From Mayamaea pseudoterrestris (taxonomy: Eukaryota > Bacillariophyta > Bacillariophyceae > Sellaphorales > Sellaphoraceae), in contig BROI01000034.1 of NCBI GenBank assembly GCA_027923505.1, positions 62,001 to 126,000 on the forward strand: 64,000 nucleotides of DNA. The letters run 5' to 3'. A program made the translations under genes and the position numbers. This document shows positions 1 to 64,000 of this stretch, piece by piece (position 1 is the stretch's first letter; each line of letters begins with the position of its first letter). Below the pieces are notes generated by a model. That model had not been told where the DNA came from and did not search any database. It worked only from the letters and a program-made list of their open reading frames with translations.

Positions 1-3000
1 AGGTGTAGAAGCTATTACTATGCCCTGAGACTCCGCACATTTAACAACTGGTTGAATGTGCCAGCCCTGCTCCCTTTTTGGTTGCAGGGATCACCAGCAT
101 TGCCTGCTGAGCCCTCCAATATCTTTCATTTTATGTTTGTTGTCATGATGGGCCAATAAGTTGGTCAGTTGCACCTCAGTATCCATCACCATGGTACGCC
201 ACTGTTACACTGAGCCTACCAACAACTTGTTGGATCTGCCAGAGCTGCCAGCAGTGCTCCTCAAGTGGCAAGTGAGACTTCCAAAATGGCCTCCAGACCC
301 CAAAACACATCAAACATGGACTGTAACAGTGAATGGGACTCATAGACTTGTCCAGTTGGGGTGGAAGCCATCACTATGCCCTGACACTCGGCACATTCAA
401 CAACTGGTAGAATGTGCCAGCCCGGCTCCCTTTTTGGCTGCAGGGATCATCAGCAGTGCCTGCTGATCCCTCCAATTTATTTCAAATTGGTTTGTTGTCA
501 TGATGGGCCATAAGTTGGTCAGTTGCACCTCAGTATCCATAACCGTGTATGCCATGGTGAGACTCAGCTGATCCTACAACTTGTTGGATCTGCCAGCAGT
601 GCACCTCAAGTGGCAAGTGAGACTTTTATAATGGCCTGCAAACCCCATAATACAATGCACATGGACTGTTACAGTGAATGGGACTCAAAGACTTGTCCAT
701 TGGGGTGTGGAAGCCATCACTATGCCCTGAGACTCCGCACATTCAACAACTGGTTGAATGTGCCAGTCCTGCTCCCTTTGTGGCTACAGGGATCTTCAGC
801 ATTCCCTGCTTAACCCTCCAATATGTTTCAAATAGGTTTGTTGTCATTATGGGCCATAAGTTGATCAATTGCACCTCAGTATCCATCGCCATGTATGCAA
901 TGATGATTCTGAGCAGATAACAACTTGTTGGATCTGCCAGCAGTGTACCTCAAGTGGCAAGTGAGACTTCCAAAATGGCCTCCAGACCCCATAATACAAC
1001 GTACATGGACTGTAACAGTGAATGGGACTCAAAGACATGACCAATTGGGTGTGAAAGCCATCACTATGCCCTGAGACTCTGCACATTCAACAACTGGTTA
1101 AATGTGCCAGCCCTGCTCCTTTTGTGGCTGCAAGGATCATCAGCATTGCTCGCTGAGCCCTCCAATATAATTCAAATAGGTTTGTTGTCATGATGGGCCA
1201 TAAGTTGGTCAATTGCACCTCAGTATCCATAACCGTGTATGCCATGGTGAGACTCAGCCGATCCTACAACTTGTTGGATCTGCCAGCAGTGCACCTCAAG
1301 TGGCAAGTGAGACTTTTATAATGGCCTGCAAACCCCATAATACAATGCACATGGACTGTTACAGTGAATGGGACTCAAAGACTTGTCCATTGGGGTGTGG
1401 AAGCCATCACTATGCCCTGAGACTCCGCACATTCAACAACTGGTTGAATGTGCCAGCCATGCTCCCTTTTGGCTGCAGGGATCATCAGCATTGCCTGCTG
1501 AGCCCTCCCAATCCTTTTCATATCATGTTTGTTGTCATGGTGGGCCATAAGTTGGTCAGTTGCACCTCCGTATCCTTCACCATGTATGGTGAGACTGAGC
1601 AAATCCAACAACTTGTTGGATCTGCCAGTGGTGCACTTCAAATGGCAAGTGAGACTTCCAAAATGGCCTGGAGACCCCATAATACAACTCACTTGGACTG
1701 TAACAGTGAATGGGACTCAAAGACATGACCAATTGGGTGCGAAAGCCATCACTATACCCTGAGACTCAACACATTCAACAACTGGTTGAATGTGCCAGCC
1801 CTGCTCCTTTTGTGGCTGCAGGGATCATCAGCATTGCTCGCTGAGCCCTCCAATATAATGCAAATAGGTTTGTTGTCATGATGGGCCATAAGTTGGTCAA
1901 TTGCACCTCAGTATCCATAACCGTGTATGCCATGGTGAGACTCAGCTGATCCTACAACTTGTTGGATCTGCCAGCAGTGCACCTCAAGTGGCAAGTGAGA
2001 CTTCCAAAATGGCCTGCAGACCCCATAATACAACTAACATGGTCTGTTACAGTGAATTGGACTCAAAGACTTGTCCATTGGGGTGTGGAAGCCATCACTA
2101 TGCCCTGAGACTCCGCACATTCAACAACTGGTTGAATGTGCCAGTCCTGCTCCCTTTGTGGCTACAGGGATCATCAGCATTGCCTGCTAAACCCTCCAAT
2201 ATGTTTCAAATAGGTTTGTTGTCATTATGGGCCATAAGTTGGTCAATTGCACCTCAATATCCATCACCGTGTATGCCATGATGATTCTGAGCAGATAACA
2301 ACTTGTTGGATCTGCTAGCGGTGCACCATTAGTGCCAAGGGAGACTTCTAAAATGACCGAACCCAAAAACAACAAAAATGAACGTGAACAGTGAAGGGGA
2401 CTCATAGACTTGTCCTTTGGGGTGTGGAAGCCATCACTTTTATGCCCTGAGACTCCGCACATTCAACAACTGGTTGGATGTGCCAGCCATGCTCTCTTTG
2501 TGGCAGCATGAATCATCAGCATTGCCTGCTGAGCCCTCCAATATCTTTCATATTATGTTTGTTGTCATGATGGGCCAATAAGTTGGTCAGTTGCAACTCA
2601 GTATCCATAATGCCATGATGATTCTGAGCAGATAACAACTTGTTGGATCTGCCAGCAGTGCCCCTCAAGTGGCAAGTGAGACTTCCAAAATGGCCTCCAG
2701 ACCCCATAATACAACGTACATGGACTGTAACAGTGAATGGGACTCAAAGACATGACCAATTGGGTGTGGAAGCCATCACAATGCCCTGAGACGCAGCACA
2801 TTCAACAACTGGTTGAATGTGCCAGCCCTGCTCCTTTGTGGCTGCAGGGATCATCAGCATTGCTCGCTGAGCCATCCAATATAATTCAAATAGGTTTGTT
2901 GTCATGATGGGCCATTAGTTGGTCAATTGCACCTCAGTATCCATAACCATGTATGCCATGGTGAGACTCAGCCGATCCTACAACTTGTTGGATCTGCCAG

Positions 3001-5531
3001 CATTACACCTAAGTGGCAAGTGAGACTTCCAAAATGGCCTGCAGACCCCATAATACAACAAACATGGACTGTAACAGTGAATGGGACTCAAAGACTTGTC
3101 CATTGGGGTGTGGAAGCCATCACTATGCCCTGAGACTCAGCACATTCAACAACTGGTTGAATGTGCCAGCCCTGCTCCCTTTAAGGCTACAGGGATCATC
3201 AGCATTGCCTGCTGAGCCCCCTAATATCTTTCATATTATGTTTGTTGTCATGATGGGCCAATAAGGTGGTCAGTTGCAACTCAGTATCCATCACCATGTA
3301 TGCCATGGTGAGACTGAGCAAATCCAACAACTTGTTGGATCTGCCAGCAGTGCACCTCAAGTGGCAAGTGAGACTTCCAAAATGGCCTCCAGACCCCATA
3401 ATACAACGTACATGGACTGTAACAGTGAATGGGACTCAAAGACATGACCAATTGGGTGTGGAAGCCATCACAATGCCCTGAGACTCAGCACATTCAACAA
3501 CTAGTTGAATGTGCCAGCCCTGCTCCTTTTGTGGCTGCAGGGATCATCAGCATTGCTCGCTGAGCCCTCCAATATAATTCAAATAGGTTTGTTGTCATGA
3601 TGGGCCATAAGTTGGTCAATTGCACCTCAGTATCCATAACCGTGTATGCCATGGTGAGACTCAGCCGATCCTACAACTTGTTGGATCTGCCAGCAGTGCA
3701 CCTAAGTGGCAAGTGAGACTTCTTAAATGGCCTGCAGACCCCATAATACAACAAACATGGACTGTAACAGTGAATGGGACTCAAAGACGTTTTCTCTTAG
3801 GTGCGAAAGCCATCACTATGCACTAAGACTCCGCACATTCAACAACTGGTTAAATGTGCCAGCCCTGCTCCTTTATTTGCTGCAGGGATCATCAGCATTG
3901 CCTGCTGAGCCCTCCCAATCCTTTTCATATCATGTTTGTTGTCATGATGGGCCATAAGATGGTCAGTTGCACCTCAGTATCCATCACCATGTATCCAATG
4001 GTGAGACTGAGCCGACCCCACGACTTGTTGGATCTGCCAGCGGTGCACCTCAAGTGGCAAACGAGACTTAAAAATTGTCTCCAGACCCCATAATACAACG
4101 CACATGGACTGTAACAGTGAATGGGACTCATCAACTTGTTCTTTTGGGTGCGGAAGCCATCACTATGCCCTGAGACTCTGCACATTCAACAACTGGTTGA
4201 AGGTGCCAGCCCTGCCCCCTTTTTCGCTGCAGGGATCATCAGCATTGCCTGCTGAGCCCTCCAATATCTTTCATATCATGTTTGTTGTCATGATGGGCCA
4301 TAAGTTGGTCAGTTGCACCTCAGTATCCATCACCGTGTATGCCATGGTGAGACTCAGCCGACCCTACAACTTATTGGTTCTGCCAGCAGTGCACCTCAAG
4401 TGGCAAGTGAGACTTCCAAAATGGCCTGCAGACCCCATAATACAACAAACATGGACTGTAACAGTGAATGGGACTCATAGACTTGTCCATTGGGGTGTGG
4501 AAGCCATCACTATGCCCTGAGACTCCGCACATTCAACAACTGGTTGAATGTGCCAGCCCTGCTCCCTTTGTGGCTGCAGGGATCATCAGCATTGCCTGCT
4601 GAGCCCTCCAATATATTAAAAATAGGTTGGTTGTCATGATGGGCCATGAGTTGGTCAGTTGCACCTCAGTATCCTTCGCCATGTATGCCACGGTGAGACT
4701 GAGCAGATCCAACAACTTGTTGGATCTGCCAGTGGTGCACCTCAAGTGGCAAGTGAGACTTCCAAAATGGCCTGCAAACCCCATAATACAACAAATATGG
4801 ACTGTAACAGAGAATGGGACTCATAGACTTGTTCTTTTGGGTGTAGTGGCCATCACTATGCCCTGAGACTCCGCACATTCAACAACTAGTTGAATGTGCC
4901 AGCCCTGCTCCCTTTGTGGCTACAGGGATCATCAGCATTGCCTGCTGAGCCCTCCAATATCTTTCATATCATATTTGTTGTCATGACGGGCCATAAGATG
5001 GTCAGTTGCACCTCGGTATCCATCACCATGTATGCCATGGCGAGACTGAGCTGACCCTACAACTTGTTGGATCTGCCAGTGGTGCACCTCAAGTGGCAAG
5101 TGAGACTTCCAAAATGGCCTCCAGACCCCATAATACAACCAACGGGGACTGTAACAGTGAATGGGACTCATAGACTTTTTCTTTTGGGTTTGGAAGCCAT
5201 AACTATGCCCTGAGACTCAGCACATTCAACAACTGGTTAAATGTGCCAGCCCTGCTCCCTTTGTGGCTGCAGGGAGCATCCGCATTGCCTGCTGAGCCCT
5301 CCCATATATTGGAAATAGGCATGTTGTCATGATGGGCCATATGTTGGTCAGTTGCATCTCAGTAACCATCACAATGTATGCCATGGTGAGACTCCGCCAA
5401 CCCTACAACTTGTTGGATCTGCTAGTGGTGCACCTCAAGTGGCAAGCAAGACTTCTAAAATGGCCTGCAAACCCCATAATACAACAAACATGGACTTGAG
5501 CAGTGAATGGGACTCATAGACTTCTCCATTG
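1..5531. repeat. Higher-order repeat unit, copy A (16 monomers)
   Basis: The block starting 'aggtgtagaagctattacta' at 1 starts again at 5,532, giving a higher-order period of 5,531 bp, or 16 monomers of about 345.7 bp. Small indels shift the offset between the copies from 5,531 to 5,521 (after about 250) and then to 5,526 (after about 2,350). The stretch 4,330-5,531 of this copy is not repeated in the same order in copy B, so the two units diverge in composition there. The true left edge of the unit is unknown because the window begins inside the array. Confidence 0.85.
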
Positions 5532-8500
5532 AGGTGTAGAAGCTATTACTATGCCCTGAGACTCCGCACATTTAACAACTGGTTGAATGTGCCAGCCCTG
5601 CTCCCTTTTTGGTTGCAGGGATCACCAGCATTGCCTGCTGAGCCCTCCAATATCTTTCATTTTATGTTTGTTGTCATGATGGGCCAATAAGTTGGTCAGT
5701 TGCACCTCAGTATCCATCACCATGGTACGCCACTGTTACACTGAGCCTACCAACAACTTGTTGGATCTGCCAGCAGTGCACCTCAAGTGGCAAGTGAGAC
5801 TTCCAAAATGGCCTCCAGACCCCAAAACACATCAAACATGGTTGTAACAGTGAATGGGACTCATCAACTTGTCGAGTTGGGGTGGAAGCCATCACTATGC
5901 CCTGACACTCAGCACAATCAACAACTGGTTGAATGTGCCAGCCCTGCTCCCTTTTTGGCTGCAGGGATCATCAGCAGTGCCTGCTGATCCCTCCAATTTA
6001 TTTTAAATAGGTTTGTTGTCATGATGGGCCATAAGTTGGTCAGTTGCACCTCAGTATCCATAACCGTGTATGCCATGGTGAGACTCAGCTGATCCTACAA
6101 CTTGTTGGATCTGCCAGCAGTGCACCTCAAGTGGCAAGTGAGACTTTTATAATGGCCTGCAAACCCCATAATACAATGCACATGGACTGTTACAGTGAAT
6201 GGGACTCAAAGACTTGTCCATTGGGGTGTGGAAGCCATCACTATGCCCTGAGACTCCGCACATTCAACAACTGGTTGAATGTGCCAGCCATGCTCCCTTT
6301 GTGGCTACAGGGATCATCAGCATTGCCTGCTAAACCCTCCAATATGTTTCAAATAGGTTTGTTGTCATTATGGGCCATAAGTTGATCAATTGCACCTCAG
6401 TATCCATCGCCATGTATGCAATGATGATTCTGAGCAGATAACAACTTGTTGGATCTGCCAGCAGTGTACCTCAAGTGGCAAGTGAGACTTCCAAAATGGC
6501 CTCCAGACCCCATAATACAACGTACATGGACTGTAACAGTGAATGGGACTCAAAGACATGACCAATTGGGTGTGAAAGCCATCACTATGCCCTGAGACTC
6601 TGCACATTCAACAACTGGTTAAATGTGCCAGCCCTGCTCCTTTTGTGGCTGCAAGGATCATCAGCATTGCTCGCTGAGCCCTCCAATATAATTCAAATAG
6701 GTTTGTTGTCATGATGGGCCATAAGTTGGTCAATTGCACCTCAGTATCCATCACCGTGTATGCCATGGTGAGACTCAGCCGATCCTACAACTTGTTGGAT
6801 CTGCCAGCAGTGCACCTCAAGTGGCAAGTGAGACTTTTATAATGGCCTGCAAACCCCATAATACAATGCACATGGACTGTTACAGTGAATGGGACTCAAA
6901 GACTTGTCCATTGGGGTGTGGAAGCCATCACTATGCCCTGAGACTCCGCACATTCAACAACTGGTTGAATGTGCCAGCCATGCTCCCTTTTGGCTGCAGG
7001 GATCATCAGCATTGCCTGCTGAGCCCTCCCAATCCTTTTCATATCATGTTTGTTGTCATGGTGGGCCATAAGTTGGTCAGTTGCACCTCCGTATCCTTCA
7101 CCATGTATGGTGAGACTGAGCAAATCCAACAACTTGTTGGATCTGCCAGTGGTGCACTTCAAATGGCAAGTGAGACTTCCAAAATGGCCTGGAGACCCCA
7201 TAATACAACTCACTTGGACTGTAACAGTGAATGGGACTCAAAGACATGACCAATTGGGTGCGAAAGCCATCACTATACCCTGAGACTCAACACATTCAAC
7301 AACTGGTTGAATGTGCCAGCCCTGCTCCTTTTGTGGCTGCAGGGATCATCAGCATTGCTCGCTGAGCCCTCCAATATAATGCAAATAGGTTTGTTGTCAT
7401 GATGGGCCATAAGTTGGTCAATTGCACCTCAGTATCCATAACCGTGTATGCCATGGTGAGACTCAGCTGATCCTACAACTTGTTGGATCTGCCAGCAGTG
7501 CACCTCAAGTGGCAAGTGAGACTTCCAAAATGGCCTGCAGACCCCATAATACAACTAACATGGTCTGTTACAGTGAATTGGACTCAAAGACTTGTCCATT
7601 GGGGTGTGGAAGCCATCACTATGCCCTGAGACTCCGCACATTCAACAACTGGTTGAATGTTCCAGCCATGCTCCCTTTGTGGCTACAGGGATCATCAGCA
7701 TTGCCTGCTAAACCCTCCAATATGTTTCAAATAGGTTTGTTGTCATGATGGGCCATAAGTTGGTCAATTGCACCTCAATATCCATCACCGTGTATGCCAT
7801 GATGATTCTGAGCAGATAACAACTTGTTGGATCTGCTAGCGGTGCACCATTAGTGCCAAGGGAGACTTCTAAAATGACCTGCAGACCCCATAATACAACA
7901 AAAATGAACGTGAACAGTGAAGGGGACTCATAGACTTGTCCTTTGGGGTGTGGAAGCCATCACTTTTATGCCCTGAGACTCCGCACATTCAACAACTGGT
8001 TGGATGTGCCAGCCATGCTCTCTTTGTGGCAGCATGAATCATCAGCATTGCCTGCTGAGCCCTCCAATATCTTTCATATTATGTTTGTTGTCATGATGGG
8101 CCAATAAGTTGGTCAGTTGCAACTCAGTATCCATAATGCCATGATGATTCTGAGCAGATAACAACTTGTTGGATCTGCCAGCAGTGCCCCTCAAGTGGCA
8201 AGTGAGACTTCCAAAATGGCCTCCAGACCCCATAATACAACGTACATGGACTGTAACAGTGAATGGGACTCAAAGACATGACCAATTGGGTGTGGAAGCC
8301 ATCACAATGCCCTGAGACGCAGCACATTCAACAACTGGTTGAATGTGCCAGCCCTGCTCCTTTGTGGCTGCAGGGATCATCAGCATTGCTCGCTGAGCCA
8401 TCCAATATAATTCAAATAGGTTTGTTGTCATGATGGGCCATTAGTTGGTCAATTGCACCTCAGTATCCATAACCATGTATGCCATGGTGAGACTCAGCCG

Positions 8501-9850
8501 ATCCTACAACTTGTTGGATCTGCCAGCATTACACCTAAGTGGCAAGTGAGACTTCCAAAATGGCCTGCAGACCCCATAATACAACAAACATGGACTGTAA
8601 CAGTGAATGGGACTCAAAGACTTGTCCATTGGGGTGTGGAAGCCATCACTATGCCCTGAGACTCAGCACATTCAACAACTGGTTGAATGTGCCAGCCCTG
8701 CTCCCTTTAAGGCTACAGGGATCATCAGCATTGCCTGCTGAGCCCCCCAATATTTTTCATATTATGTTTGTTGTCATGATGGGCCAATAAGGTGGTCAGT
8801 TGCAACTCAGTATCCATCACCATGTATGCCATGGTGAGACTGAGCAAATCCAACAACTTGTTGGATCTGCCAGCAGTGCACCTCAAGTGGCAAGTGAGAC
8901 TTCCAAAATGGCCTCCAGACCCCATAATACAACGTACATGGACTGTAACAGTGAATGGGACTCAAAGACATGACCAATTGGGTGTGGAAGCCATCACAAT
9001 GCCCTGAGACTCAGCACATTCAACAACTGGTTGAATGTGCCAGCCCTGCTCCTTTTGTGGCTGCAGGGATCATCAGCATTGCTCGCTGAGCCCTCCAATA
9101 TAATTCAAATAGGTTTGTTGTCATGATGGGCCATAAGTTGGTCAATTGCACCTCAGTATCCATAACCGTGTATGCCATGGTGAGACTCAGCCGATCCTAC
9201 AACTTGTTGGATCTGCCAGCAGTGCACCTAAGTGGCAAGTGAGACTTCTTAAATGGCCTGCAGACCCCATAATACAACAAACATGGACTGTAACAGTGAA
9301 TGGGACTCAAAGACGTTTTCTCTTAGGTGCGAAAGCCATCACTATGCACTAAGACTCCGCACATTCAACAACTGGTTAAATGTGCCAGCCCTGCTCCTTT
9401 ATTTGCTGCAGGGATCATCAGCATTGCCTGCTGAGCCCTCCCAATCCTTTTCATATCATGTTTGTTGTCATGATGGGCCATAAGATGGTCAGTTGCACCT
9501 CAGTATCCATCACCATGTATCCAATGGTGAGACTGAGCCGACCCCACGACTTGTTGGATCTGCCAGCGGTGCACCTCAAGTGGCAAACGAGACTTAAAAA
9601 TTGTCTCCAGACCCCATAATACAACGCACATGGACTGTAACAGTGAATGGGACTCATCAACTTGTTCTTTTGGGTGCGGAAGCCATTACTATGCCCTGAG
9701 ACTCTGCACATTCAACAACTGGTTGAAGGTGCCAGCCCTGCCCCCTTTTTCGCTGCAGGGATCATCAGCATTGCCTGATGAGCCCTCCAATATCTTTCAT
9801 ATCATGTTTGTTGTCATGATGGGCCATAAGTTGGTCAGTTGCACCTCAGT
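5532..9850. repeat. Higher-order repeat unit, copy B (about 12.5 monomers)
   Basis: This block matches 1-4,325 nearly base for base; only occasional single-base changes and a few short indels are visible over 4.3 kb, while neighbouring monomers inside one unit differ much more. That contrast is the signature of recent block duplication or homogenisation. The match ends near 9,850, within a monomer, where the sequence changes to a different monomer variant ('gactcagccaacccaacaac'). Confidence 0.85.
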
Positions 9851-11655
9851 ATCTATCACCGTGTATGCCATGATGAGACTCAGCCAACCCAACAACTTGT
9901 TGGATCTGCCAGCAGTGCACCTCAAGTGGCAAGTGAGACTTCCAAAATGGCCTCCAGACCCCATATTTCACAAACATGGACTGTAACAGTGAATGGGACT
10001 CAAAGACGTGTCCATTGGGGTGTAGAAGCCATTACTATGCCCTGAGACTCCGCACATTCAACCACTGGTTGAATGTGCCAGCCCTGCTCCTTTTGTGGCT
10101 GCAGGGATCATCAGCATTGCCTGCTGAGCCCTCCAATATAGTGCAAATAGGTTTGTTGTCATGATGGGCCATAAGTTGGTCAGTTGCACCTCAGTATCCT
10201 TCACCCTGTATGCCATGGTGAGACTGAGCAAATCCAACAACTAGTTGGATCTGCCAGATCTGCCAGATCTGCCAGCAGTGCACCTCAAGTGGCAAGTGAG
10301 ACTTTTAAAATGGCCTCTAAACCCCATAATCCAACTAACATGGACTGTAACAGTGAATGGGATTCATAGACTTGTTCATTGGGGTGTGGAAGCCATCACT
10401 ATGTCCTGAGAATCCGCACATTCAACAACTGGTTGAATGTGCCAGCCCTGCTCCCTTTTTGGTTGCAGGGATCATCAGCATTGCCTGCTGAGCCCTCCAA
10501 TATCTTTCATACTATATTTGTTGTCATGATGGGCCATAAGATGGTCAGTTGCACCTTGGTATCCATCACCATGTATGTCATTATGAGACTGAACCAACCC
10601 TACAACTTGTTGGATCTGCCAGCATTGCACCTCAAGTGGCAAGTGAGACTTCCAAAATGGCCTGCGAACCCCATAATACAACAAACATGGACTGTAACAG
10701 TGAATGGGACTCAAAGACATGACCAATTGGGTGTGGAAGCCATTACAATGCCCTGAGACTCAGCACATTCAACAACTGGTTGAATGTGCCAGCCCTGCTC
10801 CTTTTGTGGCTGCAGGGATCATCAGCATTGCTCGCTGAGCCCTCCAATATAATTCAAATAGGTTTGTTGTCATGATGGGCCATAAGTTGGTTAGTTGCAC
10901 CTCAGTATCCATCACCGTGTATGCCATGGTGAGACTCAGCCGACCCTACAACTTGTTGGATCTGCCAGCGGTGCACCTCAAGTGGCAAGTGAGACTTTCA
11001 AAATGGCCTGCAGACCCCATAATACAACAAACATGGACTGTAACAGTGAATTTGACTCAAAGACTTGTTCTTTTAGGTGTGAAAGCCATCACTATGCCCT
11101 AAGACTCCACACATTCAACAACTGGTTGAATGTGCCAGCCCTGCTCCCTTGTGGCTGCAGGGATCATCAGCATTGCCTGCTGAGCCCTCCCAATCCTTTT
11201 CATATCATGTTTGTTGTCATGATGGGCCATAGTTGGTCAGTTGCACCTCAGTATCCATCACCATGTACGCCATGGTGAGACTGAGCAGATCCAACAACTT
11301 GTTGGATCTGCCAGCAGTGCACCTCAAGTGGCAAGTGAGACTTCCAAAATGGCCTGCAGACCCCATAATACAATGCACATGGACTGTAACAGTGAATGGG
11401 ACTCAAAAACTTGTCCATTGGGGTGTGGAAGCCATCATCATGCTTTAAGACTCCGCACATTCAACAACTGGTTGAATGTGCTTTCCCTGCTCCCTTTGTG
11501 GTGCAGGGATCATCAGCACTGCTTGCTGAGCCATCCCAATCCGTTTCATATCATGTTTGTTGTCATGATGGGCCATAAGTTGGTCAGTAGCACCTCAGTA
11601 TCCATCACCATGATGTATGCCACAGTGACGAGCAGATCCAACAACTTGGAACTTT
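9851..11655. repeat. Divergent array edge, about five monomers
   Basis: The last five or so monomers continue the 346-bp period but do not follow the monomer order of copies A and B. One carries a local expansion of 'atctgccag' (three times, 10,248-10,278). The last monomer is cut short: recognisable repeat ends about 11,655, followed at once by unrelated DNA. More diverged units at the array border are expected if unequal exchange homogenises the interior more than the edge; this is an inference. Confidence 0.75.
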
Positions 11656-11960
11656 AAGAGGTCTCACCAATGGTATTGCAGCATCATGAGGCACCAGCCA
11701 GGCCAACCTTCTTGTAGAGCAGTACGACGTACAAGGAGTACATACGGGACTGTACTCTTTACGTCGCATACTCGTACATACATGAAAGGTATGTGAGTAC
11801 CTGTACGATTCGTTTTTTGGTACCGGTAAGAGGTGGAGAAGACTTCACCTGTTAACTCGTGATCGATGCGATCGATGCCTCGGCGACCCAAGCACACAAT
11901 GACCATGAGATTGTTTCGCCGACTGCATAGTTTGCGACGCCTTTTCTTAAGTAGTTCGCC
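11656..11960. other. Intergenic, rich in GTAC/TACG words
   Basis: This 305-bp gap separates the satellite edge from the first gene. It carries many short 'gtac' and 'tacg' words, for example in 11,722-11,805, and 'gatcgatgcgatcgatg' at 11,861-11,877. No ORF, RNA gene or clear promoter element was recognised. It presumably holds the promoter of the phosphatase gene. Confidence 0.5.
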
Positions 11961-13076
11961 ATGTATTTCTTCAACTCTCTTTTTTGCTTTCCACACATGA
12001 TCTTCTTCTTTCTAAGTTGGATCGCCTCGAGTCTCTTCAAGCCTTTGCTTGTCGTCAGCCTCATTGGTGTATTGACATCGTCACCAAGTTCTGCCTTAAA
12101 GAAGGGACAAATGCTAGTCTCGACCATCCAGTACCTTCTCTTTTGCAAGGAAAAGAAATGGAAGAAACCAAAGGAGGATCCAGACTCATTTTTCGAAACC
12201 GTACCCACTGGCAAGCAGCCCAAGATTCAACGAAAGACAATCATTTTTGTTCGACATGGCGAAAGTACTTGGAATGACACTTTTAACAAAGGAGATCGAC
12301 CCGTAGTCAGCTTTATTCTCAATTTTATTCCCAACTTGGTCAAGGCTATCTTTATGGAATGGTTTTTCTTTGTGACCGGTGAATCCAATGAGAGTTGGTT
12401 CTACGACTCGGCACTCTCCGAAAAGGGCATCAAGCAAGCTCTCGGAATCCAAGGATTTCTCAAAACAAACCCCAAATTTGCCACTCCCAAAGAACAAAAG
12501 ATGCTTCGTCTATTGGTTGGTGACAAGAGTGTACCGGCCCAGCTTGTCTCGTCGAACTTACGGCGAGCCATTTCAACTATGCTCATTGGATTTTCCGATC
12601 GGCTTCAGCACAACTATTCGCGTGACAATGTTTTGCTACTAGCGGAACTGCAGGAAATTAGCTTTAACCCAGATGCCTTGTCTATTACGGCTCCACGCGA
12701 GCAGGTGATTCCTCCATGGACCGATCCAAAGTCAATTCATCCATTCTACGAAAAGGGTCGCGTTGATCCTGGCATGAACACTGGCAATAAGCGAGTCGAT
12801 GGAAACGGACTTGAGCGACTGCAAGCTTTCTGTAAAACTGCGTTTGACGATATCGGCAAGGACAATATAATTGCGGCAGGACACTCACTCTGGTTCAAGG
12901 CCTTTTTCCAAACGTATTTGCCACACACGACTGACCATGTGGCCAAGAAGAAGAAGCTTGTAAACGGAGGCATGTGTGGATTCACATTGGAGCGAATATT
13001 GGTTGATGAAGCAACTAAACAATGGGCGTATCGGATTGACCCGACCAGTTTGGTCGTATTTCATGGTGGGTTTTAG
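11961..13076 (+). CDS. Histidine phosphatase / phosphoglycerate-mutase-like protein, membrane-anchored
   Basis: This intronless ORF of 371 codons encodes a histidine phosphatase superfamily protein. The N-terminal catalytic motif 'FVRHGES' lies at about residues 96-102 (phosphate-accepting His), and a second catalytic His sits in 'AAGHSLW' at about 308. A conserved basic patch, 'SSNLRRAIST', follows the usual family order. The first ~65 residues hold two hydrophobic segments, suggesting a signal anchor or membrane attachment. The insert between the RHG motif and the next block (about 30 hydrophobic residues) may touch the membrane. The substrate cannot be told from sequence; many relatives are small-molecule or protein phosphatases rather than true mutases. 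An alternative start at Met13 is possible. Confidence 0.8.
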   Translation: MYFFNSLFCFPHMIFFFLSWIASSLFKPLLVVSLIGVLTSSPSSALKKGQMLVSTIQYLLFCKEKKWKKPKEDPDSFFETVPTGKQPKIQRKTIIFVRHGESTWNDTFNKGDRPVVSFILNFIPNLVKAIFMEWFFFVTGESNESWFYDSALSEKGIKQALGIQGFLKTNPKFATPKEQKMLRLLVGDKSVPAQLVSSNLRRAISTMLIGFSDRLQHNYSRDNVLLLAELQEISFNPDALSITAPREQVIPPWTDPKSIHPFYEKGRVDPGMNTGNKRVDGNGLERLQAFCKTAFDDIGKDNIIAAGHSLWFKAFFQTYLPHTTDHVAKKKKLVNGGMCGFTLERILVDEATKQWAYRIDPTSLVVFHGGF

Positions 13077-13327
13077 TATGCTGCCGTGTGTTATAAAGCC
13101 TCACTAGGAACTATTTGACAATGTCTTTATAGCAATAGGAAGCTCGTCGTTTTGCATACACATATACCTCAATTGCATCCAGTGCAAGAATGTGGTGATG
13201 TGATACTCTACGACGTACGGTATGTAGTACTTGGTAGCTAGCCCATGCGTCTACACATAAGGTTTAGGGCTACAAGCGCCAGCACCCACACCGCGCCGCA
13301 GCGCTCATTTTTTTCTTCAATTTGACC

Positions 13328-14911
13328 ATGAGCGCCCCTTCGTCAAACTGGAAGCACCCTTCCGCTCAGCAAAAGCAGAAATATGGTCTTGTAGACCTTC
13401 CTGATGACTTTGAGCCGACCGCAGAAGAAACGGTGTTATTGGACATGTACAAGACGGTTCAAACATACGAGCGACATGCTGCAAAATTGAAGGAAGAAGC
13501 GGCGCGCGCTAGACTAGCTGCTGCCGAAGAAGAGTTTAATAAGCGAATGAAGCCAAAGAAAACTATGCGGGCTCCAAGCGAGATGAAGCAGAAGTCAGAT
13601 GGAGTTCATTCGTCGGCGGAACAGGACGAGTATGGAAATGAAATCCCTGCTTTCCGTGACGACGATCGCATGGAAGAGGTCGATCAAACCACCATGCGCG
13701 AACGTCGAGAGGCTAAACTTGAGGCTCTTCGCATTGAAGTTGAAGAAGCAAAGCAACAGAAGCAGTCGGACGAAGACGCTCTCCGTCAACAGTTGCTGCA
13801 GGAGCAAGAACCTATACTTGATGGGCCTGTTATGAAACGCAAGCGAATCGACGAGACTAATGATCAAGCAACCAAGTCGCTTATCGCAAACATTACTGCG
13901 GCATCTACTCCTCCGCATGAATTTTCAAAGGCGCTTAACTTATCGGTGACTCAGGGTCGTCTACTCTTTCCCACGTCGTCCGAGCAGGACCAAAGGTGGT
14001 CACCGCCCGCCTCCGCCATCGGTCCGAATGATGGTGCCCTCAAGATTCGCCTCGCGGGATTTGATATATCCAAAGCACAAGTCGGCCAAGGCAATAATAC
14101 GATTGTCATTAAATTCATGGCTCCAGCCCAGTCGAAGCGATTCAGTATGAACATAACGACTCCCGAATACGAAGACAATCTCGACAGTGTCTTGTTTCAC
14201 TTTAACCCTCGTCATTTTGAACGCGGCGGACAAGTTGTTTTAAACAACAAGCTAGATGGTAACTGGGAGCAGCATATTGCCTTGCCATTAAGTCAATTGC
14301 CGCTACTCTTTGGTGAAGCGTCGTGTACCTTGGTCATTCAAATTACAGGTGACGGCTTTGACGTCTTTATGCGCGCCGCCGATTATACAGCTGTTTCAGA
14401 TGGCCTAGTCCATATTGCCAGATGGGAACATCGGAAGGAGTTGCCGGCGAGCGATTTGGTGCTTCAGTTTCCAAGCACAGATGATTATGGCAATATTGAA
14501 AATTGGATCTTGTACAAGGTGTGGTGGGGCCACCAAGATGTTCGCGCTAAGCCGGATGCTCAAGTACCTGGTGTGAATGCATATGATGCAGACCACCCGA
14601 GGAAACTATTTGTTTCCAACCTGGCCAAGCTTTTTACAGAGGCGGACATGGATGTGCGCAAGGCAGAACTGGAGCGAGCCTTTCGCAAATATGGTGGAGA
14701 TCGCGGTGTTTCGGTCATTGCGCCCATGAATGCAACCTATGCTTTTATTGAAATGGAGAATGAACGACAAGCCGACATAGCCTTGACGGAAATGGCGACT
14801 CAGTACAAGTTGAAGCGAGCTCGTCGGTCGAGACACGAGGCACTTCAAGAAAAACGTGCGGCTGCTGCGGCTGGTGGAATTACAACAGGCGCAGGAACTA
14901 CTTGGGATTAG
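13328..14911 (+). CDS. RRM-domain protein with coiled-coil N-terminal half
   Basis: The first ATG of the frame is at 13,328 and gives 527 aa. The N-terminal ~170 residues are charged and helical ('KLKEEAARARLAAAEEEF' and similar), predicting coiled coil, with lysine-rich nuclear-type stretches ('MKRKRID'). A beta-rich central domain (about 200-390) of unknown family follows. Near residues 420-500 is an RNA recognition motif: 'KLFVSNL' fits RNP2 and 'TYAFIEME' fits RNP1, with the expected helices between. The C-terminus is basic and Ala/Gly-rich. It is probably a nuclear RNA-binding protein; no closer orthologue was recognised. Confidence 0.75.
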   Translation: MSAPSSNWKHPSAQQKQKYGLVDLPDDFEPTAEETVLLDMYKTVQTYERHAAKLKEEAARARLAAAEEEFNKRMKPKKTMRAPSEMKQKSDGVHSSAEQDEYGNEIPAFRDDDRMEEVDQTTMRERREAKLEALRIEVEEAKQQKQSDEDALRQQLLQEQEPILDGPVMKRKRIDETNDQATKSLIANITAASTPPHEFSKALNLSVTQGRLLFPTSSEQDQRWSPPASAIGPNDGALKIRLAGFDISKAQVGQGNNTIVIKFMAPAQSKRFSMNITTPEYEDNLDSVLFHFNPRHFERGGQVVLNNKLDGNWEQHIALPLSQLPLLFGEASCTLVIQITGDGFDVFMRAADYTAVSDGLVHIARWEHRKELPASDLVLQFPSTDDYGNIENWILYKVWWGHQDVRAKPDAQVPGVNAYDADHPRKLFVSNLAKLFTEADMDVRKAELERAFRKYGGDRGVSVIAPMNATYAFIEMENERQADIALTEMATQYKLKRARRSRHEALQEKRAAAAAGGITTGAGTTWD

Positions 14912-15236
14912 TTTTATACCTTCGTGCTTATTTAGACCTACTTTAGGAGTATGCTGCTTTCTTCGGAGGTGGTGCTACGAATTCAATTGCTAAGTAGTAG
15001 TCTTCAGGAAGTCGTACGTAGCCAAGAAGCGTACCGGTACTTGATTGATTGGCTTGATGAGTCTTGGTGCGACACGCGTTAGATTAGAATTGACGACGGC
15101 ATCATTCATCTCAGATTCAGACAAGGCATCTCAGCAACAGTTAATATTGAGCAGTGAAGAGCAGGTATATCGCTAAGTCGTCATTCATGTAAACATTGAA
15201 GACGTTTGCTATTGCACGCAAAAAGGATAATCAATC
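14912..15236. other. Intergenic, no gene seen
   Basis: A 325-bp spacer between two + strand genes. It holds GTAC-containing words ('cgtacgtag', 'gtaccggtac') like those before the phosphatase gene. It should contain the 3' end of the RRM gene and the promoter of the next gene. No RNA gene or repeat was found. Confidence 0.4.
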
Positions 15237-18200
15237 ATGGGTCAGTCGCCGTCAGCGCTTGCCTCAGCGACCGGCAGCGAAAGTGAAACCCCGACTACAA
15301 GTCGCCTGCGGCATAGCTTTGCTCTCGGCCAGCGACGCTCTACTCCAGACACTGACGGTGTTCGACGAGATTCTCGTCGATCGAGTGATCGAGATTTATC
15401 AAGTCCTCAGCGTCGCAGTTTTGGATCATTCTTGACGCGACGTACACCACCAAGCAGCAATTCTCTTGACGACGTCCCTTCCGAGGCTTCCGGCAATAAT
15501 GCTGCGGCAGAAAATATACGACTTGGTCAGCCGCGACAGCCAAATCTTGATGATCCGCCATCATTGCTTAGCATGGAGGAGCCAAATGATAGCTCATGTC
15601 ACTTGACATTAGAGGAGGTGAAGAATCTGTCGTCCAGTGACTTGACAGTGGGTCAATCAAATCGCGATGTTCCTGCAGGAGCGAATCGGCGACTTCAACG
15701 CAGACAATCTTCGGATCGCAGTTTGGATGATTTTTCTCCTCCTCCTCGTCATGGTGCTGATCATTGCGCAAGTCCAACTATAACATATGCCCGAGATGAA
15801 GCCTCGTTTCATACGCCAGAAGCAACCAGCAGGGATACATACTCGAACGAAGACAGTTACATGGGACAGTCCAATGCAGCAGTGACTCTTGATGCCAGTG
15901 CTCCCGATGACTCCATGTTTCGTTACTTTCGTCGGGCGTCGGCTGGTTCCATGGCGTCGGGAACGTCAGTGTCGGATGAATACTCGGACGGTGATCATGT
16001 AAGAGCATTCAACAATGCTGACTTTTATCCACAAGCTGACACGCAGTGGATGGGTCGATCTATTGAAACTCTATTGCTTGGATATGCTTCATCTGCGCCC
16101 ATATTAACTGTTGTCGAACCTGGTGGCCCAGATCCGTATTTTATGGAAGATGGATTCGAGGAGGGCGAGTTTACGGCGCTCCGCCGACGCAGTACGGCTA
16201 GTACGTTTGGAGGATACGGGCGAAGACGAAGCTCGCAGGGAAGCTTTCCAGGTGGGCGTCGCGGCAGTCTGAGTTTGTCGGGTGGTCAGGGACATGGAGG
16301 GACTTTGGCAAGCTACTATCGAAGGCGGGGACCGTCGACCCCAAATGAGTTTGATCGGCAAGGCCGTCGCGGAAGTACGACACATGTTCGAGCATTTCGT
16401 CGACGCAGCAGTATGGCTGCGGGAGGAGGCAGCGATGATGGGACTGGTGCTACTTTGGCAGCTACTCGTAAGAAGGGTGGTCCAAATGCGTGCCTTTCAA
16501 TGATGGCAAGGGAAAGTTCTGGAAAGTCATTATTTCTGCGTGGAACCCCTGTTACTCAGAGCTTGCGATTGGTCGGTGGACATGCTCTTTTCAACCGCAT
16601 CGATAAGCCAGCGGCAGGCATTGCAAATGAAGTTGCCTTCTTGGCCGCAGCGATCGATTCGGGCGATTGGTCAGAAACGCAATCCATCGTTACAAGGCTT
16701 GGCCCCAGACTCATTGGTGATCCAATGGGATCCAACAATGGTGCGATGGATCCGAACCTTCCTCCGACAGCTCCCCGCTTCTATGCCGGAGGAGGTCGCG
16801 TTGGTCTAGAACGAGATGCCTTTGTTTTGGCTGATGGGGTTAACGTCCTGGTCAAAGTATTTAGCGAAAAGTCTTTTGTTGGTCAGGAAATGGCGTTGTC
16901 ATTAGACGCCCGCGATCTTAGCACGGAGATTGTGGCAACACGTCTTGCTCCTTGTTGGAATGAAGCGTTGGCTGCTCTTCGCGAGCTCGTATTCGCTATT
17001 CCAGCTCTTGTCTCAAGCAGAAGCATTGACGACGGCTACTTTGTTCCGTTTCTGTTTACGCTTCTATCGCATGATTCGACATTTGATGCTGCTGCGGCCT
17101 TGATTGAGGAGATCTTGGCAATTCTCTCCCAGTATCCACAACATCCTGCCGCCAGTGAAAGTGGCGACATGGCGTTTCAACCAGCTGGACGGGTGGCAGA
17201 ACCGAAGACTTTTTTCCTTGGAAATGTGCCTCAGTTGTACGAATTATGGAATGGCTTTAATTGCCGCCAGCTTGCTCACTTCTGCAGGATTCTAGCGCTT
17301 TTAGTTTTTGAACCTGAGGATCGACAACTGTTGGAAAGTCCTGCTGTTCTGAAATCGGTGGAATTACTCCGACTGCGACGAAGCCGGGCCATCCGAGCGG
17401 GACGCGACGCGACGGTTGATCTTAATCAAAGTATCCTTCTTGGTGACGAGGAATTGATGACTAGACTTTTGCAACTTTTAAAAGTGATGAATTATGCACC
17501 GGGTCTTCACAACGTCAAACCATTTCATGTTATGTCGCAATATCCTTTCATCGCGGACACATTGGTTATACTTGGGCTTGGTGAAATGGACAGCTGGATC
17601 GACATAGATCGACAAGACCAACTAGCTCGGACGATGCAGCGCGAAGGTGAAGGTGATATTAGAGCTCCAATAAGTGAACTTGGGTCGGTCGCTACCATGC
17701 TCGTGAATCTCGGTGACACACTTGCGGAGCCTTCGAACCAGATGGGTTCTGTCATCCAAGTGATCAGCGCAGCTCAACAAGCTGGTGTGATTGTCAGCCG
17801 CAATTCAGAGGCAGCAGATGCAGGTGAGCCTCATTCTGTCGAAGATCAAGGGACTGCGGTGGCGCGTCTTTTAGGTGGGATGATTGTCGACTCCGCAATT
17901 CAGGGCTTTGCTTCTGTTGCAGGCATACTGTCGGAACAGATGTTGGGTCGTAGGCTTAACTCTGACGATGATATGGCGGCTCGCCACACTATATATACAC
18001 CAGAAGACGCGGCGAACTCTCTTCAGTTTAATGGCATTATACTGAGCGCGTATCAAGTCGAAGTCCTGTTTGTATTGTGTACGCTTCTTGGCGGTCGACG
18101 CAAGTTGGATACACAGCGGAGTGCCCGTCTTGTAATACCTATATTGGAGGACATGTTTCAGCGGCTACCATTTTCGCAAAATCATGTAGATCGTGATCGA

Positions 18201-19553
18201 ACAAATGATGACAATGTCCGCGAAGAAGGTGTACATGGAGCCGGCTGCGACTGCACTCCTGAATCTGCTCTCTGTGTCCAATTTCTTCGACTTGTCCACA
18301 ATTTTTGCGACAGAGATGTCGACAACTACGCTGGCCGTCGTCTTCTCTTGTCGCCCACCGAAATTGAAACGATTTTTGATTCGCATTCTCATCAAAATGA
18401 GTTGCTTCCTGAGCCAGGTTTACTTTCCAAGCTCATCGGAGCCTTTATGCGAGAATTAGACGAATCTCCTTATCGATTTTGGCTTGCTAGTTGCATCGAG
18501 TCTTTCCTTCGAGGGTCCTCTCCAGATGAACAGCTTTTCGTGGTAAACAGTGGTCTCATGAAGCACTTGCTGAATGAAATAACCTCGTCTAAGCTGCATT
18601 GTGCGGGAAGTCTGCAGACCTCTTTCGACATTCTTGGTGAGCTTGCTAAAGGCAATCCGCACGTTGTCAAGCTAATGATGAATGATCTGGACGAAGACAG
18701 GTTCCACAAAGTATTTAGCGTAGCAACTGAGAATCTAATTGATTCAAACGTGTTCATTCGCTCTTTGATATTAACCGTGGAGCGACTTGCGGCCGAGCAT
18801 AATGGAGATTGGTGTATTCTGAGCGAAAGCAGCGCGTACTTGACGCATTCATGGCTAGACGTAGCGGCTCTGGAGAGCAAAGAACATCAGCGAGATGTTT
18901 GGATACGCCATGATCAGTCGGTGTCTTCTGATTGGTTCTCCCCTCAGTCCGTTCCTTCATCGTCCCGTGTGGGTGACGATTTTAATCATTCTCGCGTCGG
19001 CTGGGTCTTTACGCCTTTGGATGACGAGAACGCAATGTTGCTTACTTCAAACACTGTTCAACGACTGGCATGGTTCTTGGAAAAAAATAAGGCGACACTT
19101 TTGCGCAATCTCATGCAGGTAGTGAGCTTACAAAACATCAACCACGAGAACATTTGCTGCCTGAACACGGCCATCGTGGTTGTAATGTTTGCGCATCGTC
19201 GACGACAATTGCAGCGTCTTTTGCAGGCACTTCGTCAGGATCCCAACGAAGACATTGTCAGTCGATTCGCTGTGATGAATATTCAGGAAGATCAGTTGGA
19301 TACGTTGAAATGCTTTCGCGAAGTGTTGTGGTTTTGGAAGGAGTACTACACACACCGCGGCCGTGATCGCCTTTCGTTGGAATTTTCGTCGCACGTTCGC
19401 TTTCAGGAGTGGAATCACATCGTTTCGCTCTTGACGGCTGACGATGGATCCCCTACTGCGCTTGTATCAAGCCCCATTTGCCTCCCTCGTTCTCCTTATC
19501 AACGAGCTGCTCGTGGCGTTGCAGCCGATGAGGGATACTTACGTGGAGCCTAA
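15237..19553 (+). CDS. TRPC4AP/TRUSS-like protein (DUF3689 family), predicted N-myristoylated
   Basis: Single-exon ORF of 1,438 aa. In animals TRPC4AP is a DCAF-type substrate receptor for a CUL4-DDB1 ubiquitin ligase and binds TRPC channels and TNF receptor. The C-terminal two thirds is helical and armadillo-like. Blocks such as 'FLRLVHNFCDRD' and the tail 'SPTALVSS' resemble my memory of that family. The protein starts MGQSPS, which fits an N-myristoylation signal (Gly2, Ser6). Residues 1-420 are disordered and carry about ten R-R-x-S type sites ('RRRSST', 'RRGSLS' style), typical basophilic-kinase targets. It is longer than the ~800-aa animal protein because of this extension. Family call rests on remembered motifs. 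Confidence 0.6.
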   Translation: MGQSPSALASATGSESETPTTSRLRHSFALGQRRSTPDTDGVRRDSRRSSDRDLSSPQRRSFGSFLTRRTPPSSNSLDDVPSEASGNNAAAENIRLGQPRQPNLDDPPSLLSMEEPNDSSCHLTLEEVKNLSSSDLTVGQSNRDVPAGANRRLQRRQSSDRSLDDFSPPPRHGADHCASPTITYARDEASFHTPEATSRDTYSNEDSYMGQSNAAVTLDASAPDDSMFRYFRRASAGSMASGTSVSDEYSDGDHVRAFNNADFYPQADTQWMGRSIETLLLGYASSAPILTVVEPGGPDPYFMEDGFEEGEFTALRRRSTASTFGGYGRRRSSQGSFPGGRRGSLSLSGGQGHGGTLASYYRRRGPSTPNEFDRQGRRGSTTHVRAFRRRSSMAAGGGSDDGTGATLAATRKKGGPNACLSMMARESSGKSLFLRGTPVTQSLRLVGGHALFNRIDKPAAGIANEVAFLAAAIDSGDWSETQSIVTRLGPRLIGDPMGSNNGAMDPNLPPTAPRFYAGGGRVGLERDAFVLADGVNVLVKVFSEKSFVGQEMALSLDARDLSTEIVATRLAPCWNEALAALRELVFAIPALVSSRSIDDGYFVPFLFTLLSHDSTFDAAAALIEEILAILSQYPQHPAASESGDMAFQPAGRVAEPKTFFLGNVPQLYELWNGFNCRQLAHFCRILALLVFEPEDRQLLESPAVLKSVELLRLRRSRAIRAGRDATVDLNQSILLGDEELMTRLLQLLKVMNYAPGLHNVKPFHVMSQYPFIADTLVILGLGEMDSWIDIDRQDQLARTMQREGEGDIRAPISELGSVATMLVNLGDTLAEPSNQMGSVIQVISAAQQAGVIVSRNSEAADAGEPHSVEDQGTAVARLLGGMIVDSAIQGFASVAGILSEQMLGRRLNSDDDMAARHTIYTPEDAANSLQFNGIILSAYQVEVLFVLCTLLGGRRKLDTQRSARLVIPILEDMFQRLPFSQNHVDRDRTNDDNVREEGVHGAGCDCTPESALCVQFLRLVHNFCDRDVDNYAGRRLLLSPTEIETIFDSHSHQNELLPEPGLLSKLIGAFMRELDESPYRFWLASCIESFLRGSSPDEQLFVVNSGLMKHLLNEITSSKLHCAGSLQTSFDILGELAKGNPHVVKLMMNDLDEDRFHKVFSVATENLIDSNVFIRSLILTVERLAAEHNGDWCILSESSAYLTHSWLDVAALESKEHQRDVWIRHDQSVSSDWFSPQSVPSSSRVGDDFNHSRVGWVFTPLDDENAMLLTSNTVQRLAWFLEKNKATLLRNLMQVVSLQNINHENICCLNTAIVVVMFAHRRRQLQRLLQALRQDPNEDIVSRFAVMNIQEDQLDTLKCFREVLWFWKEYYTHRGRDRLSLEFSSHVRFQEWNHIVSLLTADDGSPTALVSSPICLPRSPYQRAARGVAADEGYLRGA

Positions 19554-19765
19554 GTTTATCTTTGTCATTGCCGCTACTTGGCACATTTTCGCTTGTCTTT
19601 CTCCACTAGATATTGATTTGTGTAGCATCTAGCCATGTCATTTGAAGCCCACAATTTGCATTTACCGTGTATACTTGGAACTACAGTAGGCTCTGTGGTT
19701 TTAGCGATTGGAACCAGGCATGTGTCGCACCGTAACTCTTTAGATCGTCCATTCATTATTATTTC

Positions 19766-21616
19766 ATGTTTCATTTCTATGGGACCATGACGAATCTTCT
19801 ATCATGCTATTGTTGCCAGCAACGACTCGAACGCAAGCTTTTATGCTCTCAGTGTCGGATAGCAATCTATTGCTCTGTCGACTGCCAGAAGAAGCATCGA
19901 AAAACTCATCGGCTACCGTGCCGCGCGGCGCAAGCGCAACGCGAGCTTGCAAGGCTCCTTGAAGAATGTGACATGCACGACGCCGAAAAAGACTTTCATC
20001 TGGCCAGCACTCGTGTTACGCAGCTAAAGGATGAACATTCAAAAGAGACACTGGATCTGAAGCCCTCTAAAAGGCAATTGTCCTCGACAGTCGCTGTCGA
20101 GACGGAAGAGGAAGCTTCGCAATCAACTTCTGAGACTCCGTCGCGACCAGTTATAAAGCCCGTCGTCACACAGCAGCCAGTACTTGACACGAGAATTAAC
20201 CATGGCGTACAACAGAGAAAACGACAATTTGCTAGCGCTGAATCGGAATGCTGCAGCTACACGATACAAGACATGTCAAACTTGTCATGCTACAATGTAC
20301 GACTCACAAATTCTTCGTCACGCACATACGAGTGTCCGCAAATCCAGTTGATGCACTCACCAGCAAACGAAGCGACTGCCGTATCAATTAAGTTTGATGA
20401 AGGTGACATATTGCGCATTTCATTCCCCGGTCACATTGCTGAAGTTTCTTCGCAGCCTATCATCGGCGACTCGGGCATTACATTGCGATGTAGCTACCGA
20501 CCGAATTCGCGGCCTCCATTCGACGATTTATCCGCCCACCATCGACTGACTGCAGAGGCAGCCGAGACATTGACATGTAGATATTGCGACCACAGTCTCA
20601 TCGTCGGCAGCAACAACGATGGCACTTATGACGACAAGCAGGGACTCGCGCCCATTATTCACTCGGTTGGCCCACTCCCATCCAGTCGCTGGGATGACAT
20701 GATGGACTATTTGACATGCTATCCCGGCCAATCAGCGGTGGACTTTAATACAGCCATGATCTGCGGACAAGCGGGCCGAATCCTGGAAGATGAGACTGCT
20801 CTAGTTGCTCATGCTCCGCAAGTGCAAGCTTCCGTCCTGCATGGTATGCCTGGCTACGGCCAGGCTGCTTCACAAGCCTCGCCGGTAGACGCACTGACTA
20901 GCTTGGACGGCGACGCTTCGCTTCGTGGTGTACGACCCTGGAGAGACTCTGTTGTTGGTCCGGTCGTTGCTTGCAACTATTGCGCTTCAATCCTTGGCTC
21001 TTGCCCATCGCCCGAGACGGTGCGGCTGCTGAAACATCGGCTACAAGTGACAGCAACTGGGGAAGTGGACGTGAAAGTGACGCAACTATCAACCATTGCC
21101 ATCTTTATGGCGCAGGAAATGATTCGTTACGCGGAAACCAAGGCAATCTTTGCCTTTCGTGTCCGACAAGCCAGTCGTCACACTAAGACTTGTTTGGTAC
21201 TTCGTCTCATTAGCTGGGACAATTTTGTGGCGACCAACAAGGATGCTACTCTCTTGGACGACGATATACACTCTTTGCATTGGAAACGAATGGTACAAGT
21301 TGTGTATGAAGAGACTATGGATATTGATCCTTTCGACGAAAGTAATACGAAGAATTTGTGGATGTGGAGCACGGATTGGTGTTGCGAACCGATTGCGGTG
21401 CAGCATCACGGCGATGACAAGGATGAGAAGAAGACTAGTAGCACTAACTCGCCAGTATCAGCTGTGAACCTTACACTTGAAGCGGATGAATGGAAGGAGC
21501 TATCGAATGAGATAAAGTCGGGATCTGCCTTCTTTCCGGCAGCCGTTGCTGCGGCGACGGTAATGGCAAAGACTGGATCTGAAAGAGCGAGCTTGTCTGC
21601 CATCTTTTTACCATAA
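19766..21616 (+). CDS. MYND zinc finger fused to UBE3D-like HECT-type E3 domain
   Basis: 616 aa, one exon. Residues ~14-52 form a MYND zinc finger (C-x2-C, C-x2-C, 'YCSVDCQ', H-x3-C), usually a protein-protein module. After a linker, residues ~170-560 resemble UBE3D (HECT_2 family, an E2/cyclin-binding E3 ligase): 'LTCRYCDHSLI', 'LPSSRWDDMMDYLTC' and 'VACNYCASILG' match the Cys-containing blocks, and the C-terminus has the alternating strand pattern. Animal UBE3D has no MYND finger that I know of, so this is probably a fusion. The stop TAA overlaps an AATAAA at 21,615-21,620. The next gene converges with only 59 bp between stops. Confidence 0.65.
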   Translation: MFHFYGTMTNLLSCYCCQQRLERKLLCSQCRIAIYCSVDCQKKHRKTHRLPCRAAQAQRELARLLEECDMHDAEKDFHLASTRVTQLKDEHSKETLDLKPSKRQLSSTVAVETEEEASQSTSETPSRPVIKPVVTQQPVLDTRINHGVQQRKRQFASAESECCSYTIQDMSNLSCYNVRLTNSSSRTYECPQIQLMHSPANEATAVSIKFDEGDILRISFPGHIAEVSSQPIIGDSGITLRCSYRPNSRPPFDDLSAHHRLTAEAAETLTCRYCDHSLIVGSNNDGTYDDKQGLAPIIHSVGPLPSSRWDDMMDYLTCYPGQSAVDFNTAMICGQAGRILEDETALVAHAPQVQASVLHGMPGYGQAASQASPVDALTSLDGDASLRGVRPWRDSVVGPVVACNYCASILGSCPSPETVRLLKHRLQVTATGEVDVKVTQLSTIAIFMAQEMIRYAETKAIFAFRVRQASRHTKTCLVLRLISWDNFVATNKDATLLDDDIHSLHWKRMVQVVYEETMDIDPFDESNTKNLWMWSTDWCCEPIAVQHHGDDKDEKKTSSTNSPVSAVNLTLEADEWKELSNEIKSGSAFFPAAVAAATVMAKTGSERASLSAIFLP

Positions 21617-21675
21617 TAAAACATTATGATTGATTAGATATAAGATGCTATTCCAATATCTGCACTAATTTTGGC

Positions 21676-22221
21676 TCACTCTTCTGCGTTAACGTTCAGT
21701 AATTCCTTGAGCTCCCCGGATTCATGCATGGATGTGATGATATCGCAACCGCCTACAAACTCGGCATCCACGTAAAGCTGCGGAATGGTAGGCCAATCGG
21801 AATATTTCTTCACGCCCTCCCGAACTGTTGGATAGTCAAGCACATTGACGCTTGCAAAATCAACTCCTTCCGTTTGTAGAATTTGCACCACCTTGGCCGA
21901 AAAGCCGCACATTGGCATGGATGGGTTTCCTTTCATGTAGAGCATGACACGATTGCTTTTGACGTGCTCCTCAATCATTTTGACAGCTTCATCAACGTCA
22001 CCTACAGATTTGCGCTTGGGAGCAAAGTCATCGTGCGAGTCGTCGGAGAATGAACGACTCGATCGAGTAACGACACTGTTTAGGTTTAGGCTGCGTGATC
22101 TCGCCAATACTGCCGTTGATAGCGCGGCTTGTAGATGGAACTGTCTCGGTATACTCTTCCATTGTTGGTTGACAGGTCCGCGGGCCGCCAAGCGGAGTGC
22201 GCTGGTGGCAAGAACCTTCAT
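21676..22221 (-). CDS. GRX5: Mitochondrial monothiol glutaredoxin (Grx5 type)
   Basis: 181 aa from the ATG at 22,221. The N-terminal ~75 residues are basic, hydroxylated and acid-free ('LATSALRLAARGPV'), a mitochondrial presequence. The glutaredoxin domain (about 85-178) has the CGFS active site in 'PMCGFSAK', the cis-Pro 'WPTIPQLYV' and the glutathione-binding 'GGCDI'. Family members bind [2Fe-2S] with glutathione and pass it to target proteins. The reading frame runs further upstream without an ATG in a good place and would overlap the divergent Obg gene, so this start is preferred. It shares a 111-bp promoter region with that gene. Confidence 0.9.
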   Translation of the reverse strand: MKVLATSALRLAARGPVNQQWKSIPRQFHLQAALSTAVLARSRSLNLNSVVTRSSRSFSDDSHDDFAPKRKSVGDVDEAVKMIEEHVKSNRVMLYMKGNPSMPMCGFSAKVVQILQTEGVDFASVNVLDYPTVREGVKKYSDWPTIPQLYVDAEFVGGCDIITSMHESGELKELLNVNAEE

Positions 22222-22332
22222 GGTCTTGCTTGGATTTGTGTGAAGTTGTGGCAGTCGACCGCCTTGGTGAGTAACGTTGCGATTCTTTAGTACCGCACCG
22301 ACAGCGTGACATTTCCCGCGCCGCGCTTGACC
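22222..22332. promoter_or_regulatory. Putative bidirectional promoter, Grx5 / Obg
   Basis: Only 111 bp lie between the start codons of two divergent genes, both predicted to be mitochondrial. Any promoter for both must lie here or inside the 5' parts of the genes. No TATA box is obvious. Inferred from spacing only. Confidence 0.45.
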
Positions 22333-23835
22333 ATGAACTCGATGCCGTCGAGATTGCTTTCCATCGCTCCGTTCCAAATCAACGCTACCATGATGAGCTT
22401 GCGCGCACTTCTGCCAAGGCATCAGATAGGGTATCTTCAAAATGCTCTGTCTCCAATCGCCTTGAATGATTCGGTATTTTCATCTTATTCACCACAACCT
22501 TGTCATCGTCAGCAACAGCGTCGACGGATCGAAATTCTAATTGATCCCAAGAAGCAGCAACAAAAACAATCAAAAGGAAATAAGCAAAGTTCCAGGTCCA
22601 ATAAATTGTCACACATTTTCATTGATCGCACACGCGTTCGCGTCCGCGGCGGAGAGGGTGGCAAGGGTAGCCTATCGAGTAAACAGGTGTTTCGAGGTGC
22701 CTACAAGCTCAAGCCAGATGGCGGACATGGCGGAAGTGGAGGAAGCGTCATTATAGTTGCAGATCCCAAAGAGCAGTCACTAGGGAGATGGAGCCAGTTT
22801 CCACATGTGCAAGGTACGAAAGGGACGAATGGTGGGTCTCAGGATATGCAGGGGCGGACTGGCAAGAATTTGATATTGAGAGTACCTTGTGGAGTCGTTG
22901 TCAAGAGAGTACTGGACTACGATGAAGTTTGGGATGATGAGAAGCAGAGGGTTGTGGTACCCGAGAACGAGTATATCGAACGATTGGATCCAGAGCACGA
23001 GCCTCCGTTTGAGTGGTACGAAGAGCGCGACAACAAGGAAAGGACGGAGCGACAGACTGTCGTGCTTGCGGACCTCGACGAGCCGGGATCGCATGTGCTC
23101 GTGGCCAAAGGTGGCCGTGGTGGGAGCGGAACGTCGCTGTATGCTAGTCTACATGGTCCTAGACCTGACGACAGAGAGCTCATTGCAAATGCTCAGCCAC
23201 AACCTGGCGAGGAAGTATTCCTAGAACTTGAATTGAAAATGATTGCAGACTTGGGCCTGGTCGGCTTTCCAAATGCCGGAAAGAGTAGTCTTCTTCGAGC
23301 CATGAGTCGAGCAACACCAGAGGTAGCTCCGTATCCTTTCACGACGCTTCATCCGCTCATGGGCGTCATCGAATACAGTGATGGCTTCCGCGTCCGAGCT
23401 GCAGATATACCTGGTCTCGTAGCAGGAGCTTCGGTTGGGAAAGGCAAGGGGCATGATTTTTTGCGCCACATTGAACGAACCAAGGCACTCCTATATATCG
23501 TCGACGTGGCTGGAACGGACTATAGAGATCCACGAGAGGATTTAGCGGTATTGGTAAACGAATTGTCTTCGTACGGAGATGGCAGTCTCATGGAGCGGCG
23601 CACAATCGTGGTGGCGAATAAGGTTGACCTGCTTGCACAAGAAGATGTATTAATCGTCTTAAAAGACCTTGAAAAGGTTGCCAGAGATGCTGGTATTCTT
23701 GGGGATGATCAACCAATCTTTGCAATAAGTGCTGGTGTTACTGGAGAAGGTTTGGCCGACCTATCGCGAGCCATACGGAACGTCGTTGAAAGTGCAGACG
23801 ACGATAGGAGCATTGCCTTTGAAGCTACTTTATAA
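22333..23835 (+). CDS. MTG2: Obg-family GTPase, probably mitochondrial (MTG2/ObgH)
   Basis: About 500 aa from the first ATG of the frame at 22,333; the double Met at 22,390/22,393 is another good start. A basic leader (~75 aa) suggests an organelle address. Then comes the glycine-rich Obg fold ('RGGEGGKGSLSS', 'GGHGGSGGSV', 'KGGRGGSGT'). The G domain has G1 'GFPNAGKSS', G3 'DIPGL', G4 'NKVD' and G5 'ISAG'. Obg GTPases act in late assembly of the large ribosomal subunit; here most likely in the mitochondrion (a plastid is also possible). An acidic insert in the Obg fold (about residues 190-250) is unusual. It ends 23 bp from the convergent DNA2 gene. Confidence 0.85.
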   Translation: MNSMPSRLLSIAPFQINATMMSLRALLPRHQIGYLQNALSPIALNDSVFSSYSPQPCHRQQQRRRIEILIDPKKQQQKQSKGNKQSSRSNKLSHIFIDRTRVRVRGGEGGKGSLSSKQVFRGAYKLKPDGGHGGSGGSVIIVADPKEQSLGRWSQFPHVQGTKGTNGGSQDMQGRTGKNLILRVPCGVVVKRVLDYDEVWDDEKQRVVVPENEYIERLDPEHEPPFEWYEERDNKERTERQTVVLADLDEPGSHVLVAKGGRGGSGTSLYASLHGPRPDDRELIANAQPQPGEEVFLELELKMIADLGLVGFPNAGKSSLLRAMSRATPEVAPYPFTTLHPLMGVIEYSDGFRVRAADIPGLVAGASVGKGKGHDFLRHIERTKALLYIVDVAGTDYRDPREDLAVLVNELSSYGDGSLMERRTIVVANKVDLLAQEDVLIVLKDLEKVARDAGILGDDQPIFAISAGVTGEGLADLSRAIRNVVESADDDRSIAFEATL

Positions 23836-23858
23836 ATTAACGCTTAAGCTGTTATTTT

Positions 23859-26800
23859 TTATCCGGCCGTATCGGTGCTTGCTTCAGTGGGATAGTCCAA
23901 CACTTGTTGGCGATTTTTTAGACGGCAAAGCGCGGGTTTCATGGCCTTGCTTCCATGGAAGATGGTCGAGAACGATCCTACCATAATCAACTTGCATTTC
24001 GCTCTGGTTACTGCGACGTTCAGGCGCCGAAAGTCTTCTAATAAACGACCCACCTTCTTTTTCTCATTGCTGCGGACAAAAGAAATGATGATCACTGCCT
24101 TGTCCCGGCCTTGATAGCGATCGATGGTGCTGACTTCAAGACCTTTTGTCTTTGCCGTCGCAATCGAGGGGCACTTGCTGATGAAGTGAACCTGCAGTAT
24201 GTGGCTGTAAGAATGATGCTGTTTATTTATTACATGATTGGGTCGCTTTGCTTTGCTGCTTACCTGGGCCCGGAACGGACTAATGACGCCAACAGTGTCG
24301 GCTTGGACCCCGCAATCTACTAAACTGCCGACGATATTCCGGACAATTGTCGACTCTGTAGCGTTAACAGTTTTACCGGCACGCGTGTGTTCAAGAGGCG
24401 TAAAACTTTCTTCTATTGCGGAGTCAGTATTGATGAAAACGACAGGCATGGCGGGATTTAGGGTATCGCGCAGCCAACCTTGCGCCACGTTCTCAGGGTA
24501 ACCTGTTAGCACCAGCATCTGATTGCGAACATTATCATTCGCGCATTTGAGAGCGCCATTGTAAATTAAATCGTTACTCATCTGACAGATGTCTGCGTTC
24601 ATGCGATATTGAAAGCTTAATTTAGCGACCACGTCCGGATGGGCATCAGCGAGGAGCTTTAACATGGAAACACCGTAGCCTGGAGGACAAAATGCACGGA
24701 ATGTAAGAAGCGACGAATCTCATGCTTTAGCTATCCGCACACTCAGGCAAAAGCACTCACCTCCTTTCTCGGCAAGTTCACTGCTGACCAGCGGCGGAAG
24801 CTGCATGTGATCTCCCACAAGAACAAAAGTATCAGCAGACATTAGCGCTCCAATTATTGCTGGTTGACTTATTTGCCCAGCTTCGTCGACGATAACGACA
24901 TCGAATTGTTGACCCAAGAGCTGAGGCGACCGGGGAGCTGTCAAAACAGTGACTGCGACAATTTTAGCCGAATCAATGGTGCGTCGCACGAAAGTCGCCA
25001 GCTCCATACCATCGCCTTGTGTTAGGGCATTCTTTTCGATGTCTTCTGCTATGGTAGATGTCATCACTGGTAAGATTCCTTCGTGACAGTCTCCGGGACG
25101 ACCGACCCGAACCAACGGAGGCAATGGATGGCCAGAGTTTGTGGTGGCAACGCCCTTATCCATCAATTTCAACACAACATTGTCCACCGCCGCATTCGTA
25201 TATGATGTGACAAGAATTCGTTTGTCATGGGCCGCAAGCAGCCTGATCAGGAAAGTGATTGTACTTGTTTTGCCTGTGCGTGAAAACGTATAAAATTAAT
25301 GAAACTATAAAATATGTGTTAACATGGGAGTTACTCCGAGAAAACTTACCTGAACCTGGAAACCCTTGAATTAACGTATAGTCTGTGGCTGTGAACGCGG
25401 CTGTAATAGCCAACTGCTGGTCTGGATTCATTTCCGCATACTCTAATGCGAGATCCAAGAAGTCGCACCCAGGTACCAGCGGAGTGTCCGGCGGAGGCGT
25501 AAACAAGTCTTGCTGCAATTTATCATTGAAGCTAGGACGTCGAAGCCGAACGATTGCATCCCGGAGACGCTGCAGACGATTGCCAGCAGTATAATGGGAA
25601 GTTGTATCAGCGCTGAACAAATTAACAATGTTTTGACGCAAGGTTGATATTCCAGTGGCCACATGATCCTTGTCTATTCGGAAGCGAGTATCAGATTGTA
25701 CAGAAACAAGTTTATCCATCCTTTCCAAGTCAGCGACAGATCCCCGAACTGCTATACGGCTAGCGGAGATTGACTGTATTATGCCTCGAACAAGATGCAT
25801 TGGGTAACGGCGTGCCTTAAAATCCATTTTCCTGTCTTCGCCTGCGGATGTTGCTGTATCGCAACTTACAATCACGAGCGCACCAGGCTCAAGTCCGAAA
25901 TCTGTGAGTGGGACGTCCTGGCCTAGTGCAGACTTCCGGACGAATGAAACTGACACAGCACTCCGACCTTCGGGGTTTGTTGGTGGTATAGATAGTGAAA
26001 CGTGGGGATCATAATGAAGGTTTGCCAGGCAATTTGAAGTGCTTTGCCTTTCTGTCGAGTCGACAAGCCACGCTTGTGTGATAAGTGCGTGTTCGGCGTC
26101 TGCCTCCAGGTCTATGAGACGGTCAAAATGTTGGAAGTAAGCCAAATCGTCAGATTGCAGATGCCCAGTAAAAGCTTGCAGTAAATCTTTGTGAACACTA
26201 GGGCTGTCAAGTGGACCCAATTTTGTCGCGGCGGCCGCGTACAGCATGCATTCACGATTCATGTAGCACTTTTGACACTTGTGAGCATCAATCGGCAACT
26301 CTGGTAACGCAGCCACTGATGATCCCAGGAGCTCCACGCTATTTAAGAAGTTAAAGGTTAGAGACAAGTACAATTTTCAATTTCAAGTTGCATACATTCA
26401 ATTTGATGGAGGACACTTACTTCGCTCCGTTTGACGTATCAGGAGCATTTTGGAATGATATAGCATCTCCGCGTGGCCGAGCAGCACGGAGCGTTTCAAT
26501 AGCGACTTGGTTTCGCTGTCCCAACAGTGATTTTAAAACCGATAAACTCGGATTGGAAGACACAACACGAGCAGCATCATTGTTCATGTACAAGAGCATA
26601 CCATTTTCGCCGGCACTTTCAAATGACGTTGAGCTCGAGCAGTCGGCAACGAACCGCGAACGACGCATAATCATGTACAGCACCAATTGAGCCACATGTG
26701 CATCATTAGTCCGTTGTATGTGACCTGTCTTCAGTTCGACGCACATGGTGGAGACATCCGGACGTGAATTGGTTATATTTACGCTTTCAGTCGACGCCTT

Positions 26801-28633
26801 GACCAGCATATCGATGTTCCCCTTCAGACCAAGCTCTGGCGATACGACGGGCTCCTCAACCGCTTCTACTTCTAAGACCCGACATCGGATAGGAGCACTC
26901 AATCCGCAAGGCTCCAAAGCGGTAAGCTGAGCTGACTTTGACGATATCTGATTACCGAGGCATGTATATTGAGACGCGAACGCTTGTAGCTGCGGAACAA
27001 ATTTGATTAACTCCATTGCCGCCTCGCGAGGCGTAACTTTGCACGCCAGCAGTCCGTCTGCGTTTTCGCGAATGATACGCGAGATATGCCTTCTCGCAGA
27101 ATCAATGGCAAAATTGTTTTCCCTCATGCTGGCTTCGAATAACTCATGGCGCATGGTTCCGTACAGTGGGGCGATGGAGGTGAGTCCGGTTGATCCGAGC
27201 CTATTTTTGAGCACAGCGCGCCGCACGCAAGAAATACCCTCCGTGATAACTGTCGGAGTAAGGAGCATGTCGGGATGCACAATCAGTAAGTAATCGTCTT
27301 CAACAGTTCCAGGGCGCGAAATGGTGCGGAGAGTCAGCGGAAGCGCGTCGGCATCCGTCCCTAGCTGCCCCGATAGGGAGCAAATATGAATGTAGTCACC
27401 TTGCTCGATCGGAGTGAGATACCACTCGCCGCACAGATGAACGAGACCATCTGCCGCCCAACTCCGATCTTTTAAAGACTCGTAACGTCTTGCAAAGTCA
27501 TCCGCCTTGTGCATGGACTTATTGAGGGCGACTTCCTCAAGCATTTCTGTTCGCCATGCAGCGACTGTAAGCGTCTTTGTAAATGTGTGCTTGTCGTCAT
27601 GCACCCATAACACCCTGTATCTCGAATAAGTTAGGCATCCATCAACAGCATCAACTGACTGGCGAGCTTGATTTTGTTGGGTAGCTGGCAATATACCATC
27701 ACTTTGAGCGGCATGGACATTTTGTTGAGAAATTTGCTGTGTGATTGAATCGTCGAACGCAGCAAAATCAATATCATTTGGAAAGTCGCCAAACTCATCA
27801 TCGGTATGATTGACAACTTGTTTAGAGACTTTTTGGATAGCTGCAGGTGACTGACATTGTCCGAAGGAGGGTAGATTATGAATCGTTTCCGTTTGATTGA
27901 CTGCGTTTTCTTTCTGTGTCGCCTGCACCAAAGCGTCCAACGCGGCAAAATCATCCATACTTAAGTCAAGGTCGTCAAACTCATCGCTGATTGTCATCTT
28001 TTGTGCTACATGTGAATTGTCTCGTACGAGAGGGGATTTTGTTTCGACGGACGTGCGATCCGAGGAACTGACTTCTGCTGCTGCAGCTGCATTCGTATTC
28101 GAACCATCGTCTGGCGGAGTCTTCACCTGCTGCAGTAATGATGCAAACTCATTGTTTCGCGACTGAGGAGTCTTTGTTAAAGGCATTGGAGAAAGTTTTC
28201 TGTTGTTATCCAAAGGTTTTGCAGTTGCAGAATTGGTACTTTTTTCACCCACGACCATCTCTTGCAAAGCGCACTGTCGTCTCCGACGCTTTCTGCTAAT
28301 CAAATTATTGTTACTTTTCTTGTTTGCACCTGTCTGGTTGGTTTCATGAGCCGCAATAATGCGCGTGACTTCGGAGAGTGACGGTCGAGGTTTTCTCGTT
28401 GCAGCTCGTCGCTTGACAGTTTCGCCGCTACTGCTCGCCGATGACGTATTCGATGGTCCACTGGATGGAGTTTCGCGCGCTGCACCTGGCGTTCGAAAAG
28501 TGGGCGAGGCGAGTCTTCGAAGATCAACGCCGCAGCCTTCGTTCCAAACGACGCACTCGTCCTGCGAAAGCTGCGTTTCGCCGTTGAGGTTTTCGGGGTA
28601 TTCGTCTTGGTCACCAGTCGCATCAAAGTTCAT
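23859..28633 (-). CDS. DNA2: DNA2 nuclease-helicase, five exons
   Basis: Exons on the minus strand: 28,633-26,421; 26,338-25,350; 25,273-24,761; 24,679-24,264; 24,191-23,859. All four introns (82, 76, 81, 72 bp) are GT-AG and keep frame, giving 1,487 aa. DNA2 trims Okazaki flaps and resects broken ends. The nuclease part shows 'GTMRHELFE', 'GNIDMLV' and 'CVELKTGH'; Fe-S cysteines are in 'SCVRRAV' and in 'CQKCYMNREC' (C-x2-C-x5-C). The superfamily 1 helicase has Walker A 'GFPGSGKT' (split by intron 2), 'DEAGQ', 'GDHMQLPP', 'DRYQGRDK' and 'VAVTRAK'. The first ~400 residues are low-complexity. The fourth intron is 72 bp without a stop, so reading through it would insert 24 residues. Confidence 0.92.
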
Positions 28634-28826
28634 AGTTCGTGTGAACGAATCGCAGTCAATGGAAGCGTTTCTTTTGACCGCGTACTGGGATGTAATGAAG
28701 CAATAGGGTTGACCAGCAGCATCGGCATCAGTTGATCGGCGGATGGTCCATGGTTGGCGAGAGGATCGGATCCGGATTTTGCGCAAGTCGTCTCGTTACT
28801 CAAATTGTGTCGTACTTGACGCCACT

Positions 28827-31629
28827 ATGGGCGAAAGTGTGGGTGATGGAATGACCTTCATTCGTCGCGTTCATCGCACAATAACCAAAGTAACCATGGT
28901 GGTTCCAATGGCGCCCAAGCGCAAGCAGGCAAGCCATGACGCAGCTGCCTCGGATCTAAAGGCTCGCATATTCCTTGGCGTCGCTTGTTTCTGGCCTTTT
29001 CTCATCTTGGCGCTCTTCGCCGCGTCGGCTCCACGAGTGGAAACGGAGCAATCCTTGGCCGCGCTATCGTCCGACGCCAAACAATTAAAGAGTAGCTTGC
29101 GCAATGTACTGGATCGAGTCGATGTATTAGGATACGGACCGACGCATCCGCGTGTGGCAGTCGTTGTGGTAGGCGATGATACGAATCAACTACTAAAGAC
29201 GGTTGAAAATGTCTTTTTGCACACTGATATGAATCGGATCTTTGTCGTCTGCGTTGTGGTGGAAGGAGCGGCGGAGAGTCCTCAATTAGTCAATCAATTC
29301 AGAAAGATAGATCAAGGTAGTACTCCGCATTGGCATGGTCTACGTCCGGATATTCACTCGGAGGAGCACGCGAACAAGAAGGAAGATTTAGACGACGATC
29401 CTCACGGATACAAGATGAAACTATTCTTTCACCCAGAAAAGCAAGGACTTGCGGAGAGCAGAAGTGAGGCAGTTCAGTTTGTTTCTATACTCAATAAACA
29501 TCACGAAAACGCTGGACTCAAGTCACCAAATGAGGACATTATCTTATTACTCTTGCAACAAGGAGTTCAAATCGAATCTACAAAGTGGATTGCACCCGTC
29601 ACGTCAGCACTCATTGTTCCTCCACCTTTACTAGGAGAAGCGGATGCAGAAGTGGCAATCAAAATGGCAAATGCTGTTGCGTTTAACACAGAGGGACCAG
29701 GAAGACGAACGTCGTTTGACACGACCTTTACACCACTCTTATCATCGCCGTCGACGGAGGAGCTCAATGCGTCTAACGGAGATTCATACCCGGCACCTGC
29801 CTTTAGCGGAGCTGCCATTGCCATGCGTCTTGATACTTTTGTCAATCTCCCGTCGCATGACACCTCACTGACGGAGGAATGGCCTGCCAATTTGGAGCTC
29901 ACCCTTAATTTGTGGCTTTGCGGCGATGGCATTGATGTCTTGAAAGATGTAAAGGCCACTACCGCTAGCCAAGTCATGTCAGCAGCACTTCCTCCGCAAT
30001 CAGCAGCTCGGTTCGCCGCCGCGTGGATGGATGGGGCCACGCAGAAACGGTTCTTTCATGCGTATCGTATTTCCTACCCAGAACTTACCTACTTGGAATG
30101 GGAAACACTTATGGGCAAGGCCAAACAAGCAGCGACATTTACCAAGGATTTGCCTAAAAAATGCCGAAGCTTTAAGTGGTTTGCAGAAACGATCAATCCC
30201 GACATTCGGGCCATCCTCGCAGAGTCTGAGGATGCCGAAAGCGAGGAGCGTTCGATGAAGGAAGAAGACGACGAACGAGAGGAGGAGGAGCAGGACTTGA
30301 GCGACGCTAAATCGGTAGACGAAAAAGCGGCAGGCAAAGAAGCATCGATGAACGATAAGGGTGATGATGAATTTAGCATTCCGGAACGAAAGGACGACGG
30401 GAAAAAGCCGTCCGAGCCGCTTTGTCCGAAATGTCTCGAGATTGTGCAAAAGGCAAAACCCATTGATATAAGTTTTGTTGATGTGTCTAACGGTCATAAG
30501 GAGCATCCTCATAAGGGTGCAACCGACGAGCATGGAAAGCTTGGATATATTCACGATGAAACGGCTCTTCGAAAGAACCCTCCGGCTCTAAATTACCCCG
30601 AGGCCAGCCTTCGCGAAGCGTGCCTAAAACGTGACAACAACTATAAAATGTTGAATGAAAGGGTGTATGTCGACCTCGAATATGACAAGAAGATGCAGGC
30701 ATCTGGCAAGCCGCGGCCTAAGATCTTTTGTTTTGTTTACACGATTGATTCAGGTCACTCAAAGATTCCGAATATTCGTGAAACTTGGGGGTGAGTGATG
30801 ATTTGGCATGGTTATGCTTTTATCGGGAAAGAGCGACGTTGACCAACATTATTCTTTTTCATTCTTTTCTTGCAGACCAAAGTGTGATGGCTTCATGGTT
30901 GCTTCCAATCTGACAGATCCTACGATTGGTGCTGTCAACATTGTCCACGACGGTCCCGAAACATACAATAACATTTGGCAGAAGGTTCGGAGCATGTGGA
31001 GCTACATTTATGATAATTACTACACATCATACGATTTTTTCCACATTGGAGGCGATGATTTGATGCTCATTGTGGAGAACTTACGCTACTACTTGGAGAG
31101 CGAGGAGATCCAGACGGCACAGAACGGAGGAATCTTTCTGCCAGACGGAACGGAGACGACCCAAGTTCCGCTCTTCCTCGGACGCCGATTCGCGTACCTT
31201 GGAGATCAGAACGATATATTCAATTCCGGAGGATCAGGTTACACTTTGAATAAAGCCGCTCTGAAAACACTTGTGGTGAACGGATTTCCCGAGTACTTTC
31301 CTCACGCAGTAACATTTTCAGAGGATACCATGGTAGCTCGAGTATACCGCCACTTTGGCGTCTACCCCTACGAGACGAAGGACAAGGACGGAGGCGAACG
31401 ATACATGCCATTCCTTCCTGGGCATCACTATGGCTATCGAATCCCCAAAAACACGAATGAAGACTGGTACGCCAAGTACTCAATCGATATCAAGGAAGGA
31501 CCAGAGCATTGTTCACCAAGAAGTATTGCGTTCCACTACGTGAAAGATAACGGCATGAAGAGGCTCTTTGCGCTGCTGTATCACCTTTGCCCACCAGACA
31601 CTCTGGATCCTCCCGCCAGTAAATCGTAA
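28827..31629 (+). CDS. Type II membrane glycosyltransferase: GalNAc-T-like half plus C1GalT-like half
   Basis: Exons 28,827-30,790 and 30,876-31,629, with an 85-bp GTGAGT-AG intron; 905 aa. ATG 28,827 has A at -3 and G at +4; an in-frame ATG at 28,743 is possible. A signal anchor ('LGVACFWPFLILALF') at about 45-67 suggests Golgi type II topology. Residues ~110-440 resemble family GT27 (polypeptide GalNAc-transferases): 'KQGLAESRSEA', 'AFSGAAIAM', 'LNLWLCGDGIDVL' and 'KCRSFKWFAETINPD' fit in order. The DxH metal site expected after the 'IILLLL' strand is absent. An acidic linker follows. Residues ~620-880 are GT31/C1GalT-like: 'IPNIRETWG', 'FHIGGDDLMLIVENLRYYL', 'FSEDTMVA'. The gene is divergent to DNA2. 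Confidence 0.75.
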
Positions 31630-32107
31630 TTGGGCGCAGGTAAATTACGACAAAGTCAACTTGGGTTATAATAGCTTTTACATGCTGCTGTTTTTTAAGT
31701 GACTGATACGTTACGTAGCTTGTCCAATTAAAGAGCGCAACACTCAGCTTCCCTTCAGAGATTCCGGATCGCTTCAAAGATGAGCACTTTTCCGCAGAGA
31801 AAGTTTTCGACGACTACAGTATAGGCTTCTGTGCGCAGGAGCCCCACTCCACCATTTGTTCCTTCCCTGACTTTCATTTTAATCTACTTCTTATCTTTGT
31901 CGTTCCATGTCGTCTTTTAGCGCCTGCCACATCGCGATTGTCCCAAGCGCCAAGTCGCTGCATGTAGTGCACCTCTTCGGTTTAATCGGGCTGCTTTTAC
32001 CTTTTCGCAAACATGAAAGGCTATAAATGTGAAGCCTTACCTTTCTCCGAGTCCGTCTGAAAGATTGAAGGCTCCGCGAAACAAATGATGGACCTTAAAG
32101 AACGTAC
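31630..32107. other. Intergenic, convergent 3' ends
   Basis: A 478-bp stretch between the glycosyltransferase stop and the 3' end of the small minus-strand gene. It is AT-richer with poly-T and pyrimidine runs ('tgctgctgtttttt', 'ctttgtcgttcc'). No supported gene, RNA or repeat was recognised; probably two 3' UTRs. Confidence 0.4.
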
Positions 32108-32749
32108 TTAATCATCTTGATTTTCCTCTTGCTCCTTACTCCAAAGCTTGCGATACTGCTCGGGAGTATCTCCATCAAACACATATATCACTGTTCAATA
32201 GAAACAGTGCATAGAGGGTTAGACAAAATGTGGATCGTATCGTCACATTAGCGCCGAAAAACTAATACACGCATTGCCCGCACATCGACGCAAGTTGCAG
32301 CGCTTACTTTGCAAGACCGATACGCGAGCGAGCTCATTGACATCAATGCCATAGTTCCTTGGAGTAGAACACTAGCGATACATATATAGTTGTCTCGCTT
32401 GAGGAGATTAATGAGTACGGTAACTAAAATGTCGCAATTGACGCTGCGCTATTCGAACCGATCAGGGATGTCTTTCATCGCACCGCGACTAATCTGTCAC
32501 AGTGGTCGAATTTGGACCACGTACGTCGTAAGAGAGGAGAAAATGCGAACACGTCGCGGACACGAATTTCGGAAAGTGCGTATCTACCATTGCCCTTATC
32601 TTCCGACTTACGTAGCTGGCGCAGACTTCAAGCTGCTCTCTTATGTCCTGATGTACTCCTTGCCAATTGCTTCGCCAATTGATACGGAAGATCATCATGC
32701 TCCAGCTGTCAACGCTTGGAGTGTCACGCACTATCAGTGAAACTGTCAT
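32108..32749 (-). CDS. Candidate small multi-exon gene, function unknown
   Basis: Too fragmented to appear as one ORF. A last exon at 32,190-32,108 reads 'IYVFDGDTPEQYRKLW' and ends in acidic residues. Its acceptor 'ttgaacag' is good. The preceding exon ends at 32,308 with donor GTAAGC in matching phase and reads 'NYGIDVNELARVSVLQ'. A first exon 32,749-32,612 begins with ATG, reads 'HQDIREQLEVCASY' and has donor GTAAGT. Exon 2 can start at 32,371 in phase 0 after 'cgctag'. Alternatively an extra mini-exon ('ISRGAMKDIPDR') lies between, with a weak GTTCGA donor and acceptor 'ctccaag'; that version gives more usual intron sizes. Product about 95-105 aa, no family recognised. Confidence 0.4.
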
Positions 32750-33147
32750 TTGGATATTGCCCCGTGTTGAGCCACGACAGCGATGTTTTAGTATCCCATA
32801 AAAAGTACTAATTTTTGCCGGCTGTCAAATTACCGCAACCGGGAGACGCCAGAATGACCTTCTCGGACATTTACCAGCCGCTGGCACCCCGCGATCCGTG
32901 GAGACTCCGTTTAGTCGACGACCAAGAATTCGGTATTCACTATTCTTCACGGTTCGCCGGTAAAGGGGCATATCACCGCGGAAGGGGTCGGAAGGGAAAA
33001 CGTCGGGCAGCGCGAATGCCGTCCAATGTCACCGTCCGGGTGGTCAGTACGCAAGGCAAACCGCACCTCCCGGGCGGCGCTAGTGCAAAACCACTTTCAC
33101 TTTCCTTGACGCTCTGTAGACTTTAATTGCATTAATTTGAATTGAAA
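32750..33147. other. Intergenic / 5' region of the TPR gene
   Basis: 398 bp between the divergent small gene and the TPR gene. The part 32,970-33,080 is GC-rich. An ORF without a convincing start crosses it, but its composition and lack of any family motif argue against a gene. It probably holds two promoters and 5' UTRs. Confidence 0.4.
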
Positions 33148-35427
33148 ATGAATCAATCTAGAATAAGGTCACTAGAAGACTCGCAGAGGGATGATCGCAG
33201 TGTCAACCCGAGCAAGAGGATGCGCCTAGCGTCTCCTTGCGGGTCCGCTGCTGTAGCAAGCTGTTCCAGTTCAGCATGTTCTAATTCGCCTGATGAAATT
33301 GCTAATTTGAACGCCACTGGCATGAACATTCTACATTGCGACCCGTCCGAGGCAGAGCGCTGTTTCTCTCAAGCCTTGAGCCTTGGAAATAACAAATTTT
33401 CCGCCAAGCCTGCAGCGTCCAAAATGGGTGCTGCACCAGCGCTTGCACCAGCGGCTGCGAGCTCGCCACGACTCTCGTTTTGCGCCAAGAGCCCGGTCAA
33501 TACGCATAACGACAAGACGAAACTGCTTTATATTTACCAAAGACAAGAATACGATGAAGGAATGTACGCATACAGTGAAGCTCTTCCCATTGAAGAACAT
33601 CTAACCGATTCGGTGAGGTCTGCCACGCTCATGTACAATGTGGGTCAGACTCATGTTCGCCGCGCCAAGTACTTTGAAGCGAGAAAGTGGTTTGAACTTG
33701 CATTGGTTCGTCTCAAGCTTGATCCGACGAAGAACATGGCGATAACCAACATGTACTATGTCCGCGTCTTTCACAATCTCGGCCATTGCCTCTACCGGCT
33801 TGGAAAGAATGAGGATGCCATGCGGTGTTACCAAAAGGCACTCGCACAAGTGCAGCAAGCAAAGCTTGGTAGCTATCACGAAGCAGTCGCCAACAACTGC
33901 CTCGCCGTCTTGCTTTTTCACAACAATATTGACTCGGCCAAGGCGCTCGATCTCTTTCGTGAGGCGCTTGTTGAGTATCGCAAGCACCTTGGTAGTGATA
34001 GTCGCGAAGTCGCAACAGTCTTGAATAACATTGGACGGGTGCACTACTTAAAGTCCAACTACGATGAAGCTCTTGAAGTGTACGAGGAAGGACTCGCGAT
34101 TCGTCGCAAGATTCTAGGAACGGAGAGTATTGGTATGTGTTTCAACAGCATGGAGTGTCTTTGATCATTTTCTATCGTCGGTATGTGTCTCACCTTTGTA
34201 CGCTTGCTATCTCGTTTACTAGATGTCGCTGCAACTATTTGCAACACTGGACAATCCTACCACCAGCGGGGAGATCTATCTAAGGCAATGGAGATGTACA
34301 AGGAGTTTCTCGAGCTTGCTTCCACACTATTAGGCCCGAATCATCGTGACATTGCCGTCATTTACAAGTGCATGGCTGAAATTCACCATTCGCAGTCAGA
34401 GACAGAACTCGCCAAGACAATGTTTGAGAAGGCACTGGCCGCTGGTCAACAAGCTTTAGGGGCCTTCCATCCCGAACTCGCCTCGACTTTGAACAAGCTT
34501 GGGAATTTGCATTATGAAATGAACGACATGGACACCGCCCTCAAGTACTACATCGAAGGACTTCACGTTGAGCAAATGGTGCTAAGCCCTGATCATCCAC
34601 ACATCATAATAACGCTGTTAAACATTGCCCAGATTCACCGGCATCAAGGCAAGTACGCGGCAGCCTTGCTGAGATACGGCGAAGTCCGTGAACTACAACT
34701 CAAGTCCTTTGGTCCCAACAGCATTGCTGTTGCTACGACGCTGTCGAGCATGGGCTTGATGGAGTACCAGCTGAAGGCATACTCGGCTGCGTTTGATCTC
34801 TACCAACAAGCACTCCGCATCCAGCGAGATCATTATGGCAATGATGATCACTTGGATGTGGCTGCGTCGTTGAATTCGATCGGTTTGGTCCTGTTCAATC
34901 AGAGCGAGTACACGCTTGCCAAGCAGTGCTTCACTGACAGCCTACGCATTCGCCGAGAACAGCTCGGATCGAACCACCGTGACGTTGCCATCCTTTGGTA
35001 CAACATTGCTACCATCTATCTTGAAACCGGTGAAGATGATGTGGCAGTCAAGCTTTACAAGGAGACACTTCGCGTGGAGCGTCTTTCTCTTGGTGCCAAG
35101 CATCATGATGTTATACTTACGCTGCAGCACCTGGGTCTTGTCCATCAGCAACGAGGGGAGTTGGATGAAGCTCGTACCTACTTTTGCGAAGCTCTGGAGA
35201 TTGAACGAACCAAGAAGGACGAGTCGCGACTTGCGATCGGCAAGCTGCTGAATCTGATTGGCAACATTCATCTTCAACGAGCCAATGTGAAGGAAATGAT
35301 GGAATGTTACATTGAAGCATCCCGCATTTATGAAGCGATTTCAGATCAGGCGGAGAGCCTTGTCATTGCTGGCTACAACTTTTACGGCCTCAGCACTTTG
35401 CATCCACCTACTGCCGCAAGCGCTTAG
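33148..35427 (+). CDS. Tetratricopeptide protein, kinesin-light-chain/nephrocystin-like repeats
   Basis: Exons 33,148-34,132 and 34,223-35,427 with a 90-bp GTATGT-AG intron; 729 aa. The start is the first ATG, following an in-frame TTG. The N-terminal ~110 residues are low-complexity, with a basic patch 'SKRMRLASP' that could be a nuclear signal. From about residue 125 to the end runs an array of 42-residue TPR units ('YNVGQTHVRRAKYFEAR', 'LNNIGRVHYLKSNYDEAL', 'LNKLGNLHYEMNDMDTAL'), about 12 in all and of the TPR_12 kind. Such solenoids bind partner proteins. No motor, kinase or other catalytic domain is present, so the partner is unknown. Diatoms and oomycetes carry many such proteins. Confidence 0.8.
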
Positions 35428-35430
35428 GTT

Positions 35431-35711
35431 TAGCTTTAAAATTAATAGAAATACATTTACAAAACATGTACTGGAAAGTTGTACAATTGAATCGTCAAAA
35501 GCTAAGCGACTTTGACCGGTGGTCGCCGCCCATCGATCAGCCCGGCATCGTTATATTCATCCATCTTAGCTTTAAAATTAATAGAAACACATTTACAAAA
35601 CATGTACTGGAAAGCTGTACCTTTTATCGTCAAAAGCAAAGCGACTTTGGCTCAGCAGACCGGTGGTCACCGCCCATCGATCAGCCCGGCATCGTTATAT
35701 TCATCCATCTT
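35431..35711. repeat. Tandem duplication (136 and 145 bp) covering the RF1 3' end
   Basis: Copy 1 is 35,431-35,566 and copy 2 is 35,567-35,711, both starting 'tagctttaaaattaatagaa'. They differ by a few substitutions and a 9-bp insertion ('gctcagca' region) in copy 2. The right end of the unit, 'tcatccatctt', contains the last codons and stop of the RF1 gene, read on the minus strand (35,701-35,711). The same words recur at 35,557-35,567 downstream of the stop. The duplication therefore captured the RF1 end and its 3' flank. Confidence 0.9.
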
Positions 35712-36939
35712 CAATAAAGCTTAATAACTCCTCTCGACGAAGCGCCTTCAACTCGGGGAGGAAGGTGCTTACCAATCCATCGTCTCCGGCTCCATTCAAC
35801 AGCGCTTCAATTCCAAACCGCGTCGCTTTGCTACGATGGTCCGAGACTCTGTCCTGTGGATAGTTGTACGTCCGAATGCGCTCACTCCGATCGCCACCGC
35901 CCATTAAACTACTCTTGAGGTTGCCTCGCTCTCGTTCTCGCTCCATCCGCTGCAGGTCACGCACCCTTGCCGTAATAAGCTTTAACGCCTTTTCCTTGTT
36001 CTTGTGCTGTGAGCGCTCGTCCTGGATGGACGCTTGGATTCCAGTTGGAATATGTGTGATGCGGACCGCACTGTCCGTGGTATTAATATGCTGTCCACCC
36101 GCTCCCGATGCCCGCATAGTTTCAAACTTGAGTTCCGACGGCGGAATGGCATTCTTGTCGTCAATGAGTTTCAAGGCAGGCAACACGCCGACGCTACAGG
36201 CTGAGGTATGAATTCGACTATCGTTGACCGGGACTCGTTGAACTCGGTGTACGCCACTTTCAAACTTGAAGGCTCCGAATGGACCAGTGACATGGTCGTC
36301 TAATATCGGCTTTGGCGTGCCCATGATGGACAGTGCAGCCTCCCGAATGCCTCCAATGTCCGTCTTGCTCTCACTCAGCATTTCCGTATTCCATCTCAAT
36401 GCCTTGGCAGTCTTGATGTAGCATTCGAGTATTTGAGCGGCAAAAAGCGAAGCTTCGTCTCCCCCTGTCCCGGCTCGAATTTCAATAATGGCGTCACTCT
36501 GAGTATCATCGTCATCGGATGGCAATATTGCATCAATCAATTTCTTGTCCAAGTCGTCTATTCGGCAAATAATTTCGTCTATTTCGCGCTTGCATTCTGC
36601 GAGCAGGTCGTTATCGTTTGCTTCAATGGCTTCCTTGGACAAATCCTGCATGGACGTTTCTTCCTCCACCAGCGCTTGTTTCTCTTGAACAAGTGACGCG
36701 ACTTGGGACAAGGAAGACAGTTCCTTGCCCAAAGCTTGTGACGATTTGTTGGAACTCTTTAGTTCTGCCATGACTACTGTGTGCCGTTCCATGATTTCAT
36801 TGACGCGTTGTTGGACAGCCTTTGACAAGAATGTCCGCCGACGAGACGACCACGCAATATCGTGCTGGATTGACACACATGTTGGCGTCAAAAATCGAGG
36901 TCTAGCCCTCAGAGCAACACGTTGACATTGGCCAAGCAT
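35701..36939 (-). CDS. MTRF1: Mitochondrial (or organellar) peptide chain release factor 1
   Basis: 412 aa from the ATG at 36,939; upstream in-frame codons have only a TTG. The ~50-residue basic leader looks mitochondrial. Class I release factor order is complete: the coiled N-domain, 'EIRAGTGGDEASLFAAQ', the codon-recognition domain with 'ESGVHRVQRVP', and the peptidyl-hydrolysis motif 'GAGGQHINTTDSAVR' (GGQ). The basic tail 'QDERSQHKNKEKAL' is also present. It releases proteins at UAA/UAG in an organelle. A plastid-targeted copy would be expected elsewhere in an alga, so mitochondrion versus plastid is not settled. Its final codons lie inside the tandem duplication. Confidence 0.88.
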   Translation of the reverse strand: MLGQCQRVALRARPRFLTPTCVSIQHDIAWSSRRRTFLSKAVQQRVNEIMERHTVVMAELKSSNKSSQALGKELSSLSQVASLVQEKQALVEEETSMQDLSKEAIEANDNDLLAECKREIDEIICRIDDLDKKLIDAILPSDDDDTQSDAIIEIRAGTGGDEASLFAAQILECYIKTAKALRWNTEMLSESKTDIGGIREAALSIMGTPKPILDDHVTGPFGAFKFESGVHRVQRVPVNDSRIHTSACSVGVLPALKLIDDKNAIPPSELKFETMRASGAGGQHINTTDSAVRITHIPTGIQASIQDERSQHKNKEKALKLITARVRDLQRMERERERGNLKSSLMGGGDRSERIRTYNYPQDRVSDHRSKATRFGIEALLNGAGDDGLVSTFLPELKALRREELLSFIEDG

Positions 36940-37087
36940 GCTTAAACTATTTAAGCTGTATACAAGCTTGACTTTAAGCAATGGTTTGTTTAGAAGCAAT
37001 GATCAAGGACGCAATTGTTGGCCTTGCGCGAAGAAAAGATGAGGCACAAGTCGCATCGTTAATAGAACCCGTCGCATCGTTAATGAC

Positions 37088-37930
37088 ATGACCAAAACAC
37101 ACACGTCCGCATCATCCGCATCATTTTCTTTGTCCAAGAGACTCGACCGCAGCTTTACGACCGTGAAAATCATTCCAGCCATGCAGCTGTTGTCACTCTT
37201 TATGTCTCTGCTAATAGTTTTGCCGACCATCAGCTTCACTTGGCAATGTTTTTCACAGCCGGCGCGGCCTCGGCCACTGTTGCTCCGACGAGATGTTTCG
37301 AATGACGACAATGCTGAAATGATGAAACAACAAGCTGAACAACTTTGAAAGGAAATATCTGACTTTGAACTAAACAAGTCTGTAGCTGAGCAAGAAAAGC
37401 AGCGAAATCATGATGAAGCGATGCAAGAACAACAAGCGATGCGAGAACTTCACTCGGCGACGCTTCCCATTTTGAAACCCGACGGAAGGACGGTGGACGA
37501 ACAAATACAATTTCCACCCTACTTCACAGACGAATCATCCTTTATTATAACCCGCCAAGCCTCATTGCCTTTAGGTCTCGTCCTTGGCGAAAGCGAACGG
37601 TTTGCCGGCGCAGTTGTCGTCGATCAAGTCGACCCTGAAAGTCACGGGGCCAACGCTGACATTCAAGCTGGTGACATTGTCAGAGCGTTCACAGCTTGCA
37701 GAATGCAAATGGACCAACCCATGTGGCAACTAATGGCGGGAGGTATCGGCCGTCCGAAAATGTATCGATATATACATGCAGTGGGCGTGGACAGGCGTGT
37801 TTCCTTTGACAATCATTTGGAAGCACTACTTTCTAACCGGCTGGACTCTGAGCAACGACCGGTATTGTTAGTGTTGGAACGACGGAACTATATAGCTCCG
37901 TCAATACTACAAGAAACAATGCCTTCATAG
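37088..37930 (+). pseudogene. PDZ-domain protein with plastid-type leader, one in-frame TGA
   Basis: The frame 37,088-37,930 (281 codons) is open except for one TGA at 37,346-37,348, between 'KQQAEQL' and 'KEISDFELNK', which read as one coiled coil. Met at 37,181 starts a signal peptide ('LLSLFMSLLIVLPTIS') followed by Phe-Thr-Trp. This recalls the ASAFAP-like plastid entry signal of algae with complex plastids. The C-terminal half is PDZ-like: 'LPLGLVLGESERF', 'VVVDQVDPESHGANADIQAGDIV', then 'GGIGRPKMYR' and 'LVLERR'. No splice pair removes the TGA without losing coding-like sequence. Options: a damaged allele, assembly error, read-through, or translation from Met 37,421. Confidence 0.6.
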
Positions 37931-38408
37931 GCAAGCTTGATGCAAGGTAATAGAAACTGTCACCACAATGGTGCCTTTCCTTCCTTCGAACATTGATTCC
38001 ATCAAATTTTAGCCAAATTCGACTTACAAGGTTGCGCACATTCATGTAGCGATTAGTGTTTACCTCTAATGTGCGCTGGTATTTTGTAGACTAAACGATG
38101 TGGAATAACACCAATTTGACTTATTTGTCGATGTCCAATCAGCGTCGCCATGGTGCCATGCAGGAGAGTGGGTGTAAACCATATGTACGCAAAGCAAGCT
38201 GACCATAGCACAATGGCACTAGCAGCCGGCTGCACACCCAGACAACTGGATTGGCCGGCAAGTTGAGGAACATCAACATTTCGACAACATCTTCTCACTA
38301 ATGTCTACCGGTGCAGCATCAACAATTTACTGCAAACACAATTATGCGCTGTGCAATGATATGAAGTGACATGATATACAACGATTATATATGGATTAAT
38401 AATTTGTC
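37931..38408. other. Intergenic, possible remnant coding on minus strand
   Basis: 478 bp between convergent genes. On the minus strand a stretch around 38,250-38,056 reads like a short hydrophobic protein end ('AIVLWSACFAYIWFTP') and closes with a donor-like GTAAAC, but no ATG or phase-compatible upstream exon was found. Otherwise AT-rich near 38,380. Confidence 0.35.
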
Positions 38409-40532
38409 TTACACAGCATTAGTTGAAAAGCCACGTTTGAAATCATTCCTGCTGGGTGTTGGCGGCATTGTCCGATAGTACGACGCAGATAATATTTGCT
38501 CCTGCCACAGACGCAAGCCTCCAAACATATTTTGGGCGCTATGAATATCTTCCTTGATCTCGCCATGACCCAGCCTTCCAGATTTCTTTCCGTAGGAGAG
38601 AACGTGACCGGATTGGGTTACCAAGACAGATGAATCAAAGCCAGCGCACGCTTGCACTATGAAAGCACCCACTTGCTCGTCTTTCTTTTCTTCGTCGGCG
38701 TCGAAGTCACTGACGTAAAGCCGCTGCGGAGTCCAGTCAACGTCCATGGCTGCTAGCGAATCCTCACTGCTGACATGGTCGACAAGATCACTGCCATGGG
38801 ATGGAATTCGTCGTCCAAACATGTAGACATTGCCGCTGTTGGTCAACGCCAAGACGTGAGTTGCTCCGGCGCTTACTGATTCAATGCGAACACCTAGAGG
38901 AAACTTCACTTCCTTTGGAGAATCTGCTTCCAGCGTAGAGTGTCCATGTCCCAGCATGCCGTCGAGACTCGTCCCAAATGAAAAGCAGCGTCCATGGGAC
39001 GTTACCACCAGAGAACAAGTCTTCCCGAGCGATAGGTCGACAGGATACTCTCCCGCCTCCAAAAGTGATGCGCAAGCATCTTGTTTGGCTATTTTCGATA
39101 GACATTCAACAACTGTAGGAACTGGCACCACTCGTGGAACAAGACGCTCGTCGCCAGGTCCAATATTGTTTGTAGTATCAATTCCAAGAGCTCCCTGCAA
39201 AGCTCTTCCCCACATGAAAAGCTCCACGTCACCAGAAGCTCTCCGAACTAGCGCAGCCGAATGCGTTTGAGATGCCTCAAGTGCAAATACGCCCTTGCTG
39301 GATTCGTTAGTGTCGGTGGGAGGTCGAACTTTGCACCGCAACGCCACCCTCTTTGGTAGACAGACGCAGTTGTCATCGTCAACAGGAGGCTTTTTGGGGC
39401 TGACTAACCCAATCTTCATAAAGTTGTTACGACCAAATCCATAAACTTGGTGATACATGACCGTTTCCGTGTGCGAATTGCCGTTTTGTAGAACCTTGTC
39501 CAGATGATCATGGCTCGACGACGAGTTCGTCTTGACCAGTCTTCGCTCCTCCGTCATGACAAGCACAAGCGAATGATCCACTCCAGCGGCAGCTCGTATT
39601 GCCTTTCCACCGTTCTCTAATAGTGGTGTCACAATGGTGGGCGTCATCATGTATCCTTTCCTAACATCCTTGACTTGCGTCTTGACTCCAATTCCTAACT
39701 GGCCATGATCATTTAAGCCGTACGAAAAGAGTATTCCAGCCGCCGATATAAGCAAGACATGCGATCCGAGTGGATGGGCTGATACTTGAGTAATTTTAAC
39801 ATTGACAAACGAAGACAAAAACGTGGGAACGCCGTGAATGAGCGAGTTTGCTTGCATCGCTAGCTGAACCTTGTCTGGTTCACGGTTGCTAGAATTAACA
39901 GCCTGTCGTGCTTGCTCTGACTGCTTCCTGCGCTCTATTGACTCTGGAAGCATGTCATTTCCACCTTCGGCAAAATGCGAGTAGTCGAAGGATTTTATTG
40001 GTACAATGCTTGCATCGTCAGATTCAACGGCTTCTCGCGAAGTCGTCACTCGAAACGCCCGGTCCTTGTTTCTCGCAAAAGCTTCCGCTGACGCCTTGGA
40101 CCTCGGAGGAGTTTCCATCATTTGAATTGGCGTCAGTGGAGCAACTTCTGCAGGCGAGCCGCCTAGTAGACCCGTCGGAACACTCAGAATGCTTCGCCGT
40201 GACGACGCCTTGGGTTGGCCATTGATTGTTTTTGACGGTCCAAAATGTCCACAAAATGCAGATTCTTGCAAATGCGTGGACAAATCGTCATATTCGCCCT
40301 TGCAGCAAAGTGCAGCAAGTTCAGAACCCCAGTCGTAGCCGCTCCAGCGATCCTGCGATAGTGCACTGCGCAGCGCCGAGTCTCGACATCGGCAAGTAAG
40401 AACGTCGCCAGCTGACGAAAGTAGAATCGTTTCATCCTTGGAAATGGCTATAAATGACGATACACTGGGATCTGCGCGAGGCGGCGAGGAGTCCCAAAGT
40501 CTCCGTCGAGTAGGAGATGCATTGCTATCCAT
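38409..40532 (-). CDS. RCC1-repeat (beta-propeller) protein
   Basis: 707 aa from ATG 40,532 (the longer frame begins with GTG). Residues ~230-690 contain RCC1 repeats with the usual Gly pattern: 'LFSYGLNDHGQLGIG', 'VYGFGRNNFMKIG', 'LFMWGRALQGALGID', 'CFSFGTSLDGMLGHG', 'VYMFGRR' and 'VLSYGKKSGRLGHG', making roughly a seven-bladed propeller. RCC1 itself is the Ran exchange factor; many relatives are ubiquitin-ligase or membrane adaptors. The N-terminal ~230 residues are Ser/Pro-rich ('SPTRRRLWDSSPPR') with possible CDK sites. No FYVE, HECT or other extra domain was seen, so a Ran-GEF role is not proven. Confidence 0.75.
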   Translation of the reverse strand: MDSNASPTRRRLWDSSPPRADPSVSSFIAISKDETILLSSAGDVLTCRCRDSALRSALSQDRWSGYDWGSELAALCCKGEYDDLSTHLQESAFCGHFGPSKTINGQPKASSRRSILSVPTGLLGGSPAEVAPLTPIQMMETPPRSKASAEAFARNKDRAFRVTTSREAVESDDASIVPIKSFDYSHFAEGGNDMLPESIERRKQSEQARQAVNSSNREPDKVQLAMQANSLIHGVPTFLSSFVNVKITQVSAHPLGSHVLLISAAGILFSYGLNDHGQLGIGVKTQVKDVRKGYMMTPTIVTPLLENGGKAIRAAAGVDHSLVLVMTEERRLVKTNSSSSHDHLDKVLQNGNSHTETVMYHQVYGFGRNNFMKIGLVSPKKPPVDDDNCVCLPKRVALRCKVRPPTDTNESSKGVFALEASQTHSAALVRRASGDVELFMWGRALQGALGIDTTNNIGPGDERLVPRVVPVPTVVECLSKIAKQDACASLLEAGEYPVDLSLGKTCSLVVTSHGRCFSFGTSLDGMLGHGHSTLEADSPKEVKFPLGVRIESVSAGATHVLALTNSGNVYMFGRRIPSHGSDLVDHVSSEDSLAAMDVDWTPQRLYVSDFDADEEKKDEQVGAFIVQACAGFDSSVLVTQSGHVLSYGKKSGRLGHGEIKEDIHSAQNMFGGLRLWQEQILSASYYRTMPPTPSRNDFKRGFSTNAV

Positions 40533-40755
40533 GGCTACTTGTCGAATGGGTATGCGCAATGAACCAGTGGCTGCTAAAAGCGCGGCGTAGCTGTGCAATC
40601 TATTCCGAAGCAAAGCTCGCCTATGCTCTTGCGCAAAGTGAAACGGTGACGATTGCACAATCTATTCAGTGAGCTACAATTGGCCGAAGGTGGTGAACAC
40701 AGCCCGTGGTAAGGGACAGCTGCGTATCAGCGGTCGATAACTGCTCGTCGACGCC

Positions 40756-43700
40756 ATGGCAAAACGTTCCAGTAACGACAGGCGAGCCGGCAGGTGTCAG
40801 GGCATAGCTAAACGAGTACCAGTACGATTTTTCCTTGGCAACCACGAACGCGTGCAAGATTCGACTCGCATTGATCTCACAAAGCGACAATCATTATTTC
40901 GATCCGACATGACCAAGCGCCGACGAAGCAGCTCTGCTGATAGCAAGAAGAATGATGAGAAGAAACATTTTATCGAGGTGAATCCATTTTTGCCTGACGA
41001 AAATGAAGGAGACGCGAGCAGCGAGTCGTGGACGAAGCGGTCGGCCATTTTGGATCATGCGATTGCCTTTGACGAGCAATCCAAATCCAAGAAATTATCA
41101 GTAGAATGTCTTCACCATGCAAAGACGTTGATTGAATTCTTGAAACATCCGTCTAATGAGTTAGCGTTAGCTTCCTTGGTCGCTGACGTTGCCCTGTTGC
41201 TTTTGCAGTGGTCCATTCACTGCCTCTTGTCAAGCTCTGTAATTGACGACGGTACGAAGCTACTCTGCTGGAAAGCTTTATCTGTCTCTTTAGAATGCTT
41301 TTCTGAGTTGACAGACTCTTCTGTTGAGCAGAAATTGTCCCATTCCTCATTTTCGCAGAGTAATCTTCACAAACTGGTCCCTCGCGCTACCGAAATGGCC
41401 ATCAGTAGAGGTCGACGTACAACCTCAGATGATGATGGTGATGCGGTCGCGTTACTAGCTGCAAAGTCTTTGCAACTGCTACTGCCAAGATACCGGCCAT
41501 CAATTGAAAATGCGTGTCAAACTGTCTTGTCGTTGGTTGTCGAAAGCGGAGCAAACGGCGACGCAATTGCATTAATGATTATTGAATGGATCGCATCAAT
41601 GATGCCAGCAGCGAATCCCAAGACAGTGTTCCAGATATTCTCGAGCCAATCAATATTACTGATTCTTTCCAAGGTTTATTTTGGGAAGAAACAGCAATCG
41701 AAAGCACTCCAAACTCGGACAGTCAATTCCAACTCTGCAACTGAAACGCCGGTGCAACTCGCAATGCATCAACTCTTCGCGGTGGGCCTGTTCGATCTAA
41801 AACATCACATGGAAGGCTTGTGCTCGTTAATGTCAACAGTCAACATCGATGCAAAGAAAATAGACAAGGCGGATAATTCTTTTCATTGCTATCAGCAAAA
41901 TCTGCTGACGACCATTGAATGCATTTCGCATGTCGACCCAGCTGACATTCCATATCTTGCCATGATTTGTCCTGTGTTGCTTGGAGCATTTTTTCGCGCA
42001 TCGAAGGCCTGGGCTGACGTCAAGGCGATCAAAAGTACGAAAAAAATATCCTCTACCGAGAGATTGGCTCGCGTGCAATATAAACTGTTTCGTCACACGG
42101 TCACTACCCTTGAGCAGCTCATTGTCTCGCCTGAAACCCTTGCAATGGGGGCCGGCGTCAATGCCATTCGCAAGTGTCTTGCAGTTTTGCTTGAATACGA
42201 AGTATACTTGCCCTCGCAGGATGATAAAGATGCCTCACAATTTCGGTTTCTAGAAGAAATCCTGCGACAGTTCCTTCGGCTTGGTCCGACCACAGTGAAA
42301 ATTTTGGTAGATGCTCTTGCCGGGCTTCGTACGCTCGTTTTACTTGACCATCGACTTGTCAGTGACCGTCTTTCAGAGCTATTTGTGTTTTGTCTCCAAA
42401 GTAGCGACGGCAAGCTTTCAGAACAAGCTTTAAACGTGTTAGCTGCGACTGTCGATATCTACCGGCAACTGAGGCAGCAAGGGTCCTTTTTTGAGTCGTT
42501 GACAGAATTTATTGGCAACAGTCAGGAATGTCTATCGGAAAGTAACATACTTTTGAATCATATGCTCAATCAGAACTTGCTCGTGGAAGCGATTGCTGCT
42601 GCAGTGGAGACTTGCCCATTTATCCAGATTGAGCAATTACTTGCTAACATGAGCAAACAATTTCAGCGCTTACTGCAACAAACAATAAAAGATGATAGCG
42701 GACTAGAGGTTTTGGTGACTTTCGCGGTCCTCGTCATGAGAAACATTGGCGTGGAACGTGAATATGCTTCGACTATTAGCGTCTTCTGTCATGGGTTCGT
42801 CCAGTCACTTACATCCGAATCACCGGACATGAGTGATGTTGGGATTAAACAAAAGGCAATGTTTTCGCTTTGTGCTTGGTCAATAGCGTTGAACACGCGC
42901 GCTGCATTTTGGATGGGGCGTGCATCTGAGGTTCGGGTACCCAAATCTCTTTTAATGAAGGGTCAAGACGACAATGTCAGTGGGGAGCTCTTGTTGTTAC
43001 TGGGACACCGTCTGCGGGAGCTTCATGGTTTAGTTTACGAGAGCGAGCGCATAGAAACTTACGAAAATGGTTCGCAGGAAGATGTGAACGCTTCGCTGGT
43101 CCGTGAAGCAAGGCAAACAGCGGAAAGAATTGCTGAGCTATCAGAGCAATGCTGCGATGAAGAACATCGCAACGCACGGTGGAGTATTGTCGCTAGTCAC
43201 TGCCTGTCGTCGTGGATATGTTATGCGTCGAACGATTCTATTGATAGCATGTTGCGTTGGTTATTTGTCCATGCTTTGTCTACTGGGAAAGATGAAGTCG
43301 GCGTTACCAACATTCTTTTGGATGCGACCTTTTATGAGCATCCGAACATAATGTCTCGATTTGCAAGTACTGCTCTACTCGTCGCTGACCAGTGGGTTGC
43401 ACATGCCCGCTCTGTCAGCAGCGAGGTGAATACAGTCGTTCAGAACCTAAGAAAAGCTGCCTCGCTTGTCAACGTGCTTAATGGAATCTTATGCAAAAAC
43501 AGCGGGTATGTCACTTCTATGTATTGTCCGAAAACTGTAATTCAAGCTATGAAACTGGACAAGCAGGTCCTGCTCATCGCTGGTGCACACCAGAGTGCAA
43601 GTCGAGACATCGCCCTATTATGCAATTCACTCAGACATCTTGTTGCAAATATGGCAGAGCCACTAACTGCACTCGATGCCCGACTTCTTCTTCAGAATGT

Positions 43701-45123
43701 CATCCTTGACCAAGAAATTCCTCGGTTAGTAAAATCCGTGCTCTCCCTCCCCGATTCTCAACCTTCTCTTGTTGGTGGCTCAGGAAGACTCGTTGGTCAG
43801 TTGATACATATAATCGCGAAGGCGGGCAACAACGGATCATCGCTACGAACAACAATTTACAGCACCTTTCACCAGTCCAAAAGTTGTGTTGCTTTGGCTG
43901 CCATAAGCAGGTATATCATCTCTGAATTTTCCAGTCAACGTCTACATGATCATACTTTCGCAGGGTTTGCCTTTGAAACTACATGGCGCGTCATTATCGA
44001 ACAAAGCGTCGTGAATAAGGAAATTTCCGCTAAGTTCGACGATGCTTCGGAACTATACTTCTTGTTTGGTGATCTCCTTTGTTTTTCAAAGTCGCAAGGG
44101 CTTGATGACTGTTGGCCGCGACCTGACGTGAAAGAATATTTCGAAGAGAAGTGCATAGCTAGCTTCTCATCAACTCCTGCTGCTTGTGCACAGTACGTCG
44201 TTGCTTGCCTTGCTATGACGGAGCCGCTTCCTGTTTTGGCTCGCCGCATAGCCAAAGAGATCACCATATCAAGGCATTCCGTCGCTTTGCTTGACGCCGC
44301 ATTCACTCAGATCGTGCGACAAATGGAGGCCGATGACGTGCGGTCAACTCTTGAGAGGCTTCTTAAACTCGCGAATAATTCTTCGGAGCGTACAACAAAT
44401 CAAATTCAATTGATCGGAATATGTTTACGAAGCGCAGATGAAACAGTGGGTAGTTCGGTTTTGTCCCAGAAAGCGAACGCGATATTTTCGATGTCATTGT
44501 CGTATCTTGCACAGCGGCCAGTCCCCGTTGACACGGCGCTTGTTTCATGCACCGTGCTCGAAGAGCTTTTGTGCAGCAGGCGCATAGTGACATTTCGCGA
44601 CGTCGACCTCACTCGTTTGTTATTCCATATCAGTGCGGCCGTTGGTTACAGTGAACCTGGCAACGAAATGACTGTATTGCCGACGCAACTTTACATTGCT
44701 TGCGTAAAGTTGTATGTGACAGTGTTTAAAAGGTACTTTAAGTATCTCTACGCTTGTGCTCCACTGGTTGTACTGGTTGTCCAAGCCTTCCTCGCTCGCG
44801 TGCTATACGAGCAAGATCTGACGGATGATGTCATTGTTGACAGAGCTCAGCGATACTCTCGAGTGTGCGAGCTGTTTGTCGACCATAAGGAAATCTACAA
44901 AAAGCATGTCATTGGTCTGATACTCGAGTATGTCCAAGCTATAAAAGAGGGACTGAGTTTAGTGCGCAAGGCGAGCCTTCTTCCGGCTATCCACCTTTTG
45001 CTCGACACGCTATCAACGCACGAACTGAAGCAGCTTAACGTGTTGATGGACCCCAGCGCAACGATAATATTCAAAGGCATCTATCAGAAGTACCAGAAGT
45101 TTCACACGTACAAGGGGAAGTGA
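40756..45123 (+). CDS. URB2: URB2/Npa2-like ribosome biogenesis protein
   Basis: Single-exon ORF of 1,455 aa; Met at 40,909 ('MTKRRRSSSADSKK') is a plausible alternative start. Apart from a basic, nuclear-signal-like N-terminus it is a helical, HEAT-like protein with no catalytic motif. The last ~200 residues match the conserved Urb2/Npa2 C-terminal family: 'YSRVCELFVDHKEIYKKHV', 'LLPAIHLLLDTLSTHELKQL' and the basic tail 'YQKFHTYKGK'. In yeast Urb2 acts in the nucleolus in early 60S pre-ribosome assembly. It is about the length of the animal and plant homologues. It converges on the NDK-like gene with 28 bp between stops. Confidence 0.75.
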   Translation: MAKRSSNDRRAGRCQGIAKRVPVRFFLGNHERVQDSTRIDLTKRQSLFRSDMTKRRRSSSADSKKNDEKKHFIEVNPFLPDENEGDASSESWTKRSAILDHAIAFDEQSKSKKLSVECLHHAKTLIEFLKHPSNELALASLVADVALLLLQWSIHCLLSSSVIDDGTKLLCWKALSVSLECFSELTDSSVEQKLSHSSFSQSNLHKLVPRATEMAISRGRRTTSDDDGDAVALLAAKSLQLLLPRYRPSIENACQTVLSLVVESGANGDAIALMIIEWIASMMPAANPKTVFQIFSSQSILLILSKVYFGKKQQSKALQTRTVNSNSATETPVQLAMHQLFAVGLFDLKHHMEGLCSLMSTVNIDAKKIDKADNSFHCYQQNLLTTIECISHVDPADIPYLAMICPVLLGAFFRASKAWADVKAIKSTKKISSTERLARVQYKLFRHTVTTLEQLIVSPETLAMGAGVNAIRKCLAVLLEYEVYLPSQDDKDASQFRFLEEILRQFLRLGPTTVKILVDALAGLRTLVLLDHRLVSDRLSELFVFCLQSSDGKLSEQALNVLAATVDIYRQLRQQGSFFESLTEFIGNSQECLSESNILLNHMLNQNLLVEAIAAAVETCPFIQIEQLLANMSKQFQRLLQQTIKDDSGLEVLVTFAVLVMRNIGVEREYASTISVFCHGFVQSLTSESPDMSDVGIKQKAMFSLCAWSIALNTRAAFWMGRASEVRVPKSLLMKGQDDNVSGELLLLLGHRLRELHGLVYESERIETYENGSQEDVNASLVREARQTAERIAELSEQCCDEEHRNARWSIVASHCLSSWICYASNDSIDSMLRWLFVHALSTGKDEVGVTNILLDATFYEHPNIMSRFASTALLVADQWVAHARSVSSEVNTVVQNLRKAASLVNVLNGILCKNSGYVTSMYCPKTVIQAMKLDKQVLLIAGAHQSASRDIALLCNSLRHLVANMAEPLTALDARLLLQNVILDQEIPRLVKSVLSLPDSQPSLVGGSGRLVGQLIHIIAKAGNNGSSLRTTIYSTFHQSKSCVALAAISRYIISEFSSQRLHDHTFAGFAFETTWRVIIEQSVVNKEISAKFDDASELYFLFGDLLCFSKSQGLDDCWPRPDVKEYFEEKCIASFSSTPAACAQYVVACLAMTEPLPVLARRIAKEITISRHSVALLDAAFTQIVRQMEADDVRSTLERLLKLANNSSERTTNQIQLIGICLRSADETVGSSVLSQKANAIFSMSLSYLAQRPVPVDTALVSCTVLEELLCSRRIVTFRDVDLTRLLFHISAAVGYSEPGNEMTVLPTQLYIACVKLYVTVFKRYFKYLYACAPLVVLVVQAFLARVLYEQDLTDDVIVDRAQRYSRVCELFVDHKEIYKKHVIGLILEYVQAIKEGLSLVRKASLLPAIHLLLDTLSTHELKQLNVLMDPSATIIFKGIYQKYQKFHTYKGK

Positions 45124-45151
45124 TTAAATCTGTAAGGATGTTAACACAAAT

Positions 45152-46257
45152 TTAAATGGTAGAACTAAAGTTAATTTTGTTCAACTTGACTAGTTTAGCG
45201 AGGCAATCCTCCACGTCCAAGTCTTCGAGCGCATCGAAAACACTGCCCTGGGTGCCATCAAGCTGAATGATCCGTGGATCTACAGACCAATCCTTGATAG
45301 TCTTGACGGATAAGCCGCTATCCAAAAGAGCCTTGCCAAATGATAGCTCGTCAATCGACTTGCCCAGCCAGTTCATTTGTTCGGCACAGCCTTCGAACGG
45401 ACTCGCACTCGCATGGACGCCATTGTCTCCCTTGTTGGGAGGTGAAACTAGTCCCAAACTCTTGTACTGATCAAAAATTGTTCTTCTTAAAGACCCAACA
45501 GGCCCATCAGCTGGGTCTGTCGGTCCAAGGACAAGATTGCGAAAGTCGCTCCACGGGAGCTGCTTGGGGTCCCATTCAACGACAAAGTATCGGATTGTGC
45601 AGCCAGGCGCGACGAACTTAGATCGCATGGTCATGAAAAATGCATTGAAAACATACAGTTCCTTGTCGTTCATGGATACAAGGCCACAATAAAAGCCGCC
45701 GCCAAACTTGACCACCTTGGGCGCCTTCTGCCAGGCAGCATCGAGCTCTTTGCTGTCGCATCCAAAGGCTTTGCATGCTTCCATGGCGTTGCAAGCTCTT
45801 TGTTCCTCGAGCACAACGTCCCAAGACTCTCCAAATTCTTCCTGAAACTTGTCCTTGGGGACAGGAATGTCCTTGGCCGGCAGTATCGTCGCCTTGGATG
45901 CTGTTGACAAAATGTACAGCGAATGTTGGAACGAGCCGATGCGACGAATCGATGCAAACATTATCAAAACGACGCAATCACATTCCACGTACCAATCGCA
46001 TAGTAATGTTGATCAATAAGCTTCTTCTCGTCAATCGTTGCTCCGTCAATGTCTCCTTCAGCTGTCACCGATAGTCCCACCTCCAAGAGCCGATTCTTGA
46101 CGAGAGCCTGCGTGGCCGGTAGATTGGCGTGCGGTTTGATAAAGACAAAGGCGCTGTTCTTCAAAGTATTGCACGTATTCGTGTATGAAGGAGATGCATC
46201 AGTCTTTTTCTGCAGGGTCACCAGAGTCGCCGTAACGGCAAACAAGAGATAGTCCAT
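45152..46257 (-). CDS. Nucleoside-diphosphate-kinase-like protein
   Basis: Exons 46,257-45,993 and 45,900-45,152; the 92-bp intron (GTACGT-AG) joins in phase to give 337 aa. The N-terminus ('MDYLLFAVTATLVTLQ') is a possible signal or anchor. The NDK fold starts at 'SAFVFIKPHAN', equivalent to the 'FVMVKPDG' strand of NDKs. The catalytic region is recognisable: 'LGPTDPADGPVGSLRRTI' parallels the NDK 'TNPAxSxPGTIRGDF' block. 'GDNGVHASASPFEG' parallels 'RNIIHGSDSVESA', keeping the His that carries the phosphate but changing the flanking GSD. A large insert (~150 residues) lies between these halves. It may be a diverged NDK; activity is uncertain. Confidence 0.7.
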
Positions 46258-47053
46258 GGTTGTAAATGAGATGAAAGAGAGACTGCGCTGCGATGATGGG
46301 TTCTGTCGGTGGACGGTGGGAAATGGCCTTGTCGGACCGAAACTCAGTGAGTACTCTTTGAACGACAGTGCCAATAACTATGATTTATTTCACAGTTATT
46401 GGCACTACATTATGGACCACAGTGTCAAAAATTTTGATTTTCAAAGTTCTTGGCGCTACACTTTGGCTCACAGTGCCAAAAACTTTGATTTTCAAAGTAC
46501 AGTTCGACTCACAGTAGTTAATCGAGTCAATTAGCGCTGCGCTTGGGCACGACCAGAACCTCACCCACGGACACTTGATCATGCAGCATTTACACCGTAC
46601 TCCTACTATTGATGATCACTAATAAGGGGCCAAATTAAATTCAATCAAGCTTGTTTGCAATACCAAAGAAAGGAAAACGAAACGGGAAAGTTTAACGCGG
46701 TCTTTGCGGCGATCAAAGATACACCTCCTCGGTCCTCGGTGCGGTTCTGTGTGTCGTTTGCGGACGGTTGCCGATTACGTTTGTTTCTTCGATTGGCTGC
46801 TATCTGCTATACTCGCACCTTGCCTTGCAAATTTTTGCAAGTCCGAGTCAGTTGCCGCTTCAGCACTGCAGCTTGCGCAAGAACTTGCAAGCAAGCTGAG
46901 TAAACGCAGTAAACGCTGCAGTCTCCATTTTCGATCAAGTCTACACGTACGCATTGTCGCCGAATTGAAGTCGAAATATCGACGTAGTGACGACGTTCTC
47001 TTTTGATAAAGCTACGCTACTGCACAACGTTCAAGAGAAAAGAACACGTTTTC
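46258..47053. other. Long intergenic region with hairpin repeats
   Basis: 796 bp, the longest gap outside the array. It holds three hairpin-forming repeats at 46,367-46,514 (separate entry), AT-rich DNA to about 46,660, then a segment with TTGCAAG/CTTGCAA words and 'gagtaaacgcagtaaacgctgcag' (46,899-46,922). Some frames are open but none has a start and coding character. It should include promoters for genes on both sides. Confidence 0.45.
46367..46514. repeat. Three tandem hairpin repeats (~51-54 bp)
   Basis: Units start at 46,367, 46,421 and 46,472, each with 'agtg(c/t)caa'. Unit 1 is a perfect 13-bp inverted repeat, 'agtgccaataact' at 46,367-46,379 and its complement at 46,394-46,406. Unit 2 pairs less perfectly ('agtgtcaaaaattttga' with 'tcaaagttcttggcgct'). 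Unit 3 keeps the left arm and has a decayed right arm. They lie 110 bp upstream of the NDK-like start codon. Confidence 0.8.
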
Positions 47054-47425
47054 ATGGATCTCGACCACGGCTCGCTTGTCGTGCTGCTGCGGCTTGGCTG
47101 GTTTATAACGACTGTTGCAATACTTTTCAAAGTTGCAATCATATTGAGCCGGTGGTGGGCTTTCTATCTTGACGACGATGAGTTGACGCAAGCAATTCAA
47201 GGTTTTAAAACACTCATGCTCCGTGGTCGCAAAGAGGCAGAGTTGCTTTTAAGTGGCGACTACGGGCGACGCGTCGCAATGGGCTATGTGTTTCAAGACC
47301 TCTCTCGCTTTTCCGAAGGGCAATCCTATCTTAACGTTTACTTTCGGCGTCGAGCCAAAGCTGCGTCGGAACGAGCCATGGCGGAGTGGGAGGATCGACG
47401 CCCGACAAAGCGGGCGGCATCATGA
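47054..47425 (+). CDS. Small single-pass membrane protein, unknown function
   Basis: 123 aa from the first ATG. Residues ~9-35 form one long hydrophobic segment ('LVVLLRLGWFITTVAILFKV'), then an acidic bend ('YLDDDE') and an amphipathic helical C-terminal part rich in Arg ('YFRRRAKAASERAMAEW'). It could be a mitochondrial inner-membrane or ER tail-type protein. No family was recognised. Support is the open frame, coding-like composition and sensible topology; it could still be spurious. Confidence 0.45.
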   Translation: MDLDHGSLVVLLRLGWFITTVAILFKVAIILSRWWAFYLDDDELTQAIQGFKTLMLRGRKEAELLLSGDYGRRVAMGYVFQDLSRFSEGQSYLNVYFRRRAKAASERAMAEWEDRRPTKRAAS

Positions 47426-47454
47426 TTTGCATCCACCGAAATCGCTGCATATAT

Positions 47455-47488
47455 ATAGACTGCCTTTTGTTATAGACTGCCTTTTGTT
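47455..47488. repeat. Perfect 17-bp tandem duplication
   Basis: 'atagactgccttttgtt' occurs twice back to back (47,455-47,471 and 47,472-47,488), just downstream of the small membrane protein gene. Confidence 0.85.
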
Positions 47489-47713
47489 GCATGTACTAAT
47501 AGCGTAGCTTATCGTACAAGGACCTAGAGTACAGTACCATACCGGTCACTCGTTCTGCACAGACTATAACAAGTGGAAGTCTTACCGTTACTTACACGAC
47601 ATGAAACTTCAGCCGCACGATTCATCACAAGTAAGCGCACCAATTGCAGCCATTTTTCGGCTCACCTCTGACCTCCATATCCCCATCAAAGGAGATCAAA
47701 ATTGTGTTGACGA

Positions 47714-48190
47714 ATGTTCTCAGCTTTCATATCTAGAATTTCTGGCGCCCGGTCGATTAGACTGCCAACAACAACCTTACGTCCTGCGGCAGCGTGCTCG
47801 CTCACGTTGTTGCCGACATCAGTAGAGGTCCCAAGCGCTTTAAGTTGTCAGGTGCGGTACCGTAGTAACCGCTCACGAAGAGGTTTGTATGACGGCAAAG
47901 ATATTAGAACGGGCAACAATGTGTCTTTCAGTATGAAGTCGACGAGGCGTACCTTCAAGCCCAACTCCTTCAAGAAACGCGTCTACTCGGAAATTCTCGA
48001 TGCAATGATCCCATTCCACCTCACGGCATCAACACTTCGCTCAATTGACAAAGCCGGAGGACTGGATAATTACTTGTTGAACAACAAAACAATTACTGAA
48101 GGAGAAGGGTTAGTGATTCGGCAGAAGATCAATAAAAGATTGAAGAACCAGGAAAAGCTTGCGAAGAAAGCTGCTTCCATTGCGGCATAA
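47714..48190 (+). CDS. MRPL28: Mitochondrial ribosomal protein bL28m
   Basis: 158 aa. A ~45-residue Ser/Arg/Leu leader without acidic residues fits mitochondrial import. The mature part has the L28 signature: 'RSRRGLYDGKDIRTGNN', then 'KSTRRTFKPNSFKKRVYSE' matching the bacterial 'T+R.w.PN...' block. It continues with the 'LRSIDKAGGLDNYLL' helix typical of mitochondrial L28. It is a structural protein of the mitochondrial large subunit. A plastid bL28 would usually be shorter at the C-terminus. It converges on MTR4 with 101 bp between stops. Confidence 0.88.
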   Translation: MFSAFISRISGARSIRLPTTTLRPAAACSLTLLPTSVEVPSALSCQVRYRSNRSRRGLYDGKDIRTGNNVSFSMKSTRRTFKPNSFKKRVYSEILDAMIPFHLTASTLRSIDKAGGLDNYLLNNKTITEGEGLVIRQKINKRLKNQEKLAKKAASIAA

Positions 48191-48291
48191 GTCAGAACCG
48201 ATAGCTACAGATTTAAATAGTGAAGTGATAAATTTACATACCGGTATTAGTTGTAAACCGCCATCTATGTGCGAAATCATTGTTCCAGTCA

Positions 48292-51200
48292 TTACAAGTA
48301 CAAAGAACTACAGAATACAATGTCTCGCTTCAGCAACTCCTCGCCCTTTTCGAACTTGGCTTCCAACTCGTGGTTACCGAGCGCCTTTGCGGCCGCTGTC
48401 ATTTGCCGGACAAGCTCTGCCAAGCGGCGTAACGTTCGGATAGTCGTGCCTTCGTACGAGTGAGTGAGCTTTTGAATGTCGATAAATTTGGCACCCTTGC
48501 ACCACGCGTAGACAACCTCCATCCTGGAAAAATAACCGAAAAGTGCATGAGATAGAGGCAAACAATAAAGTATAACAAGCAGTGATAGGGATTGAAAGGC
48601 TCAGAGAGTATGGTCGCTTATTGTTCCTCATTTACTAGGGTCTCCCTGCTTCGAAAGACAAACTCCAAGCGCAGAACGCTCGCGGCTCAAATCAAACGAA
48701 AGGTAGACAAAAATCTTATAATCACAGCCTTTTCGCGTGTTATTACGAAACAGGAACCAATGCAAACAGTTTAACTTACATGCCGGGATTGAAGTGATTC
48801 ACAAATTCGTCCTCGTCAACTTGTATGCCACAGGCAAGCTCGACGCGCACAACCGTTCGCGCAATCTCTTGTAGTTTTCGAAATGGAGTGACAAGGAAAT
48901 TTCGCATGCCACTACAAGGGTCGTCTTCGTCCTTGTTTCGCTCATCGTACGTCATGGCTGAAAGCAGTGCAACGCACTGTTCAACCGATGATTCGTTAAA
49001 GACACCAGCAAAAATCATTTCGACGACAACTAGTTCATCGGCTGTGCTAATCTCGCACGCAGTGCGTCCTTTCGTTTCAATAACTCCCTCGCTGTTCACG
49101 TGACCAAGCTTTCTCAGAACACGTTTCATGTTTTTGAGCTGGCCTCTCATGGCCATCGTCTGACAAGAAGTAGCCTCTGCACGAAGAACCTTAGCCTTCT
49201 CAAGAGCAAGTGTCTTCCTTTCGTAACTGGCAAGAAGGGCAGACCGACCTTCCCTGCTAAAATCAGTGGCGAGCTTGTGCAATTCCAGGCGCTCTGTCAA
49301 CATATTGGCACGCTTCAATAAAGTCATAAAGTCCTCGCTTTGGATATGTAGATCAGTAACAGGATCTAAAAGAGGAACAGCCGATGGATCCTCCTTCATC
49401 CGACGCACTATCTCCGACACGATATGTTGTACTTTCCGCCGAACCGCCACAGTAGTATATGCAGGAGGGAGATGGCATTTGCCAGCTGAGATTCTGTCAA
49501 TGCAATCCAATCCAAGCGAAAATATTCGCATAGAAGCATTCGACTTATCTGCTTCTTCCTGTCGAAGCGGTCGACAATCAACACTTGACCCTTTCCAGGA
49601 GCGAACGGAAGATTCTTCTTCATCCTCTGCCTTTCCTGTCTCGGCAAAGCCATCTTTGACACAATTGAGGAGTACGTCCATGGTGTACTGAGGTCCACCA
49701 GCAAGCTCTGCAAGCCGCCCATGTTCGCCACCTGAGCCCGTGCCAGGCTTTTTCTTGCACGACACAAGAAGCCCCCATCCGAACGACCTGCCATCAATGC
49801 TCACATCAATCAAACGACCAGGGACAAGAAATCTGAGACAGTGTTCTGGTTTCTGAATCACGTTGGATATCCGGCGCCGAGTTGCAATAAGTTGCTGATC
49901 CATTCCATAATACTGGCCAACCAAATCATGTACTTCGGGCGAGGGAAACTCATCTTTGACCGTCTCTGCCTCCTTTTGAAAATCGTCTGCCTGTGCGATA
50001 AGTGCAGGCGCTTCCTCCTCTCGTTGAAACTGGTGGAATGACGCACGGAGTAGGTACTCTGGATCCACATCCTCGACACGCATCAAATTTAGCAACATGT
50101 TATATGAAATTCGGTAGCTACTGTTCAATGGGTCCGGATTTCCGTACAGAATATCCTTACAGACTGCAGGGTCCATCTTCTCATCGAGCATTTGTATCAC
50201 GATACCGCGGTCATCCTTGCCACGACGACCAGCTCGCCCACTCATTTGAATGTACTGGCGGAAAGAAGAAAATGATGAATTAGTATCGTTGTCATTCCTA
50301 ATCAGCTCATGAAAAAAGAATAGCAATGCGCGATACGCACGGTTTTCCCCCCGGGATGCGCATACAGCAAAAGCTTACCTCTCCTGATGTGACCCAGCGA
50401 AAGTCTTTCCCATCCCATTTTCGAGTGTTGGTAAAGACGACAGTACGGGCCGGCATGTTCAGTCCAATGGAAAACGTTTCTGTCGCAAAAAGAGTTTTAA
50501 TCAGGCCTTCCGCGAACAGAATCTCGACAATCTCCTTCAAGATTGGCAGCAACCCGCCATGATGTATACCGATACCCCTCTTCAATAGTGGCAGCAGTGC
50601 TTCGACTTGCGGTAGCTTCCGGTCATCTTCACCGAGTGCTTCTATAGCATTATAGTACACTTGAGAAACAAGATCTTTCTCAACGTCATCCGTGTAATCC
50701 TCTTTGTGTAAAGCCAAAGCAAATCTCTCACAATCTTTCTTCGAGAAAGAAAAGACAATAACCGGGTTCAAATTCCGATCCATGATAAGCTTCACGATGC
50801 GATGCAAGTCGGCAAATTGCCCTCCCTTTTTCTTAGCGTTAGACCCCTTTGTATTCCCTTTCTTTCCATTTCCCGAGCTGAGCACTGATTCCCCAATAGC
50901 AATGTCAACATTTCCGGACTGCAAGGTTGCCATTGCCTTTTGAAAGTTTTTCTCTCGAAATGAACCCTTCTCGTCAACAACAAGATGCAGTCCCTCACCG
51001 CCCTGAGGAAAGATGTAATGCTGCAAAGGAACCGGTCGATAATTCGTGTAGACGACATGACAAGGCTGGTGATGAATTTTGACAATCCAATCAACAAATT
51101 GCTTCGAGTTTGGAATAGTGGCGCTCAGAAAGACGAACCGAACCTGGTGAGGCAATAAAATAATCGATTCCTCCCAAACGACACCTCGCTGAAAAAAACG

Positions 51201-52050
51201 TTCATGGAGCAGGCGTGAGTATGTGGGAACAAAGTCAGCGCGCACGCAAACCTTTGAACCCTTCATTTCGTACCTCTAAATCGCGCATGTAGTGAACTTC
51301 GTCATAAATCACCCATGCGACTTCTCGCATAATCTCACTTCCTCGATAAAGCATTGACCGCAGAATCTCCGTCGTCATGACAAGAGCCGTCGCATTTGGA
51401 TTGATCGTATTATCTCCCGTCATCAGGCCAACATTGTCGGCACCAAATTCCTCCTGCAAATCGCGAAACTTTTGGTTACTCAGCGCCTTGATGGGAGACG
51501 TGTAGACGACACGTTGACCTTCCTTGAGCGACTTGGCCACAGCGTACTCGGCCACAGCAGTCTTTCCTGCTGAGGTATGCGCTGCGACCAGCACCGATTC
51601 ATTTCGGTCAACATAGCCGACTGCTTGCTTTTGAAAAGGATCCAATTCAAATGCATAAGTTTTGGCTGGCTCGGTTGTTGCTGGAGCTTCTTGAGCGACG
51701 TAGTTCGGCGGGTATGCAGAGTAGCTCCGGACTGACTTGTCCAAAGTTCCAGTCGCGATCTCCCGTTCGGCTTCAGTGGCTTTTGCCTTGTCTTCTACCT
51801 TGAATGCTTCTTTACCTATATCTGTTGCTCCGGTTTTCTGTCGTTTATCTTCAACGCCATCTGCTCTTTCGTCAGAATTGGATGCGTCTTTGTCTGGCTC
51901 GACGTTGTCCAGTTTCGCAGGTTCTATGGCGCGTTGCGCAATACGAGCGCGTTTCTTCTCAGGTCCACCTTCTGGTACAGGCAGTTCATTGGGAGTTTCA
52001 TCAATAATATCGCCATCAAGCGCCCCGAATAGAGCGTCAAGGTCCGCCAT
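48292..52050 (-). CDS. MTR4: MTR4/SKIV2L2-like exosome RNA helicase, four exons
   Basis: Exons 52,050-51,274; 51,188-50,379; 50,254-48,780; 48,523-48,292. Introns (85, 124 and 256 bp) are GT-AG and in phase, giving 1,097 aa. MTR4 is the nuclear Ski2-type helicase of TRAMP-like complexes that feeds RNA to the exosome. Motifs: Walker A '[14 protein letters not shown]', '[14 protein letters not shown]', DExH '[10 protein letters not shown]', 'SATIPN', '[13 protein letters not shown]' and 'MSGRAGRRG'. The arch/KOW region and C-terminal DSHCT domain ('[19 protein letters not shown]') follow. The acidic N-terminus (~120 aa) is disordered. Length and order match the MTR4 group rather than SKI2, which has a longer N-terminus. 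The last intron is long for this window. Confidence 0.92.
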
Positions 52051-52464
52051 GGTCGAATCGAATTTCTGTGAGAGATTTTAATGGTTGTCGCGGCGAAAAA
52101 ATGATGTCACGGTACGACTAAAATTGAGTCGTATTGGTTCTCATAGCTATGTCGATGGTGTTATTCCGCCCAGCTCCTGCCTCATGTCTAAAGAGCTGAA
52201 ATGCGGAGGCGCTAGCAAACAGATAGATTCGTGAACCATTAATTATACTTGCTTTAAAAGAACTCCTGTAATATAGCTGTTTGTAAGGATTCTGTCTTCA
52301 GCACACTGGTGGAAAATTACTTGTTTATTTTATGAGTTGGTCGCCTTGGTGCGGTCTCACGATTCGATATTGTAATGAGTGCTTCGCGTATCGTGACTTG
52401 TTATGAATTATAGCCTGCCAATTTATGGCTTTTTCTGCTTGGGAAATGGAAGTGAATTCTCGAA
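52051..52464. other. Intergenic, no gene seen
   Basis: 414 bp between the MTR4 start codon and the 3' end of the HMG-box gene. The part near 52,240-52,440 is AT-rich. It should hold the MTR4 promoter and the HMG gene 3' UTR. No RNA gene or repeat was recognised. Confidence 0.4.
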
Positions 52465-53830
52465 TTAGCTTCTCCAGTCTAGATCATGAGAGTCGTTGAA
52501 AATGTCCAACATCTCAAATTCAAGAGATTGATCTGGATCTGGTTTAGGATTGCCGTCAGTCATGAAACTGCTGGTCCTGTTTGTAGCGGATGTTATTAGT
52601 TGAAGATGCTTTTCACTCGCTGGCTTTTGAAAATTGTCCCGTGGCTCGGCTGTCGACTGGCGCATCTCGAGCAGTGCATCCACCGAATGACGCCGCTGCA
52701 AACCTGTATCATACGATTTCCCTAAATTGACAGTCTGGTGCAATTGAAAAAGTGGAGGAGGCAGGGCAGCGGTAAAGGAATGGAGCCTTTGAGCTGCCAC
52801 CGGTGGCGCAACCTGCAACTTCGTGGTAGATTGAACATTGCGTTCAAAGCGCCCATCTAAAAAATACGACCGAGAAAGTCCAAGAGGTTGTGGATCCGAC
52901 AGTGGGGTCTGATCGTTGGAAGTAAGCGGCAAAGAAGCGGATCGGTGTAGACGGATAGGCTTTTCTGATATCGCATGCTTCTCGTTGGGATAAGAAATTG
53001 GCTCGTATTTTTGACTTTCGAAACTGTCAGTGACTCGCCCGACTGTAAGCGGAGAATATTCAGAAACCATGTCAAAGTCATATGTTGAGCTGTCCAGAGT
53101 GGTTGATGTTTGTTCCCAAGGGCATGGCTCCGCATACGACCCATAACTGGCAACTTCTTGATCCAAATCACCGGGACGCCCAAAATGACGTTGGCTTAAA
53201 AAGTTGATCCGGCAAGTCAGCTGACTGTAAGGAAAGGTTTAATTTTTGATATGTGGTTCGCCTCATCTCGGGCGAGTCATTCCTTGTAGTGTTGGTGAAA
53301 TTAGGTGTATTGGTACGTTCCAATGTCGGCGGCAAATCCTTGCCGATCATGTTAAATGGTGTGCTGGATGAATCCGTTTGGGGTAGCAATTGGTCGTCCT
53401 GCTTCTTGTTTTTTGCTCGCCACTCTGCGACAGCGGAATCATACCTCTGCTTGTCAACAGCAGCTAGCGTATCAAACTCGACACGGTCGTTGGCACCTAA
53501 ATTTCGCCACTTGGCTGCAACGGTTTTGGCTAAAGAAGAGAAGGATAACTTGTTGTCGTTACTCGAAAACCACGTCACGGACTTGTCATTGTCTTGAGTG
53601 GCAATCTTGACGACGTCGCCGCATGAATTGTAGCTTGATTCATTGACAGAATTCTCTACTTTAGACGCTAATAGTCGACGTCTTTCCGATTGGAAGAACA
53701 AGTTGTATGCGGAAAGTGGCCGCTTCGGCATGTCTTTTGGTTTCTTCCAAGGTACCGCTGGTGACTTTCGCTTTTTCTTGGGCGTTTCGATTTCGGCAGT
53801 TGAATTGTCACATTCTGCCTCCCCCTTCAC
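52465..53830 (-). CDS. HMG-box protein, frame break between N- and C-terminal halves
   Basis: The upstream half (53,830-53,168) encodes a basic stretch and one HMG box: 'KRPLSAYNLFFQSERRR', 'SLAKTVAAKWRNL', 'DKQRYDSAVAEWR', a form common in diatoms. An insert of ~30 residues ('SYNSCGDVVK' region) splits the box. It stops at 53,168. A second frame, open from about 53,236 to 52,465, encodes over 230 Ser/Pro/Gln-rich residues and ends acidic ('EFEMLDIFNDSHDLDW'). The frames differ by +1 and overlap by about 65 bp around a T5 run ('caacttttt'). No clean intron joins them. The frame has no upstream ATG at 53,830; the start may be ATG 53,731 or a tiny upstream exon at 53,898. Confidence 0.6.
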
Positions 53831-54236
53831 AACTCACAACTCACAACCCCAACCCGTGGCTCCTCCGTTATTATTTGTCTGCTCACACCTTCGTCCATCC
53901 TTCCAAGAAGACCCCAAGCCCTGGGCTTCTCACCAGCCCTTTACTTGCCACGAAAGGCTGTAATGTACAATCGACACTTGTCCGATACGGAGTAAGCGTT
54001 TTATCCAAATATTTCGAAATTTCGGCCATCTCGTTGATCACACAGTGAAAAGCGCCGCTTGTTACTCCAGATTTACAGTCAGCTGTTCTATGTGCTCACA
54101 ATTGACATTTCCCACAAATTTTTCGAACATTCTGGATGGTGAGCGAGTCAGCAGATGTTCATGGACCATGCAATCAATCACCTGCATGGAGGCACTAAGT
54201 TTTTCCCAACTACTTACAATACAGTCGTTCTCCATA
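53831..54236. other. Intergenic between divergent HMG-box and SDHAF1 genes
   Basis: About 406 bp. It includes 'acaactcacaactcacaacc' near 53,829 (a short CAACTCA triplication) and possibly a tiny first exon of the HMG gene near 53,898. Open frames on the + strand cross it, but they are not supported as a protein upstream of the SDHAF1 ATG. Confidence 0.4.
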
Positions 54237-54569
54237 ATGCCGCGGCCCAGACTGTCTGGAGTGCAACAAGAAGTTCTGGCATTATATCGGGCCACTCTGC
54301 GACAAGCATTGCGGAAAGACCGTGATGTGCTGAACTATAGCCACAGTCAAGCTTCTGCTCCATTCTTTGCCGCACTCCTTTCAAACCAGACAACCATTAA
54401 TGAACATGGATCCTCATCGACATTTTACGCCGCTCAAGAATTTAGACGGCAAGCCAGCTCTGTGAAGCGGTCAGACTTCAAACGAGTAGAATACATGATT
54501 CGCAAAGGACAGAAACAGATCAAGTTGATGCAAATGCCTGGCGTGCAGTCCGTTCATGGAGTGGCATAG
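54237..54569 (+). CDS. SDHAF1: LYR-motif protein, SDHAF1-like
   Basis: 110 aa from ATG 54,237; the longer frame upstream has no family similarity. It begins 'RPRLSGVQQEVLALYRATLR', which contains the LYR tripeptide, and continues with the 'FYAAQEFRRQASSVKRSDF' and 'VEYMIRKGQKQIKLMQMPGV' blocks of succinate dehydrogenase assembly factor 1. SDHAF1 helps load iron-sulphur clusters into the SDHB subunit in the mitochondrial matrix. A 25-residue acid-poor insert ('SQASAPFFAALLSNQT') after the first helix is longer than in animals. Another LYR family member is possible but the C-terminal 'PGV' block favours SDHAF1. Confidence 0.75.
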   Translation: MPRPRLSGVQQEVLALYRATLRQALRKDRDVLNYSHSQASAPFFAALLSNQTTINEHGSSSTFYAAQEFRRQASSVKRSDFKRVEYMIRKGQKQIKLMQMPGVQSVHGVA

Positions 54570-54795
54570 AAAGGCTTCATACATAAGGCATGCATCGCGC
54601 ACGATCAGCCGATATTTTTTGTTTTGTTCGTGATAATTGATATATCTGCATGCACCAAGGCAAACCTGCAATTTCCGACCCAACCACAAACTCCTCGTTT
54701 TTGTAAGAATCATAGATTTAGAGCTGATTACTTCTTGCTTCCGACTAAATATATGTCGATGTACAAAGTGAAATAATGTATTTAACTATCAGAAT

Positions 54796-55770
54796 TTAGG
54801 GCTTCTTCGTGAGAAAATCCGAGTGGACCAAATACTCGAGCAACTGTATCGTCAAACACCTTTCGCGTCTCACATCATTGGCAAGTAATTTGCCAAGCAA
54901 CGTGTCCTTTGTCCTGTCCTTTGGTACCATGGGTGCTTTGCGATTAGTCTGACTGCTGGTAGCCCCAATTTCGTGAGAAAATGCGCAATGGTCGCCGTTT
55001 CGACATGTTTGATTCCTGGCAAAAAAGCGACAAACGCCACGTTTCGGTTTCAAATCATCCTTAAAAATCTCTGCTTCATCTGGGGGTAAAGCAGGATCAC
55101 GATTGGCGCGACATACTATCGTCTGTGCTGCTTCATCATTGTCCGATGCATCCGACGAAGAATACCCAGCCAGCAAGGAAGCCACACCACTTGTCTCAAC
55201 TGCCGCCATCTTTGGCGGCGGCGCAACGATATTCTCAACAGCTTCCGCAGCTTTCTGCCGCCTTGGAAACCGTCGCTTGCGCTCCTCAATCCATTCCTTG
55301 ACATCATCGGGGTGATTACCCACGCAAATGCGGAACCGCTGTGTTGGACAACCAGGAACAGCGACAGTGATGGACTTGAAACCGCCTCCGGCAAACCTGC
55401 CATGTGACGACTCGTAGTGAGCCTTTACGAGCTTAGGGGCCGCTGTATAGCCGCATTGCGAGCATGTCGTGTGGCTGGCGAGGTGTGCCTGCAGGGCCGC
55501 GTTGGAATCCAAGGAAATGTCGCACGATTCGCACCGAAACTGCTCGTCTCGTGGCCGTTTTCTCGACTGATCGGAAGCATTTGGAACTGTTGGTTGTTCA
55601 ACGTGTCTTACTCCGTGAAATAAAGGTCCGATATGTTGTGAATGACTGTAATTGTATGGAATGGCTGCCATTTCCGTGCTCCCGGCGATAGGAGCAGGTG
55701 GCGGAGGAGGAGGAGGAGGAGCTGCAAAGAACCCAGACGGTAAGGTAGATTGCTGATCCGGTAATACCAT
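54796..55770 (-). CDS. NUFIP1: NUFIP1/Rsa1-like box C/D snoRNP assembly factor
   Basis: 324 aa. A proline run at 18-26 is followed by a C2H2 finger (C80, C83, H96, H100) and a second Cys pair ('CSQCGY'). The NUFIP1 core motif 'FRICVGNHPDDVKEWIEERKRRFP' region lies near 140-165. A CCCH finger (C-x8-C-x5-C-x3-H, 'CRFFARNQTCRNGDHCAFSH') lies near 255-275. The C-terminal helix ends 'LEYLVHSDFL'. NUFIP1 bridges 15.5K/SNU13 proteins and the R2TP chaperone during snoRNP assembly in the nucleus. The combination of C2H2, core motif and CCCH is characteristic of the plant/protist form. Confidence 0.78.
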   Translation of the reverse strand: MVLPDQQSTLPSGFFAAPPPPPPPPAPIAGSTEMAAIPYNYSHSQHIGPLFHGVRHVEQPTVPNASDQSRKRPRDEQFRCESCDISLDSNAALQAHLASHTTCSQCGYTAAPKLVKAHYESSHGRFAGGGFKSITVAVPGCPTQRFRICVGNHPDDVKEWIEERKRRFPRRQKAAEAVENIVAPPPKMAAVETSGVASLLAGYSSSDASDNDEAAQTIVCRANRDPALPPDEAEIFKDDLKPKRGVCRFFARNQTCRNGDHCAFSHEIGATSSQTNRKAPMVPKDRTKDTLLGKLLANDVRRERCLTIQLLEYLVHSDFLTKKP

Positions 55771-55839
55771 CTCGAACTAAACTTTCAGTGCTCCTGTTTG
55801 TGACTTGAATGAGGATCAACGTCCGTTGCAGCAGAATGA

Positions 55840-56477
55840 ATGGATGCGCGGCGCTGTGAGCGCGTTGGAACAATCAACCTGCCGCCATGGTCGACCCGAG
55901 CACGTGTCATATCGGTACTGAACACGTTTCGTGGTCATTTCGGATTTCGGAACGTCGAGAAAGCCGCCGATCAGCTGATGCATCAAAGCAAATCGAGCCG
56001 AGCAATCACAGCATCAGCCATGGCATCCATACAGCGTGCAACTGCTACATCGGATGTTCATGTACAGGGGCACGAGGTAAGATATCATGAGGAGACTGAG
56101 GAAGACTTGATAGAAGTTTTGAGTTGTCGACGTCGAAAGCGTTCGTTCCAACATTACGTTTCAATTGTCACGCTGTCCTCATATTGTTGCTTTTACTCTT
56201 TTACTCTTAGCAACGCATAGAAGAAGAAGTCAAGCAGTTGCTTCTTGATATTCGTCGCATTGGAGCAGATGGTCCAAGCTGCACTTTTGGACAGCTTTTT
56301 GATGATGAGCAGGCGGAGCAATATTACGAGGCGATCGTTGGTACTCTGAAATGTGCCAAGAAGCGCGGACTCATTGATTTTAAAGGACAAATGCTTTTGA
56401 AAGGTGTACACGATAAGGTTGATATCTCAATCACTGATTTGGGCCAGAAGGAAAAGGCAGTGTCGTCCGCGGAATAG
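55840..56477 (+). CDS. ABRACL: Costars/ABRACL-domain protein
   Basis: Exons 55,840-56,076 and 56,211-56,477; the 134-bp intron (GTAAGA-TTAG) keeps phase 0 and gives 167 aa. The second exon is almost entirely one Costars domain: 'EEEVKQLLLDIRRIG', 'CTFGQLFDDEQAEQYYEAIV', 'GTLKCAKKRGLIDF', 'MLLKGVHDKVDI'. Costars proteins regulate actin dynamics and cell motility in amoebae and animals. Animal ABRACL has about 81 aa, so the N-terminal ~80 residues here are extra; translation may instead start at Met 56,020. Only 69 bp separate the annotated start from the divergent NUFIP1 gene. Confidence 0.85.
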
Positions 56478-56723
56478 AAGCGCATGCGGAAGTCCACTGG
56501 TGAGCGAATAGGTCCCTTGACAGCGCAATACGACTGGTTCAATTCTTATTAATTTGGAATACAACAGACAGTATCTTACATTATATCATCACCCTGGCAT
56601 TAAAGTTACTACATACTGTTAATGCACACTGGATGCGCAGTGCATGCGATGCGCCTGATGTAAGACTTCGCCGCCAACGTTTCCAGCTGGATACGGCCAT
56701 CATTACTTATACTGATACTGTCA

Positions 56724-57386
56724 CTACGACGCATCCATGCGTTTTGGATGTTCGCCTTCAATAGAAATAATCCCAGCCGACTCATGCACCTTGAGAACCT
56801 TGAAGCGGATTCGATCGTCAACCGACAATGCCAAAGATTCATCATCATCAGTCTTCCATTGTTCGTCCTCGAGATCAAACGTAAATCCCTGCTCTCGCAA
56901 TGCGTCCGCTGAAACGCTAGCGTTGAAGTAATTGTAAACAACCAATGACAAGTGCGAGTGGAACGATTCGCGGACCACTCCAGTCAATCTTTGGCCTTGC
57001 TTTGGCGCAAAGACCACAGCGTCGCATGCCACCGAGTAGTGAATATGAGGAAGCTCATTGAGAATGTTTCCGCTGCCATTCTTGAGAATCTTGACACTGT
57101 TGAACGCTAAGGGAACTCCCTTCATGCCACTCGAATATTTCAGTAAAAAGTGTTGCAACGATTCTTGGACGGTCTTGCTGACATCTTCTAGACCAGATGG
57201 AAGTATGGAAACCGTCAGCTCAAACTGTATTTTTCGAAAAGCGGAGTGCTTGGATGAAGCTTTCGTAGCTTTTGCGTCGATCGCATCCTTGGCTGTAGTA
57301 GCGTCGTCGTCAGCGTGAGCCTTCTTTGAATGTTTAGTTCGGCGATCATCGGTTCCTTCGTGGCTACTGTGTCGTCGCTTTCCCAT
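56724..57386 (-). CDS. RPA43: RNA polymerase I subunit RPA43
   Basis: 220 aa. A Lys/His/Asp-rich N-terminal tail (1-50) precedes the tip domain shared by RPB7/RPA43/RPC25: 'LLKYSSGMKGVPLAFNSVKI', 'HYSVACDAVVFAPKQGQRL'. The start of the OB fold, 'GVVRESFHSHLSLVVYNYFN', is typical of RPA43. The OB part ends soon after 'RIRFKVLKVHESAGIISIEG'. RPA43 with RPA14-like partners forms the Pol I stalk that binds the initiation factor Rrn3. It lies divergent to the CENP-L-like gene, with 99 bp between start codons. Confidence 0.82.
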   Translation of the reverse strand: MGKRRHSSHEGTDDRRTKHSKKAHADDDATTAKDAIDAKATKASSKHSAFRKIQFELTVSILPSGLEDVSKTVQESLQHFLLKYSSGMKGVPLAFNSVKILKNGSGNILNELPHIHYSVACDAVVFAPKQGQRLTGVVRESFHSHLSLVVYNYFNASVSADALREQGFTFDLEDEQWKTDDDESLALSVDDRIRFKVLKVHESAGIISIEGEHPKRMDAS

Positions 57387-57485
57387 GATGTACGTTATGT
57401 CTTTTCAAGCTTTATAATAACTCCAGGGGATGTTACTTGGCCGGTCAGTCTGTTTGTATTTGCTAGGCAAGAAAGTCTCGCAGTC

Positions 57486-58598
57486 ATGGTCGCCGACGGA
57501 AGACGGAAACGGATGGCTGCGCAGGAAGAAGTCTTACCGGTACTGTCAGCATCGCATCGACGCGAGAGCATTCATATCCGCTCCACAAGAAACCCAACGC
57601 AAGAGCGTCCGGAGTCGCAGATTTTCTCTCCAATGAATATGGAATCGGCATTTGTAAATGCGCAAACTGCACTTTTGGATCAAACATGGACGATTCATCG
57701 CGCAAGTCCATTGATAACGCCGCTGTCGCTTGCTGCCATTCAAGCATCCTTGTCGAGGACCAAAGATATGGATGCTCAGTGGCTCGTAATCGATAACGAG
57801 CACGACGACGATTCAAATACTCTCTGCGAGTCGTCTTTTGCGGGCGAAGCGACAGTTGCCGATAACGTAGCAGGACAACAGAACCCGATCAAACGACAGC
57901 GAATCGACAAGAGCGACGACGTTCCAAAGATCACATCGAACATGCAGCATTTGAGACTACGTCATCATGCCGACAGCAAAATCTCGGCCACTGTCGTCTT
58001 TTGTTTTGCGAAATGGACGAATGACGAGATATCCAAAGATCCAGCAGCTATTCAACGCTTTGAATTCTGCGTCGTGCGAGGCGCCAAGAGTTGCTACGAA
58101 AGCATCTTTTGCTGGATGGAGCAGATATCTGGTAACCACATGAACCGGCGACCCGTTTCGCTTCCACCGAGTTTCCTGGCGAACATGTTGTATGATTGGC
58201 TCGTTCAGATGCAGGAACAAACGGATCGGTCATTGTCGTCCGTGGAATTCAAGTTTGCACCTCCTGCAAGTGTCCAAGGAAAGAACGTCACCGACGTATT
58301 GTGCGCCTTTACCCCAACAGACTTGTATGCGCTGTGTCAACTTCAGATGGAACAAGAAGCCAAGGATGAAAATGCTGGCAAGATAGCTGCACTAGAGCAA
58401 CAACCGTTGTTGCTCCGAGCGGTGTATTTACATGCACGCGCCACCATGTGTATACGTTTGCAATACTTTATGCTTACACAAGTGACTTGGGAGGCCGCAG
58501 CGTTGGGCTCGGGTGGTCACGTGAAACCTAAGTGTGGCAAAAGTCTGGCGTCCTTACTGAAAGCGATAGGATCGTTTGTGGCTGGTGACAAGGAGTAG
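57486..58598 (+). CDS. CENP-L-like protein
   Basis: 370 aa from ATG 57,486; the frame extends further upstream but would overlap the RPA43 coding region on the other strand. The N-terminal half has low-complexity acidic stretches and a basic 'IKRQRIDK'. The C-terminal part (about 180-300) has the strand-helix-strand pattern of the CENP-L/Iml3 family: 'YESIFCWMEQISG', 'LPPSFLANMLYDWLV', 'SSVEFKFAPP', 'DVLCAFTPTDLYALC'. CENP-L pairs with CENP-N at the inner kinetochore. The match is from general pattern, so moderate. An AATAAA follows the stop at 58,620-58,625. Confidence 0.45.
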   Translation: MVADGRRKRMAAQEEVLPVLSASHRRESIHIRSTRNPTQERPESQIFSPMNMESAFVNAQTALLDQTWTIHRASPLITPLSLAAIQASLSRTKDMDAQWLVIDNEHDDDSNTLCESSFAGEATVADNVAGQQNPIKRQRIDKSDDVPKITSNMQHLRLRHHADSKISATVVFCFAKWTNDEISKDPAAIQRFEFCVVRGAKSCYESIFCWMEQISGNHMNRRPVSLPPSFLANMLYDWLVQMQEQTDRSLSSVEFKFAPPASVQGKNVTDVLCAFTPTDLYALCQLQMEQEAKDENAGKIAALEQQPLLLRAVYLHARATMCIRLQYFMLTQVTWEAAALGSGGHVKPKCGKSLASLLKAIGSFVAGDKE

Positions 58599-59281
58599 TG
58601 GAATCGCCTAGGCAGATACAATAAAGTGATTGAGATATGTGAGATACAATTGTCACTTCAGCCACCTAAACTGAATCAATCTTTCAATCGTTTACTAGTA
58701 CGCTCAATCACCCCCACTTTTATAAGAATCACAGGTAGTATAGGTGTAACACCTTGCGATGCTGTGTTTGCATGAACTACCTACCAAGTCACATCAACTC
58801 GTGTCATCAGAGTGTGATGCTTCCTTTCTGTTCAAACCACAATCATGTACCAAATCAACACCAACAATGTATTGGCTAAAGGACAATCCTCTGGAGCTAC
58901 CGGTATCATACCGGTACATACCATGGTCATCAATACAATGTTTCCACAATGCCATTGACATTTCGATTGTGACTTCACGAATTCCGAAGAACACACGATC
59001 ATCGACCACACGATTTTCGAACTCGCAATTCACAATCGTCAGCGGCATCAGAACATCCGACGATGGTGGGTCACACTCGTGGTGGAGAGCAAAGATAATC
59101 TCTGGGACCTCCCACTTCATGAAACAACAAACCGGCTCACTTGGTGTTTATTACAAAGTGTGCTTGAACGAAGGTGACTGACAGCAAGCTACAGAGGTGC
59201 TTCCATAAAAGTAGCCGACCAGAGTCGAGTGATCCATCTGGAGCCGCAAGCAAAGTACTTTTTTTGTGGCTACCTTTCATC
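58599..59281. other. Intergenic, no convincing gene
   Basis: 683 bp. Contains the AATAAA for the CENP-L-like gene, an AT-rich stretch, and 'ccggtatcataccggtac' (58,900-58,917), a near-palindrome. A 140-codon open frame (58,759-59,181) and one on the other strand both have biased, repeat-free but non-coding-like composition and were not accepted. Confidence 0.4.
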
Positions 59282-60599
59282 ATGCCGACCCCTAACTGGC
59301 TCACAGCGTGGGTCAAAATTAATGCCAAGCATGGAGTGCATCCCGACTTTGCCGAAAAGATATCAGATTACAAGGCGTCGTCCTCAAAGGCTTCGACGGC
59401 ACGAATTTCCGAAGATTCGTCAACTGCGTCGTCTTCTGGGGCAATCAAGCAACGTTCCATTAGCAAACGAAGCCGAGGAAAGGGTTTACAGAGAACATTG
59501 TCCGCATCGGACCTCATTCGAGAGGCAGCCGCGACGTCGAGCTCGGGGTCGTTCAGCAAGAGAGACTTGTTGAGCGATGCCAACAGAGGTCAAACAATGG
59601 CATCATCGCGTCATGATCAGGACGCTGATACATTGTCAACTGCGAAGTCTTCAATAGACATGCTTCTTCCCGACTCATCGCATGGAGCGACGTTTCTGGA
59701 TGAGATTAGTTTCACGCCAAAGCCGGATCAGAAGCATGTTCTACAAGGTCGCAGTGCAATTTCTGTCAATAGCAAAACGATGCTGGAGCCTAGGCCAACG
59801 TTGACTAGGCAATCATACGCGCCTCCACCTGCACCACAGACTCTTCCCATGACCGCTTTTGCTGGTATGTTGCTTCCTCATCCATTCTTTGCGAATCAGC
59901 AAGTCTGCCATCAATGCAGCTCCTACAGTTCGCAACTGGAACGATTGCATGACGACTTGGAGTACATGCGCAAGCTGACACTCCAGCGCGAAGCAGAGGA
60001 GCGTGTTGCGGTTGCGAGGAAACACGTGCCATCGCACCAGCAAATCATGCCTTCCGTGGCGTCAAAGCAACTAGCCGAGGTCACAATGAGGCAAAGGAAA
60101 CAGGTCGAGCAACTCATGAAAGAACGTGTAAGTCTTCTTGGTTTATGTGCAATGTTACAATATCCAGTTAAAGATTCTCACACTTCCTCTTTCGCAATAG
60201 TTTCGCTGGCAGCAAGACATGCACTTCAAGTTGAGCAAGTTTGCAAATTTGTGCAAGGACCTCAATGAGGAATCTGCCGCTCGCAAATCAGAAGCTTTAT
60301 CGTTGAAGAAAGAGCTTCATACCGTCACGGAGGAGCGCAACGCCATGTCGGAAGACTTGTTTCGCCTTCGAGCAGTGGAGCAGTTGTATGTTCAGCAGCA
60401 GCTTGAGTTGGAGGAGATGAGAAAGCGAGTCGTCGCGTACGAGTCTACAGCAATGACGGAACATGCCAGAGCCATTCAATCTCGCGACAAAACAATCGAT
60501 GACTTGACTTGCAAGTTAGATCGAGTATTGTCGGAGCTCGAGTCGAGCCGATTGCAGGCTACTCAGAGGCGCGTTATTTTCCCTGATGCGAGACGATAG
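59282..60599 (+). CDS. Coiled-coil protein of unknown function
   Basis: Exons 59,282-60,127 and 60,201-60,599, with a 73-bp GTAAGT-AG intron in phase 0; 414 aa. The first ATG of the frame gives 'MPTPNWLTAWVKINAKHG'. Residues 30-200 are Ser-rich and disordered with basic patches ('KQRSISKRSRGKG'). A 'CHQCSS' Cys pair lies near 222. From about 230 to the end the sequence is heptad-like coiled coil ('RLHDDLEYMRKLTLQ', 'LKKELHTVTEERNAMSEDL', 'VQQQLELEEMRKRV'). It resembles cytoskeletal or centrosomal scaffold proteins, but no family was recognised. It converges on CDH1 with 110 bp between stops. Confidence 0.7.
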
Positions 60600-60709
60600 G
60601 GCCATAGGCTGAAACGTCTAGTACATTCGTGTATTTTGTTTATTATGTGTTGGTGTAGTTTCTAAAGCATCCGTCGGACATGCAACCATGGCTATGAGCG
60701 GTGGTGGGT

Positions 60710-62830
60710 TTAACGAATGACCGATCCAATCGTTTGAGGAAAGAGCAAGCCCCCTGTGCCTTCCTTTCCACTCGATTGCGGACCTGGAAACACTTGCCAA
60801 AATCGTAGCGTCTCATCTCCTGCTCCGGTAACAATGGTCGAACCGTCGGGCGAGATAGCAAGGTAGAGGACGCGGTAAGTGTGACCCGTCAGTGTCGCAA
60901 CCTTGCTCATGCTTGGGTAGCGCCATACCACAATCTGATTTAGACTATATCCGTGCGTGCTGACAATCTCATTCACATTATTCGACCATGCAAGGTTGCA
61001 AACTTGACTGCCCGTGTCAATCTTGTTCAAACTGGCACCACTAAGTGTGTTGAAAAAGCGAATGCAACGATCGGCTGTACCACCGCCACTAGCGAGAAGG
61101 CCATGTTGATGCGGCGACCAAGCAATCGCCTTAACGGCCGCTGTATGTTCAGTAAACTGGTGAAGGGGAAGTTGCGGGTTCCGACTATCAATGACGTGAA
61201 GGTGGTTGTCATTACCACCCGACGCAAGAAATGCAGGTTCGTCGTACGACCACTTCAACCCACAAACTTCCTGCTTGTGATTAGTAAGCTGATGAGTAAA
61301 TGCGTGCTGCGAACGAACGTCGCGAAGGTAAATTAGGCGATCGCGACTTCCACTGGCAAGCATTGGTCCTGTCCAAGCCAAAGCCCCAATGCGAGCCGTG
61401 TGTCCTGGCATGGTTCGTATTCGCTTGCACTTTACCGTATCCCAAAGATGTACTTCTCCGCGATTAGTACCAACTGCCAAGTGTGTTCCTCGTTGTGCCC
61501 ATGATACTGATGTCACAAGATCTTCCGACTCTGCCAAATCACAAAGCTTGGTCACCTTGGAAGTAGAAGCACTCCAAAGGTAGACGCACGAGCCAAGGCC
61601 AACGGCGAGAACATTTAGCGACGACCAATCAACCAAGTTCAGATAAAAATCATCTTGCAAAGCAGGCGCATCCAGCACCTTGAATGGAACTTTAGAAATG
61701 CGTCGCTTGCGTTTACAGGGAACGGCTAACAACCTCTGGCTGGCCGCACTCGCCGCTGGCATCAAGCTAAACGCATTGACTACAGCAGTCGGCCCGAGAG
61801 CCTCTGGAAATATGTTTTCTTGATAGAGTTGTCGCGGGCTCTGGAAACGAAAGCTGTTTCCAGCATTTCCGCGAGCCATGAGACCATTCTGTTGAAATGA
61901 AGAGTGCGACAGCGACGATGAAACTTCATTTTCTCGCAGTAGCTCCGACCGAAGTAGATTGTTTAACAGCAGTTGCTGCGACGGGGCACCAGTCGTGGTT
62001 GGGTTTGACGCTGAATCTTCCGCATCGTCTTGATCGTCGGCAGGGGAAGCATTGTCATTCGATGTGTTTCCTGATGTTGTACTATCTGTTCCTGAACTGC
62101 TCGACGTCCGACTCCACAGGTTGAAATTAAAGGAAGAGGTTGCTCTCGACGGAATAAATCGGTCTGACGCACCATAGTCCATGCTGCTCATGCTCATGCT
62201 TGACGACGGTGAACTGTTCACTCGTGAAGCACCAGCAACATGGCTATCCAAACTATCCGATCTCGCAAAAGGTAATGTCGGAGCAAAGAATTTTGAGTAT
62301 TGAGGCGGAGCATCAGTCTTGACTGGAGATTGCTGATGTTCCAAGGACAGATCCATCGGTGAACATTGTCCGTCGTCGTCGCAGCTAACAATCGAAGTAG
62401 GCCGGAAGATGGAAGAATCTCGATCGCGAGTAATTCCTGGAGGCAGTAGTAATTCCGACTCGGAAGCTCTAGTTGAAAACATCATGCTTCGCGTCCCTGC
62501 TGCCAAACGAGCCGCATAGCGGGGATCAAGCCTTGGTCGACGAGGCGAAGGAGGAGGAACTCGAATCAAAATGGGTTGTGCGTTGCGTTCCTTTGAGACG
62601 GATGCTTCCATCGGACTGCTCACCGACATGGACGAGCTGAGCGCTGATGATATTGTAGCCGGCGTAGTTTGCATCTTCATTAAAGGCAGTCGGGTCCGCA
62701 TGGGAGAAAGCGATTCTTTATGTAGATCAAAATTATCCTCATCGTCATAATCCTCATCTGCTTCCGGCGATACTGGAGCAACCAAAGGCAGATTGGCGCT
62801 GTCGTTGGTGAGGACCACCGCATCCAACAT
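60710..62830 (-). CDS. CDH1: CDH1/FZR1-type activator of the anaphase-promoting complex
   Basis: 706 aa from ATG 62,830. The long N-terminal region (~370 aa) is Ser/Pro-rich with many possible CDK sites. It holds a C-box 'DRFIPSR', the APC/C-binding motif shared by Cdc20 and Cdh1. 'KVPFKVLDAPALQDDFYLNL' introduces a seven-bladed WD40 propeller ('LAVGTNRGEVHLWD', 'MLASGSRDRLIYLRD', 'LASGGNDNHLHVID', 'VTGAGDETLRFWQVF'). The protein ends in Ile-Arg, the IR tail that docks on APC/C TPR subunits. Gap lengths and the 'KVPFKVLDAP' block favour CDH1 over CDC20. It is a substrate receptor that triggers degradation of mitotic proteins in late mitosis and G1. Confidence 0.88.
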   Translation of the reverse strand: MLDAVVLTNDSANLPLVAPVSPEADEDYDDEDNFDLHKESLSPMRTRLPLMKMQTTPATISSALSSSMSVSSPMEASVSKERNAQPILIRVPPPSPRRPRLDPRYAARLAAGTRSMMFSTRASESELLLPPGITRDRDSSIFRPTSIVSCDDDGQCSPMDLSLEHQQSPVKTDAPPQYSKFFAPTLPFARSDSLDSHVAGASRVNSSPSSSMSMSSMDYGASDRFIPSRATSSFNFNLWSRTSSSSGTDSTTSGNTSNDNASPADDQDDAEDSASNPTTTGAPSQQLLLNNLLRSELLRENEVSSSLSHSSFQQNGLMARGNAGNSFRFQSPRQLYQENIFPEALGPTAVVNAFSLMPAASAASQRLLAVPCKRKRRISKVPFKVLDAPALQDDFYLNLVDWSSLNVLAVGLGSCVYLWSASTSKVTKLCDLAESEDLVTSVSWAQRGTHLAVGTNRGEVHLWDTVKCKRIRTMPGHTARIGALAWTGPMLASGSRDRLIYLRDVRSQHAFTHQLTNHKQEVCGLKWSYDEPAFLASGGNDNHLHVIDSRNPQLPLHQFTEHTAAVKAIAWSPHQHGLLASGGGTADRCIRFFNTLSGASLNKIDTGSQVCNLAWSNNVNEIVSTHGYSLNQIVVWRYPSMSKVATLTGHTYRVLYLAISPDGSTIVTGAGDETLRFWQVFPGPQSSGKEGTGGLLFPQTIGSVIR

Positions 62831-63490
62831 GGTTGACTGTGATCGATAAATTAGTTTGTGTCGCCGAGTCAATCACAAGGAGAACCGTTTTTTAGCCTTG
62901 GCGATTGCCGCGTTTCTTTAGCAATATCTGTGCGACGCACTCGTGCCGACGATCAGTTCGCACCCCGAATAGTAGTCGACTATCGAGTCGCACACGCCAC
63001 CACACACAAGTAGATCAACAGAATAGCAAGCCTCTTGCAAGAATGCAGAGCATTTAAGATATAGCAATGGCCTTTCCTCTGTACAAATGAATGAGAAACC
63101 CAAATAAACACCAACTGCTCGGAGCTGGTGTTGGTTCCTCGTCAAAATTGTGTTAGCCGCGAGTGATTGCGCGTTGAATCGATGTGACTGCCGCCAACCG
63201 GTCTAAATAAATGAGAGCAAGCGGCATTGAATTCTCGCTGGCCCCATTGAATATTCGGTTAGTTAGCAGGCATTTTGAAACGGACGATTATGTCGTGCTT
63301 GACAAACTTTGCAAGTCTCGGAGTACCTATAACGTCATGCATCAATCTGAGAGTGTATGGAGTCGGCACATTGGTTCACGCGGGACCTTGAAACGAATTG
63401 TCGAGGGATAGGATGTACATGGCAAGCGGATTCGCGTAATCACAGCCTATTTATTTGATACTGGTAGCAAAAACATAAGAAGCCACAACT
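62831..63490. other. Intergenic, no gene seen
   Basis: 660 bp upstream of CDH1 and downstream of the last gene. It includes 'tagtagtcgactatcgagtcg' (62,971-62,991), a small dyad. Short open frames (for example 63,211-63,411, + strand) have an ATG but no recognisable family and were not called. It should hold the CDH1 promoter. Confidence 0.4.
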
Positions 63491-63940
63491 CTACTCCTTC
63501 TTTTCTTCATCTATAGCTAAAGGTGTGTCGTCGTCAATAGGTGCATCGTCGCCGACAGCAACATCCTTTGAAGACATGGGCTCTGGTGCTGGCGACGATC
63601 TTGGCAAATCTGGCGGCAAAGGCGACGGAGCTGAATTCAAGTTTGGATCAGTCAGATCATCGTCCAACGGCAACGGCGTAGATCCCGTGACATGCGGCTG
63701 ATGTTGGGAAGCATACATCGACATAACAGCGTCATTTGACGGTAACGCGGGAGCAATTGGCTGTAAATGATCGACGCCAGATGACATAGAGTGGCGCAAC
63801 ATACCGTCTGGATACATTGATGATGGACCATGATGAGCAGGTTCGCCAACTACCATACAAGTTTCGTTTGAAAAGGGTTCGACTGCGTAGGACGCTGGTA
63901 AACCTTGGATTTTTAAGTTGAGTCGTCGCAAGGTCATGAA
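63491..63940 (-). CDS. 3' exon of an unknown gene, 5' part outside the window
   Basis: A 450-bp exon in phase 0, preceded on the minus strand by a good acceptor ('tttctccgttgcag') at 63,941-63,954. It starts 'FMTLRRLNLKIQGLP' and continues into a Pro/Ser/His/Asp-rich tail with a final acidic-basic 'DEEKKE'. This composition suggests a disordered C-terminus of a regulatory or transcription-related protein. The functional domain must lie in exons right of the window, so no family can be assigned. Confidence 0.5.
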   Translation of the reverse strand, partial: FMTLRRLNLKIQGLPASYAVEPFSNETCMVVGEPAHHGPSSMYPDGMLRHSMSSGVDHLQPIAPALPSNDAVMSMYASQHQPHVTGSTPLPLDDDLTDPNLNSAPSPLPPDLPRSSPAPEPMSSKDVAVGDDAPIDDDTPLAIDEEKKE

Positions 63941-64000
63941 CTGCAACGGAGAAATTCAATTTTGAGATAATGTTTTGGATTGGAAGCAAAGCGAATGACG

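Follow-up and report, generated by a model that had tools for sequence, protein, structure and literature searches.

Does a single diatom gene encode a protein in which a part resembling the ppGalNAc-Ts of family GT27 is joined to a part resembling C1GalT1 of family GT31, and which of the two parts can still function as an enzyme? The locus lies within the window, that is the stretch of 64,000 nucleotides analysed here, which is part of one contig (C34) of a 30.6-Mb genome assembled in 41 contigs. The genome shows diatom markers, including 53 light-harvesting matches (counted exon by exon, not as genes) and 10 silicon-transporter matches, 9 of which are over the cut-off, with a best E of 2e-197. 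The silicon-transporter control gave a weak match, below the cut-off, in one of 14 genomes, and an elicitin search gave no match, as did its controls. Three silicon-transporter (PF03842) matches were also encountered in one frame of 1445 aa on the minus strand (G000:C1:2970661-2974680), a possible triple-fused silicon transporter.

Protists are described as typically initiating mucin-type chains with GlcNAc via GT60, and ppGalNAc-Ts outside animals are reported from apicomplexans and as absent from other protist genomes (PMC8724618). The same source states that, for the protist group to which diatoms belong, mucin-type O-glycans "remain to be characterized". Possible O-GalNAc enzymes have been predicted, without experiment, in Phaeodactylum and other microalgae (PMC7140410), a prediction in some tension with the absence of ppGalNAc-Ts reported in PMC8724618. 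Brown-algal genomes are credited with an average of 9 GT31 genes, plus GT60, and GT27 goes unmentioned in the sections consulted of that account (PMC11468063). No description of a GT27-like/C1GalT-like fusion was found in the portions consulted of the literature searched on GT27, GT31 and diatom glycosylation.

The explanation that we favour, at somewhat better than even confidence, is that a C1GalT-like enzyme, probably active, is joined to a degenerate and probably non-catalytic GT27-like domain, the latter serving as an acceptor-binding or folding module.

Gene structure and protein architecture

A single gene spans both glycosyltransferase-like parts, as seen from the open frame and its splicing, and its product is a type II membrane protein. 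An uninterrupted frame of 693 codons on the plus strand (28713-30794) covers the transmembrane (TM) segment and the N-terminal half, continues through an acidic linker and reaches into the C1GalT-like domain. Exon 1 (28827..30790, +; 5′ limit approximate) encodes the cytosolic tail, the TM segment, the GT27-like half, the acidic linker and the C1GalT-like start. It is followed by an intron of 85 bp (30791..30875, +; GTGAGT...TTGCAG), the removal of which joins TGG GG to A CCA (read as WGP) and brings TWG up to PKCDG. The frame ending at 30794 is thereby continued across an intron that the earlier note had not stated into exon 2 (30876..31629, +), which holds the bulk of the C1GalT-like GT31 domain. 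The intron position is common to four paralogues, where candidate lengths are 87 or 81, 84, 74 and 108 bp, and the paralogue on contig C1 reads through at this shared position.

The possibility of two separate genes is rejected: one open frame runs across the junction of the halves, exon 1 has no GTRAGY donor, and the only break is the shared intron, which lies within the C1GalT domain. That both parts belong to one protein, as the earlier note had proposed, is borne out by this single frame and by the PDB matches of each part. Within the N-terminal half stops number 0 in the frame read and 11-27 in each of the other five, the codon score is positive in the read frame alone among the three forward frames, and the probability of 420 open codons arising by chance at the local base composition is about 3e-10.

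Candidate start codons in frame are the ATGs at 28743, 28827, 28851, 28896 and 28908, and the true start may be that at 28827 or 28896; translation from the first ATG (28743), with the intron removed, yields 933 residues. A large frame on the opposite strand of the window (26417-28795, -) overlaps the 5′ end of the open frame, and the two therefore form a divergent gene pair with almost no spacer.

A predicted TM segment of the type II signal anchor kind (aa 76-94; 28968..29024, +) is the sole Kyte-Doolittle 19-residue peak above 1.6 across the 933 aa. Beyond it lie the degenerate GT27-like half (aa ~134-490; 29142..30218, +), an acidic linker with 28 D/E per 70 residues and no TM segment (aa 491-560; 30213..30422, +), and a CPKC segment (30423..30722, +) that is also found in the five closest diatom paralogues; the C1GalT-like domain follows and runs to the C-terminus. 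There is no second TM segment, and the C-terminal half therefore relies on the anchor that precedes the N-terminal half.

Similarity of the N-terminal half to GT27

Searches in both directions connect the N-terminal half to GT27. A phmmer search of 29142-30218 against the PDB returned 16 distinct sequences at E <= 10 (best, 3e-4), a set identical to the one that human GALNT2 itself retrieves at E <= 0.001; they represent about nine enzymes, because GALNT2, 1 and 9 recur and one entry is named only "Glycosyl transferase". When GALNT2 was searched against the whole genome, exon by exon and with only the best candidates scored, the fusion gene was the top match (E 0.0025), followed by a GT60 gene (0.27), with nothing further at E <= 10. 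The Smith-Waterman score of the N-terminal half against GALNT2 is 104, compared with 33 +- 4.6 for shuffled sequences, none of which reached 104 in 1000 trials.

This similarity is confined, where significant, to the last ~145 residues of the half (29763..30209, +), from subdomain B to C.SFKW, so that the subdomain B likeness and the C.SFKW end that characterize GT27 are both found. No shuffle in 1000 matched the Smith-Waterman score of the back part, and a six-row GT27 profile scores the N-terminal half at E 3e-8, wholly from the back (best of 2000 shuffles, 0.71). The score of the front half against GALNT2 was matched or beaten by 28 of 1000 shuffles, and that of the KQGLAESR-QQG stretch, chosen post hoc, was equalled or beaten by 8 of 1000. 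With a front-only profile of two rows (GALNT1 and GALNT2) the front ranked 94th among itself and 2000 shuffles, and its likeness to GT27 is therefore indistinguishable from chance. Searching the PDB with 29142-29920 gave one unrelated match (E 3.2). The sequence landmarks of GT27 quoted in the earlier note are all present, with KQGLAESR starting at 29439, AFSGAAIAM at 29799, LNLWLC in the stretch starting at 29877, and CRSFKWFAE, the GT27-type end of the catalytic domain, at 30162 (30162..30188, +), but only the back part is significant and the front landmarks stand at chance level.

Neither half matches a Pfam family above the cut-off (sub-threshold matches are DUF5523, E 0.11, and S_100, E 0.12), nor does either have an entry among the NCBIfam families. 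GALNT2 itself matches PF00535 and PF02709 in the Pfam comparison, and the fusion gene is absent from the matches of genome searches with PF02709 and PF00535. Searched against the genome at E <= 0.1, the N-terminal half finds only itself. Single-sequence AlphaFold models, built with no alignment of relatives, have a mean pLDDT of 32.4 and 33.5, too low to be informative about the fold; a Foldseek comparison with the second of these poor models (33.5) had nothing at E <= 0.001, and the best 50 of its 351 matches included no GT27 protein. No relatives of the N-terminal half or of exon 2 were found in the viral contigs scanned, and a four-protein alignment of exon-2 parts found none in viral contigs or in the scanned genome contigs.

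Could the N-terminal half be some other GT-A domain, such as a branch of the GT60 line that is partly GT27-like? The restriction of the likeness to ~145 residues and the lack of a Pfam match would suit such an origin, as would the finding that the GT27 profile also matches one of six GT60 proteins (C15; 22.2 bits, E 9.5e-6, compared with 30.4 bits for the N-terminal half). GT27 and GT60 are therefore not cleanly separate, and this reading was weighed slightly upwards because of that match. However, the set of PDB matches is exactly that of GT27, the reverse search puts the fusion gene first, and a profile of six of the genome's GT60 proteins fails to pick out the N-terminal half, ranking it 264th, below many shuffles. 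PF11397 (GT60) is likewise absent from its Pfam matches. A GT60 origin is rejected with reserve, given that both PF11397 and the GT60 profile miss this half, and such a branch appears quite improbable. Seven loci of GT60, the polypeptide alpha-GlcNAc-transferase family, were found in the genome, all of which show D[A/S]H; two GT60 matches with identical scores lie 12 kb apart on the minus strand (G000:C8:43143-43844 and 55216-55917), either because the gene was duplicated recently or through the assembly.

Catalytic motifs of the GT27-like half

In ppGalNAc-Ts manganese is held by DxH and by the His of GHVF(R) (PMC6994419). Within the well-aligned part of the N-terminal half, EWPAN (29877..29891, +) occupies the position of WGGEN, and the His of GHVF(R), the third metal ligand, has no counterpart. 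The structural motifs C.SFKW and WMD are retained. DxH itself has two candidate places, QQG (29556..29564, +) and NKH, neither of which reads D.H, and its placing is uncertain. The global aligner picks ILNKHHE, which keeps the His and not the Asp; LQQGV was preferred by judgement, because it is preceded by a hydrophobic strand and followed by W..P, as in GT27. No DxH can be recognized, but the site read as QQG in the earlier note falls where the alignment lacks significance. We infer the loss of DxH only indirectly, because the front, where the motif is expected, ranks among shuffles. Judged from the residues present, the stronger signs of lost catalysis are EWPAN in place of WGGEN and the missing GHVF(R) His, rather than QQG. 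The GT27-like part looks catalytically dead, in agreement with the pseudo-enzyme suggested in the earlier note.

Metal-independent GT-A enzymes exist, and the order of the domains would suit initiation followed by extension, so a bifunctional protein performing two steps, in which the N-terminal half is a still-active metal-independent transferase, has to be considered. This is very improbable, for the aligned part is without both WGGEN and the metal-binding His, and no DxH can be recognized.

The C1GalT-like half and its paralogues

The C-terminal half was rightly described as GT31/C1GalT-like: once spliced, it aligns with Drosophila C1GalT1 (PDB 7q4i) over 270 residues at E 5.2e-32. Residues were compared in an alignment of eight members, the fusion protein and seven paralogues, with their roles taken from PMC9065035. 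E150, K158, D183, D255 and H324 are present in all eight and D182 in seven. The ED of the xED motif, with the equivalent of D255, the catalytic base according to PMC9065035, lies at 31321..31326 (+), and the C-His, equivalent to H324, at 31534..31536 (+). W300 is found in six members including the fusion protein, which also retains Y304 and is the only one of the eight with S220. Y325 occurs in five members, as does Y218, which is replaced by Phe in the other three, the fusion protein among these; its human equivalent, Y206, is reported as critical (PMC9065035). R152 is found in none and is Tyr in the fusion protein.

The DxD formed by D181 and D183 is incomplete, with D181 replaced by Gly in all eight members. 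The GGDD to which the earlier note pointed in this half is indeed present (31048..31059, +), but as an altered DxD site. Without D181, the residues that remain at the metal site are D183 and H324, and because D181 is missing the C-terminal half is filed as C1GalT-like and not as C1GalT1. GGDD as the mark of a specially inactive copy was ruled out, the Gly being common to the eight aligned members. The base and C-His, conserved across the family, speak for activity of the C-terminal half, and the C1GalT-like part is probably an active enzyme; its activity could be reduced by the replacement of D181 with Gly and of Y218 with Phe.

These same two changes raise the possibility that the whole protein, with both halves inactive, is a helper of the paralogous enzymes in the manner of Cosmc (C1GALT1C1), a C1GalT1 relative that lacks DxD and acts as a chaperone for C1GalT1 (PMC9065035). 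Yet the Gly is found in every aligned member and the Phe in three of the eight, so that this copy is not specially disabled, and the base, the C-His and the GalNAc contacts S220, W300 and Y304 are all retained. A helper of this kind is considered improbable.

The size of the C1GalT-like family is a lower bound, because the search scores best candidates only; the alignment leaves out an eighth paralogue that is weak and partial (C6:447292-447765) and whose open frame has VVDVGT close to the DxD site, and a Fringe-type GT31 on C3 falls outside the comparison. Ahead of the conserved CDG, a Kyte-Doolittle peak above 1.6 occurs in four of the seven paralogues (C1, C16 twice, and C2), with weaker peaks in those on C11 (1.45), C25 (1.37) and C6 (1.2). 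Two C1GalT-like frames stand in tandem in L032 (C6:443000-452000), and the one with VVDVGT may be a degenerate copy. Two further loci, L034 (C9:1029000-1036000) and L035 (C16:18500-25500), hold look-alike long frames (888 aa and 711 aa) in which a GT2-like part lies towards the C-terminal side and the long N-terminal parts differ.

None of the seven paralogue frames, judged by eye, has the N-terminal half. That these paralogues do without it, that its front is scarcely recognizable and that its catalytic motifs are lost would all be expected if the GT27-like half were a decayed relic, a long stem only, with neither a binding nor a folding role. Against this, its frame has stayed open, its codon use is coding-like, and C.SFKW and WMD are retained; a mere relic is thus unlikely.

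Proposed role of the fusion protein

Under the favoured explanation of a dead GT27-like module on a working C1GalT-like enzyme, the diatom product would be a type II membrane protein of Golgi type, in which an anchor is followed by the GT27-derived domain and then by the C1GalT-like GT31. The GT27-derived domain, its catalytic motifs lost, would form a kind of enlarged stem that separates the membrane anchor from the GT31 domain; the latter would take a sugar (by analogy, galactose) from a UDP-sugar and add it to an O-linked acceptor. The likeliest role of the N-terminal half is non-catalytic: it would no longer transfer, and may bind the acceptor peptide or aid folding or dimerization. Since no better GALNT2 match than the fusion gene was found in the genome, whereas seven GT60 loci were, the acceptor could start with GlcNAc rather than with the GalNAc suggested in the earlier note.

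A more specific reading, which we put forward tentatively and at well below even confidence, is that the diatom's only GT27-like domain serves as an integral pseudo-enzyme, reading peptide acceptors on behalf of the attached C1GalT-like enzyme. If true, one chain would do what is done in animals by lectin domains or by a separate chaperone, and a GT27-type ancestor would have reached the stramenopiles, contrary to the absence of ppGalNAc-Ts from such protists reported in PMC8724618. A diatom GT27-like domain closer to animal ppGalNAc-Ts than to GT60 bears on the origin of mucin-type O-glycosylation. The fused domain, if it is a dead transferase, would plainly illustrate how an enzyme can become a part for targeting or folding, and the pairing of what looks like a working enzyme with what looks like a worn-out relative of the animal enzyme that initiates mucin glycans may show how enzymes are reused as helper parts.

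Comparison with known systems

The C-terminal half shares with C1GalT1/T-synthase (7q4i) the catalytic base, the C-His, D183 and the UDP contacts E150 and K158. It differs from it by Gly for D181, Tyr for R152 and Phe for Y218, and the fusion protein adds the CPKC segment and a large N-terminal domain. The back ~145 residues of the N-terminal half, with WMD and C.SFKW, resemble the GT27 ppGalNAc-Ts, whereas WGGEN, the GHVF(R) His and a recognizable DxH are lacking. Animal ppGalNAc-Ts are described as carrying a ricin-like lectin domain (PMC6994419, PMC8724618) where the fusion protein has the linker and GT31. Cosmc, unlike the GT27-like module, is a separate protein and is itself C1GalT1-like. 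Two GT-A domains, GT31 and GT7, are combined in one Golgi protein in the chondroitin synthases and chondroitin polymerizing factor, a group that includes non-catalytic members. The fusion protein differs from the chondroitin synthases in having a GT27-like domain instead of GT7, in placing GT31 last, and in that its GT31 is of the C1GalT type.
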